From positions 1 to 36,367 of the forward strand of contig JACPPY010000010.1 of the NCBI GenBank assembly GCA_016190755.1: a DNA stretch of 36,367 nt. Reading direction: 5' to 3'. This DNA is from Chloroflexota bacterium (GTDB taxonomy: Bacteria; Chloroflexota; Dehalococcoidia; JACPPY01). Made by a program: the position numbers and the translations under genes. The notes under the pieces are model-generated. The model worked only from the letters and a program-made list of their open reading frames with translations. It was not told where the DNA came from and made no database searches. How positions within the stretch are numbered: position 1 is the stretch's first letter; every line of letters begins with the position of its first letter. This document shows positions 1-36,367 of the stretch, one piece after another.

Positions 1-173
1 GCTTCAGACAGTGGGGGTCGCAGCACCACCTCCCGTACGGCCTGTCGAAAATGTGGTGCCAAAACCCTGACCATGCCCCGATTTCCCGTTCAAATCATTG
101 TCGCACTGTAGAACTTGGGTTAGACCTACTGGCTCTCCGATCAGTGCCTTGGAGACGTACGCCATCCCTCCTT

Positions 174-211
174 CGTTTGCAGTCTGAACCGGCGTTTGCA
201 GTCTGAACCGG
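174..211. repeat. Two perfect tandem copies of CGTTTGCAGTCTGAACCGG (19 bp)
   Basis: Direct reading: 174-192 and 193-211 are identical. Confidence 0.9.
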
Positions 212-402
212 GGTGAGGGTATACTTGCCTGTTGTTCAGGCAGATAGCGCTCCACTGGACACGGAACTCCACTGCCGGGTGTGGCTGCATCTGGATCGCT
301 GGGTGGTGGGGCCTCTTACGACTGGTACCAGCGTGGCTTGGTGAAGTGTTCAGGAAAGCCGAGTAGAAACATTCCAAAGAACTATTTTGCCAAGGGGGAG
401 TC

Positions 403-1785
403 ATGTTCCAGGATCTCCTAGATAAGGCTCTCATGCTCGTGGACTTACTCGTCGCTCTCGGGATAGTAGCCGGGTCTGTTGCGTTGGGGTGGCTGGCGCG
501 CCAGTTGCTCCGTTGGATATCAAGACGGGCCAGAAAAACCACAACACAGCTGGACGACATGATACTGAGCTCGCTGCATGCTCCAGTTGTCATCATGGTG
601 GTGATACTTGGCATCTACTGTGCGCTGTGGTTCTTGCCTCTGAAGTCTGAAGTCGACAGCATTGTGCGGCGAGGACTCCTGATCGCCCTCGTTGCCGTCG
701 GGATCTACGCAGGGCTTGCCGTCGCTAACGCCCTGCTCCGTTGGTATGCCAAGGAAATCGCTGTACTCACCAAGACAGCCTTGGACGACAGGCTGATACC
801 ACTGGTGAGGGCTATGGTCCTGCTGACCGGCTCGTTCCTCGGCGTGCTACTTATCCTCCGCATGCTTGATATTGAAAACGACGCCATAAACACATGGTTG
901 GCAGGACATGGCGTAAGGATACTAGTCATCTTTGTTGTGGCCATGATCTTCTTCTTTGCCTTGAGCCGGATGCTGCCGCGGGTGATCAAGGATACCATCA
1001 GGCGAAGCATGGTGGGGAGGCCGGAATCGGAAGTGGAGAAACGTTCCGAAACGCTGGCCAACATCCTCGTCACCACTGGCCAGCTAGTGATCATAGCTAC
1101 GACTCTCATAATGATACTGGTGGAGCTGGCGCCGGACAAGATAGCTCCTTTCCTGGCTGGTTTCGGTGTCGTGGGCGTCGCCGTTGGCTTTGGTGCGCAG
1201 GGCTTAGTGAAAGATATCATCGCTGGCCTGTTCATTATCATGGAAGGACAATACCACGTCGGGGACGTGGTCAAGATAGCCGATGTAACTGGACTGGTAG
1301 AGAATATGAATCTCCGCCGGACAGTGTTGCGTGATTTCGACGGTACGGTGCACCATGTGCCGAACGGTGAGATAAAAGTTGCCAGCAACCTTACTAAGGA
1401 ATACTCCAGGGTCAACGTGAATATCGGCGTGTCCTATAACGCCAATCTCGACAGGGCCATAGCTGTGATAAACCAGGTGGGAGCCGAGATGGCCAAAGAC
1501 CCGATATGGGGCCCCGCGATAATTAAGGCCCCACAGGTCGCGCGAATAGATAGTCTGGGCGCGTCGAGCGTGGATATCAAGGTGGTCGGGGATACCAAGC
1601 CTATGCGCCAATGGGACATCACAGGCCAGTTGCTCAAGCGGGTCAAGGAGGCTTTCGACGTCGAGGGAATAGAAATACCTTGGCCGCATACGAAGGTGTA
1701 TTTCGGTGATTCTCCGATGCAGGTGAAGATCGACGGCGCGGAATTTGGACGTGTGCCGCCTGTGAACCGGAGCAAGCCTCTTTGA
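403..1785 (+). CDS. MscS family mechanosensitive ion channel (module 1)
   Basis: 460 aa; N-terminal hydrophobic helices; pore/beta-domain signature GVAVGFGAQGLVKDIIAGLFIIMEGQYHVGDVVKIADVTGLVENMNLRRTVLRD and HHVPNGEI; AAGGGGGAG ribosome-binding site upstream of ATG. Confidence 0.93.
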   Translation: MFQDLLDKALMLVDLLVALGIVAGSVALGWLARQLLRWISRRARKTTTQLDDMILSSLHAPVVIMVVILGIYCALWFLPLKSEVDSIVRRGLLIALVAVGIYAGLAVANALLRWYAKEIAVLTKTALDDRLIPLVRAMVLLTGSFLGVLLILRMLDIENDAINTWLAGHGVRILVIFVVAMIFFFALSRMLPRVIKDTIRRSMVGRPESEVEKRSETLANILVTTGQLVIIATTLIMILVELAPDKIAPFLAGFGVVGVAVGFGAQGLVKDIIAGLFIIMEGQYHVGDVVKIADVTGLVENMNLRRTVLRDFDGTVHHVPNGEIKVASNLTKEYSRVNVNIGVSYNANLDRAIAVINQVGAEMAKDPIWGPAIIKAPQVARIDSLGASSVDIKVVGDTKPMRQWDITGQLLKRVKEAFDVEGIEIPWPHTKVYFGDSPMQVKIDGAEFGRVPPVNRSKPL

Positions 1786-2122
1786 GCATGCATGTCCCCA
1801 GCCAATGTCGTCGGACAACTTGAAAGAGAAGATTGTGCCTAGTAGCATATATATAGACATATAGAAAACCATCGGCTGGATGTCGAAGGCCCGGGATCTT
1901 GTCTGGTGAACTCACGCACGGAAAAACTTCGGCCCTATGCTTGTATTGGGTGCTTTTCCTGCGCTCCTGGCCGGACGCTTGCCGCCGTGAAGACAACTTT
2001 ATCTTAATGCTAGAAGAGGCCGAAGGAAACGCGACCAACCGGGCCAGGTGCTGCTTGAAGTTTCCGGCGGATATTCAGGGGGTCCCAATCAGGGCCCTGG
2101 AGCCCATAAGGAAAGGCGTCCC

Positions 2123-3547
2123 ATGAATACGGTTGCCAATCTGCCACAGGGTGCTACTTCTGGCATCATCATACCGCTAGTTGTGTTTGTAGCCACGCTC
2201 ATCGCTACGTTCTGGCTTCGAACCATCGGTTATAGCTATGCAGCACGCTGGGCAAAGAGCAGTGGGTGGAGTGGGGAACAAACATTGCGCGCGGCCACTC
2301 GGGTCCCATCGATATTCTGGTGCATTATCGTTAGCGCATACTTGGCCTTAACTGTTTCCACCGTGCCGGCCGCGTGGAAAGGCCCCATCAACCTGACCTT
2401 GGGGAGTGTACTTGTCGTATCTATATTCATGGCTGCCATGAATATGGTGGTCAGGCTCATATATCAGCACGGCTCACGGCTCGGAATACCACGGCGAGCT
2501 CTGGGCACGGCGGCCAATATCGTGAGGGCGGTGGTAATCGTCTTTATGGTGCTTACGGTGGTGGAGATATGGGGCCTACCGTTCGCACCAGTACTGCTCT
2601 TGGTGGTCGTAGTCCTTCTGGTGGGGATATTGCTGCTGCGGGATGTTCTCCCCGATGTGCTGTCCGGGCTGCAGCTCACCAGCACTGGCAACGTGAAGGT
2701 TGGGGACCACATCAGGTTGGAGTCAGGTGAGGAGGGAGAGGTCATCGAAATGCAGTTGAGGTACACCCGAATTAGGGGAGCGGACCAGAGTGTTGCCATC
2801 ATACCTAGCTCTCGGATGGTCCGGTCTACCATCATCAATTACGGGCCGCCTGTGACGAGGGCACGCGAGCCATTTCGATTCGAGACACGTCTGCAGGTAA
2901 CGGAGCTCACCGGGCTTGGCGCCAGAAACCTGAAGGAGTTGGCCGAGATACTGAAGAAGTCTCCCGACTCCGTAGTGTACTATCATACACATAACTTCCT
3001 TCTGGAACATCATTTCCTGTTCCATGAGCCAGCCAATGATTTCGCCGCCTGGGTCGTGGATGTGCTGGGAGATGCAGTGCTTGGCGAGAGACTTGCCGCC
3101 GTAGATATATTTGAATTTCCCAATCTTGGCCAGTTGAGGGAACGGCTCGTGGAGATGATGGAAGAGTGCTTGTCGACGCAGGAAAACGGCAGACAAGCGC
3201 CGCCTGATAGGGAGTTCTACTTTCTGAAGTCCGTAAGCATGGTGTTGCCTACGTCCTATACGGCGCGCAACCTGAGGGAGTTCCTTGAGGCGCTGCGAAA
3301 GATCAGCATTGGGTCGTTGTACTTCCATGTCTTTGAGGCGCGACTGAGACTGGGCAAAGGGTTGAATGATTTTTCGACCTGGCTGAAGGATAGTATGGGC
3401 GAGGAAGAGTTAGCCCGGAAGATTGCCAGAATAGACCCGTATACTTATTCTCTGGAGGGCTTGAGATCGCTACTGATACAGTTCGTCGAACAACGGATAG
3501 AGCGAAGCTCACAGACTACGAGCCAGTTGTCGGCCGGAGCCGGATAG
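2123..3547 (+). CDS. MscS-like channel with long duplicated C-terminal domain (module 1)
   Basis: ORF 2048-3547; likely start is ATG 2123 (MNTVANLPQG). Four to five TM segments, then MscS beta-domain GNVKVGDHIRLESGEEGEV...IIPSSRMVRSTIINYGPP, then two copies of a ~95-aa domain. Close paralogue of 33973-35358. Confidence 0.85.
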   Translation: MNTVANLPQGATSGIIIPLVVFVATLIATFWLRTIGYSYAARWAKSSGWSGEQTLRAATRVPSIFWCIIVSAYLALTVSTVPAAWKGPINLTLGSVLVVSIFMAAMNMVVRLIYQHGSRLGIPRRALGTAANIVRAVVIVFMVLTVVEIWGLPFAPVLLLVVVVLLVGILLLRDVLPDVLSGLQLTSTGNVKVGDHIRLESGEEGEVIEMQLRYTRIRGADQSVAIIPSSRMVRSTIINYGPPVTRAREPFRFETRLQVTELTGLGARNLKELAEILKKSPDSVVYYHTHNFLLEHHFLFHEPANDFAAWVVDVLGDAVLGERLAAVDIFEFPNLGQLRERLVEMMEECLSTQENGRQAPPDREFYFLKSVSMVLPTSYTARNLREFLEALRKISIGSLYFHVFEARLRLGKGLNDFSTWLKDSMGEEELARKIARIDPYTYSLEGLRSLLIQFVEQRIERSSQTTSQLSAGAG

Positions 3548-3585
3548 AAGAGCTGAAGCTGATAGCCAACCGGCTGGTTGGCAAG

Positions 3586-4719
3586 GTGGTACTAAATGTG
3601 AACTCCACCTTTGTGGGCGGGGGCGTAGCTGAAATTCTATCTCGCATGGTGCCCCTGGTGCAGGAGATGGGCGTCGATGCGCGCTGGATCGTGATCAAGG
3701 GCACCCAGGAGTTCTTCCAGGTGACCAAGAAATTCCACAACGCGCTGCACGGCCGGCAGGAGGACATTACGAAGGATGAGCTGGAGTTGTTCCTTGAGAT
3801 AAACCGCAAGAATATCGAGGAACTCAATCTGGATGCGGATGTCTTTTTTATCCACGACCCACAGCCGATCGTGCTGGTGACACAGAAGAAGAAGCTGGGC
3901 AGAAAATGGCTGTGGCGCTGCCACATAGATGTGTCTCGGCCGGACCAGAGAGTGTGGGACTTCTTGCTGCCCTTTATCGTGGAGTATGACGCGGCGGTAT
4001 TCTCTGCGCCAGCCTTCTCCAGGCCTCTGGCCATCCGGCAGTTCCTGATTTCACCCTCCATAGACCCGCTGAGCGATAAGAATAGAGACCTGACACCTGA
4101 GACTATCGATTCCGTTCTGACCATGTTCGGGATACCGAAAGACAAGCCGATAATAACCCAGGTGTCCCGTTTCGATTACCTCAAGGACCCTGTGGGTGTA
4201 ATCCAGGCTTTCGAACTGGTGAAGCGGAGCGTGGACTGCCGCTTGGTGCTGGCTGGAGGAACGGCCACCGACGACCCCGAGTCGGGAAAGGTGTTGGCCG
4301 AGGTGCAGGAGCGCGCGTATGGCAATCCTGATATTCATGTGTTGTCTATTCCTCCCGACAGCAACATAGAGATAAACGCCCTGCAAAGGGCTTCCACAGT
4401 GGTCTTGCAGAAGTCGCTCAAGGAGGGTTTCGGACTCACCGTGAGCGAGGCGCTGTGGAAAGCCAAGCCGGTGGTGGCTTCAGCCGTAGGCGGCATACCC
4501 CTGCAAGTCAGGGACAAACTGACTGGCCTGTTGTCGCACGGCATCGAAGGCACCGCCTACGCTATCCGGCAGTTGTTGACCAACCCGGAGTATGCACGCT
4601 GGCTGGGAGAAAACGGGCGCGAACACGTTAGATACAATTTTCTCATCACCCGGCATATCAAGGACTACATGCTAACCTTCCTTGCCGTAGGCCGGCCTGA
4701 GGAGATTGTATACCTGTGA
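3586..4719 (+). CDS. treT: TreT-like trehalose synthase/phosphorylase, GT4 family (module 1); real N-terminus probably further upstream
   Basis: [99 protein letters not shown] are TreT/trehalose phosphorylase-type motifs. The frame stays open upstream to the stop at 3391-3393. Confidence 0.85.
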
Positions 4720-4783
4720 AAAGCATGAGAACATAAGCGGGCCATGCTTTGCAATGGCACGAGGTAGAGGGGGCAGAAGACAG

Positions 4784-6082
4784 ATGCAAGATGTTCTGGC
4801 CATAGTCCTTGCTGGAGGCATGGGAAGCAGGTTGAGCATACTCGCCAGCGAGCGCGCCAAGCCTGCTGTGCCCTTCGGCGGCAGATATCGCGTAATAGAT
4901 TTCACCCTGAGCAACTGTGTCAATAGTGGCGTTCGCAAGGTCGGGGTCATAACGCAGTATGCTCCACGCACTCTTGCCCAGCACCTTGGCGATGGGAGGC
5001 CCTGGGGGCTGGACTATCCGGCTGGCCAGTTCACGGTCCTTCAACCCTACCTTACACGTACTTCTGGCGAATGGTACAAGGGAACGGCGGATGCCATATA
5101 CCAGAATATTGGCTTCATCGAAGGGCACCGTGTCAAGCAGGTGCTGGTGCTGGCAGGCGACCATGTCTATGCTATGCGTTACGACCCGATGATGGCATAT
5201 CACCGCGAGAACCGCGCCGACATCACTGTGGGAGTCATAGAGATGCCGCTGCAGGACGTAGTCGGGAGGTTTGGCGCGTTGTCTCTTGACGACGGGGGCA
5301 TGGTAGTTGATTTTGAGGAGAAGCCCGTAGAGCCGAAGGGCAACCTGGCCTCCATGGGCATCTATATCTTCAACAAGGATGTGCTAACGTGCTGTCTCGA
5401 GGAGGATGCGCGCGATGAGAAGTCCCAGCGAGACATCGGCCGCAACATTATTCCTGCCTCTCTCGGGAAGTATAGAGTCGCGGGTTACAAATTCGCCGGC
5501 TACTGGCGGGATGTCGGTACCGTGGAGGCCTACTGGCAGGCCAACATGGACCTGATCGTCGACCTGCCGCCGCTGAACCTGTACGACGAGGAAAATCCTA
5601 TACGCTCCGGGTGGTATAGCGAACCGCCCGCCAAGCACGGGCCCCAGGCCGCTGCTGGCCGCAGCCTGGTCTCCAGCGGTTGCATCATCAACGGGAAAGT
5701 GTGGAACTCTATCCTATCGCCGCGTGTCTACATCGAAGATGGGGCGGAGGTATCCGAGTCAGTACTGTTTGAAGGAGTTCGGGTCGGCAAAGGAGCCGTG
5801 CTCCACAGGTGCATCGTAGACGAGGGGGCATGGATAGGCCCCGGCAGCCAGATAGGGTGGGGTGAAGACTATGCGCCCAACAGGGAAGAGCCGGACATAC
5901 TTACCACCGGTATTACGCTCATAGGTCAGGGGGCCAAAGTGCCCGTTGGGGTGAAGGTCGGCCGGAATTGTAAGGTGGCAGGCTGGGCCAAAGAGAGAGA
6001 CTTTATTTCAGATTACATACCGAGCGGCTCCAGCGTTGGAGGCGGACAGGCGTTCCGACAGGAACTGGTCTGCCCGGCCTAA
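4784..6082 (+). CDS. glgC: Glucose-1-phosphate adenylyltransferase (ADP-glucose pyrophosphorylase)
   Basis: [84 protein letters not shown] 4784 preceded by GAGGTAGAGGGGG. Confidence 0.93.
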
Positions 6083-6370
6083 GATACCTTCATTGCTAGC
6101 ATCGCCTTGCCGGAAGGCCGTCAGTCGGCTGCTTTTTACGGAAGACGAAACCTTAATCGCCTCCCTGAGTAAGGGTTCCGGTATTTACATCATGCGGAGC
6201 ATCGCTTATTATGGAAGTAAGCGAGTGCTCACTCACCTGGAATGCCTTGATGCGTATCCTGACCGGCATACACCCGCTGTCTTGAGCTTCTAGTATGGAA
6301 GGTCAGGTCCTTCCAAAAATGTTCAGGTGGTAGGGCTCGGGGTCGACTTCGGCTTGCTCCACGGGACCTT

Positions 6371-6400
6371 AAGCTACCGCGCGTTCTCCTGGTAGCTTTT
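6371..6400 (+). terminator. Possible weak intrinsic terminator downstream of glgC
   Basis: AAGCTACC / GGTAGCTT stem, 12-nt loop, then TT; short T-tract. Confidence 0.35.
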
Positions 6401-6443
6401 GTCCGCCGGAAACGAGACTGGATTCGAGCGTTACGGACGGGAA

Positions 6444-6518
6444 ATGTTCATCGCGCTTGCAAGTATTGGTTTGGGCCTGTTGATATTCGCTGTGGTCTGC
6501 TGGTCACTCGATCGTTGA
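6444..6518 (+). CDS. Candidate 24-aa single-pass membrane peptide MFIALASIGLGLLIFAVVCWSLDR
   Basis: Direct translation; one continuous hydrophobic helix ending SLDR; GGACGGGAA just upstream of ATG. Below the ORF-track cutoff. Confidence 0.35.
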   Translation: MFIALASIGLGLLIFAVVCWSLDR

Positions 6519-6717
6519 TGCCGGCTTCCCGGCAACTGATTTCTGGTATTCTGCCGATACCTCTTTCCTAGCATTGCCACCAGCTGTCCCAATGCGAGCT
6601 ATGCTCCGGCAGGCTTCGGCGTGCCTGTTGCTGATGTTTCTGCTTCTGTAACCAACTATATCCGCAACGCCTGTGGAAACACACAATAGATGGAGAGGCA
6701 GGCCACCCTATCCGGCG

Positions 6718-6748
6718 TTGTCCCTCGGGCATCTTGCCCGAGGGACAA
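6718..6748. repeat. Perfect 14-bp inverted repeat with 3-nt loop
   Basis: TTGTCCCTCGGGCA-TCT-TGCCCGAGGGACAA; lies just past the 3' end of the minus-strand gene ending at 6771. Confidence 0.85.
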
Positions 6749-6770
6749 AAGAGCATTGTTCTGTATCGGC

Positions 6771-7079
6771 CTATTTCAGGCTGAAAGGCGGGTATTTATC
6801 GGTAAGCAGATAAGAATAGCCATTGACCCTCGTTCCCCAGCGCAATGTTCCAGCAACGAAATCAAACAAACCCTTCGGATACCTTCCAGTAAAGAGAATG
6901 GCCGACCATGCGAAGAACATGAGGACTGCTCCGATCACACCTACGACGGCTAATACAATTGCCTGGGGTATTATTAACAGGGCCCTGAAGAACGTGGTCA
7001 GCCGCGACAACTTTTCCGGGTACTCAGCTTCTACCTTGATGGGGTAAGGCTTCTGTTCCATGACTACTTGTTGCTCCAT
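6771..7079 (-). CDS. DUF4389-like small membrane protein
   Basis: EYPEKLSRLTTFFRALLIIPQAIVL...TGRYPKGLFDFVAGTLRWGTRVNGYSYLLTDKYPPF. Confidence 0.75.
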   Translation of the reverse strand: MEQQVVMEQKPYPIKVEAEYPEKLSRLTTFFRALLIIPQAIVLAVVGVIGAVLMFFAWSAILFTGRYPKGLFDFVAGTLRWGTRVNGYSYLLTDKYPPFSLK

Positions 7080-7304
7080 ATGTTACCTCCTCCTTATAGA
7101 ACCAGCCTCGCCTTTTTCGGCGTCTTGCTGCTCGCGTTCTCACTTACCACTTTCCGTTTCCATTGTCTCTGCCATAATGAATTGTCAATCAGCGAAAGAT
7201 GACTAAGAGACAGAGTATCGCACTTCTCTGCTGCTGTCAACATGGGCCGGCAGAGGTCCACGAGAGGAGAAGCACGGCTGCGGTTTTGCCAGCTAGTTCT
7301 CTTG

Positions 7305-7463
7305 TTATATCTTCTCGAACTCGCTCTTGCGCGCGCCGCAGACAGGACATTCCCAGGTATCGGGCAGCGACTCGAAGGGCGTGCCGGGCTTTATTCCGCC
7401 ATCCGGGTCGCCGTTCTCAGGGTCGTATATGTAGCCGCAGACTGTGCAGCGGTACTTGGACAT
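7305..7463 (-). CDS. Rubredoxin
   Basis: Read from the minus strand: [52 protein letters not shown]. Two CxxCG knuckles; absent from the ORF track because it is only 52 aa. Confidence 0.97.
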
Positions 7464-7990
7464 TATGCTGTCTGCTCCTTCTTCACGACTGAAACGTAGG
7501 TCGGGGCTGTCTTCGGCGTCGTGCCACGCTTGACCTGATGATAGTACTCATAGGTCATAGAAGGCTTTTCATTAAGCACGTCGGCCTCTACTACTTGCCC
7601 GACGAAAATGGTGTGAGTGCCCACGTCCATCTGTTTCACCACCTTGGCCTCCATGCAGGATATGGCGTTTTCGGTAACAATTGGCGCCCCGGTTTTGCCC
7701 GTCCGGTGCTCGATTCCTTCGAGCTTGTTGACGTCTCTGCCTGACTTGAACCCCAGGCCGCCGATGAAGGATAGTGGCGTATCCTGACATAAGACCGAGA
7801 CTGTGAAGACTCCGGCCTTGGCAACGAGTTCATGTGTCAGGTTTTTCCGGTTAATGCAGATGGCGACTGTGGGAGGTTCAGAGGTAACCTGGAACACCGT
7901 GTTGGCGATCTGTGCATTCGCCTTGTCCTCGCCTCGCGAGCCGACGATATACATGCCGTAACTTACCTTGAACAAGGCCCTCAGGTCCAT
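7463..7990 (-). CDS. Flavin reductase-like FMN-binding protein
   Basis: [19 protein letters not shown]...[38 protein letters not shown]; stop overlaps the rubredoxin start as TAATG. Confidence 0.85.
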
Positions 7991-8343
7991 CGCGCTGCCT
8001 CCATTCCGGTGTTCTCATAGTTGTATTACTTCACATCATAACACAGGAGCCAAAACACCAAAGCCCCGAATCCGGCAAATCCTTTGGTTGCCGGCCAGCA
8101 CGCAATATATATAGCCCCGGCAAAGAGGCACGTGCGTTGCTAAACAGGGCGGGTGAGAAGCACCAGGAGTGGCGGCGTCTGGGCCTTGACACTGTCAAGC
8201 GGACGGCCGCAGTCGTCGCAGGTGACGGAAGCCCCGTATCAAGATATGAAGCGGGACGCCCACACTTGCCCGGCAGCCTGCACAGGCTGATGGCGCCGGT
8301 GTTCGCCGCCGGGCTATTGAAATGCCTTAATATTAGACCGCAA

Positions 8344-9267
8344 CTAGACCGAGCGGAGGATACCTTCGAAGGACCGCTTGATGGCCTGAAGGTTGATGAA
8401 TGTCTCCGACTGCGTTATGCCGTCTACGGCCGCGAGGTCTTTCTGCAGGAAGGTCGTCAGGTCCGTAGATGACTTGAAGAAGCACCACGCCACCACGTCG
8501 TAGCGCCCGGCGGTCATCGCCAAGTACTGCACGTTTTGCTTCCTCCCGAGTTGGGCCATTACATCGTTTATTTTAGAAAGCTGGACGCGAAGGCCCATAT
8601 GGGCGATGGTCTGGAATCCCATATTCTCGGGGTTCGGCACGGCTGAGAAAGAGACTATGCCCTCGTTGACCAGGCGTCCCACCCTCTGTCGTACGGTCGG
8701 CACGCTGATGCCTAACTTCTCAGCGAGGCCGGCAAAAGGAAGCCTGATATCATCCAGCAGAGCCAGTATCAATCTCTTGTCGAGATTATCGAGCCCGCGG
8801 CTTACGGGAGAACTCTTCTTCGCTGGCATAGAGATGTCCTTGCTCACCTTCAGGTTGATCATCGTCTCGGTCCACTCAAGGCCGTCAATAGATGCCATAT
8901 CCTGCGAGACGAAGTCGGCAAGCTGCGCCGGAGATTCGAAAATAGCCGACATCAACATATCGTAGCGCCCCGACGTCAGGGTCAGATAAACGACGGGGGC
9001 TTTCGCCTTGAGCTGTTCTGCCACATACTGTAGCTTCGGAAGTTGTGTATGTATACCGATCAATGCCACAGTGTGGTAGTTCAGCTTGCCCGTATCGGGT
9101 ATCATCTCCAGGTCGATGATATGCTCGTTAATTAACCGGCGTACTCTCCTCTTGGTCGTGACAGGGTTCACGCCGATCTTCTTGGAGAGTATCGTGTAAG
9201 GTTGTCGGGCATCTTTTACTAGTTCCGAGATTAGCTTCCGATCGACAGGGTCAATATTGTTGGTCAT
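8344..9267 (-). CDS. Lrp/AsnC-family regulator with two tandem HTH-ligand domain units
   Basis: Unit 1 DPVDRKLISELVKDARQPYTILSKKIGVNPVTTKRRVRRLINEHII; unit 2 LDNLDKRLILALLDDIRLPFAGLAEKLGISVPTVRQRVGRLVNEGIV; each followed by an AsnC-type ligand domain. ORF extends to 9333; likely Met at 9267. Confidence 0.9.
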   Translation of the reverse strand: MTNNIDPVDRKLISELVKDARQPYTILSKKIGVNPVTTKRRVRRLINEHIIDLEMIPDTGKLNYHTVALIGIHTQLPKLQYVAEQLKAKAPVVYLTLTSGRYDMLMSAIFESPAQLADFVSQDMASIDGLEWTETMINLKVSKDISMPAKKSSPVSRGLDNLDKRLILALLDDIRLPFAGLAEKLGISVPTVRQRVGRLVNEGIVSFSAVPNPENMGFQTIAHMGLRVQLSKINDVMAQLGRKQNVQYLAMTAGRYDVVAWCFFKSSTDLTTFLQKDLAAVDGITQSETFINLQAIKRSFEGILRSV

Positions 9268-9645
9268 GTAGCCTCCTTCTATGCTCGATTCGGGAAATAT
9301 GATTTCATCGTCTTGCTGATAGTATTTTATCACTATTCATAAAAAAAGTAACCTGTCTCCGGCGGGACTTTGACGTTTTTTTATGTCCTCACTCTACGTC
9401 GCCTTCGAGGGAACGGCATACATTCGGATGAAACTCGGAAAGTAGCACGGAAATGTCACCTTGTGACGTATGTGCAAAAATAGCGTTGCTGTGAAGGAGG
9501 AAGCCGGCCCTGCTTTGGGAAAGACTCAGGAATGCCTGAGAAAAGCAGCATGCTATAATGCTTTTGAGACGTGATTTAGGCTTCGGTAGCCTCTCCATCC
9601 ATAACGGTATAGGTCAAACTCCTACTAAATCGGAGGTGCAAAGAG

Positions 9646-10092
9646 ATGGCAGATAAGATAGCTCCAGCAACGAAGGCGTCCAAGGCCCTGCTCGATATGT
9701 TGAATGACGGTATTTCCAGGGAATTGCAGGTCTCCATCCAGTACATGTGGCAGCATGTGCAGTGGAGCGGTGTCAAGGGTTTTGCCGTCCATAGCGAGCT
9801 GAAGTCCATCGCCATTGTGGAAATGAAACACGCCGAAGCCATTGCCGAGAGGCTCTTTTATCTGGGTGGGATACCCAGCACCAAGCCCACGCCGATATTC
9901 GTGGGTGACACACTGAAAGAAATGATCCAGCAAGATGTCAAGGACGAGGAAGGCGGCATACGTCTGTACAAGCAGATAATCGAAACAGCACGAAAAGAAG
10001 GTGATGAGACGACGAACCGCCTGTTCCGTGAAATACTGCAGCAGGAAGAAGAGCACCACGACACGTTCACCACGCTGCTGGAGGACCTTTAG
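9646..10092 (+). CDS. Ferritin-like/bacterioferritin family protein
   Basis: ISRELQVSIQYMWQHVQW...EMKHAEAIAERLFYLGG...EEGGIRLYKQII...EILQQEEEHHDTF: four-helix di-iron ligands (E, ExxH, E, ExxH). Confidence 0.88.
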   Translation: MADKIAPATKASKALLDMLNDGISRELQVSIQYMWQHVQWSGVKGFAVHSELKSIAIVEMKHAEAIAERLFYLGGIPSTKPTPIFVGDTLKEMIQQDVKDEEGGIRLYKQIIETARKEGDETTNRLFREILQQEEEHHDTFTTLLEDL

Positions 10093-10193
10093 CCTCATTC
10101 CACAAAACCACAAGGCACCCTGAGTTTTCATGGATCGCTCCAGAAGCTCGGAGGTGCACCTACTCGTAGAGACGGCTGCTCGAAGGCTGCAGC

Positions 10194-11291
10194 TTACCGC
10201 CAGAGTGAACGCAGGTAAACGATCAAATCCGCCAGGTCGGCATCTGACAACCTGCCCGCATCGTAGGCGCCCATAGAGCCTATACCTGATCGCATAACGG
10301 CACCAATACTGGAATCGGTAGCATATTTCTGGGCCAGGCTGGGGCTGTTCAAGGCGGGAGCGAAAGTACTCCCCTTGCCGCCCTTGCCGTGACAGGCAGC
10401 ACATCCTGAGCTAGAGTAAACAGCCTCACCGTGTGTTGCATCTCCCTTCGGTTGGGCTGCCGTTGTAGTGGTGGTAGTAGTTGGGGTTGTCGTGGGGGCT
10501 GGCGTGGAGCCGGACAGCGATCGCATGTATGCAACCACGTCCGCGAGGTTTTTCTCCGGCAACCTGCCGGCATCGTAAGGGCTCATGGCTCCCTTGCCCG
10601 AGCGCAGGAGGTTGCTCATGGCCGCATCTGTGGGAAACTTCTGCGACAGGTCCGGAGAGTTTAAAGCCGGAGCGAAAGAGGTTCCTTTGCCATCCTTGCC
10701 ATGGCATGCGGCACAACCCGCGCTTGAATAAACAGAAGCGCCGCGCACCGGGTCTCCGCTCTGCGGTTTTCCGGTGGGTGTGGTTGTTGTAGGAGGAGGC
10801 GTGACTGTTGCCGTGGGCGCAGGTGTAGTAGGCTGAGGCTTCGGCGTTACCGGAGGTTGCTGGGCCAGGAGCCATGCTGTAATAGCGTTTACGTCTTCGT
10901 CAGGCATATAATCTTTCGGATAGGACGGCATGCCACCAGGGCCAGCGCGTACCATCATGCGCACCTGTTCTACATTGGAAATGCGCATAGGTGCGAACCT
11001 GGTTCCTTTTCCGTCCAGCCCGTGACAACTGGCACAGCCATACACGACAAAACCAGCCCTGCCACGGTCTATAGTGCCCAAGTCGCGCACGTGTCCTTGC
11101 CAACCAACCGTGTTTTCCGAGCCAACATACGACGGCTCAGACCTCTGGCCGCCCGACACAAAGGGCGATGTGGAGCCTAGGCTGGCGAAGACTGACGTAT
11201 CCCAAGGGCGCAGGACGATGCCCACTACCAGTGACAAGGCGATGACCAGCACCACAAGAAAAGCGATGGCAGGTACCACGGGCCTAGACAT
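10194..11291 (-). CDS. Membrane-anchored cytochrome c with three class I heme domains
   Basis: CASCHG, CAACHG, CAACHG, each followed by a class I cyt c fold; N-terminal TM (MSRPVVPAIAFLVVLVIALSLVVGIVL); Pro/Thr-rich linkers. ORF track extends to 11429. Confidence 0.93.
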   Translation of the reverse strand: MSRPVVPAIAFLVVLVIALSLVVGIVLRPWDTSVFASLGSTSPFVSGGQRSEPSYVGSENTVGWQGHVRDLGTIDRGRAGFVVYGCASCHGLDGKGTRFAPMRISNVEQVRMMVRAGPGGMPSYPKDYMPDEDVNAITAWLLAQQPPVTPKPQPTTPAPTATVTPPPTTTTPTGKPQSGDPVRGASVYSSAGCAACHGKDGKGTSFAPALNSPDLSQKFPTDAAMSNLLRSGKGAMSPYDAGRLPEKNLADVVAYMRSLSGSTPAPTTTPTTTTTTTAAQPKGDATHGEAVYSSSGCAACHGKGGKGSTFAPALNSPSLAQKYATDSSIGAVMRSGIGSMGAYDAGRLSDADLADLIVYLRSLWR

Positions 11292-11877
11292 GGCGGTTCT
11301 CCAATCTGGAAGTCCTCTTCTGCGCGGCGCTGTGTTGTCCGTCGCGGAATATTTGGCGCAGTTGGGCCATGGCCCACAGGAAGACGAACCAGATGCCGCC
11401 CATGACAACCGCCAGGAACCATGGGCCAAGCCCGGGTACGCTCACCCCGATCTGCTCAGAGTCGTATTGCTGAGGGCCTTCCAGTATCTTGACCACTGAA
11501 GAAGCACTCTTGACGGCGGGTTTTACATCTCCGGAAAGGCTGGCCGAAATGCTCAGGTCGCCGCTGGAGTGGGGCACATAGGTCATGGCAGCAACACCCT
11601 GTTTATCGGTCGTAGCGCGTCCGAGTTCGACGGAGTCCTCGGTATTCATGAAAGACGTTGAGACTTTGAAAACGACCACCACGCCGGGCATCGGTTCGCC
11701 GGTCGCACTGGAAACAAGGGCTTTCAGCGACAGCCGGTCGCCGACCGAGCCGCTTGACGGCGCTGTCAGGTCCAGCTTCGCAGGTGCCGGGCTATCGGCA
11801 AAAACAGCGGAGACCGGCCATGCTGCCAGCAGCGCAAGACAGAGGAGCAGGAGCATTCTGTATATTGTGCCCTTCAT
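11284..11877 (-). CDS. Secreted Ig-like (bacterial Ig/carboxypeptidase-regulatory type) domain protein with C-terminal TM
   Basis: Signal peptide, LDLTAPSSGSVGDRLSLKALVSSATGEPMPGVVVVFKV...ATTDKQGVAAMTYVP, TM FLAVVMGGIWFVFLWAMA. Confidence 0.7.
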   Translation of the reverse strand: MKGTIYRMLLLLCLALLAAWPVSAVFADSPAPAKLDLTAPSSGSVGDRLSLKALVSSATGEPMPGVVVVFKVSTSFMNTEDSVELGRATTDKQGVAAMTYVPHSSGDLSISASLSGDVKPAVKSASSVVKILEGPQQYDSEQIGVSVPGLGPWFLAVVMGGIWFVFLWAMAQLRQIFRDGQHSAAQKRTSRLENRHV

Positions 11878-13295
11878 TTCCTTCCTCCATCAACGGGAGG
11901 TGTGGGCTTTTCAGGGAAGGGTGAGCCGAGCTTGACCCTCAGGCCAGGTTGTCTGGTCTGTTCCAACTCCTCCACAGGCTCTTCGACAGGTTTGGGTTTC
12001 CGATGTTCCAGCATCTCCCAGACCGCGACCGCCGGGACGATCTTAACTATAAGGGTGATCAACAAGATAAAACCTGCAATGCCGGCCGCCATGAGCGACC
12101 ATTCGACCCACGTAGGCGAGTAGATAGCTGGATGGTAGGGCTGCAATGGCAGGCTCAGGCCTCCAACCACGATAAGGTACCTCTCGATCCACATGCCGAT
12201 GTTCGCCAAAAGCGCCGCCAGGACTATGAAGCCAATGCTGCGACGAGTGGCCGGAATCGCGACGAGCAGCGCCGGCAACACCATGCCTGACAAAGCATAT
12301 GTCCAGTAGTAGGGAGCCAGAGGTCCGACGAACATGCGCTCAAGGTAGAGATGCATGTCTCCTTTCAACTTGAAGCCTTCGGTGACATACTCGGAAACGT
12401 TGAAGAACATTACTATGAGAGAGAACGCGGCAAGCATGTACCCCAGGTTCTTAAAGTGCTGCAGCTTGAAGTACTCCTCTAGGTGGAATGCCTTCCGGAG
12501 CACCGCCATGAGAATGATCAGCACGCCGACCCCGGAGTACAACGCTCCGCCCACAAAGTAGGCCGCGTACATAGTGGAGTCCCAAGGCTCGCGCAGCGTC
12601 ATGGCGAATATCCAGGAGGTCACGGTGTGCATGGATACCGCTACAGGTATGATAACGATCATGAAAATGCCCAACGTGCGCGCCAGGCGGTGGTGCTGGC
12701 TGTGTGTGCCACGCCATTCCACGGCAAAGGCTTTGAACAGCCACTTCAATGGGTGGCTCTTCAACCTCTTGCTATCCCGGCAAAGCGCCAGGTCGGGTAT
12801 GAGCGCCAGGTAAAGGTAGATGGCGCTTCCTATCAAGTACGTCGTCAGGCCAAACACGTCCCAGGTCAAGGGCGATTGCCACCGCCCGAAGATGAACAGA
12901 TTGGACAACCGGGTCGGCTGGCCCATGTCCAGCAAGATGAAGACCGGGGCTATCACCAGCGCCGCTACGGTGACGAACTCAGCCATGCGGGTTATCGGCA
13001 GGCGCCACTCCGCGTGGGCGATGCGCAATATGGCCGAGATAAGCGTTCCGGCCATGCTGATGCCGATGAAGAACACGAACATGGTAACGTACAGTCCCCA
13101 GGAGATGCGGTCACGCATTCCGGTGACCACAAGCCCTTCGCGGAACTGCGTCTGGTAGGCATAGACCCCGAGGCCGATGAATACCAGAAGCACTGCAACC
13201 AGCAAGGCATACTTCGCGCTGATGTGGGACAGCGGGCTGAAGGCGCGCTCTTCCAGCCGGTCCTCGAAATCAACTACCGGCTTGACCGCTTCCAT
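11874..13295 (-). CDS. nrfD: NrfD/PsrC-family quinol-interacting membrane subunit
   Basis: Multi-TM protein, FVFFIGISMAGTLISAILRI, PVAVSMHTVTSWIFAMTLREPWDSTMYAAYFVGGALYSG, WIERYLIVVGGL. Confidence 0.88.
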   Translation of the reverse strand: MEAVKPVVDFEDRLEERAFSPLSHISAKYALLVAVLLVFIGLGVYAYQTQFREGLVVTGMRDRISWGLYVTMFVFFIGISMAGTLISAILRIAHAEWRLPITRMAEFVTVAALVIAPVFILLDMGQPTRLSNLFIFGRWQSPLTWDVFGLTTYLIGSAIYLYLALIPDLALCRDSKRLKSHPLKWLFKAFAVEWRGTHSQHHRLARTLGIFMIVIIPVAVSMHTVTSWIFAMTLREPWDSTMYAAYFVGGALYSGVGVLIILMAVLRKAFHLEEYFKLQHFKNLGYMLAAFSLIVMFFNVSEYVTEGFKLKGDMHLYLERMFVGPLAPYYWTYALSGMVLPALLVAIPATRRSIGFIVLAALLANIGMWIERYLIVVGGLSLPLQPYHPAIYSPTWVEWSLMAAGIAGFILLITLIVKIVPAVAVWEMLEHRKPKPVEEPVEELEQTRQPGLRVKLGSPFPEKPTPPVDGGRK

Positions 13296-14230
13296 GTCTT
13301 AGCTCCTTCAGTTGTTTTGTCCCAGGGCCATTCCACAGGCTTGAGCCCCTTAGTGAACGGCGAACGGCCTACATCCTGGCCTTGGCCGGGGATGTAATAT
13401 ACACGGGGTTTTGTGCCCAGATCTTCCTTCGAGCGGAACGCCCCATTGTTGGAGAGAAAACTCGACAGCATAACCACGTTTCTGCCATTCGTCGCCAGGT
13501 CTTCTTCCAGGTCGCCAAAGTAAATGGCGTTGTTAGGGCACGCCTGTGCACAGTAAGGAAGGCGGCCGGAGGAAGTCATATCGGTACAGAAGTCGCACTT
13601 CATCACGGTGCCCTTTGGGGCGCCGATCTGGTGTACTGGACTATAGTCCACGAGAGCCGCTTCCGGCGGGAGTGGTGGGTCGCCCCAGAGGAAGAACCGT
13701 CGCTCGTAAGGGCACGCCGCCATGCAGAGACGGCATCCGATGCACCTCCGCTGGTCTATCAACACTATGCCTTCGGGAGTAGACCACGTCGCAGCCACGG
13801 GGCAGACATTCACGCAAGGGGGGTTCTGGCACTGCATGCACGGAGTGGGCATGAATCGCGTGCCTCCGCCTGGCAATTCGTGCTCGTATACTTCTATCCA
13901 CTGCATTGGCTCAGGTAGGAAGCGCCCCCGTATGCAGGCTTCAGCGCATTGCGGGGCGGTGCCTGCTGACTGGCAGCCGTCGCAACGGCGGAGATCGATG
14001 ACGGCGGACCACCGGCGCAATCTTTTCCCCTTGCCGATAGGCGCTGTCGTTGCCTCTGTCCTAGACTCGGCGCGCGCCGTCAGAATGCGTAAACCCTGGC
14101 CGGCAACCGTGAGCCCCAACACCCCTGCCCCTGCAAGCTTCAGAAAGGTGCGCCGGGAGAGCGCTGGCCTGGTTGTGCCATCGTTGTTTTCTGGCATGTA
14201 GCCTGAAACCTCTATATTATTGCGTTGCAC
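13274..14230 (-). CDS. Tat-exported 4Fe-4S ferredoxin-type electron transfer subunit
   Basis: Tat motif SRRTFLKLAGAGVLGL; Cys clusters CMQCQNPPCVNVCPVAATW, CIGCRLCMAACPY, CDFCTDMTSSGRLPYCAQACPNNAIYFGDL. Confidence 0.93.
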   Translation of the reverse strand: MQRNNIEVSGYMPENNDGTTRPALSRRTFLKLAGAGVLGLTVAGQGLRILTARAESRTEATTAPIGKGKRLRRWSAVIDLRRCDGCQSAGTAPQCAEACIRGRFLPEPMQWIEVYEHELPGGGTRFMPTPCMQCQNPPCVNVCPVAATWSTPEGIVLIDQRRCIGCRLCMAACPYERRFFLWGDPPLPPEAALVDYSPVHQIGAPKGTVMKCDFCTDMTSSGRLPYCAQACPNNAIYFGDLEEDLATNGRNVVMLSSFLSNNGAFRSKEDLGTKPRVYYIPGQGQDVGRSPFTKGLKPVEWPWDKTTEGAKTWKRSSR

Positions 14231-14320
14231 CCAATCGGTATAGTTTAGCGGTGGGATGGGATAACTTCAACGACCAAGAACGCCGATTTAGTGTAAGCTA
14301 GGAGGCTTACTGCATAAATA

Positions 14321-14335
14321 ATTGCGCTACGCAAT
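14321..14335. promoter_or_regulatory. Inverted repeat ATTGCG-CTA-CGCAAT in divergent intergenic region
   Basis: Perfect by reading; lies between the divergent FeS operon and the NarL-type regulator. A second inverted repeat GTAAGC-N6-GCTTAC lies at 14293-14310. Confidence 0.4.
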
Positions 14336-14385
14336 GCTCATGTATTTAGTGACCTCTGAGTCTACTATGCAGTGACACGAAAATA

Positions 14386-15114
14386 GTGAGACAACATGAG
14401 ATAATGTCACATGCAAAGTATAATATGCGTATGGAAGCTACCAGGGCCGGAGCCGGCCCAATACGAGTCCTTCTGGCCGAAGACCACCGCCTAATGCGCG
14501 AGGGGACGCGACAGTTTCTTGAGCGCCAGGGCGATATTCATGTAGTGGGTGAGGCGGCGGACGGAGAGGAAGCTGTGCGCCTGGCGCGCGCCCTCCGGCC
14601 GGACGTGGCCATCGTGGACATAGCTATGCCCCATATGAGCGGCATTGAGGCTACTAAGGCCATAAAGAAGTACTGTCCAGACATCGCCGTGCTGATACTC
14701 ACCATGTACGATGACGACCAGTATATCGTCACGCTTCTGGAAGCGGGCGCCGCCGGCTATCTGCTTAAGGACATAAGTTCCTCGGAGCTGGTGGATGCCG
14801 TACGAAACGTGTATGCGGGAGAGGCCGTTATACATCCCTCGGTAGCCAAGAAGCTGCTCACGCGTTTGCTACCGCGCACCGCGAGGGAGAAAGTAAAGCT
14901 GGGCAGCGCGCCCAGTGGACGAGAGCTGGAAGTGCTTCAAATGGCCGCCCAGGGTCTGAGCAATAAAGAAATCGGCGAACAGCTGTCGTTGAGTTCGCGG
15001 ACTGTCCAGGCCCACCTGAGCAACATATTCAGCAAGCTTGGTGTAGCTTCTCGCACTGAGGCCATAGTCCGTGGCTTGCAACAGGGATGGTTGCGCTTGC
15101 AGGACTTCTGCTGA
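14386..15114 (+). CDS. NarL/LuxR-family response regulator
   Basis: IRVLLAEDHRLMREGTRQFLERQ...DVAIVDIAMPHMSGIEATKAI...VLILTMYDDD...GAAGYLLKD and LuxR HTH GRELEVLQMAAQGLSNKEIGEQLSLSSRTVQAHLSNIFSKLG. Start may be 14431. Confidence 0.93.
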   Translation: MRQHEIMSHAKYNMRMEATRAGAGPIRVLLAEDHRLMREGTRQFLERQGDIHVVGEAADGEEAVRLARALRPDVAIVDIAMPHMSGIEATKAIKKYCPDIAVLILTMYDDDQYIVTLLEAGAAGYLLKDISSSELVDAVRNVYAGEAVIHPSVAKKLLTRLLPRTAREKVKLGSAPSGRELEVLQMAAQGLSNKEIGEQLSLSSRTVQAHLSNIFSKLGVASRTEAIVRGLQQGWLRLQDFC

Positions 15115-15140
15115 GGCGCGGAGAGAGGTGGGTTGAGCAA

Positions 15141-16634
15141 GTGTCAATCAAACCGTTAGGTTGGTCTTGGTCGCTCCTCCGCGGGCTACCTTCGAGGTTT
15201 AGAGACCGTCACTTCTGGTACATACAGGCAGCCATACTGTCCATAGCTACTCTCCGCGCGTTTCTGGAATTTCAACCGACCACCGAGTGGTATGAGCTCC
15301 TGCAGCCGGTAATGGTAATACTGTATATCGTTCCTATTTCTTACTCCAGCATCCGCTACGGTTGGGAAGGCGGGCTGCTCACCAGCCTGTGGGTAGGTAT
15401 CCTCACCGTGCCGAACTTGGTACTGTGGCATCGTGGTGGTGTATGGGCGGGAGAGCTAATGGGGATAGTGGTGGTGGCTTTCGTCGGGACAATACTGGCG
15501 TGGCGGACCGACGTGGAATCCCGTCTGCGCAAGAAGGTCGAAGCCGCGATGCGAGACCTTGCGGTGTCCGAGGCAAGGTATCAGGGGCTTTTTGAGAACG
15601 CCGGAGATGCGATACTTGTGCTTGATGCCAACGGCCAGGTGGTCAGCGCCAATGCGGCGGCAAGTGTTCTGACAGGCTACTCCCGCGAAGAGTTGGTGGG
15701 GATGAACGCGACAACCCTCCTCAATGTTGCCCTCCTCAATGTTGAAGGTGGAACGCGTTATGGACACCCTTCAGCCGAAGGACCGTTTTTCCCGAGTGGA
15801 GAAATACGCCTGAAACGAAAAGAGGGCAGCGAGGTGTACGTAGAGGCCGTCTGCACCGTGCACCCAGGAGACATTGGTGTGCATACCCAGGCGGTGCTAC
15901 GCGATATCACTGCCCGTCGCCACCGCGAGTTGGGCTTGCGGGCTTTCTTGCGCCAGGTTACACGGGCGCAGGAAGAGGAACGAAAACGCATCGCGCGGGA
16001 CCTGCACGACGAGACAGCCCAGAACCTGGCGCTGCTGCGGCGCGAATTGCAGGATGCAATGCAGTCGGGAGACATGTCCGGAGCCTCGTCTGTCGAGCGC
16101 CTGAAACGTGTCTGGGAGATTGCAGGGGAGACGTTGCGAGGCGTCAGGAGGTTCACCAGCAACCTCAGGCCGCCTGTGCTGGACGACCTGGGGATTGTGG
16201 CTGCGCTGGAGACATTGGTCTCAGAGGTGACGAAGCTTACCGGCGTTGAGGCACACCTGGAAGTAAACGGCTCGCCGCACCGTCTCGACCCCGAGGCGGA
16301 GCTGATGCTGTTCAGGATAGTCCAGGAGGCGCTGCGCAATGTTCAGAAGCATGCGCAGGCAAGCAGGACTACAGTTACTATCACCTTCGATGGAGATGCG
16401 CTCCGAATTGACGTTGAGGACAATGGAAAGGGCTTCGACACCTCCGCAGTATCCTCCTTTGGCCCGCCTGAAGGGCATCTCGGGCTCACAGGCATGGCGG
16501 AACGTGCTGGCCTGCTCGGGGCCGAGATACATGTGTCCTCGAAACCGGGAGAAGGCACTCATGTGTCCGTGCTTTATGGGACGAAAGACCCTCCCGTCGG
16601 CAGTGAAAAGCACGTCCCGACGGGGACAGCCTGA
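15141..16634 (+). CDS. Membrane PAS sensor histidine kinase, NarX/DegS (HisKA_3) type
   Basis: TM segments, PAS YQGLFENAGDAILVLDANGQVVSANAAASVLTGYSREELVG, H-box RKRIARDLHDETAQNLALL, HATPase DVEDNGKGFD. ORF track starts 15087; GTG 15141 follows GAGAGAGGTGGG. Confidence 0.9.
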   Translation: MSIKPLGWSWSLLRGLPSRFRDRHFWYIQAAILSIATLRAFLEFQPTTEWYELLQPVMVILYIVPISYSSIRYGWEGGLLTSLWVGILTVPNLVLWHRGGVWAGELMGIVVVAFVGTILAWRTDVESRLRKKVEAAMRDLAVSEARYQGLFENAGDAILVLDANGQVVSANAAASVLTGYSREELVGMNATTLLNVALLNVEGGTRYGHPSAEGPFFPSGEIRLKRKEGSEVYVEAVCTVHPGDIGVHTQAVLRDITARRHRELGLRAFLRQVTRAQEEERKRIARDLHDETAQNLALLRRELQDAMQSGDMSGASSVERLKRVWEIAGETLRGVRRFTSNLRPPVLDDLGIVAALETLVSEVTKLTGVEAHLEVNGSPHRLDPEAELMLFRIVQEALRNVQKHAQASRTTVTITFDGDALRIDVEDNGKGFDTSAVSSFGPPEGHLGLTGMAERAGLLGAEIHVSSKPGEGTHVSVLYGTKDPPVGSEKHVPTGTA

Positions 16635-16777
16635 AAGGGATTGCCCGAAAGACCCCCGGTCTAGTAGAGCCTAAACTATTCCAGGCAAATGCGGAAACAC
16701 AGCTAATGGGCTTGACGTAGGACCTTTCACTCTAGAGCTCTCTCCCCGGATATCCCGATCAGCCCTTCTCCCCGGGT

Positions 16778-16795
16778 ACCCCGACTTGTCGGGGT
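16778..16795. repeat. Hairpin ACCCCGAC-TT-GTCGGGGT in convergent intergenic region
   Basis: Perfect 8-bp stem by reading, between the kinase and proS 3' ends. Confidence 0.7.
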
Positions 16796-16870
16796 GTGGA
16801 GAGGCTGGGTGAGGGTGGACCTGAAATATGTGCACAAGCCCATAGTGTTGCACCACATACTTGGATTGGT

Positions 16871-18580
16871 TTAGGTGTCTGCTGCCGCGGCTATCTCTTG
16901 CTTGACCCTATTGGCGATCTCGCCCAGCGGGACCAGCTCTGATTCTCCCTTCGCGCGCAGCTTGAACTCCGCACTCTTGGACTTCAGAGTGCGCGGGCTC
17001 ACCGTGACCCTGATGGGCAGACCAAGAAGGTCGGCGTCGTTGAACTTGATGCCCGCCGACTCTACCCTGTCGTCGTACAGGACCTCAATGCCTTGCTTCA
17101 CCATCTCGTTATAGACTCGTTCCACTTCGGACGCTACCTCTGTGTTGTCCAGGAACAAGGGACACAGATATACCTGGTGCGGGGCTATGGGAAGAGGCCA
17201 GATTATGCCCTTCTCGTCATGGTTCTGCTCCACGGCGGCCGCCAGTAGCCTTCCCAGGCCGATACCGTAGCAGCCCATGATGCAGGGCCGCTGCTCGCCG
17301 TTCTCGTCCAGAAAATAGGCGCCCAGCTTTTCGCTGAGGAAGGTGCCGAGCTTGAACACGTGGCCGACCTCGATGCCGCGCGAGGTTAAGAAGACGTGCC
17401 CGCACCGGGGACATTCGTGGCCCGCCTTTGCCCTGGCTATGTCGCCCATGATATCGATCTGGAAGTCGCGGGGGTAGTTTACGTTTTTCAAGTGCGTATC
17501 GCGCCTGTTGGCGCCGGCAACGAAGTTGTTGCCCATCATTATAGACTCGTCAGCCACTACCTTAACGCCCTTGAGCCCCACGGGTGAGGCGTAACCTGCT
17601 ACGATGCCTGTGCCCTTAAGGTCTTCGTCAGTGGCCATGCGCAGGTCGGCGCACTTGAGCATATTTTTGAGCTTCACCTCGTTGACGTCCATGTCTCCCC
17701 GTATGACCGACAGCACATGGTTGCCGTCGGCCATGTACATGACCGCCTTCAGCGTCTTGCTCTCGGGCATGTTCAGCAACCTCGCCAGGTCAGCGATGGA
17801 CGTGACGCCGGGAGTAGATATCTCCTGTATTGGGAGCGGCTCTTCGGCTGCCGACGGGGTCTTTCGCACCTCTGCTTTCTCCGCGTTGGCGGTGTAGCCA
17901 CAGTTGTGGCAACGTATTATCTCGTCTTCTCCAGTCTCCGCGATAAGCATGAATTCATGAGAATCTTTGCCGCCGATGGCGCCGCTATCGGCCTCAACCA
18001 TCACGGCGGGCAGTCCGCAGCGCCGGTAGATATTGTTGTAGGCTTCAATCATCTTCTTGTAGCTGCGGTCTAAGCCAGCCAGGTCGGCGTCGAAGCTGTA
18101 TAGGTCTTTCATAATGAACTCACGCACGCGGAGCAGCCCCCCGCGCGGCCTGGGTTCGTCACGGAACTTGTTCTGTATCTGGTACAGGAGCAGAGGCAAC
18201 TCCTTGTAGCTTTGCAAGTGCCGGTGCACCAACTCGGTGACCACTTCTTCATGTGTGGGGCCCAGTACCAGCGTATGCTCCTTCCGGTCTTTGAAGGTGA
18301 ACAGCGTCTTGCCGAAGGCCTCGTGCCGGCCCGACAGGTCCCATAACTCGACCGGCTGAAGGGATGGCATGGAAAGCTCCTGTCCTCCGGCGCGGTCCAT
18401 CTCCTGGCGCACTATGCGCTCTATCTTGCGCAGTGTGCGCCAGCCGGAGGGCAGGTAGGAATACACGCCCGTGGCGATCTGGTCCACCATGCCGGCGCGT
18501 ACCAGCAATTGGTGGCTTATGCTATCTGCCTCGGCGGGCGCCTGCCTCAATGTTTTGCCGAAAAGCTTAGAGAAACGCAA
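16871..18580 (-). CDS. proS: Prolyl-tRNA synthetase (bacterial type with editing insertion)
   Basis: MRFSKLFGKTLRQAPAEADSISHQLLVRAGMVDQIATGVYSYLPSGWRTLRKIERIVRQEMDRAGGQEL, FKDRKEHTLVLGPTHEEVVTEL, IMKDLYSFD, YGIGLGRLLAAAVEQNHDEKGIIWPLPIAPHQVYL. Confidence 0.97.
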   Translation of the reverse strand: MRFSKLFGKTLRQAPAEADSISHQLLVRAGMVDQIATGVYSYLPSGWRTLRKIERIVRQEMDRAGGQELSMPSLQPVELWDLSGRHEAFGKTLFTFKDRKEHTLVLGPTHEEVVTELVHRHLQSYKELPLLLYQIQNKFRDEPRPRGGLLRVREFIMKDLYSFDADLAGLDRSYKKMIEAYNNIYRRCGLPAVMVEADSGAIGGKDSHEFMLIAETGEDEIIRCHNCGYTANAEKAEVRKTPSAAEEPLPIQEISTPGVTSIADLARLLNMPESKTLKAVMYMADGNHVLSVIRGDMDVNEVKLKNMLKCADLRMATDEDLKGTGIVAGYASPVGLKGVKVVADESIMMGNNFVAGANRRDTHLKNVNYPRDFQIDIMGDIARAKAGHECPRCGHVFLTSRGIEVGHVFKLGTFLSEKLGAYFLDENGEQRPCIMGCYGIGLGRLLAAAVEQNHDEKGIIWPLPIAPHQVYLCPLFLDNTEVASEVERVYNEMVKQGIEVLYDDRVESAGIKFNDADLLGLPIRVTVSPRTLKSKSAEFKLRAKGESELVPLGEIANRVKQEIAAAADT

Positions 18581-18611
18581 TAGATTCTCCTTTGTGACCT
18601 CTCATCCCCTT

Positions 18612-18647
18612 GCCCCTTCTCTCCTCATCGATGAGGAGAGAAGGGGC
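18612..18647. repeat. Perfect 36-bp palindrome GCCCCTTCTCTCCTCATCGATGAGGAGAGAAGGGGC
   Basis: Self-reverse-complement by reading; followed at 18659-18677 by hairpin AAGGGGGC-GCA-GCCCCCTT. Confidence 0.9.
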
Positions 18648-18939
18648 GTATTACTTCTAAGGGGGCGCAGCCCCCTTCGCACACTCCCTGTCTATGATTC
18701 GGTGTATCGAGGTTCTTCGAACGTACGTGTGAATCTGTATCCAGGTACCGGCGCAGATTGTACACCAAACAGCTAAGTGGGCGCACTACGAAAGTCTGGC
18801 CATGCCCGAGGCGAGAAAAACGTTAAACACGAACCTGTCATTATGGCAGACCGCATGTTGCCGTGGCAGGTTGTCAGACTGTGTCTGGAAAGGGGGCATG
18901 CTATATGTAGAAGCTGTTGAACCGGGAGGTGACAGAAGA

Positions 18940-19045
18940 CTGGCTAAGGACTACGAGGCATTATAAGGAGACAGAAGAGGCTTTCATCTATCTGGCCACG
19001 GTATGTCTCAGGCTGCGCAGATTGGCCACTGCTCAGCCTCCATAA
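18940..19045 (+). pseudogene. Degraded C-terminal fragment of a DDE (IS5-like) transposase
   Basis: One frame reads LAKDYEAL*, the adjacent frame continues KETEEAFIYLATVCLRLRRLATAQPP*. Joined across a frameshift this resembles the usual transposase C-terminus (KDYE...SEAFIYLAM.RLMLRRL). Confidence 0.5.
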
Positions 19046-19061
19046 CTTCCCAGACACGCTC

Positions 19062-20015
19062 TTAGCCCACGGGCTGTTTTGCGTTTAACTGCCTGACCGG
19101 CCTGGCCTCAATATAGCCCCGGTACCCCAGTGGTTCCAGTTGGAACCTCGGTCCGTCTTCGTCCGCCCAGGCAAAGCCGTAAAGCCCTGGATCGTAGGTC
19201 TTCATCACCTCCCAGAGGTTTCCGATCGCCTGCTCAAACTTGTCATCATCGTACGGTTGGCCCTGAAAGACCATCATCTTGCACGGCGGCAGGTCGATCA
19301 TCTCGAATCCCTCCGGGACTTCACCTGCGTAGTCGGCCGACACTTCGACTCCCTGAGCATACACTGAAGTGCCAGGTCGACGCAGGTTTTCTGGCAGCCA
19401 CATTCCCATGGGCTCATACAATGCGTCCTTAATTCCGGTAAGGACATCCCATACATCACACCCGACTTCCTGGCAGTACTCAAAGTAATGTGTTGCCTTG
19501 ACACCTCGTTTCAATATCAGCTTCCTCTCTGGACGGTCGATCACCTGGACAAAGACGGAGCAGGTACTTGGCTTATCAGTCATGTTATCTTCTCCCTTTT
19601 GTATCTTGAGGTAGTAATCACTGATGCGGCTGGGCATAAAGAGCTTTAGAGGCGGCCTGTTTTTGCTGTAGTGCCTGGGGCTCATGCCGAACTGTTTGGA
19701 AAAGGCCCTGGTGAAGCCCTCATGTGAATCGAAGACGAAGTCAAGCGCTACATCTATGATCCTGACGTCCTTGCCCCTGAGTCTGAGGGCCGCCCGGGAC
19801 AGCCGAACTGTTCGGATGTAATCGAAAGGTGTCTTGCCGGTCAATTCCTTGAAGATTCTCGCGGAATGCCACGGAGAATACCCTCCGGCCCGTGCGAGCT
19901 TGCGCAGGGTGATAGGCTCCGTCGCATGCTGCTCTATATAGTCCTGCATACGCTGGACCGCTCTTATCTTGTCCCAGCTTTGCGTGTTCTCACCTCCTTG
20001 TCGAGTATGCCACAC
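19062..20015 (-). CDS. AraC-family regulator with GyrI-like effector-binding domain
   Basis: MQDYIEQHATEPITLRKLARAGGYSPWHSARIFKELTGKTPFDYIRTVRLSRAALRLR...GFTRAFSKQFGMSPRHYSK; C-terminal half VQVIDRPERKLILKRGVKATHYFEYCQEVGCDVWDVL.... Confidence 0.88.
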   Translation of the reverse strand: MWHTRQGGENTQSWDKIRAVQRMQDYIEQHATEPITLRKLARAGGYSPWHSARIFKELTGKTPFDYIRTVRLSRAALRLRGKDVRIIDVALDFVFDSHEGFTRAFSKQFGMSPRHYSKNRPPLKLFMPSRISDYYLKIQKGEDNMTDKPSTCSVFVQVIDRPERKLILKRGVKATHYFEYCQEVGCDVWDVLTGIKDALYEPMGMWLPENLRRPGTSVYAQGVEVSADYAGEVPEGFEMIDLPPCKMMVFQGQPYDDDKFEQAIGNLWEVMKTYDPGLYGFAWADEDGPRFQLEPLGYRGYIEARPVRQLNAKQPVG

Positions 20016-20228
20016 AGGGCTGGATTCTTCTTGACATGTTTTGCCAAGAATTGGCGGTCGGCTGACATGGACTTCGGTCGAGATACCGCCGGTGCGCGAG
20101 TATCTGCCCTTCGCAGATACTTCAACAACTTGTAGGCCGCCATTATACAGACATCGGAGTGTTTACCGTCGTCCCCACGTACGTGGGAGCACGGGATTGA
20201 GTTCGTACAACGATATCAGTTTTGCGCG

Positions 20229-20630
20229 TTATCTGATTATGAAGGGAACGAATATGGCAATGAGGCCGGTAAACAGCACTGCGAGGATGAACAGGTTGTA
20301 TCTGAGAGAATAGTCACTCAGCAGCGATGGGTCATAATACCCTTCCACGCCCTGGTCTTTGTACATTTTCAGAAGGCCATTCAGCAGCTTCTTCCTCATT
20401 TGCCTGCCCCGGATTAACCCAAGTTCGGCCACGAAGTTTACCACCAATATGAGAGCAACAAAGGTGAACATGACTATCGTTTGGGTGCCACCTCCATTTG
20501 AAGAGGCAATACCAGAATTAACGCCCAGCGTTATCAGGTTCAACAAAATCGCCGTGAGAACGAAGATAGTGTCGGTCCGCGTGTTTGCCCCCAGTTCGCT
20601 GATAATATGTTCATGGACTCGTTCTATCAT
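20229..20630 (-). CDS. Small membrane protein of unknown function
   Basis: MIERVHEHIISELGANTRTDTIFVLTAILLNLITLGVNS..., three hydrophobic segments; likely start 20630 within ORF 20229-20756. Confidence 0.6.
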   Translation of the reverse strand: MIERVHEHIISELGANTRTDTIFVLTAILLNLITLGVNSGIASSNGGGTQTIVMFTFVALILVVNFVAELGLIRGRQMRKKLLNGLLKMYKDQGVEGYYDPSLLSDYSLRYNLFILAVLFTGLIAIFVPFIIR

Positions 20631-20674
20631 CTTTGTTTTCCTTTTGGCGTATTCACTGTTAGTGCAGACAGGTA

Positions 20675-21181
20675 CTATTCCCTCCCGAAGCGAAGAAAAA
20701 CGATAATGAATCCGGCAAGCACTAGGGCGCCTATTCCAGCCCCTACCCATAGCCATAAGGAAATGCCGCCTTTGACCCTCAGAAAAGTGGAGGTGACCGC
20801 ACGTGTCTGGTCGGCCTCCGCAAGCAGGGTGATCGTTGCGTCCCCCTTACTGGTATTACGGCCGGGAACGATATGTACGTCGACTGCCTGGGAGCTACCG
20901 GCGCTCAGGTGACTAATGCTGTCAGGCACGAAACTTGTCTGCCATCCTTGAGGTGCAGAGGCATTGAACCTGATATTGGATATGGCCGTGTTGCCGTTGT
21001 TCTTCACTTCCATGAACAGCAGGACGTTTTCCCCCGGGGCCAGTTCCTTGTAATACTCGGAAAGCAGCCTGATAGTAAGGTCGACCTTGTTTTCCTGTGC
21101 CAGTACCGGCCTGAATGACGATAGGGAACTCATGAGAAGCATTGCAAGTAGCGCCGGTCGAACGATTTTGCCGAGGGTCAT
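20675..21181 (-). CDS. Secreted NEW3-like (alpha-galactosidase-associated) domain protein with C-terminal TM anchor
   Basis: Signal peptide; ELAPGENVLLFMEVKNNGNTAISNIRFNASAPQGWQTSFVPDSISHLSAGSSQAVDVHIVPGRNTSKGDATITLLA; TM LWLWVGAGIGALVLAGFIIVFL. Confidence 0.75.
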   Translation of the reverse strand: MTLGKIVRPALLAMLLMSSLSSFRPVLAQENKVDLTIRLLSEYYKELAPGENVLLFMEVKNNGNTAISNIRFNASAPQGWQTSFVPDSISHLSAGSSQAVDVHIVPGRNTSKGDATITLLAEADQTRAVTSTFLRVKGGISLWLWVGAGIGALVLAGFIIVFLRFGRE

Positions 21182-21211
21182 ACCTACATCATACCTGACA
21201 GGCTTGGGCGG

Positions 21212-22267
21212 CTATTGGCCCGTCAGTTTCTGGACTTCGGACATGAAGGTCTCGATGAGGTCTTCCTCGGGCACGGTGCGCAGCAGCTTGCCTTTGAGGA
21301 AGATGGCCCCTTTGCCTTTGCCGCCGACGATGCCGATATCAGCGTCCTTGGCCTCGCCCGGACCGTTGACGCCGCAGCCCATTACGGCAACTTTTATCGG
21401 TCGGCCCACGGTAGCCATCCTTCGCTCCACTTCCTGCGCTAGCTCCACCAGGTCCACCTGGCACCGGCCGCAGGTGGGGCAGCTCACCATCGTCGGGCCG
21501 CGGTCGCGGAGCGCGAGGCTCTTGAGTATCTCGTAGGCTACGACGACCTCTTCCCTGGGGTGTCCGGTGAGGGATATACGTATAGTATCTCCCAGGCCCA
21601 TGTACAGCATTGTGCCCACTCCTACCGCGCTCCGTATTGAACCGCGCTGCGGAGTGCCGGCCTCGGTTATGCCCAGGTGCAGCGGGTAGGGTATCTTGTC
21701 TGCAATGGCCCTGTAGGCCTCGATGGTGGTTGGCACATCAAAGGCCTTCAGCGACACTTTTACCAGGCTAAAGTCTAGGGCCTCTAGCAGGCGTATCTCC
21801 TGCATTGCGGCCCCGACCATCCGCTCTACGATGGGGAGGCCGCCGTCGGGCGCCGGTGGCAGGCTGCCGGAATTGACGCCCACGCGTATAGGCACGTTGC
21901 GTTCCCGTGCGGACAGCACCACCCGCTTGATGTGCTCCCGGTCGCGTATATTGCCCGGGTTCAGGCGCAGGCCGTCCACGCCTGCTTCAAGGGCTGCCAG
22001 CGCCAGCCGGTGGTCGAAATGGATGTCCGCTATGAGCGGTATGGAGATGTTTTTCTTTATCGCGCCCAGAGCACCGGCCGCTTCGGCGTCAGGAACGGCC
22101 ACGCGCACGATCTCGCAGCCGCATTCCTCCAGCTCCTTGATCTGGGCCACGGTGGCCTTAACATCCGAGGTGAACGTCTTGGCCATGGACTGGACGACGA
22201 CCGGGGAATCGCCGCCGATCAGAACCCCGCCCACGCTGATCTGCTGAGATATGCGCCTCTGCATCAT
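21212..22267 (-). CDS. ispG: 4-hydroxy-3-methylbut-2-en-1-yl diphosphate synthase
   Basis: RRISQQISVGGVLIGGDSPVVVQSMAKTFTSDVKATVAQIKELEECGCEIVRVAVPD, MVSCPTCGRCQVDL, VAVMGCGVNGPGEAKDADIGIVGGKGKGAIFLKG. Start set at the double Met overlapping the rseP end. Confidence 0.97.
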   Translation of the reverse strand: MMQRRISQQISVGGVLIGGDSPVVVQSMAKTFTSDVKATVAQIKELEECGCEIVRVAVPDAEAAGALGAIKKNISIPLIADIHFDHRLALAALEAGVDGLRLNPGNIRDREHIKRVVLSARERNVPIRVGVNSGSLPPAPDGGLPIVERMVGAAMQEIRLLEALDFSLVKVSLKAFDVPTTIEAYRAIADKIPYPLHLGITEAGTPQRGSIRSAVGVGTMLYMGLGDTIRISLTGHPREEVVVAYEILKSLALRDRGPTMVSCPTCGRCQVDLVELAQEVERRMATVGRPIKVAVMGCGVNGPGEAKDADIGIVGGKGKGAIFLKGKLLRTVPEEDLIETFMSEVQKLTGQ

Positions 22268-23325
22268 GGCATTAGCTGCTCCCCTTGCACTATGCGGACG
22301 ATATCGAGGTAGGTCACCAGGACCATGGCCGCAAGTATGACAGCAAAGCCGATGAGGTGCACCAGGTTCTCCTTCTCCGGAGGTATGCGCCTCCCGCGCC
22401 GCACCCATTCCAGCAACACGAAGACGAGCCTGCCGCCGTCAAGCGCGGGAAGAGGGAACAGGTTGAATATGCCCAGGTTTAAGCTTAGCAACGCACCGAA
22501 CCTGAGTAGCGGGCTGAGCCCTTCCCTGGCGATTTCACCTGTGACCTGGGCTATGCCCACCGGGCCCGTGACCTGTGGCGGCGTCTTGCGGACGAACCAG
22601 CTGACTACTTCATTCTTGAACAAAATCATCGTCTCCAGGGCCGTACGCGCGCCCTGTGGGAATGCCTGCCAGAAGGGACGCGACTGTGTGCTTACAGTTG
22701 TCCCCACAGGCTCAAGTACTATGCCCATGGCTCCCTGTCCAGCGGGAGGGTTCCACCTGGTCATGACAAGCGTTTCCCTGGTGCTGCCGTCCTGTCCCCG
22801 CAGCAGCAGCCTGACCTCCGACCCCAGCTTTAGCGCCACATTGTAGCCGACATCGCCCCGGTTCTGAATGCTGTCCCCTTCTATTTTCAGTATGGTATCC
22901 CCGGGCCGGACACCAGCCCGCTCCGCCGGCGAGCCCGTGGCGACGCTCTTCACGATGACCTGCTCACTCACCACCTGGTGAGGGACCATCAGGCTGACGG
23001 CCAGCAGCACCAGCGGTAGAAGCAAATTCATGGCGGAACCAGCCGTCAACACCATGAGTCGCACGCCAATGCTCTTGCCCGCCAGGCTGCCGGGCAACTT
23101 TGGGTCCTCCTCGCCCACCATTTTCACGAAACCGCCCAGCGGGATGGCGTTTATGGAGTAGACGGTCTCGCCGCGCTTGATCCCGAAGATGCGTGGCGGG
23201 AAGCCCAGGCCGAACTCCTTCACGGTAACGCCGGACAGCTTCGCCGTCACGAAATGCCCTAACTCGTGGGACACTATGAGCAGGGCCAGCAGGCCCAGGA
23301 ATATGAGCAGCGTAAAAGGTGTCAT
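22264..23325 (-). CDS. rseP: RseP/site-2 protease family zinc metalloprotease
   Basis: LLIVSHELGHFVTAKLSGVTVKEFGLGFPPRIFG, PDZ region, NLFPLPALDGGRLVFVLLE. Confidence 0.95.
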   Translation of the reverse strand: MTPFTLLIFLGLLALLIVSHELGHFVTAKLSGVTVKEFGLGFPPRIFGIKRGETVYSINAIPLGGFVKMVGEEDPKLPGSLAGKSIGVRLMVLTAGSAMNLLLPLVLLAVSLMVPHQVVSEQVIVKSVATGSPAERAGVRPGDTILKIEGDSIQNRGDVGYNVALKLGSEVRLLLRGQDGSTRETLVMTRWNPPAGQGAMGIVLEPVGTTVSTQSRPFWQAFPQGARTALETMILFKNEVVSWFVRKTPPQVTGPVGIAQVTGEIAREGLSPLLRFGALLSLNLGIFNLFPLPALDGGRLVFVLLEWVRRGRRIPPEKENLVHLIGFAVILAAMVLVTYLDIVRIVQGEQLMP

Positions 23326-24470
23326 AGCTTCTCGGCTCCGATTATGCTGGCAGCGTCTTCCCTCGCGCGAGCATCAGCCTCCATTATCTCCTGCAGCGAG
23401 GGGTGCTTGATGCCGGAATGGCGCCCCAGTACGGCCTCTACCAGGAGAGGTATGCCTGTGAAACCGATGCGTCCTTCCAGGAATGCGCCCACGGCCACCT
23501 CATCGGCGGCACAGAGGGCCGCCGGGTAGGTGCCTCCTTTCTTACCCGCTTCGATAGCCAGGGCCAGGCACGGGAAACGTCCCGTATCGGGTGTCTCGAA
23601 GCTCAGGCGCGCGGTCCGCGCGAAGTCCAAGCGCGGCACGTACTGAGCAGGAAGCCTGTCCGGGTAAGACAGCGCATGCTGTATGGGCAGGTGCATATCG
23701 GGATAGCTTAATTGGGCCTTCACGGACCCATCGACAAACTCGATCATGGAGTGGATCATGCTCTCCGGATGTATTACTACCTGTATGTTAGCGTACGGGA
23801 CGCTGAATAGCCAGTGCGCCTCGATGACCTCCAGTCCCTTGTTCATCAGCGTCGCGGAGTCTATCGTCACCTTTCGCCCCATTATCCAGGTGGGATGACG
23901 AAGGGCTTCGGCAGCGGTTACCTTGGCCAATTCGACAGCGGGCAGCCCGCGAAAAGGCCCCCCGGAGGCTGTCAGTATCAACCTCTCGATCTCGGCCTGC
24001 TCGCCGCGGAGGCACTGCCATATGGCGCTGTGCTCGCTGTCCACGGGCATTATGGATGCCCCTGTGTGCTTCGCCTCGGCGGTCGCCAGGTCTCCTGCCA
24101 TTACCAGCACTTCCTTATTGGCCAGGGCGACGGGCTTTCCGGCGCGCAGCGCGGCAAAGCACGGTGAAAGTCCGGCTTTTCCCGAGGTGGCCACGACCAC
24201 GATATCCACATCCGGGTGGGCCGCTATCTCCTCCATGGGAGCGAACCGGGATTGAATCTGAGAGGAACGAGTGCGCCGCGGCGACTTGCGCTCCAGCGCA
24301 GTGGAATACACCAGTTCAGGCCGGAACTCGGCCACCTGCTGCTCTAACAGCTCAAGGTTGCCGCCCGCGGCGAGTCCTATGACCTTGAACCAGTCGGGGA
24401 AGTTCCTGGCTACATCCAAAGTCTGGCGGCCTATCGAGCCAGTGGAACCAAACACTGCGAGTCGTTTCAT
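23322..24470 (-). CDS. dxr: 1-deoxy-D-xylulose 5-phosphate reductoisomerase
   Basis: KRLAVFGSTGSIGRQTLDVARNFPDWFKVIGLAAGGN, PVALANKEVLVMAGDL, PVDSEHSAIWQCLRGE, ILTASGGPFRG, HPTWIMGRKVTIDSATLMNKGLEVIEAHWLF. Confidence 0.97.
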   Translation of the reverse strand: MKRLAVFGSTGSIGRQTLDVARNFPDWFKVIGLAAGGNLELLEQQVAEFRPELVYSTALERKSPRRTRSSQIQSRFAPMEEIAAHPDVDIVVVATSGKAGLSPCFAALRAGKPVALANKEVLVMAGDLATAEAKHTGASIMPVDSEHSAIWQCLRGEQAEIERLILTASGGPFRGLPAVELAKVTAAEALRHPTWIMGRKVTIDSATLMNKGLEVIEAHWLFSVPYANIQVVIHPESMIHSMIEFVDGSVKAQLSYPDMHLPIQHALSYPDRLPAQYVPRLDFARTARLSFETPDTGRFPCLALAIEAGKKGGTYPAALCAADEVAVGAFLEGRIGFTGIPLLVEAVLGRHSGIKHPSLQEIMEADARAREDAASIIGAEKL

Positions 24471-24471
24471 A

Positions 24472-25269
24472 TCACGTCAATATGACATAATAGTATACCA
24501 CCAGGCCGGACAGCAGTATGCTGTCTGCCCGGTCCAGTATACCGCCATGTCCGGGCATGATGCGGCCCGAGTCCTTGGCGCCCAGCCCTCGCTTGAACAT
24601 CGACTCCACCAGGTCCCCCAACTGCGCGGCGACGCCGATGACGAGGCCGAGCAGCAATGCCTGCCAGATGAGCAGCGGCAGGTCGAGCAGGAGACTGAGA
24701 ACAACGGAGGCTATTAGCGCCCCGGCCAGCCCTGCGGCGGCGCCTTCCCATGTCTTCTTGGGGCTCACCTGCGGCGCCATCTTGTGGCGGCCCCAGGCGC
24801 GTCCCACCAGGTATGCGGCGGTGTCCGTGGCGAAGGTGGTGAACAACGCCAGTATTACCCATACGAGGCCATCCTGCAGGCCACGGAGGGCTACCAGGTA
24901 CCGGGCCAGCCACCCTATATACAACGCGCCCGCCAGCGTCCAGGCCAGTGCAAGAGCAGACCCCTCTTTTTGCCTCCTGGACAGGAGCCATACGAAAGAT
25001 GCCACGAGACCAAGGCTGGTGATAAGAACCGCTGCCCTGTCCGGGTTGGCGCCCATGAGCGGGCTCAGTATCAGCAGTGCCGTCCAGATACAACCGAGCG
25101 CAACGAATGGACGTGTGCCCGAGTGGCGGACCATGATGTAGAACTCCATTGCCCCGGCTATGCCCGCAATGGCAACGAAGGCCGCCCAGATACGTACGCC
25201 GCCGAGGAACAACACCAGAAGCAGTATTGCGATACCAACACCAGCGGAAACCAGCCTCTGGCGAAGCAA
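24472..25269 (-). CDS. cdsA: Phosphatidate cytidylyltransferase
   Basis: Multi-TM; C-terminal signature QLGDLVESMFKRGLGAKDSGRIMPGHGGILDRADSILLS. Confidence 0.95.
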   Translation of the reverse strand: MLRQRLVSAGVGIAILLLVLFLGGVRIWAAFVAIAGIAGAMEFYIMVRHSGTRPFVALGCIWTALLILSPLMGANPDRAAVLITSLGLVASFVWLLSRRQKEGSALALAWTLAGALYIGWLARYLVALRGLQDGLVWVILALFTTFATDTAAYLVGRAWGRHKMAPQVSPKKTWEGAAAGLAGALIASVVLSLLLDLPLLIWQALLLGLVIGVAAQLGDLVESMFKRGLGAKDSGRIMPGHGGILDRADSILLSGLVVYYYVILT

Positions 25270-25277
25270 GCCTAGTC

Positions 25278-26093
25278 CTACTCTTCCGAGTCGGGCTTAT
25301 GCCCGCTCAACCCGCCGTAGCGCCGCTCCCGCTGACTGTAGGCGAGGAGGGCCTTGTCGATATCTTCCTTGCCGAAGTCCGGCCAGAAAGTGGGCGTGGA
25401 GTAGTACTCGCTATAGGCGCTCTGCCACAGCAGAAAGTTGCTCAACCGCATCTCACCGCCGGTACGTATGACAAGGTCAGGGTCGGGCAACCCCGCGGTA
25501 TACAGGTGCCGTGACAGCACGGCCTCATCTATGTCCTCAGGCCGCAGGCCTTCGGCGACTATACGCCGCACAGCATCCAGTATCTCGGCCCTGCCTCCGT
25601 AGTTGAAGGCTATGCTCACGATCATTGCGCTGTTGTCTTTAGTTATCTCCAGCGCTTTTCTCACACGTTCCCGTATGCCGCTCGATATGCCGTCCAGCGT
25701 GCCCAAGTGGCGTAGCTTCACGCCCCTGTCACGCAGCGCCGCCGACTCGCGATCAATGACGTCGCTGAGTATGCGGAGCAGGCCATCCACCTCAGCCCTC
25801 GGCCGGGCCCAGTTCTCCGTCGAGAAGGCATACAGTGTCAGGCACTTGATGTTGTACTGGGAGAAGACGTCGATCACGCGGCGCAGGTTGTCAGTCCCAG
25901 CGCGGTGGCCTTTCAACCGGGGTAGGCCGCGGAGCTGCGCCCACCTGCCGTTGCCGTCCATGATAATAGCAACGTGCTTGGGCAGCGTGGTCAATTGGAT
26001 AACGCCCTGCTGGTCCGGGTGGGCAGCTTGCCCATCCAGAAGCTGAGGCGCTTCCGACACCGGTTGCGCTGGCTTGTTGAGGAAAGTTGTCAT
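25278..26093 (-). CDS. uppS: Isoprenyl (undecaprenyl) diphosphate synthase
   Basis: PKHVAIIMDGNGRWAQLRGLPRLKGHRAGTDNLRRV, LTLYAFSTENWARP, DPDLVIRTGGEMRLSNFLLWQSAYSEYYSTPTFWPDF. Confidence 0.97.
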   Translation of the reverse strand: MTTFLNKPAQPVSEAPQLLDGQAAHPDQQGVIQLTTLPKHVAIIMDGNGRWAQLRGLPRLKGHRAGTDNLRRVIDVFSQYNIKCLTLYAFSTENWARPRAEVDGLLRILSDVIDRESAALRDRGVKLRHLGTLDGISSGIRERVRKALEITKDNSAMIVSIAFNYGGRAEILDAVRRIVAEGLRPEDIDEAVLSRHLYTAGLPDPDLVIRTGGEMRLSNFLLWQSAYSEYYSTPTFWPDFGKEDIDKALLAYSQRERRYGGLSGHKPDSEE

Positions 26094-26187
26094 AATGGAC
26101 AGTGAAACAAGTATTCAAACCCTCACGTGCCGCAAATCCTTGTGGCGCATGACGGGAAAACGAACGGACAGTGTCCGTGTGGAGCCG

Positions 26188-26745
26188 TTAGGACTCCAGT
26201 AGCTCCGCTTCTTTCGTCTCGCCTATTTTGGACGTTTGGGCGATAAAGCTATCGGTTACCTTCTGCAACTGCACGTTGACGCGATTATGCTCGTCCTGCG
26301 ATATCTCCTTATTCTTCTCCTGCGTGCGCAGCGTCTCCACCGCATCACGCCTGATGTTGCGCAGCGCCACCTTGGCTTCCTCGACCCTCTTCCTGACGAG
26401 CCGAACCAGTTCCTTCCGTCGCTCCTCGCTTAGCGGAGGTATCGGCAACCTTATCACGCTGCCGTCATTGGAAGGTGTCAGGCCGAGGTCGGACTTCATT
26501 ATGGCCTTCTCCAGTGTTGAGAGAATCGACCGGTCGTAAGGCTGTACTACGAGAAGCCTGGGCTCGGGCGCAGACACGCCGGCGATTTGGTTTACCGGCG
26601 TAGGCACACCGTAGTAGTCGACCTTCACGTTCTGGAGAAGCGCAGGTGAAGCCCGCCCTGTCCTGATACCCGCCAGGTCGCGCTTCAGTATCTCGACAGC
26701 CTTCTGCATCTTGGACTCGGTCTCAGGTAACACACCGTCAGCCAT
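26188..26745 (-). CDS. frr: Ribosome recycling factor
   Basis: MQKAVEILKRDLAGIRTGRASPALLQNVKVDYYGVPTPVNQIAGVSAPEPRLLVVQPYD. ORF track extends to 26859. Confidence 0.96.
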   Translation of the reverse strand: MADGVLPETESKMQKAVEILKRDLAGIRTGRASPALLQNVKVDYYGVPTPVNQIAGVSAPEPRLLVVQPYDRSILSTLEKAIMKSDLGLTPSNDGSVIRLPIPPLSEERRKELVRLVRKRVEEAKVALRNIRRDAVETLRTQEKNKEISQDEHNRVNVQLQKVTDSFIAQTSKIGETKEAELLES

Positions 26746-27473
26746 TATTCCACCTCGCTTGAGACAGTAGTACCTATGTTCTCGCCTGCTACAGCCCTTT
26801 GTATAGTATCGGGCGCAGTGATATCGAATACGATTATGGGCAGATTGTTCTCCATGCACAACGATAGGCTGGTGGCATCCATGACTTCAAGACGCATCTC
26901 CAGCGCCTGCATATGGGTTATGCGGTTGAACCTTTTTGCCTTGGGGTTAAGGCGAGGGTCGGAGTCATATACCCCATCCACGCCATTCTTGGCCATGAAC
27001 AGCGCATCTGCCCCTATCTCTATGGCGCGCAGCGCCGCGGCGGTATCCGTGGTCATATACGGATTGCCCGTACCGCCGGCGAAGATCACCACGCGGCCCT
27101 TCTCCATGTGACGTATGGCGCGCCGCCTGATATAGGGTTCCGCCACGGCCTGGATAAGTATCGCGCTCTGCGTGCGTGTGTCCACGCCCATGTGCTCCAG
27201 GGAGTCTTGCAGCGCCAGGGCGTTTATGACGGTGGCGAGCATACCTGCGTAGTCCGCCGTCGCCCGGTCCATACCGTGAGCTGCCGCATCGCTGCCGCGC
27301 CAGATATTGCCACCGCCTATCACCACCGCCACATCCACGCCTTCTCCCCGGACATGCTTGATCTGGCGTGAGATGTTGCCCAGCATGTCGTAATCAATGA
27401 CCAACCCGCCTTGGCTTTGCAAGGACTCTCCGCTGATCTTCAGCAGGACTCGCTTATACTTCTCAGGTGGCAC
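26745..27473 (-). CDS. pyrH: UMP kinase
   Basis: [97 protein letters not shown]. Confidence 0.97.
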
Positions 27474-27479
27474 GCTTTC

Positions 27480-27983
27480 CTAGCAGCCTATCTCGAATCT
27501 GGCAAACCTGCGTACTCGGATGTTCTCTCCAAGGGTGGCTACGGCCTGTTTGATGATCTCCTCAATGGTCTTGCTGGGATCCTTGATGAACGGTTGCTGC
27601 AGCAGACATGCCACAACCGGGTCCACCTGTGTATTCTCAGGTATATCCGCCGCAGATACATAGAGCGGGGATGTGGCCGTTATCTGCATGGCAAGGTCGT
27701 GGGCGAGTTGCCGGAACTGGTCCGTGCGGGCGACGAAGTCCGTCTCGCAGTTCAACTCGAGCATTGCGCCGACTTTTTGGCCCGTATGTATATAGCATTC
27801 TATGACGCCCTGGCCGGTGGCCCGGGTCGCTTTCTTCTCAGCCGAGGCGAAGCCCTTCTGCTTAAGGTCTTCGCAGGCCTTATCCATGTCGCCCTTCGCT
27901 TTTTCGAGGGCGGCCTTACAGTCCATCACTCCGGCGCCTGTGCGCTGGCGCAGCTCTTTCACTGCATCTACCGAGATGTTCAA
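27480..27983 (-). CDS. tsf: Elongation factor Ts (short form, 167 aa)
   Basis: ISVDAVKELRQRTGAGVMDCKAALEKAKGDMDKACEDLKQKGFASAEKKATRATGQGVIECYIHTGQKVGAMLELNCETDFVAR. Confidence 0.96.
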   Translation of the reverse strand: MNISVDAVKELRQRTGAGVMDCKAALEKAKGDMDKACEDLKQKGFASAEKKATRATGQGVIECYIHTGQKVGAMLELNCETDFVARTDQFRQLAHDLAMQITATSPLYVSAADIPENTQVDPVVACLLQQPFIKDPSKTIEEIIKQAVATLGENIRVRRFARFEIGC

Positions 27984-27998
27984 AATGTCCTCCTTGGG

Positions 27999-28898
27999 TT
28001 AAGCCTGCTTGGCTTCAGGTGGGGGAACCTCAGCCGGTTTGCTCTCCTCTGTTTTGGCCTCACTTGCGATGCTCTCTTCCGGTACCTGTGTCTCAGCTGG
28101 CGCTGCGGCAGGCTCCGCCTCCTCAGGAGCGAAGCTGTAGGTCTCGGAGGCCGCGGCGGCGGCGGCCACTCCTGCCTCCACTGGCTTGGCCACTTCTTCC
28201 TCGGTTTCCTTCCGAGAAGCCTTACCTTCGAGCACGGCGTCGGCTATCTTGGAGCAGATCAGCTTGATCGCCCTGATGGCGTCATCGTTGGCCGGTATGG
28301 GGTAGTCAATTGGCGTCGGGTCGCAGTTAGTGTCCACTATCGCGACTACCGGTACGTTCATTCGCTTCGCCTCGGCCAGCGAGATCTTGTCTTTCGTTGG
28401 GTCGACAAGGAAGATGGCGGAGGGTATCTCAGTCATCTGCTTGAACCCGCCCATGACTCGGTTGAGCCGCTGGATTTCTTTTTCCAGCTTCATTATTTCC
28501 TTCTTCGGCAAGCGCTGTAGCTCGCCCTTGGCATATTGGTCTTCCAAGCGCACCAGGTAGTCGATCCGCCTCTGTATGGTGCCGAAGTTAGTGAGCATAC
28601 CACCCAACCAGCGGATATTCACATATGGCATACCGCACCGGGTAGCCTCCTGCTGCATCGCCTCCTGGGCCTGTTTCTTGGTGCCTACGAACAGCATGTT
28701 GCCCCCGTTCGTAATCAGGTCTCGGACGAAGTCGCAGGCCTTCTGTAGCATGACAACGGTCTGCTGCAGGTCTATGATGTGTATTCCGTTGCGCTGGGTG
28801 AAGATGTAGGTCTTCATCTTCGGGTGCCAGCGGCTGGTCTGGTGGCCAAAATGGGCCCCGGATTCAAGAAGTTGTTTTATTGAACTGGATTCCGCCAA
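27999..28898 (-). CDS. rpsB: 30S ribosomal protein S2 with acidic/Ala-rich C-terminal extension
   Basis: [92 protein letters not shown]. Confidence 0.97.
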
Positions 28899-29117
28899 TC
28901 TTCTCTCTTTCCGCTCCTGAACTGGGCTGTGGTATTAGCGCTATGCGCCGACAGCCCGGAGCTTGATACGCAAGCTTAGCATACTTGCGTTTCCCCCCTC
29001 AAATATCCTGAGGAGATTCCAAATTTACGAGTATACCATATGGGCATTCGAACTACAACACATATGTGCATAGATCACCCCCAACACGGGCCAAACTGAA
29101 GCCCAATGCTCAAGGCC

Positions 29118-29145
29118 TTGACAGGCGGTACCCAGCCCGTATAAT
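29118..29145 (+). promoter_or_regulatory. Consensus sigma70 promoter upstream of TetR gene
   Basis: TTGACA (29118-29123), 16-nt spacer, TATAAT (29140-29145). Confidence 0.75.
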
Positions 29146-29158
29146 GTGAGTAAGTACT

Positions 29159-29178
29159 AGCTAGCACATGCGCTAGCT
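29159..29178. promoter_or_regulatory. Candidate TetR operator AGCTAGC-ACATGC-GCTAGCT
   Basis: Perfect 7+7 inverted repeat starting 14 nt after the -10 box. Confidence 0.55.
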
Positions 29179-29229
29179 CAGGCGAAGAAAAAACTGGGAG
29201 CAACCCTAGCTGCTATCGGAAGAACCAAT

Positions 29230-29838
29230 ATGACGACTACCGTTCATCAGAACACCGAAGTCAGGCAATCACAAATAGTGGACGCTGCCATGGCGCTGAT
29301 AGTAAAGCTTGGTAGCGAACACGTGACTGTCAAGCGCATTGCCGGAGAGGTGGGCATCACAGAGGCTGCCGTGTACCGGCATTTTAGGAGCAAGAGCGAT
29401 ATCCTGTCTCTCCTGATCGACCACGTAAAAAGTGGCCTCCTCGAGGATATACAGAAAGGCCGGGCCAACGGCAAAGACAGCTCGACATTGGGCGTGGTAG
29501 ACCGAACCCTGAGAACCCATCTTTCGGGAGTGGCCCAAAGGAAAGGCATCTCCTTCCAGGTCATAGCAGAGATCGTCAGCCTAGGTGATCCGGCGCTTAA
29601 CAGGAAAACCTCCGAAGCCATACGGCAGTACATCGCCAGTATTCGCGACCTCTTGTGCGAGGGCGTCAAGGCCGGAGAGATAAAAGACAACATTGACCTT
29701 GAGGCGACAGCTACCATACTGTTCAGTATGATTCACGGCCTGGTCAGTATCTGGACCCTCAGCAACCGTGACTTTCAACTACGAGAGAAGTATGAGTCTC
29801 TCTGGAAGGTCTTCAAGGAAGCCATATTAGTGCGCTAG
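29230..29838 (+). CDS. TetR-family transcriptional regulator
   Basis: RQSQIVDAAMALIVKLGSEHVTVKRIAGEVGITEAAVYRHFRSKSDILSLLIDHV. Confidence 0.93.
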   Translation: MTTTVHQNTEVRQSQIVDAAMALIVKLGSEHVTVKRIAGEVGITEAAVYRHFRSKSDILSLLIDHVKSGLLEDIQKGRANGKDSSTLGVVDRTLRTHLSGVAQRKGISFQVIAEIVSLGDPALNRKTSEAIRQYIASIRDLLCEGVKAGEIKDNIDLEATATILFSMIHGLVSIWTLSNRDFQLREKYESLWKVFKEAILVR

Positions 29839-30209
29839 TCGCTGTTGTCGCCGTGGAAGGCTGAGACATCGGCTGCATCGTCTTGGTCCGGGCAGATACG
29901 CCGCGGTATACTTGAGATAGGTCCGGCAAACCTGGGGCAACTATAGCTGCCATTTCAGCAGCTTAACACCTAACTCCTGAATCACATCCATCATCAGGAG
30001 GACCGGCGGTTGCCAAAGTGCGAGACATCGTCCAATCGGGACAGGAAAGTCGTCCACGTATCGTTGAGCGGCTGTGCCGATCCAGGGGGTAACAGGCCGG
30101 GTGCGGTTTGGTCATCCCGAAACTTCCGGTCCGCCTGTTCGGCTTCAATATGTAACACGCGCGTGCGTCCGGCTCTGTCAGGAAATGCTGCGAACAAAGG
30201 ACAAACATT

Positions 30210-31601
30210 GTGGACGATTTCAATATTAGTGCCCTAACGACAGTTGACGCCTTGATAGTGGCAATCATCCTGGCAGCAGGCGCGACAGTAGCCTGGGTCT
30301 TGCGCCGGTTGCTGCGAAGGCTGGAAAAACATGCTCGTGACAACACCGCAATGGTGCTCGATGATTACCTCATCGGCGCGCTGGGCGATCCCTTGTTCGT
30401 GGGCGTGGTCCTCCTGTCACTATACATTGGCTCCGTGTATTTGACCTTGAATCCCTCCATTGACGGGGCAATGCGCCAGGCTCTGCTGGTCGGCTTGGCG
30501 GCGACCGGGATCTACGCAGTCCTGGCTGTCGTAGATGCATTCCTGCGCTGGTACTGTCGGGAGATTGCTAAGACCACGCACACTTCTCTGGACGACAAAC
30601 TAATACCAATACTACGAGTGTCCATTCCCATCATCGGCGGGCTCCCCGGCCTGCTGGGTATCCTGAGGATTCTGGGCGTGGAACACGCTGGCATTAATGA
30701 CTGGCTGGCCCAGCATGGGATACGGCTAGCAGCCATCACGGCGCTGACGCTGGTAGCTTTCTTTAGTACCAGCTACGGACTGCCCAGGCTTATCAAGACC
30801 ATGGCAAGACGAGGCATGGGTGGCCAACCGGACGAGGAGGTGAAGAAGCGCTCGGAGACACTGGCCGTGGTGCTAGTGACCACCTCCCAGGTAATCACCA
30901 TCGGCGTCGGTGTCATTATGCTCCTCTCGGAGTTTGCCGATATTGCTCCTATACTGGCGGGCGTGGGAGTCGCTGGTATAGCCATTGGCTTTGGAGCGCA
31001 GAGCTTGGTCAAAGACGTCCTCAACGGCCTGCTCATAATCATGGAGGGCCACTACCACGTGGGAGATGTGGTCAGAATCGCTGACATAGGCGGACTGGTG
31101 GAAGGCATGAACCTGCGCCGGACGGTACTCCGCGACCTGGATGGCATAGTACACTTCGTACCCAACGGAGAAATACGCGTGGCGAGCAATTTCACCAAGG
31201 AGTACTCCAGGGTAAATCTCAATATCAGCGTGGCTTATGACACTAACCTGGACCACGCTATTGCCGTACTGAACAGAGTGGGAAAGGCACTCGCCGAGGA
31301 CCCGGCATGGCAGCCGTTCATACTGAAACCGCCTCAAGTACTGCGCGTCGACAAGCTGGGAGATTCCGGCATCGATATAAAGGTTGTGGGCGATACGAGG
31401 CCTATTAAGCAGTGGGATGTGATGGGAGAGCTTCGCAAGAGGGCTAAAGAGGCGTTCGACAGGGAAGGAATAGAGATCCCATGGCCGCATACAAAAGTTT
31501 ACTTTGGTGATTCACCTCTGTTGGCCAGATACAGACGAGACAGAGGCGGGGATGGCGGTACCGGCGAAGAATTCCGAGTCAAACAGAACCCGGCCAGATG
31601 A
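30210..31601 (+). CDS. MscS family mechanosensitive ion channel (module 2)
   Basis: GTG start; GIAIGFGAQSLVKDVLNGLLIIMEGHYHVGDVVRIADIGGLVEGMNLRRTVLRDLDGIVHFVPNGEIRVASNFTKEYSRVNLNI; paralogue of 403-1785 over its full length. Confidence 0.93.
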   Translation: MDDFNISALTTVDALIVAIILAAGATVAWVLRRLLRRLEKHARDNTAMVLDDYLIGALGDPLFVGVVLLSLYIGSVYLTLNPSIDGAMRQALLVGLAATGIYAVLAVVDAFLRWYCREIAKTTHTSLDDKLIPILRVSIPIIGGLPGLLGILRILGVEHAGINDWLAQHGIRLAAITALTLVAFFSTSYGLPRLIKTMARRGMGGQPDEEVKKRSETLAVVLVTTSQVITIGVGVIMLLSEFADIAPILAGVGVAGIAIGFGAQSLVKDVLNGLLIIMEGHYHVGDVVRIADIGGLVEGMNLRRTVLRDLDGIVHFVPNGEIRVASNFTKEYSRVNLNISVAYDTNLDHAIAVLNRVGKALAEDPAWQPFILKPPQVLRVDKLGDSGIDIKVVGDTRPIKQWDVMGELRKRAKEAFDREGIEIPWPHTKVYFGDSPLLARYRRDRGGDGGTGEEFRVKQNPAR

Positions 31602-31683
31602 TAACGTGATAAGCACAGGCTTTCTGAGCCTGACCTTGGGCGGAAGTCAGACAGCAAGTAATCCGATGTAAGGAGTCTTCGCT

Positions 31684-33159
31684 ATGTGGAACAAGAACAC
31701 GCTTTGCGACCTGGTGTCCGAGAAAATGTCTGGATACCACTTTGTTGTTGTCTCGAACCGCGAGCCTTACATACATGTCCATGAGAAAGGTGAGGTGCGC
31801 TGCCAGGTGCCGGCCAGCGGCTTGACCACGGCCTTGGATCCCGTCATGCGAGCCTGCGGAGGAACCTGGATAGCTCACGGGAGTGGGGGTGCCGATAGGG
31901 AGATGGTTGACGAGAAGAACAGGATAGCCGTGCCACCTAAAGAGCCGAAGTACACTTTGCGGAGGGTCTGGCTCTCAAAGGAGGAAGAGGCAGGCTACTA
32001 TTATGGTTTCTCCAATGAGGCCCTCTGGCCGCTCTGCCACATCTCGTATACCCGACCTGAGTTCAAGGAGGACGACTGGAACACCTACTATAGGGTCAAC
32101 CGTCTATTCGCCAACACCGTACTAGAAGAAGTGGGAGACAAGAAGGCATTCGTATTCGTACAGGACTACCACTTAGCGCTTGTACCCGGATTCCTGCGCG
32201 AAGCCGGCAATATTATTACCGCACAGTTCTGGCATATACCGTGGCCCAACCCCGAGGCTTTTCGGATATGTCCCTGGCAGACGGAAATACTCGACGGCCT
32301 CCTGGGGAACCACCTGCTGGGCTTCCATATCCGCTATCACTGCAACAACTTCCTCGACACTATTGATCGGGCTATTGAGGCCAGAGTAGACCGAGAGAGG
32401 TACGAGGTGCAACGGCGAGGCCTGAAAACGGCTGTCCGCCCGTATCCTATTAGCGTAGACTTCGACGAGTTAAACCAGGAGGCACAGCAACCTTCAGTCG
32501 AAGAGGAGGTGCAGAGCCTGAAGAAACGGCTGGAATTGGGGGATGTGGTGGTGGGACTAGGCCTGGACAGGATAGATTACACCAAAGGCATTCCGGATAG
32601 GCTCAAGGCCTTTGACCGATTCCTGGAGAGATGGTCGGAGTACAGGGGAAAGGTGGTCTTCATACAGGCGGGTGTGCCCAGCCGGGTCCACATCGGAGTT
32701 TACAAGGCACTCAACGAAGAGGTCGACAATCTTATTGAAGAGATCAACTGGAAACACTCTTCGGACCACTGGAAGCCAATCATCTATCTGCGAGAGAAAC
32801 TACGGCCACTGACGCTTACGGCCTTGCGCCGCATGGCCAATTTCTGCGTGGTCAGTTCACTACATGACGGGATGAACCTTGTGGCCAAGGAGTACGTCGC
32901 CAACCGCTTTGACGAAGACGGTGTGCTCTTGCTGAGTCCGTTCACCGGGGCCTCCAGGGAGTTGCCTGACGCCATAGCGACTAACCCGTACGCTACCGAC
33001 CATTTCGCAGCGGCCATTAAGGAGGCCGTCGAGATGCCACTGCATGAGCGCAAGCGCAGAATGCGACGGATGAGGCAGATGGTGCGAGAAAACAACATCT
33101 ACAAGTGGGCTAGCGACATGATCTCCGACCTGGCCAGGTTCGAGTTTGGGGAAGGATAG
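31684..33159 (+). CDS. otsA: GT20 trehalose-6-phosphate synthase-like protein (OtsA family, divergent)
   Basis: VVVSNREPYIH, VQDYHLALVPGFLRE, FWHIPWPNPEAFRICPWQTEILDGLLGNHLLGFH, GLGLDRIDYTKGIPDRLKAFDRFLE, VSSLHDGMNLVAKEYVA. Confidence 0.88.
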   Translation: MWNKNTLCDLVSEKMSGYHFVVVSNREPYIHVHEKGEVRCQVPASGLTTALDPVMRACGGTWIAHGSGGADREMVDEKNRIAVPPKEPKYTLRRVWLSKEEEAGYYYGFSNEALWPLCHISYTRPEFKEDDWNTYYRVNRLFANTVLEEVGDKKAFVFVQDYHLALVPGFLREAGNIITAQFWHIPWPNPEAFRICPWQTEILDGLLGNHLLGFHIRYHCNNFLDTIDRAIEARVDRERYEVQRRGLKTAVRPYPISVDFDELNQEAQQPSVEEEVQSLKKRLELGDVVVGLGLDRIDYTKGIPDRLKAFDRFLERWSEYRGKVVFIQAGVPSRVHIGVYKALNEEVDNLIEEINWKHSSDHWKPIIYLREKLRPLTLTALRRMANFCVVSSLHDGMNLVAKEYVANRFDEDGVLLLSPFTGASRELPDAIATNPYATDHFAAAIKEAVEMPLHERKRRMRRMRQMVRENNIYKWASDMISDLARFEFGEG

Positions 33160-33160
33160 A

Positions 33161-33976
33161 GTGGAGCATCTCTTCTTATCCTGGCCTGAGGTATCGCGGC
33201 AGTTGAAGGCTGCCCGCAGAGTGGCACTGTTTAGTGACTACGACGGCACTCTGGCGCCGATCGTGGAAAGGCCTGAGCTAGCCGAGATGCCCGGGGAGAC
33301 AAGGAAGTTGTTGGAAATCTTCGCGCGGCAACGCCGTCATACAGTGGGTATTCTCAGCGGACGGGCTCTGAGCGACCTCCGGGATAGGTTGAACATCAAG
33401 GGCATAGTATATGCCGGCAACCACGGGCTGGAGATTGAGGGGCCTGGAATACATTTCGTTGATCCGGTTGCCGAAGAGCTACGTCCCATTCTCAAACTGA
33501 TGCACAGAGCTTTGACCCGAGCCCTACGGGCCATAAGGGGGATACTGGTGGAAAACAAGGGGTTGACACTGAGTGTCCACTACCGTCTGGCAGGAGATCA
33601 AGAGGAGGGTCAGGTGAGGAGCATCTTCGATGGGGTCGTGGCTAATGCGCGCTCGCTGGGGAAGATCAGGGTTACCAATGGCAAGAAAGTCTTGGAGGTC
33701 AGGCCGCCGGTGGATTGGGACAAGGGCCGGGCGATTGTCTTCCTGATAGATGCCTATGCCCGGCGGAATGGAAAAGATAGGGCCCTTCCAATATTCCTTG
33801 GGGACGATCTCACGGACGAAGACGGGTTCAAGGTGCTGAAAGAACGTAACGGCATCTCCATATATGTGGGAGAAGAGAGTACCTGCAGCAGTGCCAGATA
33901 CTTCCTCAAATCGCCGGATGAGGTCCGCGAGTTCCTGGCTCGCCTGCTGGAATGCCGGGGAGGTGTTGACTCATGA
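33161..33976 (+). CDS. otsB: Trehalose-6-phosphate phosphatase (HAD superfamily)
   Basis: VALFSDYDGTLAPIVERPELAEMPGETRKLLEIFA, VGILSGRALSDLRDRL, YAGNHGLEIEGPG, EVRPPVDWDKGRAI, FLGDDLTDEDGF. GTG 33161 preceded by GGGGAAGG; ORF track starts 33146. Confidence 0.93.
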   Translation: MEHLFLSWPEVSRQLKAARRVALFSDYDGTLAPIVERPELAEMPGETRKLLEIFARQRRHTVGILSGRALSDLRDRLNIKGIVYAGNHGLEIEGPGIHFVDPVAEELRPILKLMHRALTRALRAIRGILVENKGLTLSVHYRLAGDQEEGQVRSIFDGVVANARSLGKIRVTNGKKVLEVRPPVDWDKGRAIVFLIDAYARRNGKDRALPIFLGDDLTDEDGFKVLKERNGISIYVGEESTCSSARYFLKSPDEVREFLARLLECRGGVDS

Positions 33977-35358
33977 AGAGCGCTATAGATTGGGTCACTG
34001 CCAACTGGTGGACGAACGCCCTCATACCCGTGGCGGTCTTTCTGGCCGTGCTCATAGCCTGTCTTTGGTTGAGGAGGCAAGCCTACCACCGCCTTGACCT
34101 CTGGGCCAAGAGGACGCGCTGGGGAGGTGACGAGATACTGCTGCGAGCTACGCATATGCCCTCCATAATCTGGTCAGTCATGGCAGGGATCTACTTTGCT
34201 GTAGCTGTGTCTGCACTCCCGGCGGCATCAAAGGCGCCGGCGGGCCAGGTGTTGGGCAGCCTGTTTGTCCTCTCCATTAGCCTGTGTGTGCTCAACATAG
34301 TTAATCGGCTTTCCCAGTTCTACAGGGCCAAGTGGAACCTGCCGCAGAAGACCGCTTCCATCGCCAGCAATCTGGCCGGGGCTGTTGTCCTTGGCGCTGC
34401 TGTGCTCACCACGCTAGATATTTGGGGAGTGCCGATGTTAGGCATGGTGCTCCTGTTGGCAGCAATCGGCGTGCTGGCACTGACGATCTTCAAAGACGCT
34501 CTCACGAACCTGTTCGCCGGGCTGCAACTCAACGCCAGAAACCATATAGGAATTGGAGACTACATAAAACTGGAAAGCGGTGAGGAGGGAACCATAACCG
34601 AGTTTGGTTGGCGTCATATCCAGATCCAGGCGCTGGAAGGTGGTGTGTTGATTGTTCCCAATAGCCGGCTGATCCGGTCCGTAGTCATCAACTATGGTCA
34701 TCCTTTAAAGAAGGCCAAGGTCCCGTTTTGCTTCTACAACCGCGTTCACATCACTGAGCTAACCGGATACAGGGCCAGGAACCTGCATCAACTCGCCAGC
34801 ACTTTAAGACGGGTGCCGGATTCAGTCGTTTACTATCATACCCACCATTTCCTCGAAGCGCACCACTACCTTGTACCGGAGCCGGCGAACGACTTCGCGA
34901 TCTGGGTTGGTGACGCCCTGGGCGAAGAAGAGTTGAGCGAGAGGCTGGCCGCCATTGATACCTTCGAGTTCTCCAGCCTGACAACGCTGAAGAACAGGAT
35001 AGTAGACACTATTGAGGAGTGCCTCAGCAGGGGGATGGATGGACGTCAGGCCCCGGACGGACGTGAGTTTCACTTCTTGAAATCAGTTACGGTCGGGTTG
35101 CCTACGCCGTATTCCGCTCATGACCTCCGCGAGTTCGTGGAGGCCCTCAGGAAAGTGAGCCTGGGATCACTCTACTATCATGTCTTCGAGTCCCGGATGA
35201 GGCTGGGGCAGGGAATGAATGACTTCTCGGTATGGCTCAGGGATAGTCTTGGGGAAGCTGACCTGGCGGACAGGGTAGCTGGTTTCAACCCTTATATGCA
35301 TACGTTGGAGGGACTTCGATCGTCGCTGATACAACTCGTCGAAAAGCGCATCAAATAA
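33973..35358 (+). CDS. MscS-like channel with long duplicated C-terminal domain (module 2)
   Basis: ATGA overlap with otsB stop; TM region, beta-domain HIGIGDYIKLESGEEGTITEF...LIVPNSRLIRSVVINYGHP, then two copies of the ~95-aa domain. Paralogue of 2123-3547. Confidence 0.85.
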   Translation: MKSAIDWVTANWWTNALIPVAVFLAVLIACLWLRRQAYHRLDLWAKRTRWGGDEILLRATHMPSIIWSVMAGIYFAVAVSALPAASKAPAGQVLGSLFVLSISLCVLNIVNRLSQFYRAKWNLPQKTASIASNLAGAVVLGAAVLTTLDIWGVPMLGMVLLLAAIGVLALTIFKDALTNLFAGLQLNARNHIGIGDYIKLESGEEGTITEFGWRHIQIQALEGGVLIVPNSRLIRSVVINYGHPLKKAKVPFCFYNRVHITELTGYRARNLHQLASTLRRVPDSVVYYHTHHFLEAHHYLVPEPANDFAIWVGDALGEEELSERLAAIDTFEFSSLTTLKNRIVDTIEECLSRGMDGRQAPDGREFHFLKSVTVGLPTPYSAHDLREFVEALRKVSLGSLYYHVFESRMRLGQGMNDFSVWLRDSLGEADLADRVAGFNPYMHTLEGLRSSLIQLVEKRIK

Positions 35359-35381
35359 GACTTTCTGAATACGAGCCCATT

Positions 35382-36367
35382 GTGGGCAAGAGCACAATCG
35401 AGGAATTGCGTGTATTAGCCAAACACCTTTCGGGGAAAGTGGTACAGAACATCAATTCCACCTTCACCGGAGGTGGTGTGGCCGAGATACTCAGCCGTAT
35501 GATGCCCCTGTTCAACGAACTCGGTGTGGAGGCGCGATGGAATGTAATCAAGGGCAGCCAGGAATTCTTCCAGGTGACAAAGAAGTTCCACAACGCGCTC
35601 CATGGAAGGCAAGAGACAATTACGGAAGGTGATCTTTCCCTGTTCCTGGAGGTAAGCCGGAAAAACAGCGAGGAGCTAAATCTGGAAGCCGATATCTTCT
35701 TCGTGCACGATCCCCAGCCGATCGTGCTAGTGACGCAGAAGAAGAAGCTGGGAAAGAAATGGCTGTGGCGCTGCCACATAGACGTATCCCGGCCGGACCA
35801 AGGGGTATGGGACTTCCTGTTGCCCTACATCAGCAGGTATGATGCCGCAGTCTTCTCTTCTCCGGGCTTCTCGCGGCCGCTGCCCATCCGGCAGTTCCTG
35901 ATCTCTCCGTCCATTGATCCTCTGAGCGACAAGAACGGCGACCTGCCACCGGAGATCATTGCCTCCGTCTTAACCAAGTACGGCATACCGAAAGACAAGC
36001 CCATAGTAACCCAGGTATCGCGGTTCGATTATCTCAAGGACCCTGTGGGTGTAATCCAGGCCTTCGAGTTGGTGAAGCGAAGCGTGGACTGCCGTCTGGT
36101 ATTGGCAGGAGGAACGGCTACCGACGACCCGGAGTCTGAGAAAGTTCTTGCAGAGGTCAGGGAGCGAGCATACGGTAATCCTGACGTCCATGTGCTGCTC
36201 ATTCCTCCCGGCAGTGATATTGAGATCAACGCGCTGCAGAGGGCGTCCGATGTAATAGTACAGAAGTCGATTAAAGAAGGCTTCGGGCTTACCGTGAGCG
36301 AGGCGCTGTGGAAAGCCAGACCTGTGGTAGCCTCAGCGGTGGGCGGTATAACCCTGCAGGTGACGAA
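35382..36367 (+). CDS. treT: TreT-like trehalose synthase/phosphorylase, GT4 (module 2), truncated by window end
   Basis: Not in the ORF track because it has no stop in the window. Translated by eye: [52 protein letters not shown]...[29 protein letters not shown]...[26 protein letters not shown] 35382 is the first canonical start in frame. Confidence 0.85.
   Translation, partial: MGKSTIEELRVLAKHLSGKVVQNINSTFTGGGVAEILSRMMPLFNELGVEARWNVIKGSQEFFQVTKKFHNALHGRQETITEGDLSLFLEVSRKNSEELNLEADIFFVHDPQPIVLVTQKKKLGKKWLWRCHIDVSRPDQGVWDFLLPYISRYDAAVFSSPGFSRPLPIRQFLISPSIDPLSDKNGDLPPEIIASVLTKYGIPKDKPIVTQVSRFDYLKDPVGVIQAFELVKRSVDCRLVLAGGTATDDPESEKVLAEVRERAYGNPDVHVLLIPPGSDIEINALQRASDVIVQKSIKEGFGLTVSEALWKARPVVASAVGGITLQVT

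Follow-up and report, generated by a model that had tools for sequence, protein, structure and literature searches.

An MscS-type channel fused to a DUF5752 domain and encoded beside a trehalose synthase gene in a Chloroflexota bacterium

Genes for trehalose synthesis and for a mechanosensitive-type channel lie together in the archaeon Thermoproteus tenax. The products GT and TPSP of its msc-gt-tpsp operon form a complex in which GT activates TPSP, and the channel has been proposed to jettison trehalose made under stress (PMC3634074). The MSC protein of this operon comprises 197 aa and only its transmembrane region resembles MscS; the gene order was called unique to Thermoproteus and Pyrobaculum (PMC3634074). 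A study of trehalose in S. acidocaldarius contains no information on a gene cluster or on OrfY (PMC7688234). Within the MscS superfamily, the Trypanosoma cruzi pore works without the alpha/beta cage, which is thus dispensable (PMC12334622), and bCNG channels are cited as MscS relatives in PMC4560390. In the literature searched, we found no mention of DUF5752 or of an MscS-DUF5752 fusion. Neither the components nor the idea of such an operon is new; the fused channel and the link between DUF5752 and TreT were not found described there.

The window analysed here is a stretch of 36,367 nucleotides of a Chloroflexota genome (contig JACPPY010000010.1). It contains two sets of trehalose genes (Table 1), and in either set a canonical channel is accompanied by one of the DUF5752 type. 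Cluster A has the order MscS, MscS-DUF5752, TreT and GlgC-like, and cluster B the order MscS, OtsA, OtsB, MscS-DUF5752 and TreT; the latter thus has the gene content of the msc-gt-tpsp type. The GlgC-like enzyme is likely to supply NDP-glucose for TreT.

Table 1. Features of the two trehalose clusters; positions are those of the window.
Feature	Position	Strand	Remarks
Canonical MscS-family channel, cluster A, beta-domain and alpha/beta C-terminal domain	403..1785	+	PF00924 1.5e-18, PF21082 6.9e-10
MscS-DUF5752 fusion gene, copy A	2123..3547	+	474 aa; Shine-Dalgarno AAGGAAAGG at 2108-2116
Predicted membrane helices, five TM	2141..2686	+	H7-47, H52-78, H83-119, H124-149, H154-171/176-188; AlphaFold2 model
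MscS beta-domain, PF00924 / MS_channel_2nd	2642..2842	+	Residues 174-240; Pfam E 2.2e-13
DUF5752 unit 1	2864..3166	+	Conserved loop YYHTHxFLxxHxYLxPEPxND at about 2978-3040; unit profile, Pfam, BLASTP
DUF5752 unit 2	3206..3496	+	Unit profile, Pfam, BLASTP
TreT-type trehalose synthase (GT4), cluster A	3502..4719	+	Annotated start GTG 3586; homology from near 3502
GlgC-like glucose-1-phosphate adenylyltransferase	4787..6082	+	Frame open from 4706
Canonical MscS-family channel, cluster B	30210..31601	+	
OtsA-like trehalose-6-phosphate synthase (GT20)	31684..33159	+	
OtsB-like trehalose-6-phosphate phosphatase	33146..33976	+	TIGR00685 8.5e-49, above its cut-off
MscS-DUF5752 fusion gene, copy B	33973..35358	+	461 aa; 49% identical to copy A
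TreT of cluster B, cut by contig end	35382..36367	+	84% identical to TreT A

The reading frame of copy A is open across 2048-3547. A good Shine-Dalgarno sequence precedes ATG 2123 with a spacing of 6 nt, so that the extent given in Table 1 is the likely gene. An AlphaFold2 model, for which 50 fused relatives were used (mean pLDDT 86.7, pTM 0.59) and which as a monomer is uninformative on the oligomer, predicts five long helices at the N-terminus, then the beta-domain and after it one unit in two copies, each made of one long strand and about five helices. The last transmembrane helix is of the pore type, as judged by alignment to the MscS, YnaI and MSL1 cores.

DUF5752 follows directly after the beta-domain at residues 249-456 (Pfam E 3.6e-68), with a PF19027 score of 229.5 bits against a cut-off of 23 and with model positions 2-208 of 208 covered. 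The initial annotation had tentatively proposed this name, and the match bears it out. It had also held that the protein does not end as a normal MscS, and indeed MS_channel_3rd is absent from the Pfam scan of copy A. In the 50 full-length fused relatives, PF00924 and PF19027 were found in every one and the alpha/beta cage (MS_channel_3rd, PF21082) in none, while the canonical MscS neighbours carry the cage domain. An ordinary MscS C-terminus is thereby ruled out.

The pore also departs from the canonical form. In the fusions, helix TM3a has a median glycine content of 2% and a combined glycine and alanine content of 24%, as opposed to 19% and 33% in 15 canonical channels encoded in operons of this kind. 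The Gly/Ala-rich packing of an MscS-type TM3a is accordingly not found in the fusions and, since the usual glycines are missing, their conductance is uncertain, as is the tension gating assumed in the initial annotation.

The two units are homologous, as the initial annotation had proposed. They share 30% identity over 86 aa in a BLASTP self-comparison (E 3e-13), and profiles of 43 sequences each align in hhalign with a probability of 99.3% (E 3e-20), which rules out a chance or low-complexity repeat. The halves of the copy A domain separately match their own halves of the DUF5752 model (7.6e-32 and 1e-31). Furthermore, a unit profile recovers both units in each paralogue, those of copy B at 34720-35019 and 35062-35349. 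The repeat limits first read from the sequence (~2868-3177 and ~3212-3511) agree with the profile to within a few residues.

The duplication is real, but it is not particular to this channel. The Pfam DUF5752 model has 208 positions covering both units, and both are also present in OrfY of T. tenax, a free-standing archaeal protein of solved structure (PDB 4cso). Tandem duplication thus belongs to DUF5752 itself and is its normal state, and a repeat unique to the copy A protein is excluded. In a sequence search 4cso matches both units over the full length (E 3e-25). A separate model of the domain (pLDDT 88) matches it in fold with a Foldseek E of 2e-14 and a TM-score of 0.73-0.77, and the structural comparisons taken together give 0.73-0.80 at 30-31% identity; Foldseek matched no other solved structure to this model.

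When 14 divergent units are compared, the core motif keeps only F3, H40, D58 and W62 without exception. The loop of unit 1 (domain residues 40-60) ranks with the best conserved segments (0.79 versus 0.65; 0.87 versus 0.66 in free DUF5752), yet among the least confident parts of the model (61-73 versus 88). This combination suggests that the loop could be a partner- or ligand-binding segment.

Whether such a domain travels with trehalose genes beyond the window can be read from its relatives. Among 85,462 species genomes scanned, 80 loci emerged as the closest relatives of the query, 55 of them fusions and 25 free DUF5752 genes. Where enough downstream sequence was present for counting, the gene that follows on that strand is TreT in 52/52 fused and 24/25 free loci, altogether 76/77, which substantiates the initially noted link to a trehalose-forming enzyme. 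These loci span about 15 bacterial and archaeal phyla, including Chloroflexota, Nitrospirota, Planctomycetota, Omnitrophota, Elusimicrobiota, Bacteroidota and Hydrothermarchaeota, and most DUF5752 loci also hold OtsA/OtsB. The fused form occurs in Dehalococcoidia, Nitrospirota and some sulphate-reducer-like lineages; the free form was found in Omnitrophota, Planctomycetota (Brocadiaceae), Elusimicrobiota, Bacteroidota, Ignavibacteriota, Goldiibacteriota, WOR-3 and one archaeon. In two further archaeal genomes DUF5752 directly adjoins TreT or a TreT-sized gene. Separate MscS genes, some of them canonical, lie in at least six free-DUF5752 operons and in one archaeal operon, so that the fused parts occur also as operon neighbours. 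A gene fusion of DUF5752 with TreT was not seen.

Chloroflexota alone give the same picture. Full-length DUF5752 is present in 6/400 genomes, that of the window included, and all six have TreT. TreT itself occurs in 102/400, and by hand calculation the chance of six out of six is about 2.5e-4.

In a quick tree of 84 DUF5752 domains, computed without bootstraps, a single branch (SH-aLRT 99) separates all 57 fusions from the remaining domains, which fits a single fusion event followed by spread. In a second tree of the same kind, the TreTs linked to DUF5752 group in one clade (SH-aLRT 96) that excludes 15 unlinked TreTs (the Pyrococcus TreT and 14 others from Chloroflexota), the linked and unlinked sets having been chosen differently; the clade evidence from both trees is therefore good, not final. 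The Thermoproteus TreT (6zj4) stands next to the linked clade, and OrfY comes from the same genus.

The TreT of cluster A is assigned by homology. It matches the TreT_GT1 N-terminal domain (PF21269, 2.3e-55) together with a GT4 domain, and is closest to proven TreT enzymes (6zj4, E 1.3e-102; 2x6q, 1.5e-81). Its homology region overlaps the channel gene. At 3502-3504 stands GCG, and no ATG, GTG or TTG is present where homologous TreTs start; the first start, GTG 3586, falls within conserved sequence. In addition, the frame of the copy A channel runs 15 codons beyond the stop of its paralogues, into the TreT region. The start or the intactness of this TreT is uncertain. The two TreT copies (3586-4719 and 35382-36367) are 84% identical and the two DUF5752 channels 49%, which suggests unequal divergence or gene conversion.

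We tentatively favour the explanation that DUF5752 is a partner or docking module of one TreT clade, and that trehalose synthesis is tied by the fusion to a channel for osmotic release. The initial annotation had left the choice between sensing a cytosolic ligand and docking the enzyme. No other neighbour of DUF5752 is conserved as tightly as TreT, whether or not a channel is present, and genomic linkage of this kind favours docking or regulation of TreT. An ancestral single fusion would have exchanged the alpha/beta cage of MscS for the two-unit DUF5752. Free DUF5752 would serve TreT, with OtsA/OtsB, in many phyla, and the lineages with the fused form would have the partner domain built into the channel. 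DUF5752 may bind TreT through the conserved loop of unit 1, holding the enzyme at the mouth of the release channel so that synthesis and release are coupled. At low turgor trehalose would be made; tension would open the channel for release and perhaps switch synthesis. By analogy, such a scheme would fit the model for T. tenax, in which trehalose is made and then jettisoned (PMC3634074). Operon linkage does not prove binding, however, and it could be a ligand that the loop binds.

The main rival, which we consider possible though unlikely, is an osmolyte valve in which the units bind a small metabolite from the trehalose or alpha-glucan pathways and thereby shift the gating of the channel. Candidate ligands would be trehalose, trehalose-6-phosphate, glucose or NDP-glucose. 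Conserved His, Asn/Asp and aromatic residues in every unit, with the four invariant positions among them, would suit a binding site, and units are attached to sugar enzymes, namely GH57 enzymes and HAD/sucrose-phosphatase-like ORFs. The superfamily may also offer a precedent in the bCNG channels, relatives of MscS whose C-terminus is a nucleotide-binding (cNMP/cAMP) domain, and cAMP domains shift gating. However, we know of no DUF5752 protein with a ligand. The motif may also be structural, given that its invariant Asp is placed where a helix is predicted to start, and with 4cso as the only solved match no ligand-binding homologue is available as a guide.

The sugar enzymes in question carry the unit singly. 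The wider unit superfamily with a single copy includes proteins of roughly 100 aa, and distant single-unit proteins lack TreT linkage. A single unit forms the C-terminus of archaeal GH57 enzymes. Archaeal ORFs with one C-terminal unit lie at L159:2406-3875 (-), L161:4886-6376 (-) and L160:3639-5180 (+); the first two are GH57 enzymes by Pfam and the third adjoins a starch-synthase-like GT5 gene. ORFs of about 577-582 aa in large Chloroflexota genomes (L009, L012) combine HAD/sucrose-phosphatase-like and HerA-like ATPase parts with one terminal unit, and the ORF at L014:493-3225 joins a response-regulator receiver, one unit and a PPDK_N domain. The genome of the window encodes a third DUF5752 protein, a 103-aa single unit beside a PAS-domain-like ORF (L168:4743-5054, G000 contig C46).

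A passive replacement appears improbable to us. DUF5752 would then be a new cytosolic vestibule or filter, and the operon would reflect shared osmotic regulation with no contact to TreT. The domain does sit exactly at the position of the lost cage, and the caged vestibule is dispensable in T. cruzi MscS (PMC12334622). The free domain nevertheless keeps its strict TreT neighbourhood where there is no channel (24/25 loci), and therefore has a TreT-related role of its own.

Somewhat more doubtful still is a variant in which the membrane part, with its cage lost and its pore helix poor in glycine, has largely given up ordinary MscS conduction and acts as a tension sensor by which a bound trehalose synthase is turned on or off, the free DUF5752-TreT pair being its soluble ancestor. 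If true, this would be a mechanically regulated metabolic enzyme complex.

Lastly, a DNA-binding transcription factor tethered to the membrane by the fusion, as the molecule name given by the depositors of 4cso might imply, is very improbable: the domains of the fusions have an acidic median pI of 5.4 and a net charge of about -8.6, no DNA-binding fold is among the Foldseek matches, single units lie within GH57, HAD and PPDK enzymes, and a domain fixed covalently under a channel pore is ill-placed for DNA. The label of OrfY deserves re-examination, the family being acidic when fused and lying beside TreT or inside sugar enzymes.

With docking to TreT as the preferred explanation, DUF5752/OrfY, of unknown function though of solved structure, gains a concrete and testable partner. 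The fusions also add a lineage of prokaryotic MscS proteins in which the canonical cage is missing. In addition, the long-suspected link between the synthesis of a compatible solute and its mechanosensitive release would become testable in one natural protein pair.

Compared with described channels, the fusion protein shares a pore-type last helix and the beta-domain with E. coli MscS, YnaI and MSL1, and five transmembrane helices with the latter two; it differs from the superfamily by the missing alpha/beta cage and the glycine-poor pore helix. TcMscS likewise consists of an MscS pore and a beta-domain without the cage (PMC12334622), and the beta-domain cores superpose with a TM-score of 0.83 over 135 residues. 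However, nothing replaces the cage in TcMscS, which has fewer transmembrane helices, whereas the fusion channels have DUF5752 in its place. bCNG channels resemble the fusion in that a regulatory cytosolic domain was replaced or added on an MscS core, although their cNMP-binding domain is unrelated to DUF5752. OrfY is soluble and free-standing and carries a transcription-factor annotation, while here the same domain is the C-terminus of a channel beside TreT. With the operon of T. tenax the locus shares a mechanosensitive-type channel, a GT4 enzyme and trehalose-6-phosphate synthase/phosphatase genes lying together. There, the complex is that of GT and TPSP, with MSC outside the demonstrated complex; MSC lacks DUF5752 and GT is distinct from TreT. 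Here, the channel and DUF5752 are one protein, with TreT adjacent.

Follow-up and report, generated by a model that had tools for sequence, protein, structure and literature searches.

A conserved AUC codon inside the upstream channel gene as the probable translation start of treT in a Chloroflexota clade

Inspection of the window, the whole 36,367-nucleotide stretch of Chloroflexota DNA analysed here, and of its relatives indicates that translation of treT in this clade begins on an AUC codon, replaced by AUU at one locus, that lies within the 3' end of the MscS-like/DUF5752 gene upstream; we give this reading a probability of roughly 0.87. The ribosome would bind a GGAGG sequence carried by the Leu-Glu-Gly codons of the channel gene and initiate on the AUC 6-7 nt downstream of this Shine-Dalgarno (SD) sequence, in the -1 frame, so that the conserved TreT domain would be preceded by about 12 extra residues, with fMet presumably at their head. 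The old ATGA/GTGA overlap of start and stop, no longer needed, would have decayed: module 1 now has GCG at this place, and other loci have ATAA or GTAA. The conserved SD, the AUH codon, the open frame and the dual constraint are directly visible in the sequences. From these we infer that ribosomes use the AUC and insert fMet there. The features of the two modules of the window are the following:

2048..3547, forward strand: module 1 channel gene (MscS-like with C-terminal DUF5752; Pfam), whose last codons bear the candidate treT initiation signals
3454..3458, forward strand: Shine-Dalgarno GGAGG of treT, module 1 (from the sequence; duplex with the 16S tail, -9.8 kcal/mol)
3466..3468, forward strand: proposed AUC start of treT, module 1 (AUH conservation; onset of dual constraint)
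3466..4719, forward strand: treT of module 1, as proposed, 417 aa (Pfam; PDB TreT chains)
3502..3504, forward strand: ancestral overlap start of module 1, now GCG (homologous to ATG/GTG/ATA/GTA in relatives)
33973..35358, forward strand: module 2 channel gene (MscS-like/DUF5752; Pfam), stop TAA
35307..35311, forward strand: Shine-Dalgarno GGAGG of treT, module 2 (from the sequence; -9.8 kcal/mol)
35319..35321, forward strand: proposed AUC start of treT, module 2 (from the sequence; conserved in start-less loci)
35319..36367, forward strand: treT of module 2, as proposed, running past the window end (79% identity to module 1 TreT)
35355..35357, forward strand: ancestral overlap start of module 2, now ATA (ATAA with the channel stop)

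The module 1 channel product matches MS_channel_2nd (2.5e-13) and DUF5752 (4e-68) in Pfam, and its treT product contains the domain pair of the TreT family (TreT_GT1, 3.1e-55; Glycos_transf_1, 2.5e-24), with a match to the NCBIfam equivalog TreT_Thcocales that lies under the curated cut-off. Homology to the solved chains 2x6q and 6zj4 suggests that the treT products are TreT-type trehalose synthases. Module 1 is arranged as MscS, MscS-DUF5752, treT and a GlgC-like nucleotidyltransferase, and module 2 as MscS, GT20 trehalose-6-phosphate synthase, trehalose phosphatase, MscS-DUF5752 and treT; the GT20 synthase and phosphatase (31684-33976) thus place two trehalose routes side by side in the latter. 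A short C-terminal TreT fragment with 80% identity on another contig (C98:3-224, G000) is probably the continuation of the module 2 gene cut at 36367. DUF5752 itself appears to be an internal two-copy repeat (window 2048-3547 and 33973-35358), and at many loci its final 130 residues match a second stretch of the same gene some 109 codons further upstream; a search of open-access literature returned no paper on this domain. In many phyla (L036-L109, Omnitrophota and others) the gene immediately before treT encodes DUF5752, an adjacency which suggests that the two are functionally linked.

Re-reading of the coordinates confirmed that in module 1 the open TreT frame extends from 3394 to 4719, that it stands at -1 with respect to the channel gene (2048-3547), and that it holds no ATG, GTG or TTG between the TAG at 3391-3393 and the GTG at 3586; the codon across the channel stop (TAG 3545-3547) is ATA (3544-3546), as an earlier note on this DNA had described. 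That note weighed only ATG, GTG and TTG, leaving other codons out, and reported no visible Shine-Dalgarno; this holds for GTG 3586 and fails for the junction as a whole, where the GGAGG at 3454-3458 had been missed. The lack of a canonical start at the conserved TreT N-terminus is not peculiar to module 1: module 2 and nine further genomes of the class show it too, and ten of the 11 start-less loci have no in-frame ATG, GTG or TTG upstream either, the exception being L118, with an ATG 41 codons upstream.

Searches of 100 relatives, 393 members of the class (probably Dehalococcoidia, judging from named relatives) and named genomes gave 46 treT sequences, which fall into two groups on the TreT tree (split support 98/93). 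In group B treT starts separately, after the channel stop, and two distinct proteins are encoded. In the other group (24 loci, both modules of the window included), treT overlaps the DUF5752 gene. Modules 1 and 2 are sister paralogues on this tree (99/97). The codon at the overlap is ATG, GTG or TTG in 12 loci of the overlap group, and L012 has an ATG three codons upstream. It is non-canonical in the remaining 11: ATA in module 2, L006, L007 and L113, GTA in L008, L010, L114, L115, L116 and L118, and GCG in module 1. Neither module of the window therefore retains a start codon overlapping the upstream stop, as in pairs of the ATGA type (GCG in module 1, ATA in module 2).

A closer look at the channel codons preceding the overlap revealed the putative initiation signals. 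In module 1 an in-frame AUC follows the GGAGG after 7 nt and stands 12 codons ahead of the ancestral overlap codon. All 11 start-less loci have GGAGG, AUC (AUU in L115) and an open frame down to the overlap codon. Shuffling (synonymous codons redrawn from the usage of each gene; loci treated as independent) would give the AUH codon in 1.9 of them, the SD in 3.7, the open frame in 6.5 and all three in 0.39. The genomes are metagenome assemblies, and the loci are related and these counts partly dependent, the latter a caveat softened by synonymous divergence that is nearly saturated even between modules 1 and 2. Of the 13 overlap loci that do have a canonical start, 6 also combine the three features, and of the 21 group B loci none does; Fisher's test of AUC against canonical start gave p 0.006 with kinship ignored, a tree-based paired test having too few pairs. 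The group B channel Arg codon is mostly AGG, giving GTC in the other frame, and ATT or GTT often precedes GA, giving a TGA within the TreT frame.

GGAGG is kept in all 17 AUH loci at a normal spacing of 6-7 nt, with pairing energies of -9.3 to -11.4 kcal/mol; at the overlap codon, 16 of the 17 pair weakly, with values of about 0 to -3.3 kcal/mol. The anti-SD sequence CACCUCCUUU was read in the 16S rRNA of three relatives, and a search for 16S rRNA in the window's own genome, which is incomplete, found none. The SD persists where the channel residue changes (Glu to Gly in L008, Gly to Ala in L115), and so does AUH (Ser to Leu in L115, which gives AUU; Arg to Lys in L118). RNA folding at the two junctions of the window showed nothing unusual (z 0.33 and 0.48). 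The arrangement, with SD and AUC inside the channel gene, is conserved across at least 12 families of Chloroflexota, and the AUC is very probably the start of treT.

A different non-AUG start, by termination and reinitiation, was suggested by the ATAA/GTAA series: ribosomes ending the channel gene would restart on the AUA or GUA that overlaps its TAA stop, as found in ten loci, the ATG/GTG loci having TGA at the same place. Relatives retain 4-nt ATGA/GTGA overlaps, infC starts at AUA in this class, and coupling at such overlaps is documented (PMC6728339). This reading was nevertheless dropped, and we consider it improbable: in module 1 the overlap codon is GCG and the channel gene has its stop 43 nt later (3545-3547), the overlap lacks an SD in 16 of the 17 AUH loci, and the conserved SD, AUH codon and frame upstream, with the constraint there, would be left unexplained. 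To our knowledge GUA is not among the known start codons, which counts against it as well. The earlier note's idea of a non-AUG start thus survives in kind; in the form of reinitiation at the overlap it gives way to an SD-directed AUC 12 codons upstream. Module 1 is the clearest locus in this respect, with GCG at the overlap, the channel extended to 3547 and only the SD and the AUC remaining. The channel gene here has lost the stop of its relatives (TAA to CGA; window 3496-3547) and gained about 14 codons, which overlap treT. The six AUH loci with ATG or GTG also at the overlap may have two starts side by side.

The coding constraint on the overlap agrees with initiation at the AUC. In the 11 start-less loci, a set picked without regard to AUC, synonymous identity over the last 17 codons of the channel gene is 1.73 times background (background sd 0.04), and 1.69 times (sd 0.06) over codons 7-16, past the SD and the AUC; the same stretches in the group B control gave 0.98 and 0.95, respectively. 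With one locus per family (12 families, window excluded) the ratio is 1.62. In the 17 AUH loci, a set chosen by AUH and hence biased toward the SD and AUC sites, it is 1.58, and the increase starts at the Leu codon of the SD, with none before. The peptide read in the TreT frame across the overlap has a mean identity of 0.54, where open-frame shuffles give 0.32; six control stretches taken from these genes stay near expectation. The consensus of the extension (~12 residues) is I-x-T-D-T-A-Y-R-K-T-H-Q. Constraint and conserved peptide together indicate that, from about the AUC onward, this stretch has the character of a sequence translated in the TreT frame.

Translation of this stretch in the -1 frame could also follow from a programmed -1 frameshift by the end of the channel gene, giving the channel-TreT fusion proposed in the earlier note. 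The frame and the dual coding would suit it, 15 of the 17 AUH loci have GAA AAR, whose A_AAR tetramer is able to slip in E. coli (PMC4066793), and slippage can be stimulated by SD-like elements. The tetramer is however missing from L004 and from module 1 (GAA CAA), leaving no conserved slippery motif, and where present it comes only after the conserved AUH codon and the greater part of the conserved extension, whereas the synonymous constraint begins at the SD. In five loci (L006, L011, L114, L116 and L119) the TreT frame has a stop at codon -20, eight codons before the AUC and a few upstream of the SD, so that ribosomes could not come into this frame from further upstream; between these stops and the AUH the loci have no slippery site in common. 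A fusion would have no need of the AUC, and group B relatives encode two separate proteins. We therefore regard the frameshift as very unlikely.

A start lower in module 1, either at AUA 3544 by the new channel stop or at GTG 3586, the truncated start of the earlier note, is just as hard to sustain. AUA starts exist in this class and a GGAG (3536-3539) lies 4 nt upstream of AUA 3544, but this GGAG is formed by conserved Arg-Ser codons of TreT itself. The segment that would be lost, LTDYEPVVGRS, is conserved across phyla and between the two modules despite saturated synonymous divergence. The KLTDYEPVVGRSRIEEL segment, absent from a product begun at GTG 3586, is conserved among relatives and partly aligned to the solved TreT chains; these align from residue 42, GTG 3586 corresponding to residue 65, and such a start would thus remove conserved residues of the enzyme. 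A sequencing or assembly error, or a decayed gene, scarcely deserves consideration. The genome behind the window is indeed of metagenome type and incomplete (2.09 Mb, 81% complete), and in module 1 neither the ancestral stop nor the overlap start survives, but the relatives largely refute it, module 2 and nine other genomes sharing the start-less arrangement. The module 1 and module 2 TreT pair has a dN of 0.12 against a dS of about 1.5, a contrast that shows purifying selection on TreT; the channel genes are synonymously saturated.

Family f44 (L120, L121, L125 and L132) is a natural counter-test of the proposed AUC start. An altered channel tail there provides an SD of the AAGGAG/AGGGAG type before an overlap GTG, TTG or ATG (-8.9 to -9.3 kcal/mol), and the AUC is lost in three of the four loci, L132 keeping both the AUC and the overlap start with its SD. 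In L009 the SD and AUC are gone, a TGA stands in frame and the overlap ATG is kept. Taken as a series, these loci suggest that start codons have turned over in both directions.

The best-known near-cognate starts are those of infC, AUU in E. coli, AUC in Streptomyces and AUA in S. aureus (PMC5472188, PMC13009471). The treT start would resemble them in being AUH, here too behind an SD, with AUC itself documented; it differs in that the infC start lies outside the coding sequence of other genes and serves autoregulation through its weakness, treT encoding a metabolic enzyme. In the class studied here infC was found in 12 of 14 genomes and appears to begin with ATA in all 12 (L145-L156, the window's own included; read by eye from aligned N-termini), mostly behind a GGAG-type SD, which appears to be a conserved near-cognate start for IF3. 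Loss of IF3 as a cause of lax start choice was considered and rejected, infC being present.

Streptomyces sigR, with a GTC start shown experimentally to be repressed by IF3 (PMC5472188), likewise combines a conserved non-canonical start with a strong SD, was initially mis-annotated and belongs to an adjoining ATGA-coupled gene pair; the codon is GTC rather than AUC, sigR is the first gene of its pair, and the evidence there is experimental, that for the proposed treT start coming from sequence. In S. aureus cvfC1 (AUU) and ccpN (AUA) an extended SD yields about 10-30% of AUG expression (PMC13009471), and strong SD and AUH start are both kept across species, as here, but dual coding within an upstream gene is not reported for them. 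The ATGA/TGATG pairs (PMC6728339) are like the ancestral channel-treT layout that persists in some relatives; in the window the overlap start has decayed and initiation has apparently shifted 36 nt upstream, where it has an SD and an AUC of its own. Within the open-access literature no report was found of a conserved AUC start nested inside another gene. The treT start would therefore be an SD-directed near-cognate start whose novelty lies in its position within the upstream coding sequence, which also constrains it.

This nesting may explain the choice of codon. Because the channel keeps Arg-Ser with Ser as TCN, only NTC would be possible in the TreT frame; among these AUC is the sole one that differs from AUG at the third base only, and it is a documented start, that of Streptomyces infC (PMC5472188). 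In L115, where Leu (TTA) replaces Ser, the codon is AUU. AUC is a weak start in known systems. Such a start, which may also be sensitive to IF3, may keep TreT scarce compared with the channel, and its use may be modulated by translation of the channel, as the SD and the AUC lie in channel-translated mRNA. Modules 1 and 2 are plausibly an osmotic-stress set. The full combination, a lineage-wide relocation of the start to an AUC dictated by the channel Arg-Ser, with a low TreT:channel ratio policed by IF3 and reversible through an overlap SD, is put forward tentatively, with the odds somewhat against all of its parts holding together.

For annotation, gene callers limited to ATG, GTG and TTG would truncate TreT or misplace its start in many genomes. 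If the proposed start is true, it would be a rare conserved AUC start besides infC, with the codon choice set by a second reading frame, and the natural series of loci with AUC only, AUC plus NTG, and NTG with SD only would make start-codon turnover traceable on the tree.
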